Source of the DNA: Chitinophagaceae bacterium
GTDB taxonomy: Bacteria > Bacteroidota > Bacteroidia > Chitinophagales > Chitinophagaceae
DNA: 64,000 nucleotides
Assembly (NCBI GenBank): GCA_013140985.1
Contig: JABFRU010000048.1
Location: forward strand, 1 to 64,000
Direction of reading: 5' to 3'
The notes beneath the pieces are model-generated. The model was not told the DNA's origin. It saw only the letters and a list, made by a program, of their open reading frames with translations, and made no database searches. The position numbers were made by a program, and so were the translations under genes. Positions 1-64,000 of the stretch are shown piece after piece (within the stretch, counting starts at the first letter, position 1; each line of letters starts with the position of its first letter).

Positions 1-106
1 TGACTATCATGTTAGAAAGGCTCTAAGGCCTATGGGGTTTTACGGTCTTAATCCACCCCTTGTTCTTTCTAATTCTATTTCTTCTCTGTAAATAAATTTA
101 TTGAAT
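1..106. other. non-coding tail of an upstream cassette
   Basis: No credible reading frame is seen here. The stretch is AT-rich and runs directly into the first attC-like site. By position it should be the 3' untranslated end of a preceding gene cassette whose gene lies left of the window. No terminator hairpin is obvious. Confidence 0.4.
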
Positions 107-308
107 TGTAAACATAGGATGGGGTTTGGCGTCATGGCGGCTTTACGAATATATCCTCATCGATATAACATTGCTCAGCGACATATCAATCTGACGAATA
201 AATCCCAGCAATAGAATATATTTTCAACTTCATATCTTTGATGAGCACCAGTCCCGGCTTACGTAACACGGAATATCGCCACGTCGCCAAGCCCGGACGT
301 TGCCTGCA
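107..308 (+). repeat. attC-like recombination site 1 (integron cassette junction)
   Basis: About 200 bp bounded by an AAC (111-113) and a GTT (299-301). The inner arms are inverted: TTGGCGTCATGGCG on the left, and its near complement around 276-291 on the right. It shares the internal box ACGAATATAT (145-154) and the later GAATATATTTTCAAC box (about 214-228) with the other sites at 3086 and 4048. Long imperfect palindromes with conserved AAC/GTT ends are the defining shape of integron attC sites. The cassette that owns its left end begins outside the window, so its end-complementarity cannot be tested. Confidence 0.6.
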
Positions 309-349
309 AGGCTTTTGAACACCCCGCTAACTCAAAGAGAAAATAAAAC

Positions 350-2128
350 ATGGGACATAAACTTTCGCAAATCAAAGTTGACAATTACAAATCTCTAATT
401 TCAGAAACATTCGAATTGTCCGATTATACACCGCTTATTGGTTACAACAATGCTGGTAAATCCAATATTTTGACAGCTATAAAATGGCTTCTTCGCAAAA
501 GCAGTTTACAAGCAGAAGCTTTTAATCAAGTGGGGACACCTGTTTCTATGGAAGGAACAATTGAAGGCATTGATAATAATTTACTTCAACTTTTAACTGC
601 ACCTCATCGAAACAGTATTTCACCTTACATAGTAAATGACCAACTCCGAATTAAGAGAGTTCAAAACCAGCCTGGTGATACAGCGGCAAACATTAAGCTG
701 TTTGTGTTCGACCCAAATGCAGCCAATCCAGCACAACCTTGGATTGCAAATCCTAATGGAATTGATAACGCATTAAATGTTTTATTTCCTGACCCAATTC
801 ATATAGGAGCAATGGAAAATGCTGAAGAGGATGTAAGTAAGTCAAAGGCAGGAACTACAATAGGTAAGCTATTGGGTGAAATTATTGAACCGATAGAAAA
901 TCAATATGGTGCTAACGTAAGAAATATATTAGACGGACTAAGAAATTTATTGGATGCTGATGGGATTAATAGAGCACCTGAATTGACACAATTTGATACC
1001 GATGTTAATCAAAAAATAGACACCTTTTTTCCAGATGTTAATATCAAACTTCATATCCCGACCCCTGAATTAAAGGAAGTTTTCAATAAAGGAACAATTA
1101 AAGTATATGAACCTCAATCACCAAATGGTAGAGACATTTCATCTCTCGGACATGGTGCTCAAAGGTCAATTCAAATGGCTCTTGTTAGGCATTTAGCGGA
1201 ATTAAAAAGGGCTGCACAAAATCATCACACAACTACACTTTTACTGATTGACGAACCAGAACTTTATTTGCATCCTCAAGCAATTGAAATAATTCGTGAT
1301 GCACTAAAAATACTTTCAAGTCAGGGTTATCAGGTAATTTTCTCGACACATTCTCCCATGATGGTAACACATGATGATGTCGCTAATGCAATATTGATAA
1401 GAAAGAACCAGCCCCAAGGCACTTATAGAAGGCGAACTTTAAAAGCTGCCATTCCAATTGTTGCCCAAGACGCACCAAGTCAATTGCAATTAATGTTTTC
1501 GTTAAGTAATTCATCAAATATTCTGTTTTCAGAAAGAGTAATTTTAACCGAAGGAAAAACTGAACAAAGAATCTTACCGAAAATATTTGAGAAGGTAACA
1601 GGACAAAGTTTGGGTATTTACAAATATGCTTTAGTTAGGCAAGGTGGTGTTGCAAGCACACGAAAATCAATGCTTGTATTGAATGCGATGGACTTGCCAA
1701 CAAAAGCTATCGTTGACCTTGACTATGCTTTTAGGAATGCGGTATCAGACGGCTTTTTACAAGCAGCAGATGTTGACCTTGTCGCATGTCACCAACACTT
1801 AGCTCAAATCGCACAAGCAAATGGCATTGCACTTGAAGGAGACGGTTATCCTACTAATAGAAATAGTTCTATGTCTGCAGCACAAGCAATTGCTTTCTTG
1901 GCGGCACAGCCTGCAGTACAGCAAAACATTTTAAATATTCATACAAAATTGTTAGGACATAATATTTGGATATGGAAAAAAGGAGCAATAGAAGAACACT
2001 TAGGATTAGTTGGCAAGACAGAACAAGTGTGGGCAACTTTTGTCAACGCATTAGCCAATAATAATTTGAACGCTGTTGCGACAGACCATGCTGAAATTAC
2101 TGCTTGTGTAACATGGCTTACTAATTAA
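350..2128 (+). CDS. OLD-family ATP-dependent endonuclease (AAA ATPase + Toprim)
   Basis: A 592-residue cytosolic protein with a split ABC/SMC-type ATPase followed by a Toprim nuclease domain, the architecture of OLD-family nucleases. Visible motifs are Walker A GYNNAGKS (31-38), a signature-like SLGHGAQR (265-272), Walker B LLLIDEPE (298-303 region), the switch His in STHSP (332-336), the Toprim Glu in ILTEGKTE (E401) and a Toprim-like DLD (456-458). OLD proteins are DNA-stimulated nucleases, and several act in phage defence, alone or with partner genes (Gabija-type). The ATG lies about 40 bp after the cassette boundary, and the 297-aa cyclase-like gene follows after 42 bp, so the two are probably co-transcribed. 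The final Toprim region was not fully traced, so catalytic competence is likely but not proven. Confidence 0.85.
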   Translation: MGHKLSQIKVDNYKSLISETFELSDYTPLIGYNNAGKSNILTAIKWLLRKSSLQAEAFNQVGTPVSMEGTIEGIDNNLLQLLTAPHRNSISPYIVNDQLRIKRVQNQPGDTAANIKLFVFDPNAANPAQPWIANPNGIDNALNVLFPDPIHIGAMENAEEDVSKSKAGTTIGKLLGEIIEPIENQYGANVRNILDGLRNLLDADGINRAPELTQFDTDVNQKIDTFFPDVNIKLHIPTPELKEVFNKGTIKVYEPQSPNGRDISSLGHGAQRSIQMALVRHLAELKRAAQNHHTTTLLLIDEPELYLHPQAIEIIRDALKILSSQGYQVIFSTHSPMMVTHDDVANAILIRKNQPQGTYRRRTLKAAIPIVAQDAPSQLQLMFSLSNSSNILFSERVILTEGKTEQRILPKIFEKVTGQSLGIYKYALVRQGGVASTRKSMLVLNAMDLPTKAIVDLDYAFRNAVSDGFLQAADVDLVACHQHLAQIAQANGIALEGDGYPTNRNSSMSAAQAIAFLAAQPAVQQNILNIHTKLLGHNIWIWKKGAIEEHLGLVGKTEQVWATFVNALANNNLNAVATDHAEITACVTWLTN

Positions 2129-2170
2129 AACATGCAAGCAACATTACAAACTTTGAACAGACAGCATTAA

Positions 2171-3064
2171 ATGAACGAAGAAAACAAAAACAACGAAAAG
2201 CCAAGCTCGGCATATGATGTTGCAAAAAATGCGACCCAACTTGACAACGGAGCTTTGTCATTTGACTTGTCTAATCTAAAAGACGAAGAAGAAGGTGAGT
2301 ATTTTATTGCTCTTTTTGATGTATTAGGTTTCTCTGACTTACAGAAAGAAATTGGACTTACAAAAATGCACAGTCAATACAAGGATTTAATCAATGATGT
2401 TGTTTTAAAAGACCTTGACAAAAATCCACTTGCAATGACACTTGTCAACATTAATTTTAGACCAGCACTTGTTGCAGGACGAATAGATATAAAGTATGCT
2501 TACTTCAGCGACACAATTATATTATGGGCAAGACAAGTGAAATTTTTATTCCCTTTATTCATTGACCGCTGTTCCGAATTTTTAGTCAAAGCAATTGAAA
2601 TTGGATTACCATTAAGAGGGGCAATCTCTATTGGTAGAGCAGTTATGGATAAACAATCAGGAATTTTCATCGGCGAACCAATTGTAGAAGCAGCACGACT
2701 TGAAAGTGCTCAAGATTGGATAGGAATAACTTTTGGCAATTCTATTCACTCTTTACCAGTTGACAACAATAGTTTTAAATTCACAGAAATTCTATTCAAC
2801 TATGAAAAACATATGAAGCCTGAAAAGAAAGCATTAAACTCAATGATTTCAGTTGACTGGGCAAGAAAAGCAAGAGAACAGAACAAAACAGAAACAATAG
2901 TATCAATACTTACATCAAGAATGGAGAAGTTCAAAGACAAAGCACATTATTATTCCAATACTTTAGACTTTATGAACTACTCACTAACAAATCACGACTG
3001 GGCAAAGAAAATAGTAGACAGCTATAAAGAAAAGCAAAAAGACGAAACACAGAAACCAAATTAA
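2171..3064 (+). CDS. class III nucleotidyl-cyclase-like protein
   Basis: 297 residues. The first 42 are polar. Residues 43-190 then look like a class III adenylate/guanylate cyclase homology domain: ALFDVLGFSDL with the first metal-binding Asp at D50, YFSDTIILWA with the second at D114, RGAISIGRAV (149-158) in the place of the RIGIxxG strand, and GEPIVEAARLES (168-179) in the place of the G-VN-AAR-L helix. The Arg of that last motif is kept (R176), but the usual Asn four residues earlier is Val (V172). This could be an unusual cyclase making a signal nucleotide, or a binding-only relative. It sits in the same cassette as the OLD nuclease. Class III-like cyclases supply cyclic pyrimidines in Pycsar defence; no Pycsar effector is seen here, so that label is not given. 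Confidence 0.6.
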   Translation: MNEENKNNEKPSSAYDVAKNATQLDNGALSFDLSNLKDEEEGEYFIALFDVLGFSDLQKEIGLTKMHSQYKDLINDVVLKDLDKNPLAMTLVNINFRPALVAGRIDIKYAYFSDTIILWARQVKFLFPLFIDRCSEFLVKAIEIGLPLRGAISIGRAVMDKQSGIFIGEPIVEAARLESAQDWIGITFGNSIHSLPVDNNSFKFTEILFNYEKHMKPEKKALNSMISVDWARKAREQNKTETIVSILTSRMEKFKDKAHYYSNTLDFMNYSLTNHDWAKKIVDSYKEKQKDETQKPN

Positions 3065-3085
3065 TGACACCTTGTAATAATAGCC

Positions 3086-3286
3086 CAGCAGGCAACAGGG
3101 GTTTTGCGTTAGCGGGGGGCGACGAATATATTCTCAGCTTTACCAATTCTATTCAGCTTTTGCTCGGGCGACATTTACTCATTCAACTTTTTGTTTATCT
3201 TGGTCGCTAGTTAAATCAACGGGCTGCTGCAGCTGGGCGACAGGAATTCTGAACCCCGCCAACGCAAAGCCCTACCGTTGTGCGAA
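3086..3286 (+). repeat. attC-like recombination site 2
   Basis: Bounded by GCAGGCAAC (3088-3096) and GTTGTGCGAA (3277-3286). Near the ends there is a strong inverted repeat: TTTGCGTTAGCGGGG on the left (3103-3117) pairs with CCCCGCCAACGCAAA on the right (about 3253-3267). The internal box GACGAATATAT (3121-3131) is shared with the other sites. The outer left bases are complementary to the start of the preceding cassette (299-307), and the outer right bases belong to the next cassette. No gene is seen between 3065 and 3300. Confidence 0.65.
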
Positions 3287-4250
3287 ATTTGTAACTAACT
3301 GTGCGAAGTAAGAACTTTAAGATAGATAAAAATATCTGCTACCTATGTGGAATGCTTGGTGCTGACACAAAAGACCATGTCCCCCCCAAGAGTTTATTCG
3401 CTACAGAAAAACAGCGGTTGACATTACCTGCTCATAAAAAATGCAATAATGAATTCGCTGAAGATGAAGAATATTTTAGAGACATTAATGTGAACCAAGC
3501 CGCAGCACTTAAAATGAAAAATGTCGATACTATTATTGAAAAAATTGCTCGGTCTTGGGAGGACAAAGGCCGCAATAGATTTAAGAAAATTATGACAACG
3601 GCGGAACCAGTAAATGTCAAACTCTCTTCCGGAGAAATCACTAAATACATAAAGATTAAACCTGATCCCGAAAAACTAAAAAAAATTGCGATAAAAATAG
3701 CTCGAGGTGTAATTTATAATGATACTGGAGTGATAACTCACCAATCTAATTACTCAAGTTTTTATTTACCCATAACCGAGGTTACCAAAGTCAGATCAAG
3801 AGATAAAGAAGAACTTTTCTGGAAGGCCATGGGACAGGAATCTTGCTTACATTCCATATACGGGCCTCACTTTGGCGCTAGAAGGATATACCTACTTTCT
3901 GAAAAACAAAATGGAGTGTATACAGTCACTTGTATGATGAGCCTTATCTTGGGAAGTGCATTTTATGTCGTAATTATGCATTTTCTTCAGGACGAAATAA
4001 AAAACAAGGAACTAGAAATATTTATCCCATCATCATAACGAGAAAACTTCGCACAACATGGGGCTATGCCGGCTGACGAATATATGCTGATCGTCCCGTT
4101 CGCTTATCATCTGTAGTCCGGGCTGGACGAACAAAGCCGAGCAACAGAATATATTTTCAACTTTTTTTCAACCAGCTGCGGCTCCCGGTGGGACATTATA
4201 AAATACCAGCACAACTTGTCCCGCTAAAAGCGGGAGCAGCAATACCTGCC
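3277..4250 (+). mobile_element. integron-type gene cassette carrying an HNH-like gene
   Basis: The 5' end GTTGTGCGAA (3277-3286) and the start of the following attC-like site, TTCGCACAAC (4048-4057), are perfect reverse complements over 10 bases. This is the second independent case of the cassette signature in this window. The cassette holds one gene, whose GTG start lies only about 20 bp inside the boundary, so it has little room for a promoter of its own. Confidence 0.65.
3301..4038 (+). CDS. HNH-like zinc protein, cassette-encoded
   Basis: 245 residues. The frame opens at 3295, so the only early start is GTG at 3301; the first ATG falls after the first conserved Cys and would destroy the motif. 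The N-terminus has C13-x2-C16, then DHVPPKSLF (D25, H26) and AHKKCNNEF (H45, C48, N49). This is a ββα-metal (HNH-type) layout with a zinc knuckle, resembling proteins annotated as HNH endonucleases. The remaining 190 residues are not recognised; residues 215-232 are hydrophobic. It is the sole gene of its cassette. A role as a nuclease in defence is an inference from the fold and context only. Confidence 0.6.
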   Translation: MRSKNFKIDKNICYLCGMLGADTKDHVPPKSLFATEKQRLTLPAHKKCNNEFAEDEEYFRDINVNQAAALKMKNVDTIIEKIARSWEDKGRNRFKKIMTTAEPVNVKLSSGEITKYIKIKPDPEKLKKIAIKIARGVIYNDTGVITHQSNYSSFYLPITEVTKVRSRDKEELFWKAMGQESCLHSIYGPHFGARRIYLLSEKQNGVYTVTCMMSLILGSAFYVVIMHFLQDEIKNKELEIFIPSS

Positions 4251-4260
4251 GTTAGCAAAT
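4048..4260 (+). repeat. attC-like recombination site 3 (end of the cassette array)
   Basis: Runs from TTCGCACAAC (4048-4057) to GTTAGCAAAT (4251-4260). It holds GACGAATATAT (4075-4085) and GAATATATTTTCAAC (about 4148-4162), both shared with site 1, plus a small internal hairpin CCCGCTAAAAGCGGG near its right end. No complement of GTTAGCAAAT follows downstream, so this appears to be the last attC, with chromosomal sequence beyond it. Confidence 0.6.
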
Positions 4261-4302
4261 TTATATTCTTAAAATCTCTACCTTTATTCCAAACACATTC
4301 AA

Positions 4303-4842
4303 ATGTCATCTCATCTAAAATTAAAGTCAATATTCACCGCAATCCTTGCCTTGCTGATCATCGCCTGCAACAACGATAAGCCTGAAAAAATTAAAGTACA
4401 GGAAGTAAACTTGCAGGATATCCAACAAGAAGATACAACAATCGGGCCTCCACCCCCGCCCAAGTCAGAACCACCCACTTTAGAAATTGCACAAGCCGAA
4501 ACAAAATGTTTTACCGGCGATGGACTAAAATATAAAACAACCATAAGGATCAGCTTTGGGGAAAAAATGGTTGTTGGGAATATGACAAGTGAAGATATGA
4601 CGTCAGGTGAAAAACAGGCAGGCAAATTTACCGGGACGATGAAAGGCGATCAGCTTGATGTACTATTTGCAAAAGACAGGCCCATCGTCGGTGATGCTTC
4701 CGAATGGACAGATAAACCATGGACAATAAAAAAAATCGGAGGAAAAGAAGTATTGCAAATCGTTTTCAAGGCTAAGAACTATGACAACAATAAATGGGAA
4801 GATACTGCTTACGAATTTGAGCTGACCGCCTGCGGGAAATAA
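4303..4842 (+). CDS. small lipoprotein of unknown function
   Basis: 179 residues beginning with a signal peptide and lipobox (ALLIIAC, Cys at about residue 22), followed by a charged linker and a run PPPPP at about 50-54 that probably spans the periplasmic surface. The mature C-terminal domain (about 65-179) is rich in β-prone residues, with one Cys near its start and one near its end that could pair. I do not recognise the family. It is the first gene past the cassette array and has no obvious partner: the next gene is convergent. Confidence 0.65.
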   Translation: MSSHLKLKSIFTAILALLIIACNNDKPEKIKVQEVNLQDIQQEDTTIGPPPPPKSEPPTLEIAQAETKCFTGDGLKYKTTIRISFGEKMVVGNMTSEDMTSGEKQAGKFTGTMKGDQLDVLFAKDRPIVGDASEWTDKPWTIKKIGGKEVLQIVFKAKNYDNNKWEDTAYEFELTACGK

Positions 4843-4868
4843 AGTAGTGTATCGGTTTCAATTTTGTT

Positions 4869-4941
4869 TCCCACAAAGACACTAAGAACACAAAAAAGGC
4901 ACATTGATCTTAACCACTTTGTGGCTTTGTGTCTTTGTGGG
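4869..4941. repeat. long inverted repeat acting as shared terminator
   Basis: Left arm 4870-4892 (CCCACAAAGACACTAAG...) and right arm 4918-4941 (...TTTGTGTCTTTGTGGG) are near-complementary over about 20 bases, with a loop of about 25. It lies between two convergent genes, so it can end transcription from both sides. As I recall, elements with this CCCACAAAGACAC core are scattered in many Bacteroidota genomes. Confidence 0.6.
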
Positions 4942-4980
4942 ACGCCTTTATTTTTCAAAATGAGACACTGCGGGAAATAA

Positions 4981-5553
4981 TCATTGTTTTACATACCGGA
5001 ATTCCCCGCCATGCAATACAGGATGATGACCGGAAAGTTCATTGGCTGCTACATCGAGTAAAAAATTATCAAAGAACACTTCGAGGATGGCAGGTTCAAT
5101 GCGGAAAGTAAATTCATTGTGATCTTCAGGGACAACAGGGATCGTAGTGATCTTCTCCGGGCAAAATTCCAGTAACAATGAAATGGTATCTGCTTCTTGC
5201 AAGGGAAACTCCGCTTCGCCCTGCTGGTTCATCTCTTTCCAGCTTCCTTCCTTTCCATTATCAAGACTCACAAACGTATGGCGCTGCGCCATTGGATCAT
5301 TTCCTTCCAGTTTAACAACAATAACGTTTTGATGTTTTTTAGTACTTCTTACCAACCTATAACCGTCGGCAGGTTTTGAAGCGCTGTTCAAAATGATATG
5401 GCCATTTTTCTCTGACCATGTTCCTGAACCATGCCTGTCCAATGCACCGTAAATAAAAAAAAAATGAAAGCTCTTATCAGGTTTCAATAAAAAACCAGAA
5501 GCCATCTCCCGTTGACCTTCCAGGTAATATTCTCCGGCAATTAAACTTTGCAT
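4981..5553 (-). CDS. hypothetical protein
   Basis: 190 residues, no signal peptide and no membrane segment. The sequence is β-rich with evenly spaced aromatic residues (FHFFFIYGALDRHGSGTW at 29-46), which suggests a small barrel or sandwich fold such as lipocalin-like proteins, but no family is recognised. It is convergent with the lipoprotein gene and lies 52 bp downstream of the TPR-CHAT gene on the same strand, so co-transcription with that gene is possible. Frame and codon use look like a real gene. Confidence 0.6.
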   Translation of the reverse strand: MQSLIAGEYYLEGQREMASGFLLKPDKSFHFFFIYGALDRHGSGTWSEKNGHIILNSASKPADGYRLVRSTKKHQNVIVVKLEGNDPMAQRHTFVSLDNGKEGSWKEMNQQGEAEFPLQEADTISLLLEFCPEKITTIPVVPEDHNEFTFRIEPAILEVFFDNFLLDVAANELSGHHPVLHGGEFRYVKQ

Positions 5554-5605
5554 CCCTTTCGAAACCTGCTATTTAATAAAAAGTAAGTAATTGATTCAAT
5601 CTCCG

Positions 5606-8452
5606 TCAGTTTTCCATCATTACAAAAGCTCCCCAGTAATAAGGCTCTTTATATTTTGTCATCAATTGCAGCTGCGCCTGCTTGAATGCTTTTTGCTTGT
5701 CGCCCGATTTGATCCAGTTGGTGTAGAAATTATTCATCAGTTGTTGCGTGGCCGCATCATCCACTTTCCACAAACTCATGATGATGGCATCGGCACCGGC
5801 AACCAAAAAGGCCCTTTGCAATCCATATACCCCTTCGCCGGCTTTTAATTCACCTAATCCTGTCTCACAGGCACTGAGCACAACCAGCCTGGTCCCTTTC
5901 AAATCAAGGTTCATGGCTTCATAAGAAGTGATAACGCCATTGCTTACACTATCCATCGTTGGATTATTTTTATCTGATTCCAGAACACCGGTCAAAACGA
6001 GGCCCGAACGAAGCAACACATTATCTTTCGCATTGTCAGCATGTACGCCGATCGGCCAGCTCGCTTTTTCCACATCAGGGAAAAAGAAACCATGTGTGGC
6101 AATATGCACTATCGTGGCCTGGTGAGTTGATTTTAAATTATTCTCCGTAGCATCTTTCTGCAAATACTTCGCCACCTGGTATCCTGATGAATTCAAGACG
6201 GTGTTGATTCCATCAACTTCTGTTTTGGTAGCCGGTAAGGGCGAGAGGCTTCTATCTCCTGCATAATCAGGGAAGCCGATCAGGATAGCTTTTTTGACAG
6301 AAGAAGAACTGGTAGCATCTTTATTTGTCACAATATCTTTTGCGTTGCCCAATAATTCTATATCATACTGGTTGATGAGAAAATCTCCTCCCTGTTTTTT
6401 CAGTGTATAAAGATTCACCTGGTTATACACGCCGTCAAGTGATACATATATTTTCTTTTTCCCTTTTACTTCTGCTTCCAGTGGCGCCCAGTAATAAATA
6501 TACGACTGCTCATCATTCACCCGGTTCTGCATGGATCTCCGGTAACTCTTGAAATACTTTGTTTCCATTTCCTGCCCTTTGTCTATCACTATCATTTTGG
6601 GTTGAGAGCTTCCTTTTGTTATTATCAACGCCACATATTTTGAATTATCAGTAAAGACCTTATCAAACTCCCTGACACGAATAATCTCTATCAATGCTTC
6701 ATCGGTTTTCAGTTTGTTTTGCACATCATTCAAACTTGTCTTTGAAGCAAAAAAGAAATTGGAAAAATCTTTGGAGCTTTCTGACAATCTTTTTTCCATT
6801 GCATTGGTAGCTTTCTCCAATGAGTCAATATTGATGCCCTGCTCCTGCAGGTCTTCTTTTGAAAAAGCATACAACTTGGTCAGTGTTTCTTTTTGATCTA
6901 TCCATTCCAGGTAATCTTTTATCAATTTTTCGTTACCGCTGGAAAGAATACCCTGGCTGATCTTGCGGGTAGAGCTTAACAACAAGCCTTTGGTTGCCAA
7001 ACGATACCCGAACATATCCTCCAATACTTTTTTATTGGTAGTCGCCGTTTCCAAAGCAAAATTGTAAAATCGTTGAAATCTCGGAGAGAGCAGGTCCCAA
7101 TATTTTGTTTTTTCCGATTCACTCATCGGTCCAAAATAACGATTGACAAAATCCAATGATCTTTCCATCACCTTGTGATACAGATCATATGCTTTATCAT
7201 ATTCCTTCGTTTTCCAGTAAAGGATGGCAAGATCTTCCTGTGATTGCGTAAAAAGAGGATGATCATCACCCAGCGCCTCTTCTCTTATTTGTAATGCCTG
7301 TTCCAATAAAGGTTTTGCTTCAGCATAACGGTCTTTATAGCGATAAAAATTTCCAAGATCATTGATCACTTTGGCATAGGCCGGAGAATTCTCGCCAAAA
7401 TTCTTTTTATATATCCCGGCAGAATTTTGCAGCATTTGTTCTATCCTGTCATGTTTATTCATCACCAATAAAAGCACAGCAAGATTATTCAGCAGGTTCG
7501 CAAACTCAGGTGTGCTTTTATCTAATATCTTCCCCTGCATCTTTGTATAAATAGCTTCGGCCTTATCATATTCTCCCATTTGCTGATAGAGTAATGCAAG
7601 ATTAGAGAAGAAACGAAGTTTATTTTTTGATTTGCCTCCATGTTGTTCACCCATCTCCAACACCTTCAGCATATTTTTTTCTGCATTATCATACCGGCCC
7701 AGGCATTGATACAACATGGCCTGGTTATTTAGTACTATGGCAGACGGTAATGAGACCTGCTGCTTATTAGCTGCAAGAACTGCAAAAGCTTTTTCAAACT
7801 CTTTTTCTGACTCGCTGTATTGTCCCAAATTATAATGCAGCACTGCATAGTTATTATAGGATGCCGCCACTCCCATATCTGTTGGGCCCAATGTTTTTTC
7901 CCGCATCTCCAGGGCTTTGGATGTAAAATTTTCTGCCTGCGAGTAGCGACCCATTGTTGCATACAGCAACCCGGTGTTGGAAATTGTTTTCATATAGCCC
8001 GGGTCCCTGAGCATATAGGCTTTTTCAAAATAACCGGCGGCGGCTGTAAATCTTTTTTCTGCATACGCATAACGGCCCATCGCAAAAGCAGATTCGCCCA
8101 TGTGGAGGTTGAGCTTTGCATTCTCCTCATCGCTGATATCAAAGTCTCTCCGGTATAATGATGTACCGATATTCTTTACGTTCATGAATTTGCCGCCCAA
8201 TTCCCTTTTATCTTTTACATTGAACAAACCTGAATTATCACTTACCAGAATAGCATAATCAAAATCAGTAGAATCAAATTCAGCCCTGACATCCCTCATC
8301 GTCTGATGAGCTTTATTACGGGCCTCATACTTTGCTTTGTCAATTGTATTCTCTTTAGCTTTATTGACAGCTTTGTCTTTTAGATTCTTGAGTATTTGCG
8401 CCGGTAGTTGAGCAGATAAAAAAATAAAAAGAATGCAGAAAAGAATTTTCAT
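5606..8452 (-). CDS. exported TPR-CHAT domain protein (caspase-like protease)
   Basis: 948 residues. It has an N-terminal signal peptide (about 1-19, ending QLPAQ), an amphipathic Lys-rich helix, then many tetratricopeptide repeats with the YxxALxxxE-type spacing (about 110-430), a helical middle, and a C-terminal CHAT domain (about 620-948). The caspase-type dyad is intact: His787 in IATHG and Cys862 in SACETGLGE. CHAT proteases cut protein partners, and the TPRs usually bind the partner or sensor. Several bacterial CHAT proteins are defence or stress effectors, but they are normally cytosolic, so a signal peptide is notable. No clear partner gene lies beside it. The assignment is firm; the substrate is unknown. 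Confidence 0.85.
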   Translation of the reverse strand: MKILFCILFIFLSAQLPAQILKNLKDKAVNKAKENTIDKAKYEARNKAHQTMRDVRAEFDSTDFDYAILVSDNSGLFNVKDKRELGGKFMNVKNIGTSLYRRDFDISDEENAKLNLHMGESAFAMGRYAYAEKRFTAAAGYFEKAYMLRDPGYMKTISNTGLLYATMGRYSQAENFTSKALEMREKTLGPTDMGVAASYNNYAVLHYNLGQYSESEKEFEKAFAVLAANKQQVSLPSAIVLNNQAMLYQCLGRYDNAEKNMLKVLEMGEQHGGKSKNKLRFFSNLALLYQQMGEYDKAEAIYTKMQGKILDKSTPEFANLLNNLAVLLLVMNKHDRIEQMLQNSAGIYKKNFGENSPAYAKVINDLGNFYRYKDRYAEAKPLLEQALQIREEALGDDHPLFTQSQEDLAILYWKTKEYDKAYDLYHKVMERSLDFVNRYFGPMSESEKTKYWDLLSPRFQRFYNFALETATTNKKVLEDMFGYRLATKGLLLSSTRKISQGILSSGNEKLIKDYLEWIDQKETLTKLYAFSKEDLQEQGINIDSLEKATNAMEKRLSESSKDFSNFFFASKTSLNDVQNKLKTDEALIEIIRVREFDKVFTDNSKYVALIITKGSSQPKMIVIDKGQEMETKYFKSYRRSMQNRVNDEQSYIYYWAPLEAEVKGKKKIYVSLDGVYNQVNLYTLKKQGGDFLINQYDIELLGNAKDIVTNKDATSSSSVKKAILIGFPDYAGDRSLSPLPATKTEVDGINTVLNSSGYQVAKYLQKDATENNLKSTHQATIVHIATHGFFFPDVEKASWPIGVHADNAKDNVLLRSGLVLTGVLESDKNNPTMDSVSNGVITSYEAMNLDLKGTRLVVLSACETGLGELKAGEGVYGLQRAFLVAGADAIIMSLWKVDDAATQQLMNNFYTNWIKSGDKQKAFKQAQLQLMTKYKEPYYWGAFVMMEN

Positions 8453-8519
8453 GTGTTACTAATTTTAAATAAGGGGGCAGAAAGAAGGTTCAAGTTACTG
8501 CGATTTCAACTTTCCGGCA

Positions 8520-8536
8520 ATACCATTTAATGGTAT
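8520..8536. promoter_or_regulatory. perfect palindrome upstream of the CHAT gene
   Basis: ATACCATT and AATGGTAT flank a single T. It lies about 70 bp upstream of the CHAT start, within the intergenic space, so it could be an operator for a dimeric regulator. It has no T-tract and does not look like a terminator. Confidence 0.3.
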
Positions 8537-8553
8537 ACCGGGGCGGAGAAAAG

Positions 8554-8585
8554 AAAAAGGCCGCTGATCAATGAACAGCCTTTTT
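8554..8585. terminator. rho-independent terminator
   Basis: The stem AAAAAGGC (8554-8561) pairs with GCCTTTTT (8578-8585) around a 16-base loop. It directly follows the minus-strand TlpA-like gene, and its A/T flanks make it work in either direction. Confidence 0.75.
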
Positions 8586-8598
8586 ATAGAAATTTTTT

Positions 8599-9720
8599 TT
8601 AATTACAACCTAACACTTCGCAAAGCTTTGCTTCAAGAGCAGGTCCTCGTAAGTTTTTAGCAATGATCTTTCCCTGCGGATCAACGAGAAAGTTTTGCGG
8701 AATACTGCTCACCCTGTACAATTTAGCTGCTGCATTGCTCCAGAATTGCAGGTCACTTACATGTGTCCAGGTAAGATTATCTTCTTTTATTGCATCCAGC
8801 CATTTATCTTTTTGCCCCGGCCTGTCAAGTGAAACGCCGAGTATGGTAAAATTCTTTGCTTTGAATTTTTTATAATTCTCCACCACATTCGGATTTTCAT
8901 TGCGGCAGGGTCCGCACCAGCTTGCCCAGAAATCTATCAGTACATATTTTCCACGAAAAGAAGAAAGAGATACTGACTTGCCTTCTGTATCCGGCTGTGA
9001 AAAATCCATGGCTTCCGATCCAACAGCGCCAATCTTATTTTCAGTAATAAAATCTTTGAGTTGCTTGCCCGACTCTGAATTTTTTACTGCAGCAACCAGT
9101 TTATTAAATCTTCCTTCCAGCAAATTGATATCCTCATTGAACTGGTAGGTTACATTAAGTACAAAAGGAACAATAACAGAAGAAGGTTTTGTTGCAACCA
9201 GTTTATCAATCTCTTTTTGCACCTTTTCTTGTTCCGCAGTATAAATATTTGTCAGGCTGTCCCTTGATGTACCCGGCATGGTGTAATTAATAGTGGTGGC
9301 AAGGGTATTTAATTGCTGTGCCAATGGCAAAAAAGTAGCTACAAAATCAGCAAAATCTTTATGAGAAGCCGAACCTTCTACTTTGAATTTGCCCGGCTCC
9401 GATTTATCTGCTTTAAAAGATATGGTGGTATTCTCCACATATACTTCAGCGGGTTTTTCTTCGCCGATCATCAAAAAACAAAGAACAGGTTCGGTGAGGG
9501 TGCCTTTCAAAACAAACTTGCCACCGGCCAAAGTGGTTTTTGTCATTTCAGTGTTCTCGCCATTCTTAATAAGACGGATCTCAATTCCATCCTGGTAACC
9601 ATCCAGTTTACCATTGATGGTAAATCCTTTTACTGTTTTTGATGCAGTGGTTTTTTGCGGAGTTGGCTGTGCAAAAGCGATCACAGGGGCCAGCATTAAA
9701 AGGGTCAGCAATTTTTTCAT
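8599..9720 (-). CDS. TlpA/ResA-like thiol-disulfide oxidoreductase with DUF4369 N-terminus
   Basis: 373 residues from the ATG at 9720. The frame stays open to a TTG at 9738, but the ATG gives the clean signal peptide MKKLLTLLMLAPVIAFAQ, so it is preferred. After the signal comes a β-rich DUF4369-type domain (about 30-120), a helical linker, and a C-terminal AhpC/TSA-thioredoxin domain with the redox motif WCGPC (Cys269, Cys272). Such proteins reduce or shuffle disulfides in the periplasm of Bacteroidota. A TAAATTTG box immediately upstream of the ATG matches the Bacteroidota -7 promoter element and would give a very short leader. It stands alone and ends at a strong terminator. Confidence 0.85.
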   Translation of the reverse strand: MKKLLTLLMLAPVIAFAQPTPQKTTASKTVKGFTINGKLDGYQDGIEIRLIKNGENTEMTKTTLAGGKFVLKGTLTEPVLCFLMIGEEKPAEVYVENTTISFKADKSEPGKFKVEGSASHKDFADFVATFLPLAQQLNTLATTINYTMPGTSRDSLTNIYTAEQEKVQKEIDKLVATKPSSVIVPFVLNVTYQFNEDINLLEGRFNKLVAAVKNSESGKQLKDFITENKIGAVGSEAMDFSQPDTEGKSVSLSSFRGKYVLIDFWASWCGPCRNENPNVVENYKKFKAKNFTILGVSLDRPGQKDKWLDAIKEDNLTWTHVSDLQFWSNAAAKLYRVSSIPQNFLVDPQGKIIAKNLRGPALEAKLCEVLGCN

Positions 9721-9886
9721 AGCCACAAATTTATACAATGAAACCGGATAGTAAAAACCTTATCAGCTTTAGATTGACGAGGGGAAGGATTTTGTGGCTG
9801 CATTAACATCAGGCTTGTTTTCCAAGGCTTTACTACAGGCGCTGCCGATAAGGGCTTCGCCGGCAGGCTGACAAATGGCAAACCAC

Positions 9887-10513
9887 TCATTTCATCGCCA
9901 CCTTGAACTGCAGTATCTTACTCATGTCCTTTATGCCCGGGGCTGTCTCAAATTTATGATTGATATCCACGCCGAACAGGTCAGGATGCCTGAATGCTTT
10001 GATCTTCGCCACATCCCCGACACCTATGCCACCGCACAAGAAGAATGGTTTTTCAATTTTGGCTTTGGAGAGGATACCCCAGTCAAACTGCTGTTCTATT
10101 CCTCCCAACGATTCCGCCAACCCGGTCGTGTCAAATAAATAATAATCACAAACAGCATCATACGGTGCAATCAACTTATCAATCTTTTCTTTGCCTGCCA
10201 GCACAAAAGCTTTGATCACTTCCACTTCTGCGCTGAGGTCTTCACACATTTCAGGACTTTCTTCGCCATAAAGCTGCACTACTTCCAACCCATACTCATC
10301 AATAGCATCCAGTACATGGATCAGTTCCGGGTTATGGAAAATTCCTACTTTTTTAATATCCAAATCGGCTTTTTTTACCTCTTTGCCATTCAGTTTGTCG
10401 CCTGCATAGCGGGAAGATCCTTTATGAAAGATCAGCCCTGCAAAATCAATATCCAGCCCATCGAGTTGCTGCAATTGTTTCATTTCCGTAATACCACTGA
10501 CTTTTATATTCAT
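9887..10513 (-). CDS. trpF: phosphoribosylanthranilate isomerase-like protein with Cys to Ser change
   Basis: 208 residues from the ATG at 10513; the frame extends to 10546, but the family start MxIKVxG fits the shorter form. The TrpF barrel is recognisable: β1 IKVSGIT, FDTTG with the presumed general acid D128, and the phosphate-binding CGGIGVGDV near 170. TrpF isomerises phosphoribosylanthranilate in tryptophan synthesis. The oddity is residue 6: the conserved catalytic Cys of the IKVCGxT motif is Ser (codon AGT), and the usual SPR loop reads GSSRYAG. Activity may be reduced or altered. It follows trpG directly on the same strand; trpE, D, C, B and A are not nearby. Confidence 0.8.
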   Translation of the reverse strand: MNIKVSGITEMKQLQQLDGLDIDFAGLIFHKGSSRYAGDKLNGKEVKKADLDIKKVGIFHNPELIHVLDAIDEYGLEVVQLYGEESPEMCEDLSAEVEVIKAFVLAGKEKIDKLIAPYDAVCDYYLFDTTGLAESLGGIEQQFDWGILSKAKIEKPFFLCGGIGVGDVAKIKAFRHPDLFGVDINHKFETAPGIKDMSKILQFKVAMK

Positions 10514-10546
10514 TGTTCCTTTTTTACTTGCGCAAATATATTCCAT

Positions 10547-11128
10547 TCAGTTTTTCAGCCAATTTTGAAGGATGATCTTCCCGCATGGCGTCAACACACT
10601 TTCCGGGTGAAACTGCACTCCCTGCACATCATATTTTTTATGCTGCAATGCCATGATATAATTATTCTCATCTCTTGCCGTTATTTCCAGTTCCCCTGGA
10701 AAATCTTCATCCGAAATTATCCAGCTATGATAACGACCTACCTCAATCTCACCTGGCATTTCATTAAGAACAGCATTGGGTTTCTTACTTTTTGGTTCTT
10801 GTATTTTTATCGGAGTGGCAACACCATGATAGACTGTGGAAAGATTGATCAGCTTCCCGCCAAATGCTTCGCCAATTGCCTGGTGCCCGAGACAAACGCC
10901 CAATATGGATTTTGATGATGCATATTCTTTTATCAGGGGCAATAGCAAACCCGCTTCTTTTGGAATTCCCGGCCCCGGTGATAAAATTATCTTATCATAC
11001 TCTTTTATTTTTTCCAGGCTGATCCTGTCATTACGGAAGACATCCATTTTACTAGTAGTGATCATTCCCACCAAATGGACAAGATTATAAGTGAATGAGT
11101 CATAATTATCAAAAACAAGGATCTTCAT
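10547..11128 (-). CDS. trpG: anthranilate synthase component II (glutamine amidotransferase)
   Basis: 193 residues, the normal length for a class I glutamine amidotransferase subunit. The triad is visible: Cys79 in GVCLGHQ, and His174 and Glu176 in QFHPES. The N-terminal ILVFDNYDSFTYNL and the oxyanion segment LSPGPGIP are typical of TrpG/PabA. It supplies ammonia from glutamine to TrpE (or PabB). The next gene, trpF, follows without a gap, so the pair is an operon fragment of the tryptophan pathway. TrpG and PabA cannot be told apart from sequence alone, but trpF next door favours TrpG. Confidence 0.85.
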   Translation of the reverse strand: MKILVFDNYDSFTYNLVHLVGMITTSKMDVFRNDRISLEKIKEYDKIILSPGPGIPKEAGLLLPLIKEYASSKSILGVCLGHQAIGEAFGGKLINLSTVYHGVATPIKIQEPKSKKPNAVLNEMPGEIEVGRYHSWIISDEDFPGELEITARDENNYIMALQHKKYDVQGVQFHPESVLTPCGKIILQNWLKN

Positions 11129-11241
11129 TTCTATTGTACAATTCCAAAGGAAGGCAAAGTTCCTAAAAGGATACGCAAAGATTAAAAGTTTATATTTAGA
11201 AAATCCAAAATAAGATCGATAAATTCTTTTTAGATTTAACG

Positions 11242-12006
11242 ATGAAATCGCTTTTCCTGAATTCTTTTTTGATCACTGCGTTACCCATATGCAGTATAGC
11301 CGATCCTGTTGATACCACTATTAAAGGTGTGCTGATCAGTTTCAGCTATTCACCATCCATTTTCCCGGATACATGGGTCGCAGCTCCTGTTAATGCTGTT
11401 GGTGAAACGATTGCAAAGTCAGAGATCGGCCGGAGCAAATCAGTGATGCTGGCAACGATGAATAAATACCCCGCTTCGTTACTGAAAGACAATCTCCGGG
11501 CTGTTTATTTTCTGAAATCAATGGAATTTTTCAAAGTAGGTTATGGCGGCACCAATTCAAACGACGCACTGTATATTACCAATGATGGCGCCCTGAACAA
11601 TTATACAGACATTTATCTTGAACAAACATTCCATCATGAGTTTTCCAGCATCTTATACCGCAATTATCCAAAACTGCTGGATACAACAGCATGGAAGAAA
11701 GCCAATATTCCCAACTTTGATTACAATGATCCGGAAGCCGGTGTAGGCGCTATCCGGAACAATGAATCTTCACAAGTATTGGATACGCTTCTTTGTGCAA
11801 AAGGGTTCATTACGCAATATGCATACTCAGGTTTGGAGAATGACCTGAATACGGTTGCACAAAACCTGTTCAAACCCGACGAGGGTTTCTGGGAGATCGT
11901 CGATAAATATCCCCGCATCCGGCAAAAAGTAAAATTGCTGATCGCATTTTACAATAAACTAAACCCTGTATTTACGGAAGCCTATTTCAGAAAATTCGGG
12001 GAGTAA
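11242..12006 (+). CDS. secreted hypothetical protein
   Basis: 254 residues with a short signal peptide (about 1-20, MKSLFLNSFLITALPICSIA). The mature protein has a motif TFHHEFSSILYRNYP (about 133-147) that resembles the HExxH helix of Bacteroidota lipoprotein metallopeptidases, but the second His is missing (HEFSS), so a zinc protease is doubtful. It may be an inactive relative or unrelated. It stands alone, divergent from trpG and about 100 bp before the S9 peptidase, which has its own space for a promoter. Confidence 0.6.
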   Translation: MKSLFLNSFLITALPICSIADPVDTTIKGVLISFSYSPSIFPDTWVAAPVNAVGETIAKSEIGRSKSVMLATMNKYPASLLKDNLRAVYFLKSMEFFKVGYGGTNSNDALYITNDGALNNYTDIYLEQTFHHEFSSILYRNYPKLLDTTAWKKANIPNFDYNDPEAGVGAIRNNESSQVLDTLLCAKGFITQYAYSGLENDLNTVAQNLFKPDEGFWEIVDKYPRIRQKVKLLIAFYNKLNPVFTEAYFRKFGE

Positions 12007-12105
12007 ATTCAATACAATCACCACTAAGCGATCACAGGAGTTTTTCTACCGGCGGTGCTTTTCGAAGCATTTACTTTCTTACCTTGACTGTCTAAATTTC
12101 AAACT

Positions 12106-14547
12106 ATGGCAACAAAATGTTTTGCTCCTTTATTTATCATCTTCTTTTTTCTTTTTACAACTGTAAAAGCGCAGGATGATGCCGGCTATAAAATGCCACC
12201 CAAAGATGTTGCCGATATGTTGCTGGCAAAATCTGCACCCAATGTAAGTGTCGATGATAAAGGCGAATGGATGCTGCTGACGGAAGTTAGTTTGTATCCA
12301 TCCGTTGAAGAATTGGCAAAACCGGAATTGAGGATCGCCGGTCTCCGCATCAACCCGCAGAACTTTGCACCAAGCCGGCAAAATTTTATCAATAATATCT
12401 GGTTAAAGAATATTGCAACAGGAAAAGAATATAAGATCACCGGACTGCCTTCGCCATTATTTGCTGCCAGTGTAAGCTGGAGCCCCACTGATAAAAAAAT
12501 TGCTTTTACAAATACACTTACTGACAGGGTTGATCTGTATGTTGTTGATGTGGCTACTCAAAAAGCAACGAAAATAAATAAGACGGCATTGAATACGGTC
12601 ACATCAGGCTATCAATGGTATGATGATAATACAGTATTGTACCGGGCAACGATCAAAGCTGCCGCTGCTGCACCCGCCAAACCATTGAAGCCAACCGGGC
12701 CAACCGTACAGGAAAATTATGGCAAGGCTTCTCCCCGCCCTACTTTCCAGGATATGATAAAAAGCCCTTACGACGAGCAGCTATTTGAATTTTATGCTAC
12801 AACACAATTAATAAAAAATAGTAACGGCACCGAAACGAAGATCGGGCAACCTGCTATTTACAGCAGCACCAATATATCGCCTGACAAAAAATATATGATC
12901 GTCCGCACACTGCATAAACCCTTTTCTTATTTAGTTCCTGCGCAGGGATTTCCTTCCAGCGTTGTTATCACTGATATGAATGGGAAAAAACTAAAAGAGC
13001 TGGCGGATCTTCCTTCTGCTGAAACAGCTCCCAGCGGGAATGATAATGTACAATTCGTTCCCCGTGGGTTTGACTGGAGAGATGATGAACCGGCTACTGT
13101 TATTTGGTGCATGCCGCTCGACAGCGGTATGATAAAAAAGAATGTGGATTATCATGATGCGGTGTATGCACTGGCTGCTCCTTTTAATACGGAGGTGAAA
13201 CAATTATTCAAAACAAAAATGAGATACAGGGGAACAGCATGGGGCAATGCAACGCTGGCATTGGTAAATGAAGGATTGACCGGCAAACAACAAACGCAAA
13301 CCAACCGTTATTATCCAACCACCGGTGAAATGGAAAAACTAATGGAAAGAAATACCACCGATGCTTATTCCAATCCCGGTAATCCCCTTACAGAAAGAAA
13401 TCAATGGGGGCGCAATGTGATCAAAGTGATTGACGGGAATAAACTGCTGATGAATAATACCACCGGCAGTTCGCCAAAAGGCGATCTTCCTTTTCTTGCC
13501 ACATTCGATCTCGCTACAAAAAAGACAGATATCATCTGGCGCAGCCCCGAAGGATATTTTGAATATGTGGCCAAAGTATTGAATGCAGAAAAAATGGAAT
13601 TGCTGACAAGAAAAGAAAGTGAAAAAGAAATGCCGAACTTCTGGGTAAAGAATATCAAAACAAAAATTGCTGACCGGCAACTCACCAGTTTTTCCAATCC
13701 TTACCCGCAACTGGATGGCGTTACCAAAGAAAAAATAAGATATAAAAGAGCCGATGGTGTTGACCTGACCGGCGATCTTTATTTACCTAAAGGATATAAT
13801 AAAGACCGTGACGGCAAACTACCTGTTTTCATTTGGGCATACCCGGCTGAATATAATTCTGCGGCTGATGCTGCGCAAATAAGAGGAAGCGAACATAAAT
13901 TCACATTACTTAACTGGGGCACTCCTGTTTTTTATGTTACGCAGGGCTATGCTGTATTGAACAATGCAGAGATGCCGATCGTTGCTCCCGGCAAAGACAA
14001 AAAACCCAATGATGATTTTATACAACAACTGACGATGAATGCCGAAGCAGCGATCAATGTATTGGATTCAATGGGTGTGGGCGATAAGAACCGAATGGCT
14101 GTTGGCGGACATAGCTATGGCGCCTTCATGACAGCTAATTTATTAGCGCATACAAAATTATTCAAAGCAGGTATTGCAAGAAGCGGCGCTTATAACCGTT
14201 CCCTGACTCCCTTTGGTTTTCAGAATGAGGACCGTACGTACTGGCAGGATACAAAACTATATACAGAGATGAGTCCATTTACTTATGCCAATCAAATAAA
14301 AACTCCCATCCTGTTAGTGCATGGTGAAATGGATAATAATACCGGTACTTATCCCATACAAAGTGAAAGGATGTTCAACGCCATCAAAGGCCATGGTGGC
14401 ACGGTAAAATATTTAAGCCTGCCATATGAGAGCCATGGTTACCAGGGCCGGGAAAATATTTTGCATCTGCTTAATGAACAGTTTGCATGGTTAGAGAAGT
14501 ATGTGAAGAATGCAGGGAAGAAACCGGAAGAGAAGAAGGGGTTTTGA
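12106..14547 (+). CDS. secreted S9-family prolyl oligopeptidase-like peptidase
   Basis: 813 residues. A signal peptide (about 1-22) is followed by a β-propeller (about 60-530) and a C-terminal α/β-hydrolase domain. The triad is complete: Ser670 in GGHSYGAFM, Asp743 in VHGEMDNNTGT, His777 in YESHGYQG. The GGHSYGAFM nucleophile elbow and MDNNTGT loop are close to the S9D/glutamyl-endopeptidase-like branch rather than DPP IV. It should cut peptides in the periplasm. It is monocistronic; the restriction-modification genes that follow have their own promoter. Confidence 0.85.
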   Translation: MATKCFAPLFIIFFFLFTTVKAQDDAGYKMPPKDVADMLLAKSAPNVSVDDKGEWMLLTEVSLYPSVEELAKPELRIAGLRINPQNFAPSRQNFINNIWLKNIATGKEYKITGLPSPLFAASVSWSPTDKKIAFTNTLTDRVDLYVVDVATQKATKINKTALNTVTSGYQWYDDNTVLYRATIKAAAAAPAKPLKPTGPTVQENYGKASPRPTFQDMIKSPYDEQLFEFYATTQLIKNSNGTETKIGQPAIYSSTNISPDKKYMIVRTLHKPFSYLVPAQGFPSSVVITDMNGKKLKELADLPSAETAPSGNDNVQFVPRGFDWRDDEPATVIWCMPLDSGMIKKNVDYHDAVYALAAPFNTEVKQLFKTKMRYRGTAWGNATLALVNEGLTGKQQTQTNRYYPTTGEMEKLMERNTTDAYSNPGNPLTERNQWGRNVIKVIDGNKLLMNNTTGSSPKGDLPFLATFDLATKKTDIIWRSPEGYFEYVAKVLNAEKMELLTRKESEKEMPNFWVKNIKTKIADRQLTSFSNPYPQLDGVTKEKIRYKRADGVDLTGDLYLPKGYNKDRDGKLPVFIWAYPAEYNSAADAAQIRGSEHKFTLLNWGTPVFYVTQGYAVLNNAEMPIVAPGKDKKPNDDFIQQLTMNAEAAINVLDSMGVGDKNRMAVGGHSYGAFMTANLLAHTKLFKAGIARSGAYNRSLTPFGFQNEDRTYWQDTKLYTEMSPFTYANQIKTPILLVHGEMDNNTGTYPIQSERMFNAIKGHGGTVKYLSLPYESHGYQGRENILHLLNEQFAWLEKYVKNAGKKPEEKKGF

Positions 14548-14597
14548 GACTCCGGATAGAATATCGCAACCGCAAATAATTATTTGATACACCTTAA

Positions 14598-14630
14598 TTG
14601 TTCAAGAGTAAAATAAAAATACTAAATTTG
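14598..14630 (+). promoter_or_regulatory. Bacteroidota-type promoter for the restriction-modification pair
   Basis: TTG at 14598-14600 and TAAATTTG at 14623-14630 fit the Bacteroidota -33 TTG and -7 TAnnTTTG elements with about 22 bases between. A start of transcription near 14637 would leave a leader of about 15 bases before the GTG of the methylase. Confidence 0.5.
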
Positions 14631-14651
14631 TTGGCAAGCTAATAATTAAAA

Positions 14652-15635
14652 GTGAGTTATACTTCAATTGAAATATGTGCAGGTGCCGGTGGACAGGCAG
14701 TAGGATTGGAACAGGCAGGATTTGAACACCTTGCATTGGTAGAAATAGAACCTATTGCTTGCGATACACTTCGTTTAAACAGACCAACATGGACTGTAAT
14801 CAATAAAGACGTTAAAGATTTTTCTTCAAAAGAGTATATTGGAGTTGTTGACTTGCTTGCTGGTGGAGTTCCTTGTCCGCCATTCTCAATCGCAGGTAAA
14901 CAACTTGGACATCTTGATGAACGAGATTTATTCCCAGAAGCACTTCGCCTTGTTAAAGAATGTAACCCCAAAACAGTAATGCTTGAAAATGTTCGTGGAC
15001 TTCTTGATATAAAATTCAAAGAGTATAGGCGACACATACTGGATGAACTTTATAACATGGGTTACCAATGTGATTGGCGACTTGTCAATTCCTCTGACTA
15101 TGGAGTTTCGCAATTGAGACCGAGAGCCATTCTCGTTGCTCTAAAAAAACAATATTTTGAATATTTTGAATGGCCTGCAAAAAATGAAACGCAGCCATTA
15201 ACTGTCGGTGAACTTTTATATGAGGAAATGAGTTCTCTTGGTTGGGAGAATGCTGATAATTGGAAACTTGCAGCTAATAATATTGCTCCAACACTTGTAG
15301 GTGGTTCAAAAAAACATGGTGGTGCTGACCTTGGCCCAACGAGAGCAAAACAATCTTGGGCATTACTTGGTGTAGACGGTAAAGGACTTGCTGATGCTCC
15401 TCCAATCAATGGCTCTAAAGCAATGCCCCGGCTGACATTAAAAATGGCTGCATTAATTCAGGGTTTTCCCAAAGACTGGAAGTTTGCAGGAAAGAAAACA
15501 CCTGCATATAGACAAGTCGGTAACGCATTTCCTCCTCCGGTTGCAAAAGCTATTGGACTTTCCATAAAAAAAGCGTTGAAACAATATGAGCAAAAAGGCT
15601 CCAAAAGGCAACGGCTCCAGAGCCAAATTGCGTAA
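14652..15635 (+). CDS. DNA (cytosine-5) methyltransferase of a type II R-M system
   Basis: 327 residues starting at GTG 14652, which directly gives motif I (SIEICAGAGGQAVGLEQAG). C5-methylase motifs run in order: motif IV GGVPCPPFS with the catalytic Cys75, motif VI LENVRG (E112-N113-V114), motif VIII QLRPRAILVA, and motif X RQVGNAFPPPVA near the end. The target-recognition region is short (about 185-265). It methylates host sites to protect them from the partner nuclease, whose gene overlaps its 3' end by 50 bp. The recognition sequence cannot be read from the protein by eye. The pair sits between ordinary chromosomal genes, as expected for horizontally acquired R-M. Confidence 0.9.
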   Translation: MSYTSIEICAGAGGQAVGLEQAGFEHLALVEIEPIACDTLRLNRPTWTVINKDVKDFSSKEYIGVVDLLAGGVPCPPFSIAGKQLGHLDERDLFPEALRLVKECNPKTVMLENVRGLLDIKFKEYRRHILDELYNMGYQCDWRLVNSSDYGVSQLRPRAILVALKKQYFEYFEWPAKNETQPLTVGELLYEEMSSLGWENADNWKLAANNIAPTLVGGSKKHGGADLGPTRAKQSWALLGVDGKGLADAPPINGSKAMPRLTLKMAALIQGFPKDWKFAGKKTPAYRQVGNAFPPPVAKAIGLSIKKALKQYEQKGSKRQRLQSQIA

Positions 15636-16191
15636 ATTCTTTATTGAAAACGTTGGCAAAGTTTTAAACTCTGACACTTTACGAAAAGTTGCAGGCACAA
15701 GTGAATGGGGGCGACGTGTAAGAGAGTTAAGAAATGAAGAAGGCATGAACATAGTAACTCACAATGATAGAAGTGAGTTAAAACCTGGCCAATACTTCTT
15801 AGTTGACCTTAAACCTTTGCCAGCGTTTGAAAGAGGAATTTCTAAAGAAGTAAGAGCATTCGTTCTTGACAGAAATGGGTTTACTTGTCAAATGTGTGGT
15901 GCAGCCGCTGGCGAACCTCATCCTTATGATGACGGAAGAAAAACAAGATTGCACATTGGACATATTATTGATAAAACTATGGGCGGAAGTGATGAACCGG
16001 GTAATTTAAGAGCAATCTGTTCTGTATGTAATGAAGGTGCTTCTAACCTTACACTTAATAGACCTCAAGCAATAAAACTTCTTGCCCAAATAAGAAGAGC
16101 TCCAACATCAGACCAGTTGGATGTATTGAAATGGATAGTTGAAAAATTTCCAAAACAGGCAGAAGGGTTAATAAAAAAACTTAAAAAGTAA
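15586..16191 (+). CDS. HNH restriction endonuclease (type II partner)
   Basis: 201 residues. The N-terminal 15-60 looks like a winged helix (NSDTLRKVAGTSEWGRRVREL), and the C-terminal half is a ββα-metal/HNH domain: zinc Cys101 and Cys104 (CQMC), catalytic segment HIGHIID (H123, H126, D129), N140 in DEPGNLRAI, and Cys145 and Cys148 (CSVCN). The start ATG lies inside the methylase gene in another frame, giving a 50-bp overlap. That delays nuclease synthesis until the methylase is translated, which is useful for safe establishment. It cuts unmethylated DNA at the partner's site. Confidence 0.85.
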   Translation: MSKKAPKGNGSRAKLRKFFIENVGKVLNSDTLRKVAGTSEWGRRVRELRNEEGMNIVTHNDRSELKPGQYFLVDLKPLPAFERGISKEVRAFVLDRNGFTCQMCGAAAGEPHPYDDGRKTRLHIGHIIDKTMGGSDEPGNLRAICSVCNEGASNLTLNRPQAIKLLAQIRRAPTSDQLDVLKWIVEKFPKQAEGLIKKLKK

Positions 16192-16230
16192 CTATGTCGT
16201 TGTAGATGTCTCACCAATAATCGGATTAAG

Positions 16231-17133
16231 TTAGCTTAGCCATTCAATAACTCTCTTCACCTCTCTCGCCCCAAACCACTTTATCTCTCCATCTTTCTTA
16301 AACCATGTCATCTGCCGCCTGGCATACTGCCTTGTATTGATTTTGATTCTTTCAATAACTTCCGCCAATGTTAGTTTTCCTTCCAGGTGATCAAAGAGTT
16401 CGGCATAACCCACTGTTTGCAATGCATTCAGATCTTTAAAAGCAGTTAACCCTTTTACTTCCTCCAATAAACCTGCTTCCATCATTTGGTCAACTCTTGT
16501 ATTGATATTCCGGATCAAATCTTCTCTCGGCAATTCCAACCCGATCTTAATAATATTGAAATCCCTTTTTGTCCTCTCTCCTTTTCTAAATGATAAGATG
16601 GATTGCCCGGTGGCTTCCATCACTTCCAGTGCCCGCATCATGCGTTGAGGATTTTGTATCTCCCCTTCAGCATAAAATCCCGGGTCTTTTTCTTTCACTT
16701 CATTTTGTAACCATTCCATTCCTTTGGTTTCATAATTACTGATGATCTGCTCTCTTATTCCGGCAGGCACTTCAGGAATAACATCCAGCCCTTCACAAAA
16801 TGCTTTGATGTATAAACCAGTTCCACCCACCATCACTACTACATTATGCTGCTGAAACAATTCGTTTGCTTTTTGCAAAGCATATTGTTCAAATGTGATA
16901 GCTGTTACTTCATCATGGATAGAATGGGAAGCAATGAAATGATGTTTGATTGCTGAAAGTTGTTCAGTTGAGGGTCTTGCTACACCAATATTCAATTCTT
17001 TAAAACATTGACGACTGTCAGCAGAAATAATTTCAGTATTGAAATGTTTGGCTAATTGTATTGCAATGGAAGTTTTACCAACTGCGGTGGGGCCGCAAAC
17101 AACAATAACAGTCTTTTTATCGGGAGAATTCAT
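16231..17133 (-). CDS. miaA: tRNA dimethylallyltransferase
   Basis: 300 residues from the ATG at 17133; the frame opens further up to 17166, but the extension has no family counterpart. P-loop GPTAVGKT (14-21), substrate loop ISADSRQ, MVGGTGLYIKA and the C-terminal TRQYARRQMTWF are all classic MiaA. It adds a dimethylallyl group to A37 of tRNAs reading UNN codons. It ends 39 bp from the converging endonuclease gene. Its minus-strand neighbours cca and tsaC also act on tRNA. Confidence 0.93.
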   Translation of the reverse strand: MNSPDKKTVIVVCGPTAVGKTSIAIQLAKHFNTEIISADSRQCFKELNIGVARPSTEQLSAIKHHFIASHSIHDEVTAITFEQYALQKANELFQQHNVVVMVGGTGLYIKAFCEGLDVIPEVPAGIREQIISNYETKGMEWLQNEVKEKDPGFYAEGEIQNPQRMMRALEVMEATGQSILSFRKGERTKRDFNIIKIGLELPREDLIRNINTRVDQMMEAGLLEEVKGLTAFKDLNALQTVGYAELFDHLEGKLTLAEVIERIKINTRQYARRQMTWFKKDGEIKWFGAREVKRVIEWLS

Positions 17134-17215
17134 TGAAACAGGCAATTGACAATTGGCAATAGACAAATATCAGGGCAGGGCATTGCAAATTGATCATTGC
17201 ATATTGCCTATTGAA

Positions 17216-17785
17216 TTAAACTTCTTCTTCATCTGTTGCAGCAGCTTCATCACCCAAACCCACATCCTCACCTTCCTCATCTTTCTCTGCAAAACCATCG
17301 CCTGCCTGTACCTGCGTAAGATCATATTTCTCTTCAATATCGGCAAACTTATCGCCCAGCAAGCCTTTGGTACCATACTGGCTTGGCGCTATGCCTTCTG
17401 TTCTCACCATCGAAGGATAACTGATCTTCGGATTTTCTTCTTTGGATACATTGATCAATTCAACAAGAAAACTCCAGTTCTTATTAAAATCATAGAGATA
17501 TTTGAAGCGTTGGTTCGGGTCTCTTATCTCTGAACCTATGGTTGTCTCGCTCATGATCAGCGGCGGCGCCTTGTATTCCTGGTCATATTTTTCCAGTGAG
17601 ATCTCTCTTCCTCTCTGCCAATGATCATTACTCCGGAAAAAAGTTGCCTTATGTTTGTTGTCAAACTCATAAGAACGAAGGATCGCTTCATGCAGTTCAA
17701 AAAATGTTTGGGTATGACGGATCACCACATCCCGATAGACACTCTCATCTTCTTCCAAATAAACCCTGAATTTTAAAATAGCCAT
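17216..17785 (-). CDS. pRiA4b ORF-3-like protein
   Basis: 189 residues. Residues 1-150 match the pRiA4b ORF-3 (IS1096 passenger TnpR-like) family: LKFRVYLEEDESVYRDVVIRHTQTF at the start, then a conserved YLYDFNKNWSFLVEL strand-helix. The last 30 residues are an acidic tail rich in Asp and Glu. Database names call this family an IS passenger, but in Bacteroidota it is often a stand-alone chromosomal gene, and nothing here looks like an insertion sequence. Function unknown. It lies 9 bp after cca, so it is probably co-transcribed with it. Confidence 0.75.
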   Translation of the reverse strand: MAILKFRVYLEEDESVYRDVVIRHTQTFFELHEAILRSYEFDNKHKATFFRSNDHWQRGREISLEKYDQEYKAPPLIMSETTIGSEIRDPNQRFKYLYDFNKNWSFLVELINVSKEENPKISYPSMVRTEGIAPSQYGTKGLLGDKFADIEEKYDLTQVQAGDGFAEKDEEGEDVGLGDEAAATDEEEV

Positions 17786-17794
17786 AGTACAAAT

Positions 17795-19219
17795 TTAAGG
17801 TTTCTTCATTTCTAAACCCATTCCCTTTGCTTTCTCAATCACAAATTCCAGCGCCGCTTCTTTTGTATTAGCAATAATTCCATCCAGCATCGCATCTTTC
17901 AATGCATCTTTTAATATCCCCACCGGCCTGGAGGGCAACAGCCCGAACATTTCCATGATCGTCTCCCCGTTTACCGGCGGCTGCCAGCTTCGTATATGAT
18001 CTTTTTCTTCCACTTCTTTACAACGCTGGCGCACCAGTTGAAAATTTTCAAGATAACGTTTCACCTTTTGTTTATTCTTTGATGTGATATCCGCTTCGCA
18101 AAGCATCATCAGCGAATCAAAATCCTCACCTGCATCAAATAACAAACGGCGGATGGCAGAATCAGTGATGTTTTCTTTTGTCAAACTGATAGGACGAAGA
18201 TGCAGTTCAACCATTTTTTTTACCAATCGCATTTTTTCATTCTGCGGCAGTTTCAATTTCGAAAATATTTTCGGTACCATCCTTGCTCCCACCACTTCAT
18301 GTCCATGAAATGTCCAGCCATGCCCTTCTTCAAAACGTTTGGTAACAGGTTTGGCAATATCATGCAAGACAGCTGACCAGCGCAACCAGAGATCATTCGT
18401 ATTGGCAGACAGATTATCGAGTACCTGCAATGTGTGATAAAAATTATCCTTATGTCCATGACCATCTTTATACTCAGCGCCGGCCAGTTCCACCATCTGT
18501 GGAAAAATGATCTGCAGCAATCCACTTTTATACAAAAGATCAAACCCGATAGATGGCTTGGGTGCTGTAATTATTTTGTTCAGCTCATCCGTTATTCTTT
18601 CCTGCGAAATGATAGTTATTCTTTCAGCCGTTTCTTTGATCCCTTGCCATGTTTTTTCTTCAATGATAAAACCTAATTGTGTGGCAAAACGGATAGCTCT
18701 CATCATCCGGAGCGGATCGTCGCTGAATGTTTCCGAAGGTTTTAGCGGTGTGCGGATGATCCTATTCTCAAGATCTCTTACACCATCGAATGGATCAATG
18801 AGTTTGCCATAATCATTTTTATTCAAACTAATGGCCAATGCATTGATGGTAAAGTCACGGCGGTCCTGGTCATCTTTTATGGTGCCGGGTTCTACGGCAG
18901 GTTTGCGGGAATCAAACTGATAGCTTTCTTTTCTTGCGCCGACAAACTCAAGATCAAATCCATCGGCCGTTATTAAATGTGCAGTGCCGAAATTCTTAAA
19001 AAAATCAACTTTAGGAACAGGGTCAAATTGCCTGGCCACTTCATTTGCCAATGCAATGCCATCTCCCACACAAACAATATCAATGTCTTTGGTAGGTCGT
19101 TCTACTATCTTGTCCCTTACAAAACCTCCTATCACATAGCTCTCCACTCCCAGCGATGAAACAGCCGCAGCGATCTTTTTTAATACACCCAATTCCTGTC
19201 TTGTACATTTTATCTGCAT
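17795..19219 (-). CDS. cca: CCA tRNA nucleotidyltransferase / poly(A) polymerase family with HD domain
   Basis: 474 residues. The N-terminal nucleotidyltransferase domain shows YVIGGFVRD (28-36) and the metal-binding DID (45-47), followed by RRDFTINALA and DPLRMMRAIRFA, typical of class II CCA-adding enzymes. An HD domain follows (LHDIAKPVTKRF, then HGHEVVGARM). It adds or repairs the 3' CCA of tRNA, and the HD part likely has phosphohydrolase activity. A CCA-adding role is favoured over poly(A) polymerase by length and by the neighbouring tRNA genes. Confidence 0.88.
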   Translation of the reverse strand: MQIKCTRQELGVLKKIAAAVSSLGVESYVIGGFVRDKIVERPTKDIDIVCVGDGIALANEVARQFDPVPKVDFFKNFGTAHLITADGFDLEFVGARKESYQFDSRKPAVEPGTIKDDQDRRDFTINALAISLNKNDYGKLIDPFDGVRDLENRIIRTPLKPSETFSDDPLRMMRAIRFATQLGFIIEEKTWQGIKETAERITIISQERITDELNKIITAPKPSIGFDLLYKSGLLQIIFPQMVELAGAEYKDGHGHKDNFYHTLQVLDNLSANTNDLWLRWSAVLHDIAKPVTKRFEEGHGWTFHGHEVVGARMVPKIFSKLKLPQNEKMRLVKKMVELHLRPISLTKENITDSAIRRLLFDAGEDFDSLMMLCEADITSKNKQKVKRYLENFQLVRQRCKEVEEKDHIRSWQPPVNGETIMEMFGLLPSRPVGILKDALKDAMLDGIIANTKEAALEFVIEKAKGMGLEMKKP

Positions 19220-19236
19220 GACGGAGCAAAGTTAAG

Positions 19237-19271
19237 AGTCTGGAGTCGTTAGTCGGAAGCCGGGAGTCAGG
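19237..19271. repeat. five tandem 7-bp units (AGTCNGG type)
   Basis: Units AGTCTGG, AGTCGTT, AGTCGGA, AGCCGGG and AGTCAGG follow each other without gaps between cca and tsaC. The last unit provides the stop codon (TCA on the plus strand) of the minus-strand tsaC gene at 19267. Variable heptamer arrays of this kind are a frequent intergenic feature in Bacteroidota. Confidence 0.7.
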
Positions 19272-19833
19272 GGCGAAGCATTGTAATTTCCCCGTTATTC
19301 CATTTTATCAGGGCAGAGGGTTCGGCGATAGTTTGATCATCCTGCCGGTATTGAACAATATAGTCAACAGCTTTTTTTATTTCGGCTGAAATATCAGAAA
19401 ATACTTTTGGCGAAGGCTGCCCGGAAATATTTGCTGATGTGGAAACAATAGGTTTTCTGAACCTTTTTATTAAATGCCTGCAAAACGTATCGGTGCAGAT
19501 ACGGATCGCAATGCTTCCGTCTTTGGCAACAAGGTTATCAGCAAAGCCTATAGCACCATCATAAATAACAGTTGTCGGTTTGCTGGTTTGTTGCAAATGG
19601 TCAAATACCTGCAGGTCAGGCGCCGCCACATGCTTCAAAATATCCGATTCGTCCGCTACCAATACGATCATTGCTTTTTCATCAGAACGTTGTTTTAATG
19701 CATATACCTTCTCCACTGCATTTGCATTGGTAGCATCACAACCTAATCCCCAAACTGTATCGGTTGGATAAAGGATAAGACCGCCGTCTTTCAGCACTTT
19801 CAAACATTCTTCAATATCGTTCTCGAAATTCAT
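19267..19833 (-). CDS. tsaC: L-threonylcarbamoyladenylate synthase (YrdC/Sua5 domain)
   Basis: 188 residues from the ATG at 19833; another ATG at 19839 and a longer opening to 19872 exist. The YrdC fold is clear: GGLILYPTDTVWGLGCDA near the start, KQRSDEKAMIVLV, and STSANISGQPSPK towards the C-terminus. It makes threonylcarbamoyl-AMP from Thr, bicarbonate and ATP for the t6A modification of tRNA. No Sua5 C-terminal domain is present. It lies upstream of cca on the same strand, forming a tRNA-maturation group. Confidence 0.9.
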   Translation of the reverse strand: MNFENDIEECLKVLKDGGLILYPTDTVWGLGCDATNANAVEKVYALKQRSDEKAMIVLVADESDILKHVAAPDLQVFDHLQQTSKPTTVIYDGAIGFADNLVAKDGSIAIRICTDTFCRHLIKRFRKPIVSTSANISGQPSPKVFSDISAEIKKAVDYIVQYRQDDQTIAEPSALIKWNNGEITMLRP

Positions 19834-19887
19834 ACTCATTCGTTGTTCTGCAATATAATAATGACTATACAATTCACAGGGTCTTCG

Positions 19888-19913
19888 AAATCCTCTCCTT
19901 AAGGAGAGGATTT
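19888..19913. repeat. perfect 26-bp palindrome at the end of the glycosyltransferase gene
   Basis: AAATCCTCTCCTT is followed at once by its exact reverse complement. The outer sequence on the right (AGGGGAGG) is part of the same repeat, and the last codons and stop of the glycosyltransferase lie within it. A relative with the same order (GCCTCCCC, then a CCCCTCC/GGAGGGG hairpin and a T-run) follows the cysteine-synthase-like gene at 23573. It probably acts as a terminator on both strands. Confidence 0.7.
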
Positions 19914-21174
19914 AGGGGAGGCCTTTATAAACATTCATTACAGATTCAGCATGTTTTTGCGGCGTAAAATTTTGTGCATGCTGCCAGCCCTTTTCGATCA
20001 TCGTTGCTGCAAACTGTTTATCAGAATAGATTTTCTTCATTGCTGCTGCTATCTCTTCAGCGCTGGCAGGGTTCACATAATAAGCTCCCTCTCCCCCTGC
20101 TTCCGGCAAACAGGAAACATTGGAAGTGATCACCGGTGTTTTACTCCACAACGCTTCAATAACCGGAATGCCGAAACCTTCGAAAAAAGATGGATAGATC
20201 ATAGCTGTTGCCATTTGATAGATAGCCGGGAAATCCGCTTCAATTCGAAAATATGGTTTCAGCCGTTCCATCGCTTTGCTGCGTTCTATAGCTATTGCTT
20301 CTGGAGTGTAATCTTGTTCCAGTTTAGGTATCTCCGTTTGCTCCCATTCGGCCATCTTCCTGTCAAATGTTACGTTAGCAGAATTTTTTACTTCAAGGAA
20401 AATGATCCTGCCTATAAGATCATGCTGCCTGATATATTCTTCTACTTTAGCTTTATAAACTCCCCCATCACCAATCACTACTAATGGTATGTTCAACTCA
20501 TTTTTCAAAAGATGAAGTGCTTTGCAGATATTCAGCAGGTTCTTTCTTTCAATAATAGATCCGACATATAAAAAATATTGTTCAGGAAGGCCATACACCC
20601 ATCTTATCTTGGCCTTATCTTCTTCAGGCACCGACTTTGCAAAATCCGGGTGACAACTTTGATAGCAAACACTGATCTTGCCTTCAGGTGTTCCATAAAA
20701 TTCTATTATATCTTTTTTTGTCTGCTCACTTATGGCGATCACTTTGTCCGCATGGCGGCACGCATAACTGAATTTTTTATGATAGATCTTTGCATCTACA
20801 TACGTATACTGTTCGGGATACCTTTCATGAATAAGATCATGGATCGTAACAACTGATTTAATACCCGTTTTTTGAATTCCGGCCGGTATTTCATGGCTCA
20901 ATCCATGGTATAGTTTTATATTAAGTCTTCGCAGGTCCTTTTTTACCCAGCTACTTCTCCATGCTGAAGTTATTAGTTTATGAAAAAAAGATGTGGGCTG
21001 TATCTCATGCATGTTTTTAACTATCGGACTGTACATCGTTGAATACTGCGGATTGAAAAGATAGTACTGGTGCTCAGGATAAAATTCCGACAGCGCATTC
21101 AGCAGGTTGCGGCTGTAATGGCCCAGACCTGTGCTATTATGGTATGCTCTTTTTGCGTCGAAACCGATGTTCAT
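19912..21174 (-). CDS. GT4-type glycosyltransferase with an internal insertion
   Basis: 420 residues from ATG 21174 (the longer opening to 21201 is less typical). A GT-B glycosyltransferase: the N-terminal DAKRAYHNSTGLGHYSRNLL binds the acceptor side, and the C-terminal MIYPSFFEGFGIPVIEAL carries the E-x7-E nucleotide-sugar motif, followed by TSNVSCLPEAGG. Between the IIFLEV strand and the usual LPAIY helix there is an extra charged, helical stretch of about 45 residues that most GT4 enzymes lack. It likely builds a surface polysaccharide or lipopolysaccharide; donor and acceptor are unknown. Its stop codon lies in a palindromic repeat. Confidence 0.82.
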   Translation of the reverse strand: MNIGFDAKRAYHNSTGLGHYSRNLLNALSEFYPEHQYYLFNPQYSTMYSPIVKNMHEIQPTSFFHKLITSAWRSSWVKKDLRRLNIKLYHGLSHEIPAGIQKTGIKSVVTIHDLIHERYPEQYTYVDAKIYHKKFSYACRHADKVIAISEQTKKDIIEFYGTPEGKISVCYQSCHPDFAKSVPEEDKAKIRWVYGLPEQYFLYVGSIIERKNLLNICKALHLLKNELNIPLVVIGDGGVYKAKVEEYIRQHDLIGRIIFLEVKNSANVTFDRKMAEWEQTEIPKLEQDYTPEAIAIERSKAMERLKPYFRIEADFPAIYQMATAMIYPSFFEGFGIPVIEALWSKTPVITSNVSCLPEAGGEGAYYVNPASAEEIAAAMKKIYSDKQFAATMIEKGWQHAQNFTPQKHAESVMNVYKGLP

Positions 21175-21193
21175 GCGATCTGCAAATTTGTAG

Positions 21194-21251
21194 ATATGCA
21201 AATGTGCAGATTAATTCCCGATATTGATAACGCATTTGCACATCTGCATAT
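21194..21251. promoter_or_regulatory. inverted repeat in the divergent promoter region
   Basis: ATATGCAAATGTGCAGAT (21194-21211) and ATTTGCACATCTGCATAT (21234-21251) are reverse complements apart from two positions. It lies between the divergent glycosyltransferase and dapD genes. It may be an operator, or one of the TTTGCACAT-type repeats found between Bacteroidota genes. A weak -7-like TATTTTCG precedes dapD. Confidence 0.4.
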
Positions 21252-21284
21252 TTTCAAATTGGCACATTAGCTTATTTTCGCACT

Positions 21285-22109
21285 ATGAAAGAACTCATAC
21301 TCGAAGCCTGGGCCAACAGGGAATTATTAAAGGACAGTAAATACAGCGATGCCGTAAAAGCCGTGATCGAAGAAGTGGACAAAGGGAATTTAAGATCGGC
21401 TTCTCCTTCCGATCCTTCGACTGGCACTCAGGATGGCTGGGTGGTAAATGAATGGGTGAAGCAGGCGATACTTTTATATTTCGGTCTGCAGCAAATGCAG
21501 ACATGGGAAACCGGGCCGTTTGAATTTTATGATAAGATGTTATTGAAAAAGAATTTTGCTGAACTCGGTGTCCGTAGTTTGCCCGGATCAGTAGCAAGGT
21601 ATGGCTCCTACATTGCAAAGAATGTTGTACTCATGCCTTCGTTTGTGAATATCGGCGCTTATGTGGACGAAGGAACGATGGTGGATACATGGGCAACGGT
21701 GGGAAGTTGTGCGCAGATAGGTAAAGGCGTTCATTTAAGCGGTGGTGTTGGTATTGGCGGTGTATTGGAACCATTGCAGGCATCTCCTGTCATTGTTGAA
21801 GATGGATGTTTTATCGGCAGCCGCTGTATCGTTGTGGAGGGTGTGATCGTAGAAAAAGAAGCAGTGCTGGGCGCCAATGTTGTGCTGACCCAATCAACAA
21901 AAATTATTGACGTAAGCGGCCCCTCACCCAAAGAAATGAAAGGAAGAGTGCCGGCAAGATCTGTGGTGATACCCGGCTCTTATACAAAGAAATTTCCGGC
22001 AGGTGAATATGGTGTGGGCTGTGCATTGATCATTGGTCAACGTAAACCGAGCACCGATCTTAAAACAAGTCTGAATGATGCGTTGAGAGATTTTAATGTA
22101 AGCGTTTAG
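21285..22109 (+). CDS. dapD: 2,3,4,5-tetrahydropyridine-2,6-dicarboxylate N-succinyltransferase
   Basis: 274 residues. The left-handed β-helix of hexapeptide repeats (about 105-225) and the motifs VNEWVKQAILLYF, YVDEGTMVDTWATVGSCAQIG and GGVLEPLQASPV are diagnostic of DapD. It succinylates tetrahydrodipicolinate on the way to diaminopimelate and lysine. A short segment near residues 38-48 (SASPSDPSTGTQDG) is longer than in relatives I know. It is encoded by DNA resembling a CCTTCGAC...CTCAGGA palindromic repeat, seen also at 23925. The next gene starts 1 bp after the stop codon. Confidence 0.93.
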   Translation: MKELILEAWANRELLKDSKYSDAVKAVIEEVDKGNLRSASPSDPSTGTQDGWVVNEWVKQAILLYFGLQQMQTWETGPFEFYDKMLLKKNFAELGVRSLPGSVARYGSYIAKNVVLMPSFVNIGAYVDEGTMVDTWATVGSCAQIGKGVHLSGGVGIGGVLEPLQASPVIVEDGCFIGSRCIVVEGVIVEKEAVLGANVVLTQSTKIIDVSGPSPKEMKGRVPARSVVIPGSYTKKFPAGEYGVGCALIIGQRKPSTDLKTSLNDALRDFNVSV

Positions 22110-22110
22110 T

Positions 22111-22662
22111 ATGAATAAGATCATTTTTTCTATTTTCCTGGTTATTAGTTGCATTTTCTGTCAATGCAAATCTGCAGAAGACGATAGACCTATATGCATT
22201 TACAAAAAATCAGGGAAAACAATTGAGCAGCAATTCCCATTCAATCAATCTGATCGTATTGAGATCGTCTCTTATGATTCAAGGAATGATACAGTTGGTA
22301 ACCTCATACTGGATGGGCGCTTCATAGTAAACGATATTTATGATCTTGTCGTTTTAAATAAGCCACAAACAGATTCCCTGTTTTCCCTCTTGTACGATTA
22401 TGAAAGAAACAAGAATGCAGGACCGGTGCGGTATGCCGATTGTTACAATCCAAGGCATTCCGTTGTTTTTTATAAAGCAGGAAAAGCTATTGCGTTCTGG
22501 GAGATCTGCCTCGAATGCGGGGGTCAGCGACAAACAGCAAATACTGAGTTTGATAAGTTTTGCCATGAGAATACATGTCGTATCCAGGAGCTATTTATAA
22601 ATGCAGGGATCAAAGACGGAATTATCCCGGAACAATGTGCTTCAACAAAAAATAACCCATGA
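22111..22662 (+). CDS. hypothetical lipoprotein
   Basis: 183 residues with a hydrophobic N-terminus and a lipobox-like VISCIFCQC; the acylated Cys is probably one of those near residues 14-19. The mature part has a CLECGG motif near residue 135 and two further Cys residues, so disulfides or a metal site are possible. Family not recognised. It starts 1 bp after dapD and overlaps the following gene by 4 bp (ATGA), so the three genes are translationally linked. Confidence 0.65.
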   Translation: MNKIIFSIFLVISCIFCQCKSAEDDRPICIYKKSGKTIEQQFPFNQSDRIEIVSYDSRNDTVGNLILDGRFIVNDIYDLVVLNKPQTDSLFSLLYDYERNKNAGPVRYADCYNPRHSVVFYKAGKAIAFWEICLECGGQRQTANTEFDKFCHENTCRIQELFINAGIKDGIIPEQCASTKNNP

Positions 22663-23570
22663 CCCCCATCGGAAACACTCCCCTTATCAAACTTGAAAAA
22701 CTATCCGAACCCGGATGCGCTGATATTTATGTAAAATATGAAGGCGGCAATCCCACCGGCAGCATGAAAGACCGCATGGCCTTGTCCATGATCGAAGGCG
22801 CAGAAAAAAGAGGCGATCTAAAACCCGGCGGAAATATTGTTGAATATACCGGCGGCAGTACCGGCAGTTCATTAGCGATGGTATGTGCCATCAAAGGTTA
22901 TCATGCAACATTTGTTTCTTCCGATGCTTTTTCAGAAGAGAAACTGCAAACGATGAAAGCTTTCGGCGCCGAACTGGAAGTATATCCAAGTGATGGTGGC
23001 CGTATCACAGCTGACCTGATCAATTCATTGATCGCAAGAGCAAGAGAATTAAGCAAAGCCCCCAATACTTTCTGGACAGATCAATTCAACAATGTTGACA
23101 ATCGCAATGCTTATCATAACATGGCCAATGAAGTGATCAGCGTATTAGGAAATGATATTGATGAATTTATCATGGGCGTTGGAACAGGCGGGAGTTTTTC
23201 CGGCAATGCAGAAGTATATAAAGAAAAAATTCCCGGCATCCGTTGTATTGCTATCGAACCTTTTCATGTCAGAGCATTATCCGGCGGTGATATTTCCGGC
23301 AAACATAAACTGGAAGGTATCGGCTCCGGGTTTGTTCCCGCCATTTGTCGCCTCGATCTTGCTGATGAAATAATTCCTGTAAAAGATGAAGATGCCATGC
23401 AAACAGCAAGAGACCTTGCAAGAAAAGAAGGTATCTGGGGAGGCACAACTGCCGGCGCCAATGTGTGGACAGCTATTCAAAGAGCAAGGAAGATCGGTGC
23501 AGGCAAAAAGATTGTCACTATTATTCCTGATTCCGGATTGAAATATTTGAGAGGCGATCTGTATAGATAA
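22659..23570 (+). CDS. cysteine synthase-like PLP enzyme
   Basis: 303 residues of the fold-type II PLP family. The PLP Lys is K37 in NPTGSMKDRMA, the substrate loop is EYTGGSTGSSLA (62-73), and the phosphate-binding GVGTGGSFSG lies near 165. It probably makes cysteine from O-acetylserine and sulfide, but the sequence diverges from classical CysK (NPTGSMKDR rather than NPxxSVKDR). A cystathionine-synthase-like or other β-replacement activity is therefore possible. Last gene of the dapD operon, closed by a terminator. Confidence 0.82.
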   Translation: MTPIGNTPLIKLEKLSEPGCADIYVKYEGGNPTGSMKDRMALSMIEGAEKRGDLKPGGNIVEYTGGSTGSSLAMVCAIKGYHATFVSSDAFSEEKLQTMKAFGAELEVYPSDGGRITADLINSLIARARELSKAPNTFWTDQFNNVDNRNAYHNMANEVISVLGNDIDEFIMGVGTGGSFSGNAEVYKEKIPGIRCIAIEPFHVRALSGGDISGKHKLEGIGSGFVPAICRLDLADEIIPVKDEDAMQTARDLARKEGIWGGTTAGANVWTAIQRARKIGAGKKIVTIIPDSGLKYLRGDLYR

Positions 23571-23582
23571 AGCCTCCCCAAG

Positions 23583-23603
23583 CCCCTCCGCAGGAGGGGT
23601 TTT
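23583..23603 (+). terminator. terminator of the dapD operon
   Basis: CCCCTCC (23583-23589), loop GCA, GGAGGGG (23593-23599), then TTTT. It is preceded by GCCTCCCC, making it a relative of the palindrome at 19888. Confidence 0.75.
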
Positions 23604-23913
23604 AGACTCTGAATATTGGAACTACTTTATTTGCTCGAATAAAGTCTACGAATAAAGAACATTCCCTGCGCCTATTTTTCGCCTCAACGAATATTTCTTT
23701 TACTCCAATCTTCCCGGGAGAAAAATCCAGCGCTGCAGCAGCTTCCTATTACAAGCAGCAGGTTCTACAATTAATTTCCAAAGAGAATGACTTTCCCCTA
23801 TGCCAATTCGCAAAGGAAAACTTGTGATAAGGAAATCGTCGTATCGAATTGGCTTGATTTTTTTGTTACTTTTTGTATCAAGACAAAAAGTAAAGAAAGT
23901 CTTTTCAAAAATA
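23604..23913. other. non-coding stretch with two stable hairpins
   Basis: No credible gene is seen between the dapD operon and the T9SS protease. The right part folds: GCCAATTCG (23802-23810) pairs perfectly with CGAATTGGC (23845-23853), and ACTTTTTGT (23868-23876) pairs perfectly with ACAAAAAGT (23883-23891). It is followed at once by the terminator at 23914. Confidence 0.5.
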
Positions 23914-23956
23914 AAAGTCCCCCGATCCTTCGACAAGCTCAGGACCAGGGGACTTT
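23914..23956. terminator. terminator with nested CCTTCGAC repeat
   Basis: AAAGTCCCC (23914-23922) pairs perfectly with GGGGACTTT (23948-23956). The loop contains ATCCTTCGACAAGCTCAGGA, a palindromic unit widespread in Bacteroidota. It serves the minus-strand protease gene that ends at 23980. Confidence 0.75.
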
Positions 23957-23979
23957 GTTTATAGTGTGTTGCAACCGTT

Positions 23980-26900
23980 CTATTCTTTCACAATCTTCAC
24001 TGTGCTTTCCTTTCCTTCATTCATCACTTTGATCATATAAACACCTGAAGCAAGTGTGGCTACGTTCAATTGTGTGTTTATCCTGGTAGTGGTTTGTTGC
24101 ATTACCATTTTACCATAGATATCAAATACCTGTATATTAGCCATTCCGTTCAGATCTTCGATCTTCAGGTTCACTTTATCATTGACAGGATTGGGGAACA
24201 CACTGATCTTGTCAGCAACGATAAGGTCATCACCTTTACTGGCCGTACCTAATTGTACTCTCAGTGTATAGCAACTGGTAGCATTGTTTGCATTGTTATA
24301 GCCATACGCTCTTACATAATAAGTACCGGCTGTATAAGTACGGGTGATCGTTTCACTCGTAGTACCGCCATTCTGTGATATCGCCAGCTGGGTAGTACCA
24401 TTACTGCTGTATAAACGCATATCGTAGTCAGCAGGCAATGTTGTCAATGTTATCGTAGCTGTACCACCGGTAGTAATAACGAACCTGTAATAATCATTAT
24501 CACCGCTTGGGCTGATCAAACCTTTCACATCTGTATTGAAAGGTATTGTTGCTGCACCACCTGAACTTCCGTTTGTTGAAACATCATAGCTGCTCTGGCA
24601 ACCACCCGATACCGGTGTTGCAGTGGCAGTGATCGTATAACAAGTAGCGCTGTTAGCTCCATTATATCCAAACACCCTGATAGTATAAGTACCAGCTGCC
24701 TGGCTATTCAGTGTTACAGTTTCAGTAGCTGTGCTTCCTGCACCTGAACCTATCACAGTTCCTGCACTGTTCAGTATCTGCATATCATAGTCAACACCGG
24801 CTGGCCCCACCAAACTGAATACATTGTTGGTGGTCCCTGTTGTAGTGATCTTGAAATAATCATTATCGGTTGTAGTAGTAATCGCCGCCGAGTTAGCAAC
24901 ACCGCTTGAAATAGCGGCGGCTGTTGCCTGTGTTTCATTAGGCTCGAATGCCGTACCGCAACCCGGAGCTGCCAAAGTAGTGAACTGTGCCTGCGTATAA
25001 GAACTGCTGCTGCTTGCACAATTAGTTCTTACTCTCCAGTCATATAATGTAGAGGCAGCCAATCCGCTAAGATTTACGGAAAGTGATGTTGTACCTGTTA
25101 CTGCATTCGTCCATGTTCCGGATGCATTTGTTTTATAATCCACATCATAACTTACAGCGCCGCTTGCTGCTGTCCAGCTAACTGTTGCTGCTGATGTAGT
25201 AATACCTGATGATGATAAACCTGTTGGGGCATTACATCCGGCAACTGGTATTGTTGTGAATTGTGATTGTGCATAAGCACTGCTGCCACCTGTGCAATTA
25301 GCTCTTACTCTCCAGTCATATAATGCACCGGATGCAAGACCACTAAGATTTGCCGAAGTTGAAGTTGTTCCGGTTACAGCATTTGTCCATGTGCCTGAAG
25401 AATTCAGTTTATAATCCACATCATAAGAATTAGCGCCGGCTACTGTGGCCCAAAGAACCGTAGCAGATGATGTAGTAATTGCAGTAGAAGACAGGAAATC
25501 GGGCGTACCGCAACTTGAACCGGCAGTGATCGTAAAGTTTGCGTTTGAAATATCAAAGAAGATATTGCCAACTGCTTCAATCTTTATCCTAGCTGTTGTT
25601 GATGGTGTATTCGGAATAGTAACCGCTTCACTGCCATCATTAGCCGTGCTGGCAACCAATGTGCTGAAATTATTACCGCCATCTGTAGAAATAGAAATTT
25701 TTACATTGGCACAACTAACAGGCGCTGCCGTAGTATTAGCAACAGACCATGTAATAGTTTGTGTTGAATTACCTGCCCATGATACAGCTGTATTGGGAGC
25801 AGTAACGGCAAAAGGACCGGAAGTATTTGAAACAGTAACGACCACATCATCAAACTGTGTTTGTCCAACAGAAACAGGAGCCGTAGAACTATAAGGAGCA
25901 TTATCTCTTACTGTCAGCCTGAAGTTCAGTGTTCTTGAAACAGAACTTAATGCTTCGGTATTGGCGCCTGCGTCACCGCCCGGTAATGGGCCGGAAACAT
26001 TGGAACCTGCAAGGATCGTTGCTAATTTAGGGAAGAGCCTTACAGGAGATGTAGTAGCGCCAAAAGATATCCAGTTTGGACCCGTAGCTTTTGTTGCACT
26101 GGCAACACTGCTTGCTCCTGTTTGTCCTGAACCTGCATTATCATTTTGCTCCCAGCAATAAGTCAATACATCGCCCGGGTTTGCATCAGTAGCAGCACCT
26201 GTCAATGCGAACGGTGTGCTGATTGGGATGGTAAAATTATTACCTGCATTTACAACCGGGGTTGCATTTGATAAAGTTGTCGTTACCGGGCAGGTCTTCG
26301 TTGCGAGGTTAGCCTGTATCTGCGCAATAGATGCCTGGTGAAATATATCAATTGAATGTGGAGCAAGATCCTGGCTGGTGATACCTGCATAACCCATGAT
26401 GGTGATACCGGAGCCGGGTTCTTTATTTACACCGGTGCCTTCATTGCTATGCGAGAAAGTATGATTAGCACCCAGTTGGTGACCTACTTCATGTGCTACA
26501 TAGTCTATATCAAAATTATCTCCCTGGGGAATACCGTCATTGGGTGAAGTGATACCGGCACCTTTGCCAAGGGAATTATTGTTGGCCGGGTTTACACAAA
26601 CGCAACCAATACAGCCTGCATTTCCACCACCGCCTGAGGCGCCAAACATGTGGCCAATATCATAATTCGCACTACCGATCACAGAGGTCAACGTTTGCTG
26701 TAATTGCAAATTCCACTGGCTTAAGGTAGTTGAGTACGGGTCTGTGGAAGGAGTATAATATATAACAGATGTTGTGTTGGCAATAAGATTAAGGTGCAGG
26801 GCAAGATCTCTTTCATACACCCCATTACAACGGGTCAGTGTTGCATTGAATGCAGCTAATACCAATGATACCTGTGCTGAACTTGTAGCGCCATACCAAT

Positions 26901-27531
26901 TGGAATATTCTGCATTACAGGATTGAGCCAAACGCATCGTCTTTAAGTCGCCGCCTGATCTTGCAGTAATAGTAGCCACCTGGTTGTTTAAACTGGTAGC
27001 TAATTGCTGATCGGGTGTAGAACATGTCCATTGTAATGATCCCGGAGCTCTTTGTGATCTGAATACTGCATACACAGTATGATCTTGTGAATACGCTTCA
27101 ATGAATTCATTTGGTTTTCCCGTTCTGAAAACCATTGTTTGAATTCCTTGGGGAGAAATGCTCAGCTTTAATGTTGCTGAGGGGTCATTGATACCTTTTC
27201 CTGAGAAAGCCCTGATCTCGGGGAACTGAGCCTGCAATGCCGGCTCGAAATTGGAAGCTTCAAAAACTTCAAACTGCTCTATCTGCCCTTCAGCATTGGG
27301 AAGAGAGATAACAGTTGAATGCCGGGAAGCATTATCAACGACATTGAATAATTCATTCCGTAATGGAGCTGTGTTCAGATCAAATAATTTGAACTCCTTC
27401 GGGAAAGAAACTCTGGCCACTGCTTTATCAGTAGTGATCTTACTGGCATCCGTGTGGGAAGACCAATAGTCCTGTGCAAACATTGCTGTGCCGGATAACA
27501 ACAATGTCATGAAGAGTAAAATCCTTCTCAT
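23980..27531 (-). CDS. secreted zinc metalloprotease with T9SS sorting domain
   Basis: 1183 residues. Domain order: signal peptide (1-19), prodomain with a lone Cys170 that could act as a cysteine switch, reprolysin-like catalytic domain with HEVGHQLGANH (347-357, the metzincin HExxHxxGxxH), an Ig-like/PKD-like middle, two very similar fibronectin type III repeats (about 680-870), two PPC-like domains (about 880-1090), and a C-terminal type IX secretion sorting domain (about 1110-1183). It should be exported to the cell surface or medium and digest proteins. Monocistronic, with its own terminator. Confidence 0.88.
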   Translation of the reverse strand: MRRILLFMTLLLSGTAMFAQDYWSSHTDASKITTDKAVARVSFPKEFKLFDLNTAPLRNELFNVVDNASRHSTVISLPNAEGQIEQFEVFEASNFEPALQAQFPEIRAFSGKGINDPSATLKLSISPQGIQTMVFRTGKPNEFIEAYSQDHTVYAVFRSQRAPGSLQWTCSTPDQQLATSLNNQVATITARSGGDLKTMRLAQSCNAEYSNWYGATSSAQVSLVLAAFNATLTRCNGVYERDLALHLNLIANTTSVIYYTPSTDPYSTTLSQWNLQLQQTLTSVIGSANYDIGHMFGASGGGGNAGCIGCVCVNPANNNSLGKGAGITSPNDGIPQGDNFDIDYVAHEVGHQLGANHTFSHSNEGTGVNKEPGSGITIMGYAGITSQDLAPHSIDIFHQASIAQIQANLATKTCPVTTTLSNATPVVNAGNNFTIPISTPFALTGAATDANPGDVLTYCWEQNDNAGSGQTGASSVASATKATGPNWISFGATTSPVRLFPKLATILAGSNVSGPLPGGDAGANTEALSSVSRTLNFRLTVRDNAPYSSTAPVSVGQTQFDDVVVTVSNTSGPFAVTAPNTAVSWAGNSTQTITWSVANTTAAPVSCANVKISISTDGGNNFSTLVASTANDGSEAVTIPNTPSTTARIKIEAVGNIFFDISNANFTITAGSSCGTPDFLSSTAITTSSATVLWATVAGANSYDVDYKLNSSGTWTNAVTGTTSTSANLSGLASGALYDWRVRANCTGGSSAYAQSQFTTIPVAGCNAPTGLSSSGITTSAATVSWTAASGAVSYDVDYKTNASGTWTNAVTGTTSLSVNLSGLAASTLYDWRVRTNCASSSSSYTQAQFTTLAAPGCGTAFEPNETQATAAAISSGVANSAAITTTTDNDYFKITTTGTTNNVFSLVGPAGVDYDMQILNSAGTVIGSGAGSTATETVTLNSQAAGTYTIRVFGYNGANSATCYTITATATPVSGGCQSSYDVSTNGSSGGAATIPFNTDVKGLISPSGDNDYYRFVITTGGTATITLTTLPADYDMRLYSSNGTTQLAISQNGGTTSETITRTYTAGTYYVRAYGYNNANNATSCYTLRVQLGTASKGDDLIVADKISVFPNPVNDKVNLKIEDLNGMANIQVFDIYGKMVMQQTTTRINTQLNVATLASGVYMIKVMNEGKESTVKIVKE

Positions 27532-27771
27532 AATGTGTTTTGATTTAACGTGTAAAAAAAAATATGCTGCCGAATATAACTGAATATTTTAATCAGCCAT
27601 CAGTATTATTACTGCGTAAAATCCGTTATCAACATTTTTTACCGGTTGTTGACAAATTGGTTTCCGGTATTTGCCGGGGTATGCTGTTATTTGCATGATT
27701 GATTGGTTTTGTTTTAAGTGTTTTTCTGTACTTATTCATTTTCGCATGGTTGTTGCTAAACACATTGTTAT
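27532..27771. other. non-coding spacer upstream of the protease
   Basis: No gene or strong hairpin is seen. The stretch holds the upstream region of the minus-strand protease (A-run directly before its start) and the leader of the small plus-strand ORF at 27772. A TTGACAAATTGG segment near 27648 could be part of a promoter, but no clear -7 box follows. Confidence 0.3.
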
Positions 27772-27885
27772 ATGGGCACAATACCTTTCTTTTTATTGAT
27801 CGCCGTCCCGCTTATGCTGATCTGGTTTAACTTCATGGTGAAGGATAAACACAGAAAACATCCCAAAAGTGATTCGGTGAACTGA
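27772..27885 (+). CDS. small single-pass membrane protein (37 aa)
   Basis: An ATG opens a 37-codon frame ending in TGA at 27883. Residues 2-21 (MGTIPFFLLIAVPLMLIWF region) form one transmembrane helix, followed by a positively charged tail (VKDKHRKHPK). Hydrophobic helix first and Lys/Arg/His tail inside fits a small inner-membrane protein. No family recognised. It could be chance, since the frame is short. Confidence 0.4.
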   Translation: MGTIPFFLLIAVPLMLIWFNFMVKDKHRKHPKSDSVN

Positions 27886-28004
27886 CCCGATCCCGCTGTA
27901 GAAAATTTACACTATTATGGTGTGGCTTTTCTTCAATTAAACTATTTCAATGCTGATAAGCGGGTCATTCAACCACAAAAATTTCATCCCCTGACCCAAA
28001 TAAA

Positions 28005-28035
28005 AAAGACCCCAACTATAAAAGTTGAGGTCTTT
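28005..28035. terminator. strong terminator hairpin near the left edge of the mobile element
   Basis: AAAGACCCCAACT (28005-28017) and AGTTGAGGTCTTT (28023-28035) are complementary apart from one position. The T-run is better on the minus strand, although no intact minus-strand gene now ends here. It may be a leftover of a disrupted gene. Confidence 0.55.
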
Positions 28036-28244
28036 GTGCCCCCAACTGTACAATTCTCGAACCATTTTATACCAGATTTGACAAGACTTGCGAATCTTAT
28101 GATTGCATAAGAGGTTGTGAGTCTTTTGTTTTTGGGGCCTTTCAAGGGGTATTAGTGGAAACCAGTTGATGGGCTAACAAATAAAACAGTCTGGGTAGTT
28201 AACCAGACTCGAAAAAGCAAAGTGTAATAAAACACATCTTGAAA
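28036..28244. other. presumed junction between chromosome and mobile element
   Basis: No gene is seen. GTCTGG (from 28190) and ACCAGAC (ending about 28208) form a small hairpin just before the first element gene. The sequence GTGCCCCCAACTGTAC (from 28036) with CTCGAACC just after looks tRNA- or att-like by eye, but a tRNA fold could not be completed. A direct-repeat partner was not found in this window. Confidence 0.3.
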
Positions 28245-28739
28245 ATGGAAAATAACAACCGGATTTTGAATGAAATCACTGCCTGGAATGACAACCTCAA
28301 AAATTTGCAGGGGGTATTTGGCAATCATGTGGCCGATTACGGTTATGTCATTCGGGCTAAACTGGAATGTTTTAAGCAGATTAAAGCCAAATACAAAATG
28401 CCAGGAAATCACGAAGAGAAAATTGCCCGCAAGATTTTACAGGCAGAAATTCGCCACCTCGAAAAAATAGCTTTCCCAAATAGAATTGAAAGATTTCTAA
28501 GGAAAAGTGGTGAAAATGCCCGTTTCGTTATCCGAAAGGTTTTGAACTATGTCCGTTCAAAACAGCAAGTTTTAACAGAAAACGAATTCAGCCAAAAGGA
28601 AAAATCAGCGCATTTAGGCAACAGTGAAAAGAATTTGAATAAAACAGCTATTCAATACAACAAGAAATTAAAGGTTGTTTCTGATGATACATTGTTGCCC
28701 AAGCTAAGAAACGGAAGCGGAAAGGGGTTAAAGATGTAG
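28245..28739 (+). CDS. hypothetical protein
   Basis: 164 residues from the ATG at 28245 (a TTG two codons earlier is less likely). It is helical, strongly basic in its C-terminal half and without membrane segments. Residues 1-60 contain evenly spaced hydrophobics that could form a coiled-coil or helical bundle. Not recognised. It starts right after the presumed element junction and about 50 bp before the YhcG-type nuclease gene on the same strand, so a shared transcript is possible. Confidence 0.5.
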   Translation: MENNNRILNEITAWNDNLKNLQGVFGNHVADYGYVIRAKLECFKQIKAKYKMPGNHEEKIARKILQAEIRHLEKIAFPNRIERFLRKSGENARFVIRKVLNYVRSKQQVLTENEFSQKEKSAHLGNSEKNLNKTAIQYNKKLKVVSDDTLLPKLRNGSGKGLKM

Positions 28740-28790
28740 TCTCTTTTCTTGTGTGATTTTGGGCAGTTTAAAATTATAAACTTGAAAAGT

Positions 28791-29891
28791 ATGAAAATTG
28801 ATAAAAGCTATATTGTATTTATACAGTCTATAAAAAGGCAAATTGTACAAAGCCGGTATGTGGCGGCCAGGCTGGCCAACCGGGAGCAACTGATGTTATA
28901 CTTTAATACCGGGTTGATGATTTCGGAGAAGATAAAGGCTCAGAAATGGGGTGCCAAAGTACTTGACCAAATTTCGGCAGACCTGCAAAAAGAGCTGCCG
29001 GGGCTAAAAGGATTTTCGGCGGGTAATCTCAAAAAAATAAGGCTGTTTGCTGAGGCTTATGCTCCCCATTTGGTAATTGGTTCGACAGCGTCGAACCAAA
29101 TTGGGCTGGCTGGTATCAGAGACGGTTTTTCAATTAGTTCGACATTGTCGAACCTGATTGAAAATAAAGCATTTTACGAGGCATTTACAGGTATCAGCTT
29201 CTCTCATCATTTTACAATTATCACCAAAATAAAGGCTTGGGAAGCCCGGATTTTCTATATCCAGTCTGCGGCTGTCAATTTTTGGTCGCTGACGGTGCTG
29301 GAGCATCATATTGAGAATAACCTGTTTGGAAAGGAAGGTAAGCTACCCAACAATTTTGATGGCACTTTGAATGAAAGCTTGAAGCCCTCTGCCCTGAAAG
29401 TTTTTAAAGATGAATACCTGCTGGATTTTATTGCCGGTGATGAACTGGATGATGAACGCCATATTGAACAACAGGTGGTATTAAACATCCGCAACTTTAT
29501 TTTGCAAATGGGTAAAGGCTTTTGTTTTATAGGTAACCAATACCGGCTTGAGGTGGATGGTGATGAATTTTTTATTGACCTGCTCTTTTTTAACCGGCAC
29601 CTGCAATGCCTGGTGGCTTTTGAATTAAAGAAAGGTAAATTTAAACCAGCCGATGCCGGGCAACTAAATTTTTACCTGAATGTACTGGATGAAAAAGTAA
29701 AACTGCAGCAGGAAAATAGCAGCATTGGTATTGTGCTTTGCAAAGAGAAAAACAATACAGTTGTTGAGTTTGCAATTAAAAGCTATGATAAGGCAATGGG
29801 TGTAGCTACCTATAAAACCTCGAAGCAAACTCCAGAAAGTATAAAAAATTTATTACCTAACCCAAATGCCATCGCTAATCTTATTAAATAA
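28791..29891 (+). CDS. YhcG/DUF1016-family PD-(D/E)XK nuclease
   Basis: 366 residues from ATG 28791 (the upstream TTG at 28749 gives an unlikely extension). The N-terminal DUF1016 domain (about 5-150, with QRQIVQSRYVAARLAN-like helix and LSADLQKELPGLKGFS) is followed by a C-terminal PD-(D/E)XK nuclease: FIDLLFFN (D263) and FELKKGKFKP (E278-x-K280). Family members occur in restriction and defence islands and on mobile elements; the substrate is unsettled. The linker (about 95-130) is encoded by two near-identical copies of a GTTCGACAnnGTCGAAC palindrome. It converges with the Argonaute operon. Confidence 0.82.
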   Translation: MKIDKSYIVFIQSIKRQIVQSRYVAARLANREQLMLYFNTGLMISEKIKAQKWGAKVLDQISADLQKELPGLKGFSAGNLKKIRLFAEAYAPHLVIGSTASNQIGLAGIRDGFSISSTLSNLIENKAFYEAFTGISFSHHFTIITKIKAWEARIFYIQSAAVNFWSLTVLEHHIENNLFGKEGKLPNNFDGTLNESLKPSALKVFKDEYLLDFIAGDELDDERHIEQQVVLNIRNFILQMGKGFCFIGNQYRLEVDGDEFFIDLLFFNRHLQCLVAFELKKGKFKPADAGQLNFYLNVLDEKVKLQQENSSIGIVLCKEKNNTVVEFAIKSYDKAMGVATYKTSKQTPESIKNLLPNPNAIANLIK

Positions 29892-29895
29892 TTAC

Positions 29896-30204
29896 CTATT
29901 CCTCTTTATTGGAATTAGAAGCCCTTATCACTTCAGGGAGTGTAGTGGCCAAAGTCCGTAATATTAAAGGCGCTGATAGACCAATATGAAAATAAACAAT
30001 CTTGTTAAGCTTCTGGGCATCGTCAAAATAAACGTACCCTAAAATTACACTCAATGCAATGTTGAAGACAATGGCTAAATAATACAGAGCTGATTTAAAA
30101 TCAGGACGTCTGTCTTTTGGTGCATTCATACCATCAATTAAATAAAGAATTTGAACAGCAGCACCCCCAAGCCCGGAAATAAAAACTGGTTCTGGTATTG
30201 ACAT
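29896..30204 (-). CDS. small membrane protein downstream of the Argonaute operon
   Basis: 102 residues with about three hydrophobic helices (roughly 6-24, 39-58 and 70-88) and a short charged C-terminus. Family unknown. It follows the 90-aa gene by 5 bp on the same strand, so the two form a pair at the 3' end of the Argonaute cluster. Membrane proteins are common killing or signalling parts of defence systems, which makes it a candidate effector; that is inference only. Confidence 0.5.
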   Translation of the reverse strand: MSIPEPVFISGLGGAAVQILYLIDGMNAPKDRRPDFKSALYYLAIVFNIALSVILGYVYFDDAQKLNKIVYFHIGLSAPLILRTLATTLPEVIRASNSNKEE

Positions 30205-30209
30205 AGTAA

Positions 30210-30482
30210 TTAATCTATTCGGTTCTTAAATGTTCCAATTATCTTATCCATTATTGGAGCTTTACTTCTAAACAAACGCCTCGACGTAAATAATGGCTCA
30301 CCTGCTTTTTTTCTATAAGAAGACCTAACAAACTCCCCGGAGTTGGTTATTACATTTACAACTATATTGGGGTCAATTTTTGTTTGTGATGATATCTCAT
30401 CAAGAGTTTTCCAATAATCGCCTTCTGCATTATCAAAAAAAGCGGTTATCACTTCTTTTGCCGCATTTATTTTATCAGACAT
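30210..30482 (-). CDS. small protein, possible winged helix
   Basis: 90 residues. The part AKEVITAFFDNAEGDYWKTLDEISSQTKIDPNIVVNVITNSGEFVRS (about 8-54) has the helix-turn-helix rhythm and final strand of a winged-helix domain, and the C-terminus is basic. It may bind nucleic acid or act as an adaptor. It lies 63 bp after the metallopeptidase gene and overlaps nothing. It may belong to the same transcript. Confidence 0.45.
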   Translation of the reverse strand: MSDKINAAKEVITAFFDNAEGDYWKTLDEISSQTKIDPNIVVNVITNSGEFVRSSYRKKAGEPLFTSRRLFRSKAPIMDKIIGTFKNRID

Positions 30483-30545
30483 AAAGTCAAAATTTATTAA
30501 TCAAAAAATACTCAAGTTTACTTTTCAATGCAAAGCTTCATTTCT

Positions 30546-31694
30546 TTACAACGTTGCCTTGAATTGTGCAACTGTCTCCTTTTCCCATTCATAGAAATTT
30601 TCAGGGTCTATCCAGAATTGTTTCCATGAATTATTTAAAAGCTCACATACCTTACCTTTTGATTCAGGAGAAATAATGTCACAGCCAATTTGTTTTGTAC
30701 CAACAAGGCAAAATTCTGCTGCTAATTTAAGTAATTTGTCAGGCACAGCTACTGAAAATCCAGTGGGCTTTTTATGGTCAACGATTACTTTAAATTCCTC
30801 CCATTTAGCCTGAATTTCTTTTTTAACTTCTTTAAAACCCACTAATTCCAAACCATGCAAAATTGCTTTCATTCTTGCTTCTCCAGGCGGATGCGATGAT
30901 TTTTGAAATGTTGGAATTTTATACACTTCCCAGGACATTTTGGTGCACATATGAATGTTTGACCATATAAATGCAGGGCCTAAAGTAAAAGTTGCAAATA
31001 AATCACAGAACAGTTCAACTGACCACTTTTCAAGCCATGATTCTTTCCAGACATGAATAGAATCAAATTCTGACTGGTTTGTTTTATTAAGTTCCCGTCT
31101 TTTTATTTCATCATCAAAATACTTTCTTACTTCAACATTGAACAAACCCAGATTATTCTGCATTGCATCCAGCTTTGGGTTTTCTAAATATAACAACGGA
31201 TGACCCAATTCATGATATATATCAGGGATATGCAGAACAAATTCTGATTCCAAAAGAGGTATGCAAATAAGATTGTAGTCCGGATAAATGTGATAATACT
31301 TCTGAGACAAGCATGACGCTACTGGTGTTTGTAACGGATAATTGATTTCCTGACAAATTTGATATACAAGTTTATTTACAAACTCATCGTCAGCAGCTTT
31401 CCTGCTCATGGCGGCTATTACCACATTTTCAATATCAGACAACCGGCCAGAAAGCTGCTTAAATTTCGAAAACTTTTGTCTTATACTCTTTGGGTCGTTA
31501 TAATCATCATCATTATACAAATAATCAAGTTCAGCTATTATTCGCTCTATCTCCCTATTTGCTATTGTTGCTAACGATGGGAAATATACTCCAAGTTCTC
31601 TTGCACCGGGTATTTTTGACATTAATACCCAGCCCTTAGCTATCGCTTCTTTGATTGCTCCGTTAATATAACTTCTCATAGTTTTAATCGCCAA
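30546..31694 (-). CDS. HExxH zinc metallopeptidase associated with Argonaute
   Basis: 382 residues, cytosolic (no signal or membrane segment). The helix DIYHELGHPLLY carries H161, E162 and H165. About 60 residues later, VELFCDLFATFTLGPAF offers E227 and D231 as third zinc ligand and partner, a gluzincin-like layout. The C-terminal 130 residues are helical and unassigned. The frame overlaps the upstream small gene by 11 bp, and a second ATG at 31679 is also possible. It is thus translationally coupled into the Argonaute operon. I know of no described Argonaute system with such a peptidase, so a proteolytic effector or regulator-cleaving role is proposed only as inference. Confidence 0.65.
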   Translation of the reverse strand: MAIKTMRSYINGAIKEAIAKGWVLMSKIPGARELGVYFPSLATIANREIERIIAELDYLYNDDDYNDPKSIRQKFSKFKQLSGRLSDIENVVIAAMSRKAADDEFVNKLVYQICQEINYPLQTPVASCLSQKYYHIYPDYNLICIPLLESEFVLHIPDIYHELGHPLLYLENPKLDAMQNNLGLFNVEVRKYFDDEIKRRELNKTNQSEFDSIHVWKESWLEKWSVELFCDLFATFTLGPAFIWSNIHMCTKMSWEVYKIPTFQKSSHPPGEARMKAILHGLELVGFKEVKKEIQAKWEEFKVIVDHKKPTGFSVAVPDKLLKLAAEFCLVGTKQIGCDIISPESKGKVCELLNNSWKQFWIDPENFYEWEKETVAQFKATL

Positions 31695-32049
31695 TTATCT
31701 TTGCTAAAACTTCACTGTTTTCAACATCTAAGGCTTCTGTAATTAATTCAATTTTAGGTATAACAGTTTCTGTGTCTTTGTTCTTAATATCCTGAATTAA
31801 TGTGTTTAAGAAAACATCAGGTTTTTTGTTGAAATTTCGTAGTTCCCGTTCAATTATACTTGACAACATTTGAAACTGAGGTTCAGCATTATTTACATCA
31901 GTAAGTTTGGACACAAAATCAATTAGTTGCTCCTGCCGTGCATCTGTAATTTCCGGATGTATTTTGGCCTTCACAATAAAATCATTTAGTATATCCAGGT
32001 ATTTACTGGTAAGGCGAAAAGTATTTGTATTTATACCAATATTGCTCAT
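31684..32049 (-). CDS. small helical protein between Argonaute and metallopeptidase
   Basis: 121 residues from the ATG at 32049; the frame extends to 32115, inside the Argonaute gene. It is entirely helical and acidic (about 90 residues of alternating hydrophobic and charged positions), with no Cys. Unrecognised. It lies 16 bp after the Argonaute stop codon and overlaps the peptidase start. Its size and position suggest an adaptor or inhibitor linking the two. Confidence 0.5.
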   Translation of the reverse strand: MSNIGINTNTFRLTSKYLDILNDFIVKAKIHPEITDARQEQLIDFVSKLTDVNNAEPQFQMLSSIIERELRNFNKKPDVFLNTLIQDIKNKDTETVIPKIELITEALDVENSEVLAKIIGD

Positions 32050-32065
32050 AGTTGTATGTTTAGCG

Positions 32066-34513
32066 TTATGAATGAATGGTTTTAAGAACATCAAGTGCTT
32101 CCAAATCAAAATCACTGCCCAGTATATTAATTCTTCGGTCGGTTATCTTAATAGTTAATGGGTATCTGGAGCAATCATCTGGTTTTGTATAAGCCAGGCA
32201 TGACAGGTAATAAATGTCTTCTATAATATGCTCTATATCCATATTCCCAATTGGGTATTTAATATACAATGGATTAGAGCTTCCGTTATGTTTGAACTCT
32301 CTGCCTGTTGTACAAAGAAAAGCTTCCCGATTATTTATCTTTATCCAAGAGCCAATCTCTGGATTTAACACATAGCCATCGTCTTCTTCATTATGCAATA
32401 CATCATATTCTTTAAGCACTTCAAAAAGTCTTAATTGAAGTATTGAATGTTTAGGTAGCTCAACAATATTTACAGATACATCGTCCGGGAGTATGCCTTT
32501 TTCTTTCAACAATTGAATAGCTTTAAATATTCCATTCCGTTCAACTGAAAATAGCTTCCCATCCCGATGGATAACTATCTTTTTTAACAGGTTTGTTGTA
32601 TTATTCTTCTGGACAGTAATGTATCTGACAAGCATTTTAATAATCTGTCCCTCAGATAAACGCTCCTTATTTTTTGACTTATCGAATTTGGTAAGTATAT
32701 TCTTAGAATACTTGTCAATAAAGGTAAACCCAGCGATGTGTTTTTTTACGTCAATGCCAATGGTCAAATCTGCATGTAACGGGGTGTTTAAAACATAAGG
32801 CCATCTTTCATTGTTAAGAAGCACCTGATTAATTGCAACACCTTTAACATAGCCATCGTATTTGCCTTTCAACTCTCTCCTGATAACGTAGCCCTTCTGC
32901 CCATTGTTTTCGGTATATAAGAAACATTCTTCCAAAGTATCACTGTGCATGATGCTTGCCGTAATGTTATATTCTTCGAGGCACTCCGATACTACTAATG
33001 CGGCTAAATCATCATGCTGGCGTTGTTCTTTTTCTACTCCTGATGGAAGCATAATGAGGGCATACCCGCCGCTATTCTTCTTAATGGTTTCTTCCATCTT
33101 CTGTAAAATTTCAAATCCAATTGCCACAGCATTCCTCTTATTGCGGTTGTCATAAGTAATTACAATGGGATTCCATCCATCTTCGGTAGGATGAGTTTTA
33201 TTTACCTGCGACCTTAAATGACCAAGAAAATGTTTCTCATTACCAAACATGTTGTAAACAGTCTGGGGGACAAGGTAATACTGTGTTTCAAATATTGCGT
33301 TTGTATAAAAACCTGCGCTATCATCAAATAACAATCCCTTTCGTCTTTTACCAAGGTCTTCCAGAAATGTATGAATCGAGTTTTCAGAATTCCGTACCGA
33401 TAATGACACATCATTTCCAAATAAAAAGTCAGGAGTCTGAAATTTCTTCTTTTCAACAGTTATTGGTTGAGTGCCTACCTGCAATTTGATTTTACCATAC
33501 ATCAGCCTTCTGAAAAAATTATTATGAATTATTCGAATCAGTCTTCTTCTTGGAAAAGGATTAATAATAGATTTGTGATGTATTTTTTGCACTACGGCAT
33601 CTTCAGTATCATATACCTTATAGCAAAGTGCTGCCACTGCTGCTCTTTCCTGTCCATCATTTGTTCTGTATAACAACACTGATGCATTATCTGGTAAGTT
33701 TGCTACCTCTGGCGGCATAGATGGACCAAATTTGTCCTGAATATCCTGTAGCAGTGTTACCACTTTGCCGTCAGTTTGCCGTGTAAACTTATAGGTAGAA
33801 ACTGTTAAGTCACTAAGCTCTATTGGGCGTATTTCGTATCTGGTAACGCCGTACTGATACATATAATGTGATTTACTTACTCTTTGCGATTTGAACTCGT
33901 TTCTGGACAAACGGGCATTAACGGGATAAAGCGATATATATTTCTTTGTAATGTCAATCTCAAAACCAAATCCTTTAGTTGGTAATTCAGTTACCCTTGA
34001 ATAAAAACCGGTGTATATACCTACCGGATTTCTTTGCTCTTTGGCAATTACATTGAAAAATCCATCGCCGGAGCCGGGTTGCCAAAGACCTTCATTCTTT
34101 GTGAGTTCCGATTGACTATCGAATTGCAAAAACCTTAGAATTACTTTTTTAGTTTCCTCATCATAATTGACAAAATCCAGCTTTATAGGGCTGTCAGTCT
34201 TTTTAAAATAGACAACATCACCGTGTTTTACAGTGTATTCATCGGGTACTCTGTTTGTAATATCTTCATCGGCCCTTATAACGAGGTAAGGCTTTTTATC
34301 TTGAGTAACAACAGTAACCGGATGCCTGAGCTTATAAGCCAGGCTTTTGATTATGTATTGAATATTAATGTCAAAATCGTCATTAGCATCATCATCAGCT
34401 TTTGACTCTTTCAATCCAATTATTTCATACAAAAAATAATCAGCAGATAGTTGACTGCAATTTTCAATTTTGAAAATGTTCGTCTCGTACTGTGTATTTA
34501 CTGGTTGTTTCAT
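32066..34513 (-). CDS. long prokaryotic Argonaute with intact DEDD catalytic tetrad
   Basis: 815 residues from ATG 34513 (the frame opens to 34564). The C-terminal PIWI domain (about 580-815) has D588 in LTIGIDVKKH, E621 in RLSEGQ (glutamate finger), D651 in IVIHRDGK, and D792 in YPLTIKITDRR, the place of the last catalytic residue in YAD/YAH motifs. Spacings (33, 30, 141) resemble those of active long Argonautes. The N-terminal 400 residues should hold N and PAZ-like domains, and the MID lies about 440-580. It should cut nucleic acid guided by a small DNA or RNA. MID phosphate-pocket residues are not canonical (see findings). It overlaps the upstream nuclease gene by 50 bp. Some Bacteroidota long Argonautes have been reported to use DNA guides against RNA; which applies here is unknown. 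Confidence 0.85.
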   Translation of the reverse strand: MKQPVNTQYETNIFKIENCSQLSADYFLYEIIGLKESKADDDANDDFDINIQYIIKSLAYKLRHPVTVVTQDKKPYLVIRADEDITNRVPDEYTVKHGDVVYFKKTDSPIKLDFVNYDEETKKVILRFLQFDSQSELTKNEGLWQPGSGDGFFNVIAKEQRNPVGIYTGFYSRVTELPTKGFGFEIDITKKYISLYPVNARLSRNEFKSQRVSKSHYMYQYGVTRYEIRPIELSDLTVSTYKFTRQTDGKVVTLLQDIQDKFGPSMPPEVANLPDNASVLLYRTNDGQERAAVAALCYKVYDTEDAVVQKIHHKSIINPFPRRRLIRIIHNNFFRRLMYGKIKLQVGTQPITVEKKKFQTPDFLFGNDVSLSVRNSENSIHTFLEDLGKRRKGLLFDDSAGFYTNAIFETQYYLVPQTVYNMFGNEKHFLGHLRSQVNKTHPTEDGWNPIVITYDNRNKRNAVAIGFEILQKMEETIKKNSGGYALIMLPSGVEKEQRQHDDLAALVVSECLEEYNITASIMHSDTLEECFLYTENNGQKGYVIRRELKGKYDGYVKGVAINQVLLNNERWPYVLNTPLHADLTIGIDVKKHIAGFTFIDKYSKNILTKFDKSKNKERLSEGQIIKMLVRYITVQKNNTTNLLKKIVIHRDGKLFSVERNGIFKAIQLLKEKGILPDDVSVNIVELPKHSILQLRLFEVLKEYDVLHNEEDDGYVLNPEIGSWIKINNREAFLCTTGREFKHNGSSNPLYIKYPIGNMDIEHIIEDIYYLSCLAYTKPDDCSRYPLTIKITDRRINILGSDFDLEALDVLKTIHS

Positions 34514-35456
34514 AACTATTTGTTTTACATATTTTCTGAAATGAACATTTTTGACAATGTTCAATATAATTTGTTGTAGAAAAATCGTCTGCTTTCAATT
34601 GATTGTACTTTTTGTTAGCACCAGCCATATGCATCCTGATAATTGCAGAAGACATATTCTCTCCAAAAGCTTCTATTTTTTCATCTGTTACATAATAATC
34701 CCGTTTTATTCGGTCTTTATGAAGCAATTGATATTCGGTCAGTTTATAATCATGGATTTTCCATTTGGAAACATTGGGAAGAAAATCTGCATGAGGCTTT
34801 ATGGTAGCTACTTTATAAAGAGCCACTGCATAGGCAATTAATTGTTCATCGTATGAAGCTGTTCCGTATGTATGTACTTTCCAGTCAAAAATATGTGGTG
34901 GACTATCATCAAAAAAAGCAATAAAATCGGGAATCGCTTTTACACTAAACCGGTCAAAATTATAAATCAATGGCCGCTGGCTAATTACATATTTGGAAGA
35001 TTTCAGGTAATCAATAAAGTCTTTATCATCAAGAATATTTGTAAGGGCAGTAACAATATCATCTTTTGCATGATTGATTTCCTCGTCAGAAATGCCCTCA
35101 CCAAATTCACATTCAATAAAAGCATTAAAAGCTGGATTATTTGTAAGTACAGCATCCGGCTCCCGATACTTTTGAGAAGTAGCATACTCTAATTGTGTAT
35201 CAAACATGGCCATTGCCTGCTCAATAAAGTAATCTTTTTTTACAGGATATCTATTGTTGATTGCAAGTACGAGAAATTTACTCAGTATGTTATCCACTAT
35301 TGTACCCCGCCAGGCATGAACTGTCTGCAACTTTGAAAGAAGTGTTACTTCCCGTCGAAACAAATCATTCTTCACACGGCTGTCCGCTACAATATTCTTG
35401 TAGAACCACAGCCTTTCACACTGAACAAATTGCTTATATCCGGTAACTGAAATCAT
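34464..35456 (-). CDS. Cas4/AddB-like Fe-S PD-(D/E)XK nuclease
   Basis: 330 residues. Nuclease motifs: H47 in VHAWRGTIVDNIL, D177 in AIPDFIAF, D191-W-K193 in IFDWKVH, and Q205 in DEQLIAYA (RecB motif order H-D-(D/E)xK-QxxxY). Four Cys residues, C13 near the start and C301-x2-C304-x5-C310 near the end, match the [4Fe-4S] cluster layout of Cas4 and AddB nucleases. It could process guides, chew invading DNA or feed the Argonaute. Start and stop overlap: it begins 4 bp before the end of the XRE gene and runs 50 bp into the Argonaute gene. Confidence 0.8.
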   Translation of the reverse strand: MISVTGYKQFVQCERLWFYKNIVADSRVKNDLFRREVTLLSKLQTVHAWRGTIVDNILSKFLVLAINNRYPVKKDYFIEQAMAMFDTQLEYATSQKYREPDAVLTNNPAFNAFIECEFGEGISDEEINHAKDDIVTALTNILDDKDFIDYLKSSKYVISQRPLIYNFDRFSVKAIPDFIAFFDDSPPHIFDWKVHTYGTASYDEQLIAYAVALYKVATIKPHADFLPNVSKWKIHDYKLTEYQLLHKDRIKRDYYVTDEKIEAFGENMSSAIIRMHMAGANKKYNQLKADDFSTTNYIEHCQKCSFQKICKTNSYETTSKYTVRDEHFQN

Positions 35457-35797
35457 TTTTTCCGATTTCTGATAAACTTTAAATAATTAAGTAATTCCAA
35501 CTCTTCATCATCTGAAATATCACCCACCCTGTAAGCGATAGATATTTTACCGGATTCACTTTTCACCTTTTCTTTACGTTCGGTAACTGGATAGCCTACT
35601 TTCTCCATAAGCAAATCATAGCTTACACCATATATTTCAGAAAGCTTGTGAAGCGTTAACGGAGAAGGCTGTTTTACTTTTCCTGATTCGAGTTGACTTA
35701 AATAAGCATTCGAAACATCGGCCTGTTTCTCTACTTCTCTCAGGGTCATATTTTTTGCTTCCCTCAAAGCCCTGAAGTAGTCGCCATAATTTTGCAT
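35453..35797 (-). CDS. XRE-family regulator of the Argonaute operon
   Basis: 114 residues from ATG 35797. Residues 1-65 are a Cro/C1-type helix-turn-helix (GDYFRALREAKNMTLREVEKQADVSNAYLSQLESGKVKQPS region). The C-terminal tail has an acidic end. It is the first gene of the operon and is preceded by three palindromic sites that also contain the promoter boxes, so it very likely represses its own operon. The overlap with the nuclease gene (ATGA) couples translation. Confidence 0.85.
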   Translation of the reverse strand: MQNYGDYFRALREAKNMTLREVEKQADVSNAYLSQLESGKVKQPSPLTLHKLSEIYGVSYDLLMEKVGYPVTERKEKVKSESGKISIAYRVGDISDDEELELLNYLKFIRNRKK

Positions 35798-35816
35798 ACA
35801 ATTTAAATTTATCGGT

Positions 35817-35901
35817 TTGCTAAATATTGCAAGCAAATATATAGATTGTTGCTTGATATTGCAAGCAAATATATAGATTGTTGCTTGATATTGCAAGCAT
35901 T
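35817..35901 (-). promoter_or_regulatory. tandem 32-bp repeat with palindromic operators and nested promoters
   Basis: A 32-bp unit is repeated twice exactly from 35824 and begins a third time at 35888. Each period contains the palindrome TTGCTTG-N6-CAAGCAA: 35849-35868 is perfect, 35881-35900 has one mismatch and 35817-35836 is imperfect. On the minus strand each also carries TATATTTG (35834-35841 and 35866-35873), matching the Bacteroidota -7 box, with TTG about 20 bases upstream. Operators overlapping promoters in this way suit an XRE repressor. Confidence 0.75.
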
Positions 35902-35982
35902 ATTTTTAAGCGCTTACTGATTTTTCTACTCTGTTCGACTTAAATAATTGATAATTAACTGATTGTAATTATTTTAGGAAAG

Positions 35983-37731
35983 CTATGCCTCATGGTTGCC
36001 AATAATATTGGAAAGAAAATCTCTGGCAAATTTTTCAGCAGCAAGAAAATCACTTAGCTTTTGCTCAAGCAGCTTCTTTAATTCAGCATTAAACCTGAAT
36101 AACAACTTAAAATTAATACTGCCTTTTGTTTTAGAATACTCTGCTCTTACTACTGGCATAATCCTTTTGTCAATTTCTTCCAGATAATAGGAGGATGCTG
36201 CTGAAATTCTTGCTTCGAGTAGTTGGTATTTACCCTCTTGGTTAAGTTTGCAGATGCTGCTTATTTCTTCTGTAAATTTAAGCGATGTGGTAGTACAGTG
36301 GCTAATTCTCCCGAGTGTGTCCGCAATTTCAGCATAGTTATTTAGCAAACTACCATTTTGAGAAAAAAATGCAGATAACTCTACCCAGCTAAAATAATCA
36401 CATAGTTTTCGTTCTGCAAATAATGCCTGTTCATTTGAAAGAATTTCAATCAGTTTATCCTCCGATAATGAATCTGGCAAAGCACCGGCAGCAAAAGCTG
36501 AGTTATTCATAATTTGAAGATTAACCTTAGAACTTAAAGATAGTCCCTGTAAAGATTTTAATCGGCTTAAAGCAACATAAGCCTGTCCCGGAACAAAAAC
36601 ATCTTCTAAATCCAAAACTGCATTTTCAAACGTTAATCCCTGGCTCTTATGAATGGTAATTGCCCAGGCTAACCTAACAGGGAACTGCCTGAACGTACCT
36701 ACGACTTCAGGGTTTACAGAATTTGTTGATTCGTTAAATACATATTTTATTTTTGACCAAACTTCTTTTTGAATTTGTATTGTGGCACCATCATCAAGCA
36801 ATATAGATAATTCTTCAGGCACAATAGCTTTTACCAGGCCTGTCTTTCCGTTGTAATATTTTTTATCTTTTCCTTTGTCATTACGCAACAACATTATTCT
36901 TGCCCCAATTTTTAATTTTAAACAGTTTTCAGTAGGAAAAGATACTTCATCAAAGTCACCATCAACCTCCGCCCATAGAAATTCCTCCTGAGTTGCTAAA
37001 ATTCTAAGCCCATTTTCATTTATTGAGTCAACTTTGGCATTATGAGTTGTAAGAATAACGGGACTTTTCTCATTTACAACATCGGGCTTGTAACAAGTGT
37101 TTATTAAATCAACTTCTCTTTGGGAACAATTACCCGTACGGACTTGATTAAGTAATTGAATAAAATTATCGTCTGTCTGGCGATAAACTTGTGTAAGTTC
37201 GAGATATACGGGTGGTGCTATTTTGATTGATAGGGCGTTTAAGAAATTAATTCCCTTGTAATATTGTTTTATCTGTCTCCATTCTTCATCTGCTATGATT
37301 GGTGAAAGTTGACAAAGGTCTCCCACAAACAGAACCTGAACATCGCCAAATGGCACATCTTCCTTTTTTCTCGTTGTCCTTAAAATATAATCAATAGCAT
37401 CTAATGTATCTGCTCTCAACATTGATACTTCATCAATAATAAGTAATTCAAGTTCTTTAATTAGCTTCTTTTTATTACTGTCTATAGAGGTTCCCAGTTG
37501 GCTTTTTCCTGGCAGAAAAGGGCCAAGTGGCAGGTTAAAAAACGAGTGAATGGTAACTCCATTTGCATTGATAGCTGCAATGCCGGTGGGTGCAACAACT
37601 ATACATTTTTTATAGATATTTTGACGAAGTGCGTTTAGAAATGTTGTTTTGCCGGTACCAGCTTTGCCAGTAAGAAAAAGCGACTTATCTGTTGTGGAAA
37701 TAAAATTGAGAGTAAGTTTAATAATATCCAT
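35983..37731 (-). CDS. PIF1-like SF1 DNA helicase
   Basis: 582 residues. Motif I FLTGKAGTGKTTF (Walker A 22-29), motif Ia VVAPTGIAAINANGVTIHSFF, motif II LLIIDEVSMLRADT, and the later VALSRLKSLQGLSLSS and AWAITIHKSQGLTFENAVLDL motifs of PIF1/RecD helicases are present. It unwinds DNA 5' to 3' by family rule. The last 150 residues are unassigned. It lies upstream of the Argonaute operon on the same strand but is separated from it by about 190 bp and a promoter, so it may serve the mobile element rather than the defence operon. Confidence 0.8.
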   Translation of the reverse strand: MDIIKLTLNFISTTDKSLFLTGKAGTGKTTFLNALRQNIYKKCIVVAPTGIAAINANGVTIHSFFNLPLGPFLPGKSQLGTSIDSNKKKLIKELELLIIDEVSMLRADTLDAIDYILRTTRKKEDVPFGDVQVLFVGDLCQLSPIIADEEWRQIKQYYKGINFLNALSIKIAPPVYLELTQVYRQTDDNFIQLLNQVRTGNCSQREVDLINTCYKPDVVNEKSPVILTTHNAKVDSINENGLRILATQEEFLWAEVDGDFDEVSFPTENCLKLKIGARIMLLRNDKGKDKKYYNGKTGLVKAIVPEELSILLDDGATIQIQKEVWSKIKYVFNESTNSVNPEVVGTFRQFPVRLAWAITIHKSQGLTFENAVLDLEDVFVPGQAYVALSRLKSLQGLSLSSKVNLQIMNNSAFAAGALPDSLSEDKLIEILSNEQALFAERKLCDYFSWVELSAFFSQNGSLLNNYAEIADTLGRISHCTTTSLKFTEEISSICKLNQEGKYQLLEARISAASSYYLEEIDKRIMPVVRAEYSKTKGSINFKLLFRFNAELKKLLEQKLSDFLAAEKFARDFLSNIIGNHEA

Positions 37732-37867
37732 AGGGGTTTACAGCAATTATTAGCCAACAGGCATTTTTGAAGTTACTATTATACAATTTAGCAAATTTAA
37801 ACTACAATTGGTAAATCACATATTGCAACTCCAATATCCAATGGGATTAAAGGTATTACCCTATTAG

Positions 37868-39829
37868 TCAAGTTTCTTTCTCCGCCTTCAACCTCCCCAC
37901 TTCTTCCCCAATCAACCGCTTAATATCCATCTTTACCTGGTAATAATTGTCCAGCACCTGTTGCTGAGTAACACTAGAAACCGCAGGAATGTCCCGGTAG
38001 TTACTTACTTCTGCATTTAGTTTCTCATGGTCATTGATAATTTCGGAATGAAACATTTTGAGTTTGATTTTTTCCAACGGGTCGTCGGCAACCATGCCGA
38101 CAAATTCACCGGAAGAAAGTGCGGCAATCTTACTGGCGGGTATGGCTGCATCCAATTGTTTGCTGTGGCTGATGGACGTATCGGTACGATTGATGGAAAC
38201 ACTCTGCCTGTCCTGCATTATTTTACCAAAACGTTCACTCAGCAGTTTGCTGGTTTCTCCCATCACCTGTCCGCTGATAATATTGCCAGTGATGTTTACA
38301 ATTACATCGGCCTGCTCACGACCATAATCTTTTTTAAGCTGGCTAAAATCCTGCATGGCTAAAGTGGTGGCAACTTTATTACTTCTGGCTGTAGCAATCA
38401 GGCTGTCAATATTGTTGAAATAAATGGTGGGAAATTCATCAAACACCAAACTGCACTTTTGCATCCCCTTTTTGTTTACCTGCCTTACTAATCTTGAAAC
38501 ATAAAGAGATAACACAGCACCATAAATTTGCTGCTTCTCCGGGTTATTACCTACGCAAACAATTTTTGGATGCTTGGGGTTGTTAATATCCAATGTAAAA
38601 TCGTTGCCAGATAACACCCAATACAATTGCGGTGCTGCCAACCTTGCCATACCAATTTTAGCAGAGGCTACCTGTCCTTCCAATTGTTCCATTGCATCGT
38701 TTTGGTAAGCGGTTATGAAGGGGTTTACCAGTACTTCAATCTCAGGTTGTGTATTTAATACCGGAAACAATTCATCATACTCTGCCTGCATCAGTTCAAT
38801 TACATGCGGCAGGGTACAATATTTTCCATCGGCATATTTTCGCAAGAACCAGATAACAGCCGTAACAAAATTGATAGGTGATTCCACAAAGAAATCTCCC
38901 TGCTTATTTATCCATTCCCTGTTTAGCCCTAAAAGAATTGTTCTGGCACTTTCTGTAGCATCGGTAATATCATTCATGCTGTTTGGGTCAAGCGGATTGC
39001 AACGGTGCGATACAGAAAGGTTATCAAAGTTGATTACATAGAAAGATGGTTTTACTGAATAGTTATGTTTATTTTGCTGCAGCCAGTTGTAAACAATGCG
39101 GCTCAAATCATCGTACTTAAAATCATATACAAACATGGCAAAGCCTTTTTCTATGTGCTGTTTAATTACATGCTGAATAACAAACCAGCTCTTACCTGCA
39201 CCTGGGCTTCCAATTACCAGTAACCCCCGAAATGGATTGATGATATTTATCCAGCTTTTTCTAACCCTGCCTTTCAAATTATAACGGGCAGGCAAGTTGA
39301 TGGAATATTCATTGCTGATTAATCGTTCTTCCTGCGGAAAGGTTTCGTTGAGTGAATTGAAAACATCATCACCTAAATTGTAACGAATTAAGCGGCTGAG
39401 TAAATTGCCGCCTGCCAGTATCAGTAAAAACCCAATGCCTGTGGCTGTGATGTAAACTATGGCGACTGTTTGCACATCGTACTGTAGTTTAAAATACAAC
39501 TGGCTTGAAAAATAGAGCAGCAAGCCAATCAGCAAATATGCTGTGATGCTTCTCCAATTTATCTTTTCATCTTTTTTGCCCTGTGCTCCAAATAATGAAA
39601 TAACCAGCAGCCCCAACGCCATAAGTTTTGATGTAAGCTGATTATGAAATAAGCCAGTGTTGGAAATGTTTTTCATCAGCCTGTCAGTGATGGTGCTTGT
39701 AATTTCCCACTGCTCAAAAGCAACGTAACAGCAATAATAAAAATGTAGCAGCAAAATAAAAATACTGGCAAATCTTGTCAGGTCAACTATCTTCCGCAAC
39801 CCCTGTTCATTTTCTCCTGTGTGTGACAT
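37868..39829 (-). CDS. type IV coupling protein (TraG/VirD4-like, MobC of Bacteroidota)
   Basis: 653 residues. Four transmembrane helices (about 21-38, 68-82, 97-113, 122-141) precede a cytosolic ATPase with Walker A GSPGAGKS (207-214), SLVFDEFPTIYFNN-type Walker B, and conserved TLAMQDFSQLKKDYG. It brings relaxase-bound DNA to a transfer channel. It lies 16 bp after the relaxase gene. Confidence 0.85.
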   Translation of the reverse strand: MSHTGENEQGLRKIVDLTRFASIFILLLHFYYCCYVAFEQWEITSTITDRLMKNISNTGLFHNQLTSKLMALGLLVISLFGAQGKKDEKINWRSITAYLLIGLLLYFSSQLYFKLQYDVQTVAIVYITATGIGFLLILAGGNLLSRLIRYNLGDDVFNSLNETFPQEERLISNEYSINLPARYNLKGRVRKSWINIINPFRGLLVIGSPGAGKSWFVIQHVIKQHIEKGFAMFVYDFKYDDLSRIVYNWLQQNKHNYSVKPSFYVINFDNLSVSHRCNPLDPNSMNDITDATESARTILLGLNREWINKQGDFFVESPINFVTAVIWFLRKYADGKYCTLPHVIELMQAEYDELFPVLNTQPEIEVLVNPFITAYQNDAMEQLEGQVASAKIGMARLAAPQLYWVLSGNDFTLDINNPKHPKIVCVGNNPEKQQIYGAVLSLYVSRLVRQVNKKGMQKCSLVFDEFPTIYFNNIDSLIATARSNKVATTLAMQDFSQLKKDYGREQADVIVNITGNIISGQVMGETSKLLSERFGKIMQDRQSVSINRTDTSISHSKQLDAAIPASKIAALSSGEFVGMVADDPLEKIKLKMFHSEIINDHEKLNAEVSNYRDIPAVSSVTQQQVLDNYYQVKMDIKRLIGEEVGRLKAEKET

Positions 39830-39845
39830 ATCATCGTTTTACTAA

Positions 39846-41117
39846 TTACAAATTTTGTTTCTTCTTTTTACGTTTCTTTTTTAACAGGCTGTTGGGTATG
39901 TTATCGTATTGCTCTTTGGTAGATAGCAGCACATCTAACGGGCTCTCCCTTTTTGTTGTGAGAGGAATTGTTTTATCCTGTTGTTTTTGCTGACTCCTTT
40001 CGTTGTGAATGGAACCACCGGCTCTGCTGTCCTTTGTTTCATCTTGATTAAGCGATTTTTCAGTGCCAGCCGCTAACCTGCTTTGTAATGCCGCAGCACT
40101 ATAACCTTTACCTAAATCACTACCATTAAAAACAACCTTGTTTTGATTGTCAACAAAAGTGATTCCGAACAACCTGCCTTCAGTATTTTGGCGAAGCACC
40201 GTGTAAATATTTTTCTGTTTCAATTGCTCCGTTAATTCTTGTATTGAAGAAGGCGATTGTGAAAGGCAATCATCCAGTTTGATTTTTACAAATGGTTTAA
40301 GGGATTCTTTTGCAGCTTCATTAGCAGCAAATTTCTTTTCAAGATTAGCTAAAATTGGTTTGCAACCGATAGAACTTGCTTTGATAGGTACACCTACTTT
40401 ATTTCCGGCTGCATCCAATATGCGATAAACCAATCCACGGTTTTTAAAAACCCTGCCTTCTTCTTTACCTCTGTCCGCAACTACATTGAATTGTTTTAAA
40501 GCCGCATTAAATTCAGGTAAGGAAGTAAACTTGTACTGACTGTAAACTGCTCCAACAATATTTGAGATACTGCGTTTAGTTTCCGACTTTCCATAAACGG
40601 CTTTTTCAACATCAACCGGTTTGATGCCAGGCTTTGGTAGTTGCTGCTGCCTTTCTGCTTTTACTAAGCCATACAATTGCTCAATTTCCTTTCTTGCCTT
40701 TTCAGATTGGTTTCTGCCGATGTTGTGGGTATTGATACGCCTACCATCTGCTTTAATAGTAGTGCTTACAATGTGAATGTGTGGATGCCCGGCATCTTCA
40801 TGTTTGTAAACGAGGTAAGGCTGCTGTCCAAACCCAATCATTTCCATATAGGCAGATGCAATTTGTAATAACTTACTTTCAGCCAGCTTTTCTGATGGGT
40901 CAAAGTTGAGTGATACATGCAGGGTTTTTGTGGTGGCTCTTTCATTCAAACTATTCAGCCTTTCAAAACCTGCCAGTTTCTGATAAAAGTTCATGTCTTT
41001 TGCATCTTTGAGATAATTGGCGGCATGTAAGCAAACTGCTTTGCTCTTTTGAACTTTCTTTTCATTATAGTTCAAAGCTGCTTCAATACTTTTCGGTGTG
41101 GCTATTTTTGCAACCAT
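39846..41117 (-). CDS. MobB-type relaxase
   Basis: 423 residues. The N-terminal relaxase domain has the metal-binding histidines H111, H113 and H115 in GHPHIHIVSTTI and a nearby YLVYKHED, as in Bacteroidota mobilization relaxases. A YF/Tyr nucleophile should lie in the first 50 residues (NYNEKK at 16-21 or NFYQK at 43-47). It nicks oriT and pilots the strand. The C-terminus is basic and ends in a Lys/Arg run. It overlaps the MobA-like gene by 16 bp. Confidence 0.85.
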   Translation of the reverse strand: MVAKIATPKSIEAALNYNEKKVQKSKAVCLHAANYLKDAKDMNFYQKLAGFERLNSLNERATTKTLHVSLNFDPSEKLAESKLLQIASAYMEMIGFGQQPYLVYKHEDAGHPHIHIVSTTIKADGRRINTHNIGRNQSEKARKEIEQLYGLVKAERQQQLPKPGIKPVDVEKAVYGKSETKRSISNIVGAVYSQYKFTSLPEFNAALKQFNVVADRGKEEGRVFKNRGLVYRILDAAGNKVGVPIKASSIGCKPILANLEKKFAANEAAKESLKPFVKIKLDDCLSQSPSSIQELTEQLKQKNIYTVLRQNTEGRLFGITFVDNQNKVVFNGSDLGKGYSAAALQSRLAAGTEKSLNQDETKDSRAGGSIHNERSQQKQQDKTIPLTTKRESPLDVLLSTKEQYDNIPNSLLKKKRKKKKQNL

Positions 41118-41497
41118 TGCTCATACAGTTGATTCATCCGTAATTTTATTTCTTCCACTTTGCTGACTAGCATCTTTTGCAAGCCATCATATTGATGTAC
41201 CCAAATCCGGAACTCCGGTATCTTATCAAGCAAGTGCAATTTGTGTACTGCCTGGTTAAAATTGTTGCCGATGGCATTGAGTTCTTTTTTCAGATTCAGC
41301 ATGTCTAACAAAAAATCATCGGCACTTTCGTTTCTGTACTTAACAGTAACAGGCTTTTGTAATGCTACTTTCCTCAGGTAAGCACTGATATCTTTTTCGG
41401 TAGTTTTTCCTTTCAGCTTTGTAAGTTGATTTATTTCAGTTTCATTCATCCTTACAACCACCATTTTGCTCCTCACTTCACTTTCTACCTTCTTCAT
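41102..41497 (-). CDS. plasmid mobilization protein (MobA/MobC-like, RHH)
   Basis: 131 residues. It starts with a ribbon-helix-helix strand (KMVVVRMNETEINQLTKL) and continues with long helices containing the GNNFNQAVHKL motif of the relaxosome accessory family. It binds oriT next to the relaxase and helps melt the nick site. It is transcribed first of the three mob genes, directly from the oriT-like region upstream. Confidence 0.8.
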   Translation of the reverse strand: MKKVESEVRSKMVVVRMNETEINQLTKLKGKTTEKDISAYLRKVALQKPVTVKYRNESADDFLLDMLNLKKELNAIGNNFNQAVHKLHLLDKIPEFRIWVHQYDGLQKMLVSKVEEIKLRMNQLYEQWLQK

Positions 41498-41514
41498 ATT
41501 TTTAAGTTTTCTGT

Positions 41515-41625
41515 TTCACTACCCCGAAACGACTTCGGAGTGAAGGGCAAGATGCCCCAAACGTATAACGTTTGTACATCTTGCCATGTGCAAGACCGGG
41601 CACATTAAGCCCTTGTAAAATTTAT
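41515..41625. other. probable origin of transfer (oriT)
   Basis: Just upstream of the mob genes there are nested inverted repeats: GGCAAGATG (41546-41554) with CATCTTGCC (41577-41585), enclosing CAAACGT (41558-41564) and ACGTTTG (41568-41574), then ATGTGC and GCACAT around AAGACCGG (about 41586-41605), plus a CCGAAACGACTTCGG hairpin to the left. Such arm-rich regions beside relaxase genes mark oriT. The nick site is probably in or next to AAGACCGGGCACATTAAG. Confidence 0.6.
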
Positions 41626-41764
41626 TAGTTGAGAAATTTATTTTTTCTTTCAAACGCATGGCAAAACTGGTGTAAAATCTGTACCATTATTGAGATTTGC
41701 ATGGCTAATATTTAGTCAGGCAAAAAGGCGATTTCTAACAGTTCAGAATGATTATTTTTACCAT

Positions 41765-41917
41765 ATGGAAATGTATGTAAGAACTCAAGAAATTAAGGAA
41801 GTTATTTTGGGTGATGGCATCAGGTTTTCTTATACCATAAAACCTGTGAAAATTAGGAATATTTTAGGTGCTGCTGTGGGTGTTTTGAAGGAATATTTTA
41901 TTACAAATCCTGCTTGA
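41765..41917 (+). CDS. possible small protein (50 aa)
   Basis: A frame from ATG 41765 encodes about 50 residues (MEMYVRTQEIKEVILGDGI at the start) with a β-strand pattern and no low complexity. The stop overlaps the start of the next small frame by 4 bp (TTGA), which argues for a pair of real genes. Function unknown. Confidence 0.35.
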   Translation: MEMYVRTQEIKEVILGDGIRFSYTIKPVKIRNILGAAVGVLKEYFITNPA

Positions 41918-42063
41918 GAAAATTCAAATTATATAGAACTAAGGAAGGGAACTGGTACGAGACGGTGGAGTATAATATAAGTATTGATAAAGACGTTATG
42001 TTGCGGCAAAAATTGACGATAGATAAATACTATAAGAGGCTTCATTTTAAAAAATCATTTTAA
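41914..42063 (+). CDS. possible small protein (49 aa), TTG start
   Basis: The frame starts at TTG 41914 and ends at TAA 42061. It is rich in Lys, Arg and Tyr (RTKEGNWYETVEYNI, then KYYKRLHFKKSF at the end) with an ordered, protein-like composition. It overlaps the preceding frame by 4 bp and lies 31 bp before the 472-aa gene. It is unproven, but the three frames could form one transcript. Confidence 0.35.
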   Translation: MRKFKLYRTKEGNWYETVEYNISIDKDVMLRQKLTIDKYYKRLHFKKSF

Positions 42064-42094
42064 GAAGTATTTTCGCAATTATTTACCATTATTT

Positions 42095-43513
42095 ATGATT
42101 GACGCAGATAAATTAGAGGAGCTAAACAGCCGGTTTAAAAAAGATATTGCAGCGACATATTTTATCAGTAAGTATTACTTTTCAGTAAATACAAATAAAC
42201 TCAGAGCTGATATTGGATTACTGCCAGAGCAAGAAATTGACCTTGTTCTTCAAAGAAAAATACAGGCTCAAAATTTTACTTCTCTGTTCCATGAGTACAT
42301 TCATTACATACATGAAATAAGTACAGTAATTGGCAATATTGGTTTATCGCTGGACTTAATCCTTAAAAGCATTTTCAGTAACTATTTCAGCTCTCACCTC
42401 GATAATTGTGAATACAACGGGTTTGATTTTAGTAATCGGGAATTACTTGATAAATATTCAAAAATATATGCAACCAAAGAAGTAATAAATGGTGGCGGGA
42501 TACTTGAAGGATTTTTAATTGACATAAATTTATTCTTACTCAAACGACAAGATGTTTATCTGTTGGATGGCAATAATCTGATTAGTATTAAAATCATAGT
42601 GCCGATGGTGAATTCAAAACTATTTATAAATGGCACTTATAAAGCTGTGCAACTCCCATTTGGTAAGTTCTATATCTACGAAGGCATGGCATACGAACTT
42701 GACAGAATAGTTCACAAGCAGGTTAATGAGTTAAGTGATATAAAGGATGAGTTAAGGTCAACGGAATACACAGTTTTAAGAAGCCTTGCGAAATTTATTT
42801 ACCCTGATATTGATACTGAATGCTACTTGGTAGCTGCTTCTCTTTCACTTTCTTACTTAGATAGTGGAAGTGTTTTTATTTCTTTTATTGAAAAGATTAA
42901 AGCTGCAATAGAGGGAGGCATAACTAAACAGGAAATTCTCGTGATATTGAAAACTGAAACCGGGGCTATTTTAATCTCAAAACTTAATGATTTTAACGAA
43001 GCCCAGGATGAAATTATGGAAATATTCAAAAAACGAAAACAACTATATAAAGCATTTTCCACCATTACAGAAGAGGCAAAAAAGGGGTACTTACTACGTT
43101 GTAAATATCCTGCATTTGAAATAGATTTTGTTATCAGTGGGGATTATATAAAACTCCCAGATTTGGTACCAGTTTGTGACTACATGTACATATTTAAAGA
43201 TACTCAGGAATATATGAGAGATTTTCTTGGTACAGCTTCATATACAGATGAACAAAGCCAGGCATTGAAAGTGCTGATTGCTTATGACCATTATCAAAAG
43301 GCACATTGGATAAAATCAACTAAAGAAATAGAAAAGATAGAAAAAAGCAAATGCCCCTTTTTTTCATGTTGTAATTTAGCGTACCGGAAGAATAATGAAA
43401 GTATTTGTGCCGAAAAACCTTGGCGAACTTTTGAAATAAGCTATAATACTGATAAAAAATATTGCTGGTATGGGCAAGCCGTAGGGGAATTTAAAGGACC
43501 TAATGAGCTTTAA
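42095..43513 (+). CDS. putative HExxH metallopeptidase-like protein with Cys-rich tail
   Basis: 472 residues, cytosolic. The helix SLFHEYIHYIHEIS has H66, E67 and H70 of an HExxH motif; YEGMAYELDR (about 210) could give the third ligand. The C-terminal end has a Cys cluster (CPFFSCCN, then ICAEKPW, then KKYCWYG), perhaps a zinc knuckle or Fe-S site. It is not related in length or sequence by eye to the peptidase of the Argonaute operon. Family not recognised. It is convergent with radC. Confidence 0.55.
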   Translation: MIDADKLEELNSRFKKDIAATYFISKYYFSVNTNKLRADIGLLPEQEIDLVLQRKIQAQNFTSLFHEYIHYIHEISTVIGNIGLSLDLILKSIFSNYFSSHLDNCEYNGFDFSNRELLDKYSKIYATKEVINGGGILEGFLIDINLFLLKRQDVYLLDGNNLISIKIIVPMVNSKLFINGTYKAVQLPFGKFYIYEGMAYELDRIVHKQVNELSDIKDELRSTEYTVLRSLAKFIYPDIDTECYLVAASLSLSYLDSGSVFISFIEKIKAAIEGGITKQEILVILKTETGAILISKLNDFNEAQDEIMEIFKKRKQLYKAFSTITEEAKKGYLLRCKYPAFEIDFVISGDYIKLPDLVPVCDYMYIFKDTQEYMRDFLGTASYTDEQSQALKVLIAYDHYQKAHWIKSTKEIEKIEKSKCPFFSCCNLAYRKNNESICAEKPWRTFEISYNTDKKYCWYGQAVGEFKGPNEL

Positions 43514-43522
43514 TTTCAGAGA

Positions 43523-43996
43523 CTATAAAAGCCCTTCATCAGCAAAGCTATAGTATGCTTCACTGGTAATAATGATATGGTCAATCACGCTAATATCATG
43601 GTAAGCGGCAGCTACTTTTATTTTCTGTGTTAATTCTTCATCAGCACGGCTTGGTTTTAAATTTCCTGAAGGATGATTGTGGCTTAGAATTATACTTACG
43701 GAAAGCGATTTGATAGCAGCCGCTAATATCAATCTTGGGTCGGCCACAGTTCCTGTAATGCCTCCTGACGACGCCTCATAAATACCAGTAACCCGGTTGC
43801 CCCGGTTCAGGAATATCACTTTAAATTCCTCCACCATTTCAATTTTGTTTTCATCCCAGGTCTGCCTCAGTACTTCATAAATATCTTTTGAAGAATTTAC
43901 TTTTGGTCTTTCAGATGGCTTTACTTTTGTTTTATAAACCAATTCTACTTCTGCTACTCTTGTCCATTCGGGAAATTGCATTGCTAACTCTTCCAT
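43523..43996 (-). CDS. RadC-like JAB domain protein
   Basis: 157 residues covering only the MPN/JAB domain of RadC. The JAMM metal motif is complete: SHNHPSGNLKPSRADEELT (H-x-H-P-x-G-x4-PS-x2-D) with the upstream Glu in RVTGIYEASSGG. Short RadC proteins of this type are common on mobile elements; their function is unknown (an early link to DNA repair is not supported for many). Confidence 0.85.
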   Translation of the reverse strand: MEELAMQFPEWTRVAEVELVYKTKVKPSERPKVNSSKDIYEVLRQTWDENKIEMVEEFKVIFLNRGNRVTGIYEASSGGITGTVADPRLILAAAIKSLSVSIILSHNHPSGNLKPSRADEELTQKIKVAAAYHDISVIDHIIITSEAYYSFADEGLL

Positions 43997-44341
43997 AACA
44001 TAACTTTTTAATTGTTTTAAAAATTAATTACAGAACATGCCCTGCCTTTTGGCAATAAAGGCCATGAAGCAACGGAATAAATAGTGTCTTAAACTTTACC
44101 GGAGCAGTTTTCTTTATGCCGGAATTTCATGGCCGCTTCAGCAGCCCCGGCTCTTAGGCCGGGGCGGGCCAAAAGGCGAACTTTGTGGGAGAATTAATGA
44201 AGAAAATATATCTAACCCAATACCAAAATTTCTAAAGCAATACACCCAAGCTGCACCGCCATTTTACAAACTCTGTCACTATGTTGCGGGGCAGCTTTTT
44301 TATCAATTTAAGGGGCATTTTGCAATGCCCCTTAAAAATGA
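43997..44341. other. non-coding region between radC and DUF932 genes
   Basis: No gene seen. It contains the folded element at 44044-44177, described separately. The rest (44178-44341) is AT-rich, with a weak hairpin pair GGGGCA and TGCCCCTTAA around 44310-44340, just after the DUF932 stop on the minus strand, which may serve as its terminator. Confidence 0.4.
44044..44177. ncRNA. structured element with three-way-junction fold
   Basis: An outer stem GCCTTTTGGC (44044-44053) pairs perfectly with GCCAAAAGGC (44168-44177). Inside it lie GGCCATGAA (44060-44068) with TTCATGGCC (44126-44134), and a GC-rich hairpin CCCCGGC-TCTTA-GGCCGGGG (44145-44164). Together they give a closed outer helix with two inner arms. 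This is far more structure than a terminator needs. It could be a regulatory RNA leader or a DNA element folded during transfer. Confidence 0.45.
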
Positions 44342-45376
44342 TTAACTCCAGTTACCTGCAAACTCAGCTTTTACAAAACTCTCACAAAGCTGAAAAGCTT
44401 TTTGTGTTCTTAGCTGTGCTGTGCCACCATACAACAAAGATTTCATCTTGGCTTCTTCATCTTTGTAATTTCTTACATTTTGAAAATAACCAGTAATAGC
44501 GTTGTATGTGCCGAACACCGTTCCCTTTGTTGTTTCATATTGTTGGGATGGGCTGGTCATATTATATTCGTACACATCATCACACATATTTTTAAAGCAG
44601 GTGCTTAGTTCATCCATTTCACCTTTTTCAATATTCTGCAATACTTCTTTGTTGGGAACCATTGCAAGCTGTATCAACTTCTGTACTTCTTTATCAGTGA
44701 TACGAACTTTTGCCCATTGATTAAAAATACCTTCCAACTGTGCAGAAAGCTGATTAGATATTCCCATTACTTTGTGGGCTTCTTCCAGCCGTTCTTTCGC
44801 ATTGGCAGTGTGACGGATTTTAATAGAATTATTACAGTTTTTCAATGCGGCGTTGAGGGTATTGTTACAAACAATACGAATAGGAGTAAACGCCGCCATA
44901 ATGCTGCCAAACCCATCATGCGAAGTGGTAAGAAATAAATACTTCTCAATCAAATCATCATTACCCACTTTTATATAGCCGGGCAACTTTGCAGTAATAA
45001 AAATCTTTTCTCCTTTCCCCAATGCTCCGGCAGTTTCGTATTGGATACCATCGCCACCAACAATGGTATCAAAGAAACTGAAGGCATCAATATTTTGTAC
45101 CACTTCGTAATCTTTACCCAAACGGTCGCCTAAAATTGCACAGCAATCGGGACGGTAAGTATAGAATGAACTTTTAGATATTATCTCTGTGCCATCGTCA
45201 AGCCTGTGTATGTTGGGTCTTTTGCAAACTTCAAAATCAAGCCCTGCAAATTGTAATGCTTCTTTGCTGTTTGGATAGTCGTGTACTATTTGCCCTAAGC
45301 CGTGCCATGCTTTTTCTTTTACACTAAAGAAACTGTGTTGCTGTGTTTGTTCGTTGAAATTGATATTGTGTGCCAT
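44342..45376 (-). CDS. DUF932 domain-containing protein
   Basis: 344 residues of the DUF932 / phage-plasmid-like TIGR03299 family: AWHGLGQIV near the start, HDGFGSIMAAFTPIRIVCNNTLNAAL in the middle (about 155-180) and RHTANAKERLEEA after it. Members are ubiquitous on Bacteroidota mobile elements and some phages; function unknown. It lies 68 bp after ssb on the same strand. Confidence 0.85.
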   Translation of the reverse strand: MAHNINFNEQTQQHSFFSVKEKAWHGLGQIVHDYPNSKEALQFAGLDFEVCKRPNIHRLDDGTEIISKSSFYTYRPDCCAILGDRLGKDYEVVQNIDAFSFFDTIVGGDGIQYETAGALGKGEKIFITAKLPGYIKVGNDDLIEKYLFLTTSHDGFGSIMAAFTPIRIVCNNTLNAALKNCNNSIKIRHTANAKERLEEAHKVMGISNQLSAQLEGIFNQWAKVRITDKEVQKLIQLAMVPNKEVLQNIEKGEMDELSTCFKNMCDDVYEYNMTSPSQQYETTKGTVFGTYNAITGYFQNVRNYKDEEAKMKSLLYGGTAQLRTQKAFQLCESFVKAEFAGNWS

Positions 45377-45444
45377 GATTGTAATTTTTTTAATGATTAA
45401 ATAAAAATGAAAGCATCACGCCATTTGACGGGATGCCGCTAAAA

Positions 45445-45846
45445 CTAAAATGGTAAGTCGTCTGCAACTGCTGAAAGGGCTGCCGCTGGTGCTGCGTTCA
45501 TAGGTACTACTGGTGCAGTTGTCGCATTACCACCAGTAGAACGGCCATGCAGTTTAATACTGTTTACATGGAAAGTAAGACTGGCTTTTACTTCACCTTC
45601 TTTGTTTGTCCAGGCATTTGCACCAACACGGCCATTGCACTCAACTAATGTGCCTTTGGTTAAATACGCTGCTACACCCGGATTAATCCAATACGAACAG
45701 TTTACATAGGTTACAACCTTTTGTACTTCATCGTTTCCTTTTGTTTTGTAAGTGTCATTAATAGCAATAGAAAAGTTCACTACTTTTTTCCCTGCTTTTG
45801 TCTCGCTAACGGTTGCGTCTGCGGTAATTCTGCCGATGATTTCCAT
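45445..45846 (-). CDS. ssb: single-stranded DNA-binding protein
   Basis: 133 residues. The OB-fold is seen (EIIGRITADATV, VVNFSIAINDTYKTK, VECNGRVGANAWTNKEG), and the acidic C-terminal tip ADDLPF is the partner-binding tail of bacterial SSB. It is an element-encoded copy that coats single strands during transfer or replication. First gene of the ssb-DUF932 pair. Confidence 0.88.
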   Translation of the reverse strand: MEIIGRITADATVSETKAGKKVVNFSIAINDTYKTKGNDEVQKVVTYVNCSYWINPGVAAYLTKGTLVECNGRVGANAWTNKEGEVKASLTFHVNSIKLHGRSTGGNATTAPVVPMNAAPAAALSAVADDLPF

Positions 45847-45941
45847 AACTGAAATTTTAATGTTTAAAAATGATTATTAAATGAAGTCAGCTTCGCTTCA
45901 TTCATTTACCCTTAGCGACCAGCCATTAGGACTGCGGAGGA

Positions 45942-46066
45942 GGAACAAGGTTTTTCAAATAAAATACTACCCCGTGTGGGATAGTATTATATAATCAGGT
46001 GGAGATTTTTTTGAAAACCCGTGGCGATTTACGGCTCTTTACAATGTTGGATGAAGACCTTGTTCC
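45942..46066. ncRNA. second structured element with outer stem and inner hairpins
   Basis: GGAACAAGGT (45942-45951) pairs perfectly with ACCTTGTTCC (46057-46066). Inside are GTTTTTCAAA and TTTGAAAAC as a second helix enclosing ATACTACC and GGGATAGTAT, and a short CCGTGGCGATTTACGG hairpin. The plan (outer 10-bp stem, two inner arms) repeats that of 44044-44177 with different sequence. Confidence 0.4.
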
Positions 46067-46152
46067 GCACAGAGCAGGACAATAATTTTGCGGCAGGGTC
46101 AGTTGAATGAGCAGTATTACAATTACATCTTTGTAAAATCTGCTTTGCAGTT

Positions 46153-46311
46153 TCTGGAATTGTGTTTGGCAGGATAGCTTTATTGGCATCTTGAAGAAAA
46201 GCCAATCTCAATTCCCAATATCCTTATCCGGCGCAATGGTTCCGCCGTTTCGTTACGACGAAGGAGTAACGATTTATATAAACGGTGGAAGGATTGCGCC
46301 AGGTCTTTGAT
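46153..46311. repeat. two-hairpin repeat, copy 1
   Basis: First hairpin: GGAATTG-TGTTTGGC pairs imperfectly with GCCAATCTCAATTCC. Second hairpin: CCGGCGCAATGG pairs with GGATTGCGCCAGG over a long inner stem that includes CGTTT and AAACG. A second copy lies at 46940-47096 in the same orientation, with most positions identical by eye, on the other side of the AIG2-like gene. Confidence 0.7.
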
Positions 46312-46389
46312 GATAGAAGAACAGAAAGATGAACGGAGCGTCGCAACAAAAGATGCCCATCGAACGAAATGCTGGCAAACAAAAAAATA

Positions 46390-46893
46390 CTATTCTCCCC
46401 GCAAAATAGAGTAGTTCTTTTTACTACGTTTTTCATCAGGGTCTGGGATACAAGGAATAGATTGAAGTTGCGAAATATAGTCAGCGGATAATTGATTTTG
46501 TATTGCACCTGTTACAATAAATTCTTTATACCAAGCATAGGCAACTAAATTATTGTTGATTGATTTGGTGTCAGCGATATAAACCTGTGCAATATGCTTC
46601 AAACTGTTTTCATCAGTAAAGGTCAAACAATCTTCATTGTAACCCTTACCTAATCCTTCAGCCTTATCAAGCAGGAGTTTTTCTTTTTTATGAATCTTAA
46701 ACAATACTCCACAAACTATATCAGCGGCAATACCTGACTTTACAATGTTTGCTTTAGCAGAGCCATCTTTGCTTACTTTATTACAAATTAATTTATAGCC
46801 AGGAAGAAATACATTTGTAACTTTTGTAGCTGAAGGCACCCGTTGAGTGAGCCTTTTAATATTCATATTTGAGCCGTATGCAAAAATCAACAT
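46390..46893 (-). CDS. gamma-glutamylcyclotransferase-like (AIG2/GGCT) protein
   Basis: 167 residues. FAYGSNMN at the N-terminus (residues 4-11) is the glycine-rich substrate loop, and DKAEGLGKGY (about 77-86) holds the catalytic Glu of GGCT-fold enzymes. Such proteins release 5-oxoproline from γ-glutamyl amines or peptides; the exact substrate is unknown. It stands alone between two copies of a folded repeat, like a cargo gene moved as a unit. Confidence 0.75.
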   Translation of the reverse strand: MLIFAYGSNMNIKRLTQRVPSATKVTNVFLPGYKLICNKVSKDGSAKANIVKSGIAADIVCGVLFKIHKKEKLLLDKAEGLGKGYNEDCLTFTDENSLKHIAQVYIADTKSINNNLVAYAWYKEFIVTGAIQNQLSADYISQLQSIPCIPDPDEKRSKKNYSILRGE

Positions 46894-47298
46894 TGGGTTA
46901 TCTGCTTAATAGACTAAAGATATAAAGCTTATTTGGTTGTCTGGAATTGTGTTTGGCGGAATACATTCAGATAATCTTTGTTATGCCAAACTCAATTCCA
47001 AATATCGTTATCCGGCGCAATGGTTCCGGCGTTTAGTTGACACGAAGGAGTAATAATTTATATAAACGCTGGAAGGATTGCGCCGGGTCTTTTAATTAAG
47101 GACATCAGTATAAACACTTAGTAAATCACTGATTGATTCCTGTTATAGACTGCCGTGAAATCTACATAATTGTTGAATAGAAAGCTGTCTTGAACAACTG
47201 TAAATAAAACAAAATCAGCCGGATAATAGCAATAATGAAAATTTAAGTTTCAATCGGTATAGAAATTGATAGTTATATCTTAAGCGATTAAAATAACC
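46894..47298. other. non-coding region with repeat copy 2
   Basis: Apart from the repeat at 46940-47096, no gene or clear signal is seen up to the acetyltransferase start. The last 60 bases are AT-rich and should hold its promoter. Confidence 0.4.
46940..47096. repeat. two-hairpin repeat, copy 2
   Basis: Same plan as copy 1: GGAATTGTGTTTGGC with GCCAAACTCAATTCC, then CCGGCGCAATGG with GGATTGCGCCGGG. The stems are better paired here than in copy 1 (differences compensate within the stems, e.g. CCGGCGTTT and AAACGCTGG). Compensating changes suggest that the fold itself is maintained. Confidence 0.7.
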
Positions 47299-47868
47299 AT
47301 GACCAAGGCTTCCTATTCTGATAGAAAAACTGTCGTTTCTATTCTGACAGCGTCTTTTGCTGACAACAAAAGCGTAAACTATATTATAAAGCTGGATAAC
47401 AAAAGGAAGCACCGGATAAGCAAACTAATGGAGTATTCATTTGATTACTGCTACTGGTTTGGTGAAGTATTACTTTCGGATGACAAAAAGGCCTGCGCCC
47501 TGATTATTTACCCTGATAAGAAAAAAACAACTTTCAGGTCTATTGGTGCCGATATTAAATTGATAACAAGTTGCACCGGTTTAAGCAATGCAAAAAAAGC
47601 CATGCAGCGGGAGGCTACTATAAAAAAGATTCATCCACATCAGCCTTTTACATACCTGTGGTTTATAGGCGTAATCCCATCCGAACAAAACAAAGGAGCA
47701 GGAACCGCTTTACTGAAGCAAATATTGGAGAAAAGTAAAACTGAAGGCCGCCCAGTAATCCTGGAAACTTCAACAGAAAGAAATTTGCCGTGGTACCTGA
47801 AACATGGTTTTAAGATATATAAGGAACTTGATTTTGGATACAAGCTTTTTTGTATGAAAAGCCTTTAG
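47299..47868 (+). CDS. GNAT-family N-acetyltransferase
   Basis: 189 residues. The acetyl-CoA motif lies in WFIGVIPSEQNKGAGTALLKQILEK (QNKGAG about 130-135), followed by VILETSTERNLPWYLKHGFKIYKE, typical of GNAT proteins. Substrate unknown; related proteins act on small molecules or toxins. The LuxR-type gene follows 19 bp downstream, so the two are probably one transcript. Confidence 0.8.
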   Translation: MTKASYSDRKTVVSILTASFADNKSVNYIIKLDNKRKHRISKLMEYSFDYCYWFGEVLLSDDKKACALIIYPDKKKTTFRSIGADIKLITSCTGLSNAKKAMQREATIKKIHPHQPFTYLWFIGVIPSEQNKGAGTALLKQILEKSKTEGRPVILETSTERNLPWYLKHGFKIYKELDFGYKLFCMKSL

Positions 47869-47887
47869 AAAACGTAAGCAAAACGAT

Positions 47888-48877
47888 ATGCTGTTACCGG
47901 GTACCCAAATGCATCTTGTCACTTTTCTATTCGTCTGTATAGAAATAGTCATTTTTTCCTACCTGCTTATTTACAGGCTTGCCCGGCCCGATGATAAATC
48001 GGCTTACCTTAATATCATTTTAATTTTTCTCCTTATAGTTTACAATGTAACCGGCGGCTTATTGCCTGATGAAAACCTGCCGGGTTCCTATTATCTTCAA
48101 ACAAGTATTGCATATGCCACAGGGTTTGTAACTCCCTGTTATTTTCCCTACTATGTTTATCATGCCTTCCGTTTAGAGAAAATGAAGTTTCATGCCTATA
48201 AAGGGGTATTTATTTTTTTGATAGCTCCGTATGTCATCTTTGTAATTTTGTTTGTATCATCAGGAAATCTTGAAGCTGCCAAAAATCTTCTAATCATTCC
48301 AACCGCATACGCCTTGTGGGTAATTATCACATTGATAAAAGCTGTGCGTTATAAGTATAAGAACAGTTTTGAAACCAAAGGGGCAAAAGAAGAAATGGCC
48401 GTTTCATTTATAAGCCTTACGCCGTGGGTCAGCCTTCCGGTAATTGATTTTTATAATTTAGGACAGGCTGTTGAAGCAACCACTACAAACACTGGATTTT
48501 TATTATTGCTTGCACTACAGTTAAAGCAACATATAAGAATGGTAAAATCGGAACATCAACGCCTGATTGACTCAGAAGAAAAACTATCCCGCTGGAATGA
48601 GAAACTTCAGGAAGAAGTGGATAAAAGAACCCGTGAAATAGAACGGCTTAGTGCTGAAGAAAGAATATTTGAAAGCTGTAAACAATATCAACTAACAGCC
48701 AGGGAAAGAGAGATAGCCAGTTTAATTTGCAGGGGCAGTTCATATAAACAAATTGCCGACAGCCTGTTTATAGCCGAAAGAACGGTAACAAAGCATGTAC
48801 AGAATATATTTGACAAAGTGAAAGTTTCCAATAAGCTGGAACTGCTCAATAAATTGGGTGTGGTGCCTACAAATTAA
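47888..48877 (+). CDS. membrane-bound LuxR-type transcriptional regulator
   Basis: 329 residues. About six or seven transmembrane helices fill residues 8-225, followed by a coiled coil (about 225-262, EKLSRWNEKLQEEVDKRT) and a C-terminal LuxR helix-turn-helix (YQLTAREREIASLICRGSSYKQIADSLFI, about 267-329). It should sense a membrane or extracellular signal and bind DNA directly from the membrane. It lacks kinase and receiver domains. It lies downstream of the acetyltransferase gene. Confidence 0.8.
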   Translation: MLLPGTQMHLVTFLFVCIEIVIFSYLLIYRLARPDDKSAYLNIILIFLLIVYNVTGGLLPDENLPGSYYLQTSIAYATGFVTPCYFPYYVYHAFRLEKMKFHAYKGVFIFLIAPYVIFVILFVSSGNLEAAKNLLIIPTAYALWVIITLIKAVRYKYKNSFETKGAKEEMAVSFISLTPWVSLPVIDFYNLGQAVEATTTNTGFLLLLALQLKQHIRMVKSEHQRLIDSEEKLSRWNEKLQEEVDKRTREIERLSAEERIFESCKQYQLTAREREIASLICRGSSYKQIADSLFIAERTVTKHVQNIFDKVKVSNKLELLNKLGVVPTN

Positions 48878-48900
48878 CAAATCTGGCTGGTTTTAGCCTT

Positions 48901-48932
48901 AAAATACGCTGAATTACTTACTAAAATACGCT
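48901..48932 (+). promoter_or_regulatory. tandem direct repeat, likely regulator binding site
   Basis: AAAATACGCT occurs at 48901-48910 and again at 48923-48932, 22 bp apart (two helical turns), about 60 bp before the next gene. LytTR-type regulators bind just such pairs of short direct repeats, and a LytTR-like protein is encoded 1.3 kb downstream. LuxR-type binding is the alternative. Confidence 0.5.
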
Positions 48933-48988
48933 ACTTAACGTAATGTTATTGGTTTGCTGTTTGTAATCTTACTACTCAAAAGTGTGTT

Positions 48989-50197
48989 ATGAAAAGTGTA
49001 GTAAAAGCAAACGGAATTGCAAGGGGTTTAGACATCACTCAATCTCTGCTTCTTCAGGATGACTCCTCATTTTCAGGCCCGAATTTGTCGGTTCAACAGG
49101 CACTTGGTAAATGGTATTTTATACTTAGTAATGGCATGGATAACGCCACCAGAAATAATCAGGTTTTTCCTGAATTGTTAGAAAGCGATTTACTTAAAAG
49201 CCTTCAGTCGGATGTGGAATATATACCCATGCTGCTGATGGAAGAGCTTATTGATAATGCCTTCGCCTTTGATAAGGGGCAGTACATAAAATTAGTTCAG
49301 GCATTGCTAAGAAATATCAGTGATGAAGTATTTGAAAATATAGAATGCCATAGTGGAGTTTGTACACAGATTGAAACAACACTCGGGTTTATACAAAATT
49401 TCTTTTACGAATATTATGATTTTGAAAGCAGGATTACAAAATTTCAATTCCGGGAAATATCAGAATGCTTAAAGATAAAAATTGACTATTTGCTGTTAAA
49501 GCTGGATAACAGCCAACTTCTTAAGGTATTTCAACAGGCAGTAACAGAGCAATGTAGTTTACCGGAGTATGGTCTTAGCTACAGACAATTAGTTTATCTG
49601 CAAAACCTCGTTCAGGAAATTGAAGCAGCTTCCGCATCTATAACAGAAAATGCTATCAGAAACTTACTTTATTACAATAATTTCAATTCAAATTGTTTTA
49701 TTGAGTATGAAATTGACTTGATAAAAATGCAGGCAGAACATTTTGAAACAGATGCGGCAAATATTTCATTCCTGCAACAGCACTATAGTTTAATGTCTCA
49801 AGTAAAAACCAAAGCAACTACTGGCTTTGATATTAAAATACCACACCTGAAAAAACAAATAGCAGATTGGATAACAGAGGAAATTAAACATGTCCAACAA
49901 AAAAGCAAGAATGCTTCCGATAAAGACGTAATGATAGACCCGGAGTTAAAAATACAAACATCTTTATCTGTTGCTAAGCTGGCGGTACTTATCAGGCTAT
50001 TGGTAGTTGACAAAATCATCATCAATCGTACAGTTGCACCAATGCTGAAAACAGTTTCTAAATTATTTACCACTCTTCAAAAAGATGATATCTCCTTCGG
50101 AAGCTTAGAAACTAAATATCATGCTCCTGATAAAGCCACATTAAACACGATGAAAGAAATATTGCAGAAGTGGGTGACAATTATTGGGCGATTATGA
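48989..50197 (+). CDS. hypothetical protein, possibly RteC-like
   Basis: 402 residues, wholly helical, no signal or membrane segment. The last 110 residues (KIQTSLSVAKLAVLIRLLVVDKIIIN, then a helix and TMKEILQKWV) recall the C-terminal part of RteC, a regulator of Bacteroides conjugative transposons, but the match by eye is weak. It is preceded by the AAAATACGCT direct repeats and followed by the LytTR-like gene, so a regulatory role in the element is plausible. Confidence 0.45.
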   Translation: MKSVVKANGIARGLDITQSLLLQDDSSFSGPNLSVQQALGKWYFILSNGMDNATRNNQVFPELLESDLLKSLQSDVEYIPMLLMEELIDNAFAFDKGQYIKLVQALLRNISDEVFENIECHSGVCTQIETTLGFIQNFFYEYYDFESRITKFQFREISECLKIKIDYLLLKLDNSQLLKVFQQAVTEQCSLPEYGLSYRQLVYLQNLVQEIEAASASITENAIRNLLYYNNFNSNCFIEYEIDLIKMQAEHFETDAANISFLQQHYSLMSQVKTKATTGFDIKIPHLKKQIADWITEEIKHVQQKSKNASDKDVMIDPELKIQTSLSVAKLAVLIRLLVVDKIIINRTVAPMLKTVSKLFTTLQKDDISFGSLETKYHAPDKATLNTMKEILQKWVTIIGRL

Positions 50198-50243
50198 CTT
50201 TAGAGGCTGTTGTTTCAGCTAATTATCTTCATTAAATTTGAGT

Positions 50244-50897
50244 ATGAAAGATAAAATACTATCGGGACTAAAGAAAGAAAATAGCAGGCTTAAAACAAAA
50301 GTCAGGCAACTTCAAACAGTTATTCGCCACCAAAAAGTAACGATTGATGAATACGAAACGAACTGGCACTTAAAACTGTTTTCTGATTTAGAAGTTTTAC
50401 TTCAGCAGTACACTCTTTTTACTAACCCACTACCGGTTAAAATCAAAGCTTCTTTCAAAAATGAGGCAGCGTTCTATGAAGTAAAACCAGCCAATATTAT
50501 TGGTGTTTTTTCAAAAGGCCGGACAAAGCAAATATTGCTTGATACAGCGATACCTGGCATTGGCGGTTCAGCAACCCAAACCAATATTTTATACACAGAA
50601 ACAAATTTAGGGGAATTACAAAAGGTAATTAACCAAAGCAAATTTTTATTTTGTCTTGTTAAAAGAGGCGTATTAATCAACGTAAAGCATTATGGTTTAG
50701 AAAGCAATTTCCTATTTGCTAACAGCATTGATATTACTCCGTCCGTTGATTACAGTAATATCAAGATTAGTAAAAAGGCTGCGAATGAATTTATTGAAAA
50801 GAAGAAGGCTTTTGATAATATCAATTCGTTACAAAATAATCAACTTCGTGACATCCTTGCTAAAATTAAAAAAAGTATTACCAGCTTTGAGAAATAA
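50244..50897 (+). CDS. LytTR-like DNA-binding protein with coiled-coil N-terminus
   Basis: 217 residues from the ATG at 50244 (a TTG two codons earlier is unlikely). The N-terminal 40 residues form a coiled coil (LKKENSRLKTKVRQLQTVI). Residues about 75-165 fit the LytTR fold: the strand pattern EVKPANIIGVFSKGRTKQIL, then NLGELQKVINQSKFLFCLVKRGVLINVKHY, matching the FxRixrsyiVNl ending of LytTR domains. No receiver domain, so control may come from the coiled coil or from abundance. Confidence 0.6.
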   Translation: MKDKILSGLKKENSRLKTKVRQLQTVIRHQKVTIDEYETNWHLKLFSDLEVLLQQYTLFTNPLPVKIKASFKNEAAFYEVKPANIIGVFSKGRTKQILLDTAIPGIGGSATQTNILYTETNLGELQKVINQSKFLFCLVKRGVLINVKHYGLESNFLFANSIDITPSVDYSNIKISKKAANEFIEKKKAFDNINSLQNNQLRDILAKIKKSITSFEK

Positions 50898-50909
50898 AAT
50901 AATCTCAAA

Positions 50910-51059
50910 ATGGCAAACAACATCAAACCTGCTGATAACAGTTCCAATCAGCAGAATGCGAACAAAGGAACACAAGGGCAAAATAAACAACATGCCCAGA
51001 ATCAGGGTAACCGGGGAAAGCAAATGAACCCCAACCAGGGAGCTAAGAAAGGAAAGTGA
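50910..51059 (+). CDS. small Asn/Gln/Lys-rich protein (49 aa)
   Basis: A frame from ATG 50910 to TGA 51057, 12 bp after the LytTR-like gene. Composition is almost only Asn, Gln, Gly, Lys and Ala (MANNIKPADNSSNQQNANKG at the start), so it is disordered and basic. Small proteins of this kind recur in Bacteroidota next to mobile or stress genes; function unknown. Confidence 0.5.
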   Translation: MANNIKPADNSSNQQNANKGTQGQNKQHAQNQGNRGKQMNPNQGAKKGK

Positions 51060-51193
51060 TTCTTGAAAGCCGGAGTTTTACTTCGGCTTTCTTTTTGGTA
51101 AGTCATTATCCGTTTGTCCTACCTCTCTTACTACTTTACCGGTATTTATGGTCATGTATTTGATAATTACCTAAGCAGAATAAAATATTGTTT

Positions 51194-51658
51194 ATGCTTA
51201 GTTCAATTTCATGGAATCAGTACATAACCGGATTAATCACTTTGCTGCTGTTTTATTATTTCTTTATTGGATTTAAATATTACCGTTGGGAAATATTAGG
51301 TTTAATAGGAATCAGGAAAATTGAGAGTGAAAAAATATTAATTCCTGCTGATGAGGGAATTCATCAATTCAAGTCTGTTGAAAAGCCTGAAGACTATCTT
51401 CCAAAAACAACATTGGAAACTGATATCTCTCCTTTGGTGCAGGCTTTTGCCGACGAAGTTCAGGCATTTATCAGCAATGCTGAACCCAATATGCCAAAAG
51501 CAGAGCTGTTATTCTCACTGCAATTAATCATTGCCAAATACCCGGCCTTGAAAGATGCTGATTGCAGAGGTGAGATTTCAACAATAGCGTTTACTCAAAT
51601 CAATGAGAAATTTCCCGGTTTCATTAGGGAAACAGAACTATTGTCAATATGGACCTAA
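51194..51658 (+). CDS. hypothetical single-pass membrane protein
   Basis: 154 residues from the ATG at 51194. A transmembrane helix at about 12-30 (ITGLITLLLFYYFFIGFKYY) is followed by a soluble domain of about 110 residues with a helical pattern. It lies just upstream of traE on the same strand, and a link to the transfer apparatus is plausible. Family not recognised. Confidence 0.55.
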   Translation: MLSSISWNQYITGLITLLLFYYFFIGFKYYRWEILGLIGIRKIESEKILIPADEGIHQFKSVEKPEDYLPKTTLETDISPLVQAFADEVQAFISNAEPNMPKAELLFSLQLIIAKYPALKDADCRGEISTIAFTQINEKFPGFIRETELLSIWT

Positions 51659-51761
51659 CATAAATGTATGCTTCATTGCACAGTGATGGATGGGTTAGTA
51701 AGGAAATGGAAGGGTGCAATGAAGCTTTTTTTCAAAATTAATTATTTAAAACATAGTGTGT

Positions 51762-52094
51762 ATGAAAAGTGTAAGAGTATTTCACCAATGCAAAAAACAG
51801 TGGCACAAACTGGTCGCCATTTCCTTATCCCTGACGGTATCGTTGATAGCCGCAGCACAAGATGGTAACGCAGGTATTAATGAGGCCAATACTAAAGTGA
51901 GAAGTTATTTTGCTGCAGGCACTAACCTGATGTATGCTGTCGGTGCCATAGTTGGCTTAATAGGTGCAGTGAAAGTTTATCAAAAATGGAATAGCGGCGA
52001 CCATGATACTGGCAAAGTAGCTGCTGCATGGTTTGGCAGTTGTGTGTTCCTGGTGATTGTTGCTACAGTTATTCGTTCATTCTTCGGTGTATAA
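51762..52094 (+). CDS. traE: TraE-like DUF4134 conjugation protein
   Basis: 110 residues from the ATG at 51762. A signal-like helix (about 15-33, ending SLIAAAQDG) is followed by two transmembrane helices, with the motifs GINEANTKVRSYF, GTNLMYAVGAIVGLIGAVKVYQKWN and AAAWFGSCVFLVIVATVIRSFFG that define DUF4134/TraE of Bacteroides conjugative transposons. It is a small membrane part of the mating channel. It is the only tra gene in the window. Confidence 0.85.
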   Translation: MKSVRVFHQCKKQWHKLVAISLSLTVSLIAAAQDGNAGINEANTKVRSYFAAGTNLMYAVGAIVGLIGAVKVYQKWNSGDHDTGKVAAAWFGSCVFLVIVATVIRSFFGV

Positions 52095-52105
52095 AATCAT
52101 TTTTT

Positions 52106-52594
52106 ATGCAAGAGGTTTTGGTAAGCAAATTATTGGAATATATACGGGATAATAACCCAGATTTACTTTTTACGTTAGAAGCAGAAGATAAGCTTAGGGT
52201 TTGGTTGTATGAAAAAGCAGAAAGTGTTCAACCACTATCTGAACAATTAAAAAAAGACAACCAACCCGAATATATAATTATTGACAGATGCTTAACGGAG
52301 GCAACAGTTGAGTTACGGCCTTCCCGCTATAATTATATTCTTAACCTGCTGGAACAGGAATTTGAAGCAAACTATAACTCACTTACCGAATCCGGGCTCC
52401 TTCAGCATGAAATCATAAATATGATTGGTTATTGTGAACCTGTATTTGAGGATTTAAAATTCTCTATAGAAAATGAGGATAACCGGTTTATACAATATGT
52501 AATTACGGGAATGATTAGTGAGTATCTGCAGAGTAACAGTGAGAATGAAAATGTGAGCAATGAGTTACAACAGCCAACAAAAGCTGAAGGATAA
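52106..52594 (+). CDS. DUF1896-like protein
   Basis: 162 residues from the ATG at 52106 (a longer frame opening into traE is unlikely). All-helical; LLEYIRDNNPDLL at the start and the later FEANYNSLTESGLLQ segment resemble DUF1896 proteins found next to the giant methylase-helicase gene on Bacteroidota elements. It overlaps that gene by 35 bp, so the two are translationally coupled. Function unknown. Confidence 0.5.
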   Translation: MQEVLVSKLLEYIRDNNPDLLFTLEAEDKLRVWLYEKAESVQPLSEQLKKDNQPEYIIIDRCLTEATVELRPSRYNYILNLLEQEFEANYNSLTESGLLQHEIINMIGYCEPVFEDLKFSIENEDNRFIQYVITGMISEYLQSNSENENVSNELQQPTKAEG

Positions 52595-55500
52595 TATTGC
52601 TGCAATCAGGGTTGCACTTGAATACAATCAGCGACAAAAACTTTCTGATGAACAGGTGCAATCCCTGCAACAGTATTCTGGTTTTGGCGGATTGAAAGCC
52701 ATCCTGTTTCCTAATGCGCCAAAAGATGAATGGGTTAAACTCAATGCATCCAAAGCAGACCTTGCATTGTATGCTGATATTATTGAGTTGCACCATTTGT
52801 TGCAACAGCATCTAAGCGAAAAGGAATATAAGGATGCAATTGATTCGTTACGTAACAGTATCCTTACTGCATTTTACACTCCGGATATTATTCCCAAAGT
52901 TCTGTTTACTGAATTAAAGAAACAGGGTATTGAACCCAAAAACCTGTATGAACCCAGTAGCGGTGCCGGGGTTTTTATTGCAGAGGCTGTAAATACTTTT
53001 CCATCCTTACAAAATATTACAGCCGTAGAAAAAGATATGCTGACGGGACGGGTATTGACTGCACTTAGTAGTTCGATACCCGTTCCTGTTACCGTGCAGG
53101 TGACAGGGTTTGAAAACACCAGTAATGATGAAAATGGCAGCAGTGATTTAATTGTAAGCAATATCCCGTTTGGTAATTTCAAAGTACTTGATGAAAAATA
53201 TCCGGATGAAAATATTTCGGGCAAAATACATAACTATTTTTTTGCAAAAGGACTTGATAAAATTAAAGAAGGCGGTTTGCTTGCCTATGTAACGACCGAT
53301 GCGTTCCTAAACAGTCCATCCAATAAACCAGCCAGAGAATATCTTTTTCACAATTCAAATTTTATCAGTTTTTCTGTATTACCGGATAACCTGATGAAAG
53401 ATACTGGTAACACAGAAGCACCATCACATCTGCTGATTGTGCAAAAACAAACGGGTAAAAAAGATATAACATCCCATGAACAAAACTTGATTCAGACAAC
53501 TGAACAACAAAATGTATTTGGCGAATATCATGTAACCCAGTACATCGTCCTGCATCCTGAAATAATTAGTGCCAATGAAATAAAGCCAGGAAAAAATCAA
53601 TACGGCAGAGCTACTGAAACTATCTGGCAAAAAGGTGATATCAATGGAATTGGGGGTAAACTGTCTGCAACTATTGAAGATGGTTTAAGAAAGCGGTTCA
53701 ATAAAAAATCGTTTGAACAAGAAATAGCCATAAAGCCAAAGCTTACAGACAAACAGTTAACTTATTTGCCCATTCCTGAAAATATTGCCGATAACAATTC
53801 TGTACAGTTAGGATTGTTTGATATTGCTCCGGCAGCAAACATAAACCGGGCAATGGCTTATATCAATCCTCTTGATGCTACTGTGGTAGATAAGAAAACT
53901 GCAAGACTCCTTAATATCATTAAAACGAAAGATAACCTGGAACATGAAGGTATTGTAATGCTTACAGCAAAATCCATTGCTTTTAAGCAATATGTTTATA
54001 AGCTTTATTCAAATTTTGATGAGCTACAATTTGGAGCCAACTGGATGAATGCGGGTGCTTTTCAACATGAATTAAAAGCACTTCCAAATTTATTAAAGCA
54101 GTATGGCCACGAATTTTATAATGAAGGTGAGCCGGTTTTTCATATCTCACTGGGGACTGAAGAAAATGACATTATAAAAGATGTCAACCCTTATCATAAA
54201 GAAGCCACTTTAATTGTACACAATAACAGAGTAGGGTTTGTTTCATTTCTTACCGGTGAAAAAGATAAGCCTGTTTTTCTCCCCAGCATTTACGATAAAA
54301 AAGATTTGGCATTTTATCAGCAATACACATTAGTAAGGGACAGGTATTTGCTATTGGCAGATAAAGAACTCACGGAAAAGATTGAGTTCCCCGAACTAAG
54401 AAAAGAATTAAATGAATCTTATGATGCCTTGATTCGTGGCTTTGGCTTATTGAATTCTAATATTAATAAGCAACGCATATTAAAAGATGAAGCATTCGGG
54501 TTAACAATGCTTGCATCTTTAGAAAGAAAAGAAGGCGAACAATTTGTAAAAGCGGATATACTTACACAGTCATTGGTACAAAAGCAGGAAGCCTTTCACA
54601 CATCCAATCCACTTGAAGCATTGGCAAAAAGTCTCAATGATAAGGGCAAGGTGGATATGGAATTTATTGCTGCCGCTACTGATTGCACAGAAGAAGAAGC
54701 TATCGTAGCATTAGGAAATCACATCTATTTAAACCCATTAAACAAAGAGTGGGAAACAGCCGACCAGTTATTAAGTGGTAATGTGGTAAGCAAATGGCGA
54801 ATAGCAGCTGAAGTAGTAAATAAAACCCCTGAAAATGCACAATTACTAAGAAGCCTGCAGGCATTGGAAAAAGTACAGCCAGAAAAAATACCTTTTGAGC
54901 TGTTGGATTTTAATTTGGGAGAAAGGTGGATACCTCTTGACTATTACAATCGTTTTGCATCGCACATTTTTGAGTTAAATACTGAGGTAAGCTATTTCGC
55001 TTCCGTTGATACATTTAAAGTAAATGTATCATCCAGTAACGCAAAGATTGACCAGGAATATGCGGTGCAGCCAAAAGATGGCAGACGAATGTTTGGCGAT
55101 AAATTATTAGAACATGCGTTGGAAAATACCACTCCATTCTTTTCTTATGAAGTTGATTTGGGAGACAAAACAATCCGGGTGCCGGACAATGATGCTATTC
55201 AATTAGGGCATCAAAAAGTAGAAGCCATCAGAAATAGTTTTGTGGAATGGCTGAAAGAATTGCCTCAAGCAGATAAGGCTGAATTGGTAAATCTGTACAA
55301 TGATACTTTTAATTGTTATGTACTGAGAGAATATGATGGAAGCCATTTGCAGTTTCCCAATCTGGATAAAAGAAGATTGGGTATAGATGATTTATACAGT
55401 TCGCAGAAAAATTCGGTTTGGCGTATCATACAAAATCGTGGTGCATTAATTGACCATGAAGTTGGTTTGGGTAAAACATTGACGATGGTTGTGGCTTCTT

Positions 55501-58049
55501 ATGAAATGAAACGGCTGGGTATTGCCAATAAACCGATGATACTTGCTTTAAAGGCAAATGTTAACCAGATTGCAGAAACCTATCGCAAAGCTTATCCCAA
55601 TGCAAGGATACTGGCTCCTGGTGAAAATGATTTTACTCCAGCTAAGCGGTTGCGGCTCTTTCATGAAATTAAAAACAACAATTGGGATTGTATTTTACTT
55701 ACGCATGACCAGTTTGGAAAAATCCCTCAAAGCCCGGAAATACAGCGACAGATATTTCAGGCAGAACTAGATAACATCGAAAGAGATTTGTACACCATTA
55801 AAGATATGGGTGGCGAAATTTCCCGGCGAATGTTGAAAGGTTTGGAGATACGCAAAACAAACCTGGGAGTAAAATTGCAAGAGCTAAGAAAAGCCATTGA
55901 TGAAAAGAAAGATGCCGGTATCAACTTCAAGGAATTAGCTATTGACCATTTGTTTGTAGATGAAGCTCATAAATTTAAGAACCTAACTTTTACTACAAGG
56001 CATGACCGTGTAGCAGGATTGGGCAACCAGCAGGGAAGCCAAAAGGCTTTGAATATGCTCTTTGCTGTGAGAACCTTGCAGGAAAAATTCAGGAGTGATT
56101 TATGTGTAACGTTTTTATCTGGTACGCCTATCAGCAACAGCCTTACAGAAATGTACCTGCTGTTTAAATATCTTCGGCCAAATGAAATGGAGCGGCAGCG
56201 TATTGAAAACTTTGATGGATGGGCAGCAGTGTTTGCAAAGAAGACAGTTGACTTTGAGTTTTCTGTAACCAATGAAATAATTGCAAAAGAACGTTTCCGG
56301 CATTTTATCAAAGTACCGGAACTGGCTTTGTTCTATAATGAAATAACTGATTATAAAACAGCCAAACATATCAATTTAGATAAGCCTGATTTAGCTGAAC
56401 AGTTAGTTAATATTCCACCTACACCCGACCAGCGAGAATTTATTAAGAAACTGATGCTGTTTGCTAAAACAGGTGATGGTTCTTTAATTGGAAGGCCACC
56501 TTTAACAGATGAAGAAGACAGAGGCCGAATGCTCATAGCTACAAATTATGCAAAGAAAATGGCGGCAGATATGCGGCTGATAGATTCTTCTTTATATGAA
56601 GACCATCCTAATCATAAAGTAAATGTATGTGCAAGAAAAGTTGCTGAAGTCTATAATGAAAGTATTGAAAGCCGGGGAACACAAATTGTGTTTAGCGATA
56701 TTGGCACACCAAAGCCAAACGAGTTTAATATCTATGATGCGTTAAAAGAAAAACTGGTTAATGATTTTGATATTCCTGCTAACAAAATCACTTTCATTCA
56801 CAACTGGACAGACCGGCAAAAGCCGGAACTGTTCCGTAAGATGAATAATGGTGAAATACGAATACTGCTTGGCAGTACTGAAAAAGCGGGTACCGGCTTG
56901 AATGTGCAGGCAAAAGTAGTAGCCATGCATCATCTCGATATTCCCTGGAAGCCATCAGAGCTGGAACAACGTAACGGCCGTGGTGCCAGGCAGGGAAACA
57001 AGCTGGCAAAAGAAAACTACGATAACAAAGTGCAGAACTTCATTTATGCAGTTGAGCAATCATTAGATAATTACAAATTCAATTTGCTGAAGAATAAACA
57101 AACTTTTATCAGCCAGATGAAAAACTGCGAACTGAATGTGCGGACGATTGACGAGGGCAGCATTGATGAAAAGAGTGGGATGAACTTTTCAGAATACATC
57201 GCCATTTTATCCGGTGATACAACACTGCTGGAAAAATCAAAAATGGAAAAGAAGATAGCTGTGTTGGAAAGTCTCCGCAATGCCCATCATAAAGAAGTAA
57301 TCCGGTCACGGTTTCAGTTGGAGAATATGCAAAGGGATAAAGAAACAACAATGCAAACTCTCACAAAATTAGCCACAGACGAATCGGCTTATAATAAAGT
57401 ATTAGCCTTTGAAAAAGACGGCACTAAATCAAATCCGGTGCAAATAAAAGATTGCCCTGCCACAACAGCAGAAGCCATCGGCATCCATCTTATTCAACTA
57501 TCACTTAACTGGAAACCTAAGCCCAGTGAAGATGATAGCCTTAAAGTCGGCAGCCTGTATGGTTTTGATTGCATGATACGTCGCCAGAAAGAAACTTATG
57601 AAAACAACAGCATGTTTGAATATCGCTACCAAAATACATTCTACGCCGAAAGCCAGGCAACCGGTATAAAATACACCTGGAACCAGGGACATCTTAATAC
57701 TGATAATCCTAAATTGGCTGCCCGGCATTTTTTAAATTGTATAGACAGGGTGGATGCGCTAAAAGAAAAGTATGAAAAGAATTGTAAAGAACTGGAACAT
57801 AATATTCCAATGCTTGAACTATTAGTGGCAAAGCCTTTTGAGAAAGAATCTGAATTGGCACAGCTTAAAAAAGAAGTAGCCAACCTTGAAAGAGAAATCA
57901 CCATAAAAATTCAGAAAAAACAATTAGCGGGTGAGGAACATAGCTCTCCTAAAGAAGGGGTTAAAGAAACCCCTGTTATAAAAATTGAAAAAAACCTTCT
58001 ACCAAAAAAAGAATCAGTTGAGAAAAAAAGTAAAGGGATGAGGATATAA
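52560..58049 (+). CDS. fused N6-adenine methylase and SNF2-type helicase (1829 aa)
   Basis: 1829 residues. N-terminal third: an adenine-specific DNA methylase fold with a SAM motif EPSSGAGVF (131-139) and catalytic NIPFG (201-205, an NPPY variant). Middle to C-terminal: an SF2/SNF2 helicase with motif I HEVGLGKTLT (about 965-973), DEAH box FVDEAHKF (about 1133-1140), motif III SGTPISNSLTE, and motifs V/VI GSTEKAGTGLNVQ and ELEQRNGRGARQGN (about 1465-1480). A coiled-coil tail follows. Such proteins are hallmarks of Bacteroidota conjugative elements and probably modify or protect element DNA. The same layout occurs in phage-barrier methylase-helicases such as BREX- and DISARM-like proteins, so a defence role is possible. 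Confidence 0.85.
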   Translation: MSYNSQQKLKDNIAAIRVALEYNQRQKLSDEQVQSLQQYSGFGGLKAILFPNAPKDEWVKLNASKADLALYADIIELHHLLQQHLSEKEYKDAIDSLRNSILTAFYTPDIIPKVLFTELKKQGIEPKNLYEPSSGAGVFIAEAVNTFPSLQNITAVEKDMLTGRVLTALSSSIPVPVTVQVTGFENTSNDENGSSDLIVSNIPFGNFKVLDEKYPDENISGKIHNYFFAKGLDKIKEGGLLAYVTTDAFLNSPSNKPAREYLFHNSNFISFSVLPDNLMKDTGNTEAPSHLLIVQKQTGKKDITSHEQNLIQTTEQQNVFGEYHVTQYIVLHPEIISANEIKPGKNQYGRATETIWQKGDINGIGGKLSATIEDGLRKRFNKKSFEQEIAIKPKLTDKQLTYLPIPENIADNNSVQLGLFDIAPAANINRAMAYINPLDATVVDKKTARLLNIIKTKDNLEHEGIVMLTAKSIAFKQYVYKLYSNFDELQFGANWMNAGAFQHELKALPNLLKQYGHEFYNEGEPVFHISLGTEENDIIKDVNPYHKEATLIVHNNRVGFVSFLTGEKDKPVFLPSIYDKKDLAFYQQYTLVRDRYLLLADKELTEKIEFPELRKELNESYDALIRGFGLLNSNINKQRILKDEAFGLTMLASLERKEGEQFVKADILTQSLVQKQEAFHTSNPLEALAKSLNDKGKVDMEFIAAATDCTEEEAIVALGNHIYLNPLNKEWETADQLLSGNVVSKWRIAAEVVNKTPENAQLLRSLQALEKVQPEKIPFELLDFNLGERWIPLDYYNRFASHIFELNTEVSYFASVDTFKVNVSSSNAKIDQEYAVQPKDGRRMFGDKLLEHALENTTPFFSYEVDLGDKTIRVPDNDAIQLGHQKVEAIRNSFVEWLKELPQADKAELVNLYNDTFNCYVLREYDGSHLQFPNLDKRRLGIDDLYSSQKNSVWRIIQNRGALIDHEVGLGKTLTMVVASYEMKRLGIANKPMILALKANVNQIAETYRKAYPNARILAPGENDFTPAKRLRLFHEIKNNNWDCILLTHDQFGKIPQSPEIQRQIFQAELDNIERDLYTIKDMGGEISRRMLKGLEIRKTNLGVKLQELRKAIDEKKDAGINFKELAIDHLFVDEAHKFKNLTFTTRHDRVAGLGNQQGSQKALNMLFAVRTLQEKFRSDLCVTFLSGTPISNSLTEMYLLFKYLRPNEMERQRIENFDGWAAVFAKKTVDFEFSVTNEIIAKERFRHFIKVPELALFYNEITDYKTAKHINLDKPDLAEQLVNIPPTPDQREFIKKLMLFAKTGDGSLIGRPPLTDEEDRGRMLIATNYAKKMAADMRLIDSSLYEDHPNHKVNVCARKVAEVYNESIESRGTQIVFSDIGTPKPNEFNIYDALKEKLVNDFDIPANKITFIHNWTDRQKPELFRKMNNGEIRILLGSTEKAGTGLNVQAKVVAMHHLDIPWKPSELEQRNGRGARQGNKLAKENYDNKVQNFIYAVEQSLDNYKFNLLKNKQTFISQMKNCELNVRTIDEGSIDEKSGMNFSEYIAILSGDTTLLEKSKMEKKIAVLESLRNAHHKEVIRSRFQLENMQRDKETTMQTLTKLATDESAYNKVLAFEKDGTKSNPVQIKDCPATTAEAIGIHLIQLSLNWKPKPSEDDSLKVGSLYGFDCMIRRQKETYENNSMFEYRYQNTFYAESQATGIKYTWNQGHLNTDNPKLAARHFLNCIDRVDALKEKYEKNCKELEHNIPMLELLVAKPFEKESELAQLKKEVANLEREITIKIQKKQLAGEEHSSPKEGVKETPVIKIEKNLLPKKESVEKKSKGMRI

Positions 58050-58118
58050 ATCTCTCGCCAGGTTTCTCAAACCCATTGTTGTTATTGCACCCTTAGTATG
58101 TAGTAAAGGCAAACCCAA

Positions 58119-59345
58119 TTATAGTGAAAAGCTTGCTACTTTAATTGATTTACTTTTGTCATCCGTCCATGAAAAAAATAAATTAGTCCCCGATTTTGTC
58201 ATCTGCGGAAAACCGCTTGACCTCGATTCTGCTGAAGCGGCCACTATAAATGAAGGTTCTTTTTTGCCATTGTTATATGCCTTTACAGCTTTTATTACAG
58301 ACCCCTCCATCCAGCTTACAACGGCAGTATTTTCATCCAGCATCACTACATCTACACGGCCAATTCCTTTTCCTTCATCTATGCGTAACGGGCTATTGAA
58401 TGTGGCACCGCCATCTTTGGAAAAAACAATATTTACCTGTGCATTCTTATCGGGTGATGTGAACCATGCCACAGCAAGACTATTACCAATGGCATCAATC
58501 CTGGGGCCATTTACCGGGCATCCCTCAATTTTCCAGTTATCGGCAAAGATTGGTTTAGGGGTTGTCCATTTGCCATCAATAAGCCTTACAATTGACATAT
58601 CTCTTATCTCCTGTTCCGACCTGTCCCTGTAAACTACCACTGGCCCATTTGCTGTAATAGCTGCGGCGGTCTGGCAACAATCGCATACCCGGTTATCAAG
58701 TTCCCATTCGTTTGATTTATTTCCCTGCTTATCTATTACTGCACCTCTAATTGTCATTTGACCATGATGGCCTTCGCTGTGGCCTCCATCTTCTTGCATT
58801 TCTGAATTACGTCCATCCAGCCATGAAACAAAATAGTTATCTCCGTATGGTATCATTGATACAAAACCATGCTCCGCCTTTTTGCCGTCGTCATGCAAAA
58901 TTTTTGCAGCACCCCATGACTTTCCATCATCAGCAGAAGTAACAATTTTTACATCGTATGTATATTTACCCTCTTCACTTTTTTCCAAATAATGCGCTAT
59001 TAAATTGTTTGCCCCGTCCGCAGCCACCAGCGGATAGTCTGCCCAATTAACAAACCAGTTATCTCCTGAACTGATTATCATTGGCTCAGACCATTGCTCA
59101 TTAGTGAACGTAGAAACTTTCAAGAAACTCTTTCCTATTTTTTTCTCAATCCATGATAAATACACCAATCCATTCTTATCGGTAAAAAGGTAAGGTTCTG
59201 CGCTGGCTGTATCAGCAGGTGATTGTAGTTTTTTTAAATTCGTAGTTTGGATTGGTTCAGCTTTTTCTTTTGCAGAATCTTTTGAAGCATTGTTACAGGA
59301 AGATATTGCCAGGGCAAATAATAAAGCAGTTAATAACTTATTCAT
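58119..59345 (-). CDS. BNR-repeat/sialidase-like lipoprotein of the copper block
   Basis: 408 residues with a lipobox (LAISSC, Cys at about 17). The mature protein is a β-propeller with Asp-box-like repeats (SADDGKSWG, SKDGGATFNS). It also has VCDCCQ and a lone Cys in EGCPVNGP, a Cys-rich patch that could bind copper. In spite of the sialidase-like fold, sugar hydrolysis is unlikely, as no catalytic set is seen. It overlaps the thioredoxin gene by 8 bp. Last gene of the minus-strand copper group. Confidence 0.7.
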   Translation of the reverse strand: MNKLLTALLFALAISSCNNASKDSAKEKAEPIQTTNLKKLQSPADTASAEPYLFTDKNGLVYLSWIEKKIGKSFLKVSTFTNEQWSEPMIISSGDNWFVNWADYPLVAADGANNLIAHYLEKSEEGKYTYDVKIVTSADDGKSWGAAKILHDDGKKAEHGFVSMIPYGDNYFVSWLDGRNSEMQEDGGHSEGHHGQMTIRGAVIDKQGNKSNEWELDNRVCDCCQTAAAITANGPVVVYRDRSEQEIRDMSIVRLIDGKWTTPKPIFADNWKIEGCPVNGPRIDAIGNSLAVAWFTSPDKNAQVNIVFSKDGGATFNSPLRIDEGKGIGRVDVVMLDENTAVVSWMEGSVIKAVKAYNNGKKEPSFIVAASAESRSSGFPQMTKSGTNLFFSWTDDKSKSIKVASFSL

Positions 59346-59847
59346 TTGTATTTATGATTTTAAGGATGGTATCAATGTTGTTTTTGTCGTCCCACTTGCG
59401 ATAGCCTGATTCAGAAAAAACCAACTTGCCATTCCTGTTAAAGATAAATGTTGTTGGAAGGCCGTCAATACTTAGTTCTTCGCTATTTTGTATTTGAACA
59501 TAACTAAATGGGTAAGAATGTAGTTTTCGGAATGCATCAATTTCGTCAACCGTTTCTGTGGAAGCCAACAAGAATACTATATTTTCATTTCGAAGTATAT
59601 TTTGGGCTTTTTCAATTGACGGCATTTCCTGAAGACAAGGTTTGCACCAGGTAGCCCAAAAATTAATAAAAACTACCTTTCCTGCATACTGGTTTAAATC
59701 AAGTGCTTCATCTTTTAAATCAGTTAATTTTATTTTAAATAATTCCGGGGCAGGTTTGGCAATAACAACAGGTTTATTTTTACTTACACTGTTACAGCTC
59801 GTAAGTCCAAGTAAAATAATGCAGGCGATATTTTGTATGCTGGTCAT
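59338..59847 (-). CDS. TlpA-like thioredoxin lipoprotein
   Basis: 169 residues. Lipobox ILLGLTSC (Cys about 18), then a TlpA-type thioredoxin fold with the redox site NFWATWCKPCLQEMPS. The cis-Pro segment is IDGLPTTFIFN. It should keep thiols of periplasmic copper proteins reduced. Its stop region overlaps the start of the BNR lipoprotein. Confidence 0.82.
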   Translation of the reverse strand: MTSIQNIACIILLGLTSCNSVSKNKPVVIAKPAPELFKIKLTDLKDEALDLNQYAGKVVFINFWATWCKPCLQEMPSIEKAQNILRNENIVFLLASTETVDEIDAFRKLHSYPFSYVQIQNSEELSIDGLPTTFIFNRNGKLVFSESGYRKWDDKNNIDTILKIINTNE

Positions 59848-59874
59848 TGTTTTATCCTTGTTCGTTATAGATAA

Positions 59875-60354
59875 TTATGGATGGTGCAAGTTATGTACAT
59901 GATGTAATGAATCCATTGTGTGGTGATGACAAATATGGTGGCCAGGGTGATGCTCGCAATTAGTATGATGATGATTATTCAATACAGTAATCAATGAATC
60001 ATTGAGATGACCGGGGTAGGGATGGTGGTAGTGGTGCGAATGATTTATGGCAGGGTCATAAGGCACCCACTGATGGCTATGGTCATCATGCGTATAAGTA
60101 TTGTGATGGTAATTATTATGGTGATGCCAGAATAAAGAATCATGATGGTGGTATATGCTGTCCCAATGATGCCGCTGACCTGAATTCTGTGCCACTGCAA
60201 GATTGGTTACTGCCTGACGCATTGATAATTGCTCATTTGTCATGCCGGTGGTAGCGGAAACATCATCTTGCCCGATGGTCTCTTTTGATGAACTATTTTT
60301 GCCACAGCTACTAAACAAAATAATAGTCAGAAGTAAAAAGCATGTTGTTTTCAT
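59875..60354 (-). CDS. extremely His-rich lipoprotein
   Basis: 159 residues with a lipobox (LFSSC, Cys17). From about residue 62 to the end roughly every third residue is His, in clusters such as YHHHDSLFWHHHNNYHH and CEHHPGHHICHHH. The two Cys residues of the tail are each next to His clusters. A periplasmic metal sponge or chaperone for copper, zinc or nickel is the obvious reading; copper is favoured by the neighbours. It starts 63 bp after the ATPase gene. Confidence 0.75.
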   Translation of the reverse strand: MKTTCFLLLTIILFSSCGKNSSSKETIGQDDVSATTGMTNEQLSMRQAVTNLAVAQNSGQRHHWDSIYHHHDSLFWHHHNNYHHNTYTHDDHSHQWVPYDPAINHSHHYHHPYPGHLNDSLITVLNNHHHTNCEHHPGHHICHHHTMDSLHHVHNLHHP

Positions 60355-60417
60355 GTTGTTGGTTTTAAGATTGGTTTATTTTTGATACAATAGCATTATA
60401 TGTTACGGTAAAAATCT

Positions 60418-62697
60418 TTATTTTACTTTCAACAAGCTTGCATTAATGGCTACAACAACTGTGCTTACACTCATGAGTACAGCACCTGCAGCAGGACTTA
60501 GCAAGATTCCCATTTTATACAATACACCTGCCGCCAATGGTAAAGCCACTACATTATACCCGGTTGCCCAAATCAAATTCTGAATCATCTTTCTGTAAGT
60601 GGCTTTACCAAACTGAATTAGTGAAACAACATCTTTCGGGTTACTGTTTACCAGTACTATCCCTGCTGTTTCGGCGGCGATATCAGAACCTGAACCAACT
60701 GCAATACCTACATTGGCCTGTGCCAATGCAGGCGCATCATTTACACCATCACCTGTCATAGCAACAAATTCACCCTGGCTTTGCAGTTCTTTAATTTTTT
60801 CTAACTTCTGATGCGGTAATACTTCAGCAATAAAACTGTCCATGCCCAGCCGCTCACATACACCTTTTGCCACAGTTGCATTATCGCCTGTGAGCAATAT
60901 GGTCTTAATATTGTTTTCATGTAAGGTCTTTATAGCTTCTGCTGATTCTGGTCTTATTTCATCAGCCAGCGCAATTGAACCGGCAATATCATCATCAATT
61001 AATACAAATACAAGTGTCTCCTCAGCTTTTACTACTTCTTCTTTTGTTAAGAAAGTAAATTTTTCCTGCAGATAGCCTGGGCTTACTACCATCATATTCT
61101 TTCTGTCAATTATGCCAGATATTCCTTTACCCGTGATGGCTTCAAAGCCCATTACAGAAGGCAGCTCCATTTTCATTTCTTTGGCTTTGGATGTTATGCC
61201 CGTAGCAATGGGATGCTCGGAGTTTTGTTCAAGGGCTGCTGCGTATTGGAGTATCTGCTCTTTGGTGTATTTATCACTGTGCGTTACAAACCGCACTACC
61301 TGGAATTTGCCCACTGTTAACGTTCCTGTTTTATCAAATACCAATGTGGTTATTTTTCTTGCATTTTCAAAAGCCGTTCTGTTTTTAATCAGCAGTCCAT
61401 GTTTTGCAGATAAAGCTGTTGATTTTGCAACAACCAACGGCACAGCCAAACCTAAAGCATGAGGGCAACAAATTACAATTACCGTTACCATCCGCTCAAT
61501 AGAAAAGGCAAGGTCTTTCCCCGACAAATACCATACAAGAAAAGTAGTGATACCAGCTACTATTGCTATCAAGGTCAACCATTTTGCCGCCCGGTCTGCA
61601 ATTAATTGTGTTTTTGATTTTGACTTTTGTGCGTCCTGCACCAGCTTTATTACTTGCGATAGATAAGAATCAGCAGCACCATGAGATACAGAAATCCTTA
61701 TGGCTCCATTGCCATTGATGGAACCTGCAATCACTTTATCGCTTTTTATTTTTTCCACGGGTTTCGATTCGCCGGTAAGCATAGATTCGTTGAGGTAGCT
61801 TACACCATCCACTATTATACCATCAGCGGCAACTTTTTCGCCGGGTTTGATAAGTATAATATCATTCTCTTTAAGTGATTCCGTTTTTACATCGGTAATT
61901 TTTTCCCCGGTTACCAAATGTGCATCGTCCGGCATCAACTGAACCAATAACTCCAACTCTCTGGACGCACCTGCTACTGATTTCATTTCTATCCAATGGC
62001 CCAGGAGCATTATTAAAATAAGTGTTGCCAACTCCCAAAAAAAATCCATGCCTTTTAACCCAAACACAGTGGCTACGCTGTAGATGTAAGCAACTGAAAT
62101 GGCAAATGCCACCAATGTCATCATACCAGGGTTTTTGGCCCGCATTTCTCCAACAAGCCCTTTCAGGAATGGCCAGCCACCATAAAAAAACACAATGGAT
62201 GATAAAACAAGCAGCACATACTTTGAACCTATAAAGCTGATATGGAAATTTAACCAGTGCTGTATCATTTCAGATAACAGCATAATGGGTATGGTAAGTA
62301 CCAAAACAACATAAAACCTTTTTTTGAAATCAGAAATTCCTGACGAATGCGACCCATGCCCCTCATGAGATGCGGCTTTTGAAAGCGGCACCAACGTCAT
62401 TCCACATAAAGGGCATTTCCCCGGTTCATCCTGTACAATCTGCGGATGCATGGGGCAGGTATATTTCTGAAATCCTTTTGCTTTACTAATGTTTACTACA
62501 GGAGCAGGTTGTTCCTCTTGCCCCGTATGTTTTTCAACTTTAGTATGCCCATGATGATTTGAGTGACTTTCGCTTTGCTTGCTATTTAGCGGAATTAAGT
62601 TCATTCCACATTTAGGGCAATTGCCTGGTTTGTCCTGAATTATTTCAGGATGCATGGGGCAGGTGTATTGTTGTGGGGTTTGATGATTCTGGTCCAT
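60418..62697 (-). CDS. P1B-type copper-transporting ATPase (CPH type)
   Basis: 759 residues. Two N-terminal heavy-metal-binding (YHS-like) units at about 11-38 and 79-106 share the pattern YTCPMHPxIxQDxPGxCPxCGM, joined by His-rich linkers. Then come transmembrane helices, the actuator TGES (308-311), the intramembrane motif CPH (C411-P412-H413) and the phosphorylation site DKTGTLT (D455). CPH instead of CPC marks the P1B-3 (CopB) group, linked to Cu(II)/Cu(I) export. It should pump copper out of the cytosol. It lies 27 bp after the multicopper oxidase gene. Confidence 0.9.
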   Translation of the reverse strand: MDQNHQTPQQYTCPMHPEIIQDKPGNCPKCGMNLIPLNSKQSESHSNHHGHTKVEKHTGQEEQPAPVVNISKAKGFQKYTCPMHPQIVQDEPGKCPLCGMTLVPLSKAASHEGHGSHSSGISDFKKRFYVVLVLTIPIMLLSEMIQHWLNFHISFIGSKYVLLVLSSIVFFYGGWPFLKGLVGEMRAKNPGMMTLVAFAISVAYIYSVATVFGLKGMDFFWELATLILIMLLGHWIEMKSVAGASRELELLVQLMPDDAHLVTGEKITDVKTESLKENDIILIKPGEKVAADGIIVDGVSYLNESMLTGESKPVEKIKSDKVIAGSINGNGAIRISVSHGAADSYLSQVIKLVQDAQKSKSKTQLIADRAAKWLTLIAIVAGITTFLVWYLSGKDLAFSIERMVTVIVICCPHALGLAVPLVVAKSTALSAKHGLLIKNRTAFENARKITTLVFDKTGTLTVGKFQVVRFVTHSDKYTKEQILQYAAALEQNSEHPIATGITSKAKEMKMELPSVMGFEAITGKGISGIIDRKNMMVVSPGYLQEKFTFLTKEEVVKAEETLVFVLIDDDIAGSIALADEIRPESAEAIKTLHENNIKTILLTGDNATVAKGVCERLGMDSFIAEVLPHQKLEKIKELQSQGEFVAMTGDGVNDAPALAQANVGIAVGSGSDIAAETAGIVLVNSNPKDVVSLIQFGKATYRKMIQNLIWATGYNVVALPLAAGVLYKMGILLSPAAGAVLMSVSTVVVAINASLLKVK

Positions 62698-62724
62698 AAA
62701 AATATTGATGTTTTGTACGATGAA

Positions 62725-64000
62725 TTAATAGTGCCATGTTAATCCTATTCCCCATTTGTAATCGCTGTCATAATTTGTGCTGATGGAAAATGATTTCGCA
62801 ATCATATATCTTGCTGCTACATTATATTCCTTATCGGTATTTACACGGAAATCGAAAAAGAAATTATTGCTCAGGGGTAAATCCCGTCTTTCCAATTGCA
62901 GCCTTAAACGGCCTGTATGGTCAATCCTCCATTCGGAGCGAATTAGCATAGGCAGCAAATAGTAAAAGCCAGCATCAAAAACCCTTCGGTTATCCTTTGA
63001 GTTGGGCTTATTAGCTAATGGAAGTGTTTTATTTTTTCGGTAATCATAGCCTATATAAAAAGCGAGGTATTGTTTTTTGTCGAGGTAACGAAGTAGATGC
63101 GTTTCAGTTTCATAATCACCTTTCCAACTTGCTCGTCCTTCAAATTCCAATGCCATTTTATTGTTTGAGATATTTCCACTCAGCCATGCCCCTTGTGAAT
63201 GAACAGATAAGTCATACCAGGGATAGAGTATATTGTCTTCTTTCTTTAATTTGCGATAACCGGTTTTAGCGAATTCATTTTGCTCACTTCCTTCATAGCT
63301 TACAATACGAGCCATACCCGCCATCATGTGGTAAAGAATATGGCAATGAAAAAACCAATCCTTCTCTTCGTTTGCTTCAAACTCAATGGTAACTGTCTCC
63401 ATTGGTTTAATATCGAATGTATGTTTCAGTGGTGAATATTCGCCTTGTGCATTGATGAAGCGGAAGAAGTGGCCGTGCAGGTGCAGGGGGTGGCGCATCA
63501 TGGTATTATTGGTTAAAACAAACCTTACCCTTTCACCTTTGCGGATGAGAATTTTATCGGCTGTTGATAAAGTCTTAAAATCAAATGACCATACATAGCG
63601 CAGCATATTCCCTGTAAGTGTTAATTTAATTTCTCTTGGTTTCAAAGTTGAATCCAATGTTGTCGGGTGCAGTGCCCGGAGCATGTTATAATTAAATTCA
63701 CCGGGCATTGCCATATCCATTCCCTGCATATTTCCCATGTTCATGCCATCCATATTACTCATGTCCATATCCTTTTTTGTGGGAATGGTATCTGATGGCA
63801 TTTTCATTTCTTTCATATCCATGTTCTTCATGTCCATGTCGTTCATGTTCATACCACTCATATTCATGCTACCCATTTCCCTCATCATTTTAAAATAATC
63901 AAGTCTGGGAATATCAGGTGCATTCATTATAGGACCGTTCCCAAAATAACCGGATGAAAATCCTACTACATCCCATGAGGTAGCTCTTAATTCTGCAGTG
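62725..64000 (-). CDS. multicopper oxidase with C-terminal outer-membrane-like domain, 5' end outside window
   Basis: Only the C-terminal 425 residues are visible; the frame stays open to the window edge, so the ATG at 63927 is not the start. A Met-rich stretch (about 20 Met in 60 residues, MDMKNMDMKEMKM type) precedes the last cupredoxin domain with the trinuclear/T1 ligands HPLHLHGHFF and HCHILYHMMAGM. After it, about 190 residues of alternating aromatic β-strands ending in LTWHY look like an outer-membrane barrel of the CopB type. CopA-like oxidase and CopB-like barrel are usually separate genes. It oxidises Cu(I) in the periplasm. Confidence 0.8.
   Translation of the reverse strand, partial: TAELRATSWDVVGFSSGYFGNGPIMNAPDIPRLDYFKMMREMGSMNMSGMNMNDMDMKNMDMKEMKMPSDTIPTKKDMDMSNMDGMNMGNMQGMDMAMPGEFNYNMLRALHPTTLDSTLKPREIKLTLTGNMLRYVWSFDFKTLSTADKILIRKGERVRFVLTNNTMMRHPLHLHGHFFRFINAQGEYSPLKHTFDIKPMETVTIEFEANEEKDWFFHCHILYHMMAGMARIVSYEGSEQNEFAKTGYRKLKKEDNILYPWYDLSVHSQGAWLSGNISNNKMALEFEGRASWKGDYETETHLLRYLDKKQYLAFYIGYDYRKNKTLPLANKPNSKDNRRVFDAGFYYLLPMLIRSEWRIDHTGRLRLQLERRDLPLSNNFFFDFRVNTDKEYNVAARYMIAKSFSISTNYDSDYKWGIGLTWHY

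Follow-up and report, generated by a model that had tools for sequence, protein, structure and literature searches.

A predicted autoregulatory operator-promoter array with a 32 bp period upstream of a five-gene Argonaute operon in a Chitinophagaceae bacterium

Argonautes of the PliAgo group are DNA-guided and RNA-targeting, and their genes are accompanied by those of a Cas4-like nuclease and of a putative HTH regulator (Lisitskaya et al. 2022, PMC9360449; here, as for the other papers cited, statements refer to the available part of the text). In that part the regulator is merely named: no operator is mentioned, and the terms HTH, metalloprotease and peptidase are absent. BPAN systems, comprised of a long-B pAgo and a nuclease, are defined by a catalytically inactive Argonaute (PMC10620215). 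Among characterised repressors, RptR acts on a restriction-modification defence island through zero to five sites per promoter, two being needed; these sites are 6 bp palindromes in 9 bp repeats, two of which overlap the -10 box (PMC12255303). DdrO and CapH are repressors that are removed by a metallopeptidase (PMC10904395). Promoters of B. fragilis carry TTTG near -33 and TAnnTTTG at -7, the -33 motif not being found in Flavobacterium johnsoniae according to the available part of the same source (PMC7366714), and the -7 box spans positions -12 to -5 (PMC9723704). No description of the operator of Argonaute-XRE-Cas4-like operons was found in the open literature searched, outside which lie most subscription papers and every bioRxiv preprint.

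The 64,000 nt stretch of Chitinophagaceae DNA analysed here, hereafter the window, contains an operon with the same HTH regulator, Cas4-like nuclease and DEDD Argonaute as the D-R pAgo operons of the PliAgo group (PMC9360449). Its genes, in the order XRE, Cas4-like PD-(D/E)XK nuclease, Argonaute, g4 and g5, have overlapping ends, and the array described below is placed in the 185 bp gap between a Pif1-like helicase gene and the XRE gene (Table 1). The XRE protein was modelled by AlphaFold with a mean pLDDT of 79.5; a longer, TTG-initiated XRE reading frame that reaches 35896, through the repeats, is probably an artefact. PADLOC labels the nuclease Aga_Cas4-like_Nuc (E 8.6e-116). The closest solved relative of the Argonaute is chain 7r8k (E 1.8e-105), taken to be the PliAgo of PMC9360449 because residues D563, K565, E592, D626 and D762, placed by hand and in part verified, land on 7r8k with an offset of two. 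All five are identical in the window Argonaute, and the 7r8k alignment places the DEDD tetrad, with the group's lysine near the first D, in the motifs IGIDVK, KER, HRDG and IKITD. With a gene for a Cas4-like nuclease immediately preceding that for the pAgo, and an HTH regulator in the operon, the locus fits the PliAgo group, and DNA-guided RNA cleavage would be predicted from group membership. Two other identities were considered and rejected. The DEDD residues argue against BPAN, and a C protein of a restriction-modification system would require adjacent R and M genes, where a Pfam scan gave no methyltransferase match among the operon proteins.

Table 1. Features of the array and its surroundings in window coordinates. 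The (-) strand is the coding direction of the operon, on which the sites are read; the promoter spacing of P1 and P2 is taken as in relatives.
Feature	Position	Strand	Remarks
Operator a, distal (putative)	35881..35900	(-)	ATGCTTGCAATATCAAGCAA; identical to the upstream site of L012, the nearest two-copy relative
Operator b, middle (putative)	35849..35868	(-)	TTGCTTGCAATATCAAGCAA; sole perfect palindrome in the array
Operator c, proximal (putative)	35817..35836	(-)	TTGCTTGCAATATTTAGCAA; identical to the downstream site of L012
P1 -7 box (predicted)	35866..35873	(-)	TATATTTG; predicted -33 TTG at 35894-35896 in operator a, 20 bp spacer
P2 -7 box (predicted)	35834..35841	(-)	TATATTTG; predicted -33 TTG at 35862-35864 in operator b, 20 bp spacer
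XRE/HTH_3 protein, 114 aa, presumed autorepressor	35453..35797	(-)	Pfam HTH_3, E 4e-14
Cas4-like PD-(D/E)XK nuclease	34464..35456	(-)	PDDEXK_1, E 2.9e-9; overlaps XRE stop
Argonaute, PliAgo-related	32066..34513	(-)	PADLOC label pAgo_II; aligned DEDD residues
g4, small protein, 143 aa by longest ORF	31684..32115	(-)	Overlaps Argonaute stop
g5, HExxH protein, 382 aa	30546..31694	(-)	HELGH; candidate zinc peptidase
Pif1-like helicase gene	35983-37731	(-)	

Genes for a coupling protein (YWFCY/T4SS) and a relaxase adjoin the operon at 37868-41117 on the (-) strand, and the same coupling protein recurs in L012-L014, which suggests carriage of the operon by a mobilisable element.

The array consists of three repeats starting at 35817, 35849 and 35881, start-to-start distances of 32 and 32 bp, and thus has the exact period that an earlier note on this DNA had described. 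The arms of TTGCTTG-N6-CAAGCAA pair at 7/7 positions in operator b, 6/7 in operator a and 5/7 in operator c, in agreement with the same note's grading of the palindromes as one perfect, one with a single mismatch and one weaker. When the sequence was compared with itself at a lag of 32, 44 matches were found in a 45 nt stretch of the array, the top such stretch in the whole window; at least 43 matches over 45 nt were seen in 0/5000 dinucleotide shuffles of the 188 bases 35795-35982. The palindromes alone are weaker evidence than this repetition: among 5000 shuffles of the same bases, a perfect 7-6-7 palindrome arose in 242, two or more good palindromes in 976, and two good palindromes 32 bp apart in 23. 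At up to three mismatches, the sole occurrence of the pair pattern in the organism's own genome (3.86 Mb, 83 contigs) is the array itself. A regulon elsewhere in the genome was considered and rejected on the evidence of this pair pattern and of the one-mismatch single sites: at up to two mismatches the single-site pattern has 29 matches and its reversed control 12, but outside the array the only one-mismatch places, L003 and L004, have by eye no TAnnTTTG box against the site.

As had also been claimed, the sites are nested with promoter boxes facing the XRE-headed operon, except that a TATATTTG box does not occur in every period: there are two, and the distal period is without one. With the -7 box placed at -12 to -5, transcription is predicted to start at ~35861 from P1 and ~35829 from P2, each 2 nt from the earlier predictions of 35859 and 35827. 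A generic sigma-70 scan marks both promoter spots as TTGCAA-17-TATATT, 32 bp apart; it gave 5 hits against a mean of 2.0 in shuffles. The inner TTG of the upstream site, with its 20 bp spacer, may fit the Bacteroidota -33 element, a reading made unsure by the lack of a -33 motif in F. johnsoniae (as above) and by the TCG found at this place in relative L013. Each 32 bp unit would thus combine an operator with a promoter, an architecture that would account for the period.

A scan of genomes with the XRE protein gave 26 loci, of which L036 and L037, partial HTH matches at 36-37% identity with no site at one mismatch, were left out. Nuclease and Argonaute lie behind the XRE gene in 21 of the 24 loci; the exceptions are L015, cut by a contig end, L026, comprised of XRE, g4 and g5, and L032, comprised of XRE and Argonaute. 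Residues S29, N30, A31, S34, Q35, E37, K40 and K42-P46 of the HTH are invariant in 24 XRE proteins. With the organism's own genome included each time, 2 of 195 genomes at family level have a match to the XRE protein, 4 of 396 at order level one to the XRE profile (giving L079, L081 and L082) and 5 of 395 at phylum level one to the nuclease, the three weakest nuclease matches (L007-L009, 22-25% identity) being nuclease-Argonaute pairs without an XRE match. All five genes have homologues, in unchanged order, on a plasmid of the species that RslAgo comes from, Runella slithyformis (L042), where the Argonaute is 45% identical to that of the window and the array has the same two sites as in other relatives. 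L011 and L015 are the same contig, as, apparently, are L006 and L024. In L006 the span searched for the nuclease match at 1501-2430 (43% identity) is interrupted by two TAA stops in frame, probably an alignment-end effect, and L024 has an open nuclease frame of 309 aa.

For 25 loci of Bacteroidota and Balneolaceae (L012-L031, L035, L042, L079, L081 and L082), sites matching TTGCT-N10-AGCAA were counted in the DNA upstream of the XRE gene. Two sites exactly 32 bp apart, each with at most two mismatches of ten, are present in 24/25; the remaining locus, L017, has the downstream site and a decayed upstream site at unchanged spacing. Three sites in register occur in 0/25; a weak additional site in L019 lies at an unrelated spacing. 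In all 25, exactly 20 bp separate the inner TTG (TCG in L013) from a TAnnTTTG box whose final TTG is the start of the downstream site. De-duplication at 85% dropped L028, L030, L031, L079, L081 and L082 and left 20 sequences including the window, in which mean information is 1.35 bits for site 1, 1.35 for the box and 1.40 for site 2; the flanks have 0.20 (upstream) and 0.27 (downstream), and the gap 0.39. On this alignment the array is a clear phylogenetic footprint, retained along with the XRE subfamily across many genera. The palindrome is imperfect in the majority of relatives, where TTAGCAA or a similar sequence closes one or both sites. The site goes with XRE, since L026 keeps both XRE and array without nuclease and Argonaute directly behind, and L007-L009, nuclease-Argonaute loci in which no XRE relative was detected, have no site within 1.5 kb upstream. 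What recurs, then, is a palindromic site that lies upstream of the XRE protein's own gene, overlaps promoter elements and is conserved with the protein. Separately, the pair pattern gave only two hits other than the array in 395 class-level genomes, L040 and L041, each at about 1501-1552 and directly upstream of similar AAA ATPase genes (GARGxGKTTLLLQ ... LDEVHKYPNWSxEIK); these may belong to a further family that regulates itself through a similar site, or be chance matches in AT-rich sequence.

Four distant relatives carry a single site. This is the case in L032-L034, from other phyla at 48-52% identity, and in a Rhizobium plasmid (L044) of the same operon layout, in which g4 homology is not detectable at E 1e-3. 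In all four, the only ones of this kind examined, the inner TTG of the site begins a sigma-70 -35 element, TTGACA or TTGACT, at 17 bp from a -10-like hexamer (TATTGT, TATGGT, TATTCT or CATTCT). Since single sites begin the -35 element outside Bacteroidota, the site appears to carry the upstream promoter element in both sigma codes, -33/-7 in Bacteroidota and -35 elsewhere. Among viral contigs, queries P0001 and P0004 gave no relatives, and the 43 XRE relatives obtained with profile A1 are more distant (35-57% identity); the site pair is absent from all of them, and three have a single TGCT-N10-AGCA site within 250 bases. Of 20 plasmid records matched, 13 were examined (H7, H8, H10, H13-H15 and H20 were left out), and six of these, L046 and L049-L053, have no site at two mismatches. 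The viral relatives without the pair and the plasmid relatives without a site suggest that the link between operator and XRE is limited to this subfamily.

The nuclease-Argonaute operon is present in two of the 13 plasmid records, Runella L042 and Rhizobium L044. In the other 11 the XRE gene, 32-47% identical in its product, is always followed by an HExxH gene, annotated as ImmA/IrrE in ten and as hypothetical in L046. A ThiF gene adjoins the pair in nine of the 11 (L043, L045-L048, L050, L051, L053 and L054), with a multiubiquitin annotated in eight of these nine. Site-like palindromes are found at two mismatches in several: three in L054, at 29 and 28 bp, two at 29 bp in L045, two at 30 bp in L048 and one in L043, while L047 has two sites 58 bp apart with a weaker one (three mismatches) between them. 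These arrangements differ from the array of the window in their spacing, and no Argonaute lies in the stretches examined. XRE-HExxH is possibly a regulator module common to Argonaute and ubiquitin-like systems.

The array, its spacing, its conservation, its 32 bp difference from the nearest relative and its membership of the operon are read from sequence, and on that footing it very probably represents an autoregulatory operator-promoter array of the five-gene Argonaute operon, for which XRE binding, repression, promoter use and cooperativity are predicted. The XRE protein, presumably as a dimer, would recognise TTGCTTG-N6-YWAGCAA. The ancestral array would have comprised two sites around one promoter, 32 bp or about three helical turns apart, such that bound dimers would share one face of the DNA; this spacing would be fixed by the -33/-7 geometry of the promoter and by the repressor alike. 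The sites would supply promoter bases, with the inner TTG of the upstream copy serving as -33 element and the opening TTG of the downstream copy completing the -7 box TAnnTTTG, so that repressor and RNA polymerase would compete for the same bases. Expression of the operon would then lead to accumulation of XRE and to shut-off of the operon. In kind this is an ordinary operator-promoter overlap, for which RptR is the best comparison: it is likewise an autorepressor of a defence operon with repeated palindromes over the promoter (PMC12255303), whereas the sites of the window are 20 bp long, have a 32 bp period and each hold promoter bases, with XRE binding presumed.

Two other functions of the array were weighed. 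One is that the palindromes act as RNA, in the form of a leader hairpin, attenuator or terminator, or as iterons or recombination sites. They can fold, and one terminator-like stem is predicted on the + strand at 35882-35899, yet the proximal site spans the predicted transcription start, such that P2 transcripts would hold only part of a site. No Pfam replication protein was found among ten neighbouring proteins scanned, and the site pair has a single occurrence in the genome; together with the persistence of single sites as -35 overlaps in other phyla and the lack of a site at L007-L009, this leaves such functions extremely improbable. The other is that XRE activates at the upstream site and represses at the downstream one, delaying the onset of a harmful nuclease in a new host. 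The C proteins of restriction systems activate at an upstream site and repress at a downstream site. The presence of two sites of one palindrome before the regulator gene, the appearance of C.BclI and C.AhdI among the weak Foldseek matches of XRE, and the adjoining relaxase and coupling-protein genes are in keeping with this model. However, the upstream site covers the predicted -33 itself and does not lie upstream of it, and a protein bound there should therefore block the polymerase; moreover, the single site covers the -35 element in four distant relatives, and L007-L009, which have nuclease and Argonaute without this XRE, lack the site. Activation of this kind is accordingly rated improbable.

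If XRE is an autorepressor, g5 is a candidate for its derepressor, because XRE resembles DdrO and CapH, repressors removed by a metallopeptidase. The best solved matches of the XRE profile include DdrO, SinR, 7t5u (CapH) and 7t8i (ICEBs1 ImmR), and a Foldseek search with its fold lists C.BclI, C.AhdI, CapH, DdrO and P22 c2, only one match, 9a7f, falling below E 0.001. A g5 homologue was found in 22 of 23 genomes searched (that of L017 was left out), the one without a match being that of L015, and in 22/22 it follows the XRE gene in the same orientation, as a piece at a contig end in L026 and L035. Across 16 aligned g5 proteins, HExxH, W220, E227, C230, D231 and H268 do not vary, and the family signature reads HExxH ... 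W..E.FCD ... SHPP..ARM. The pattern of HExxH, ExxxD and HPP is reminiscent of peptidase family M48. It is possible, if somewhat doubtful, that the conserved g5 lifts repression by cleaving XRE or sequestering it, in the way that IrrE/PprI acts on DdrO. The DdrO-PprI/IrrE and CapH-CapP pairs (structures 6rnz and 7t5u) have an XRE repressor similar in sequence or fold, but differ in their peptidase: g5 has no Pfam match, and comparison with nine ImmA/IrrE-type proteins detected no homology (hhalign probability 0.9%, blastp hits at chance level only). A single-sequence fold model of g5 is poor, with a mean pLDDT of 42.3.

The third copy looks like a recent exact 32 bp duplication. L012, a MAG of a Chitinophagales bacterium with an XRE protein 100% identical over 113 residues, aligns to the window at 97.5% identity over 6371 columns with 32 gap columns in total, all of which form one gap inside the array in a close alignment of 360 bases; this supports the earlier suggestion that the near-identical units arose by recent duplication. 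The L012 sites, ATGCTTGCAATATCAAGCAA upstream and TTGCTTGCAATATTTAGCAA downstream, have the 12 bp word TGCTTGCAATAT in common. Operator b is a hybrid, with a left half like operator c and a right half like operator a, as would be expected from unequal exchange or a slip. As other relatives have two copies, the simple reading is a gain in the window lineage, in which exchange or slippage at the common word would have duplicated a 32 bp unit and, in one step, yielded both the perfectly palindromic hybrid site and a second complete promoter.

Whether the extra unit matters is a separate question from autoregulation. A third copy without regulatory meaning, either a neutral tandem duplication or an assembly error, would be compatible with a two-site autoregulator, and the chances of its being so appear evenly balanced. 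Three in-register copies are known from one assembly, where an error is possible, and from 0/25 relatives, and the two spacers are identical, leaving little time for selection. The duplication is exactly in phase, with intact sites and a complete second promoter, which speaks for a function, but the 12 bp common word would alone give an in-phase duplication without selection. The earlier note had held that copy number may vary and tune the response. It does differ among relatives, with two as the strongly kept state and three in the window, but frequent variation is not seen. Because operator and promoter share bases within one 32 bp unit, the array might act as an evolvable dial, in which slippage adds or removes a matched operator and promoter in one step and the number of units tunes the basal level and repression of the Argonaute defence operon between strains, with proteins unchanged; with a single three-copy case to draw on, we consider this unlikely.

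As far as the searches show, what is new is the operator itself, together with its strict pairing at 32 bp in step with the promoter, its link to the sigma code and the duplication in register. The array provides a concrete regulatory site, open to testing, for Argonaute operons of a group in which the regulator has so far, in the available part of the literature, been merely named (PMC9360449). It also illustrates how operator and promoter elements can be fused under two sigma codes, such that tandem duplication alone could produce one more working unit.
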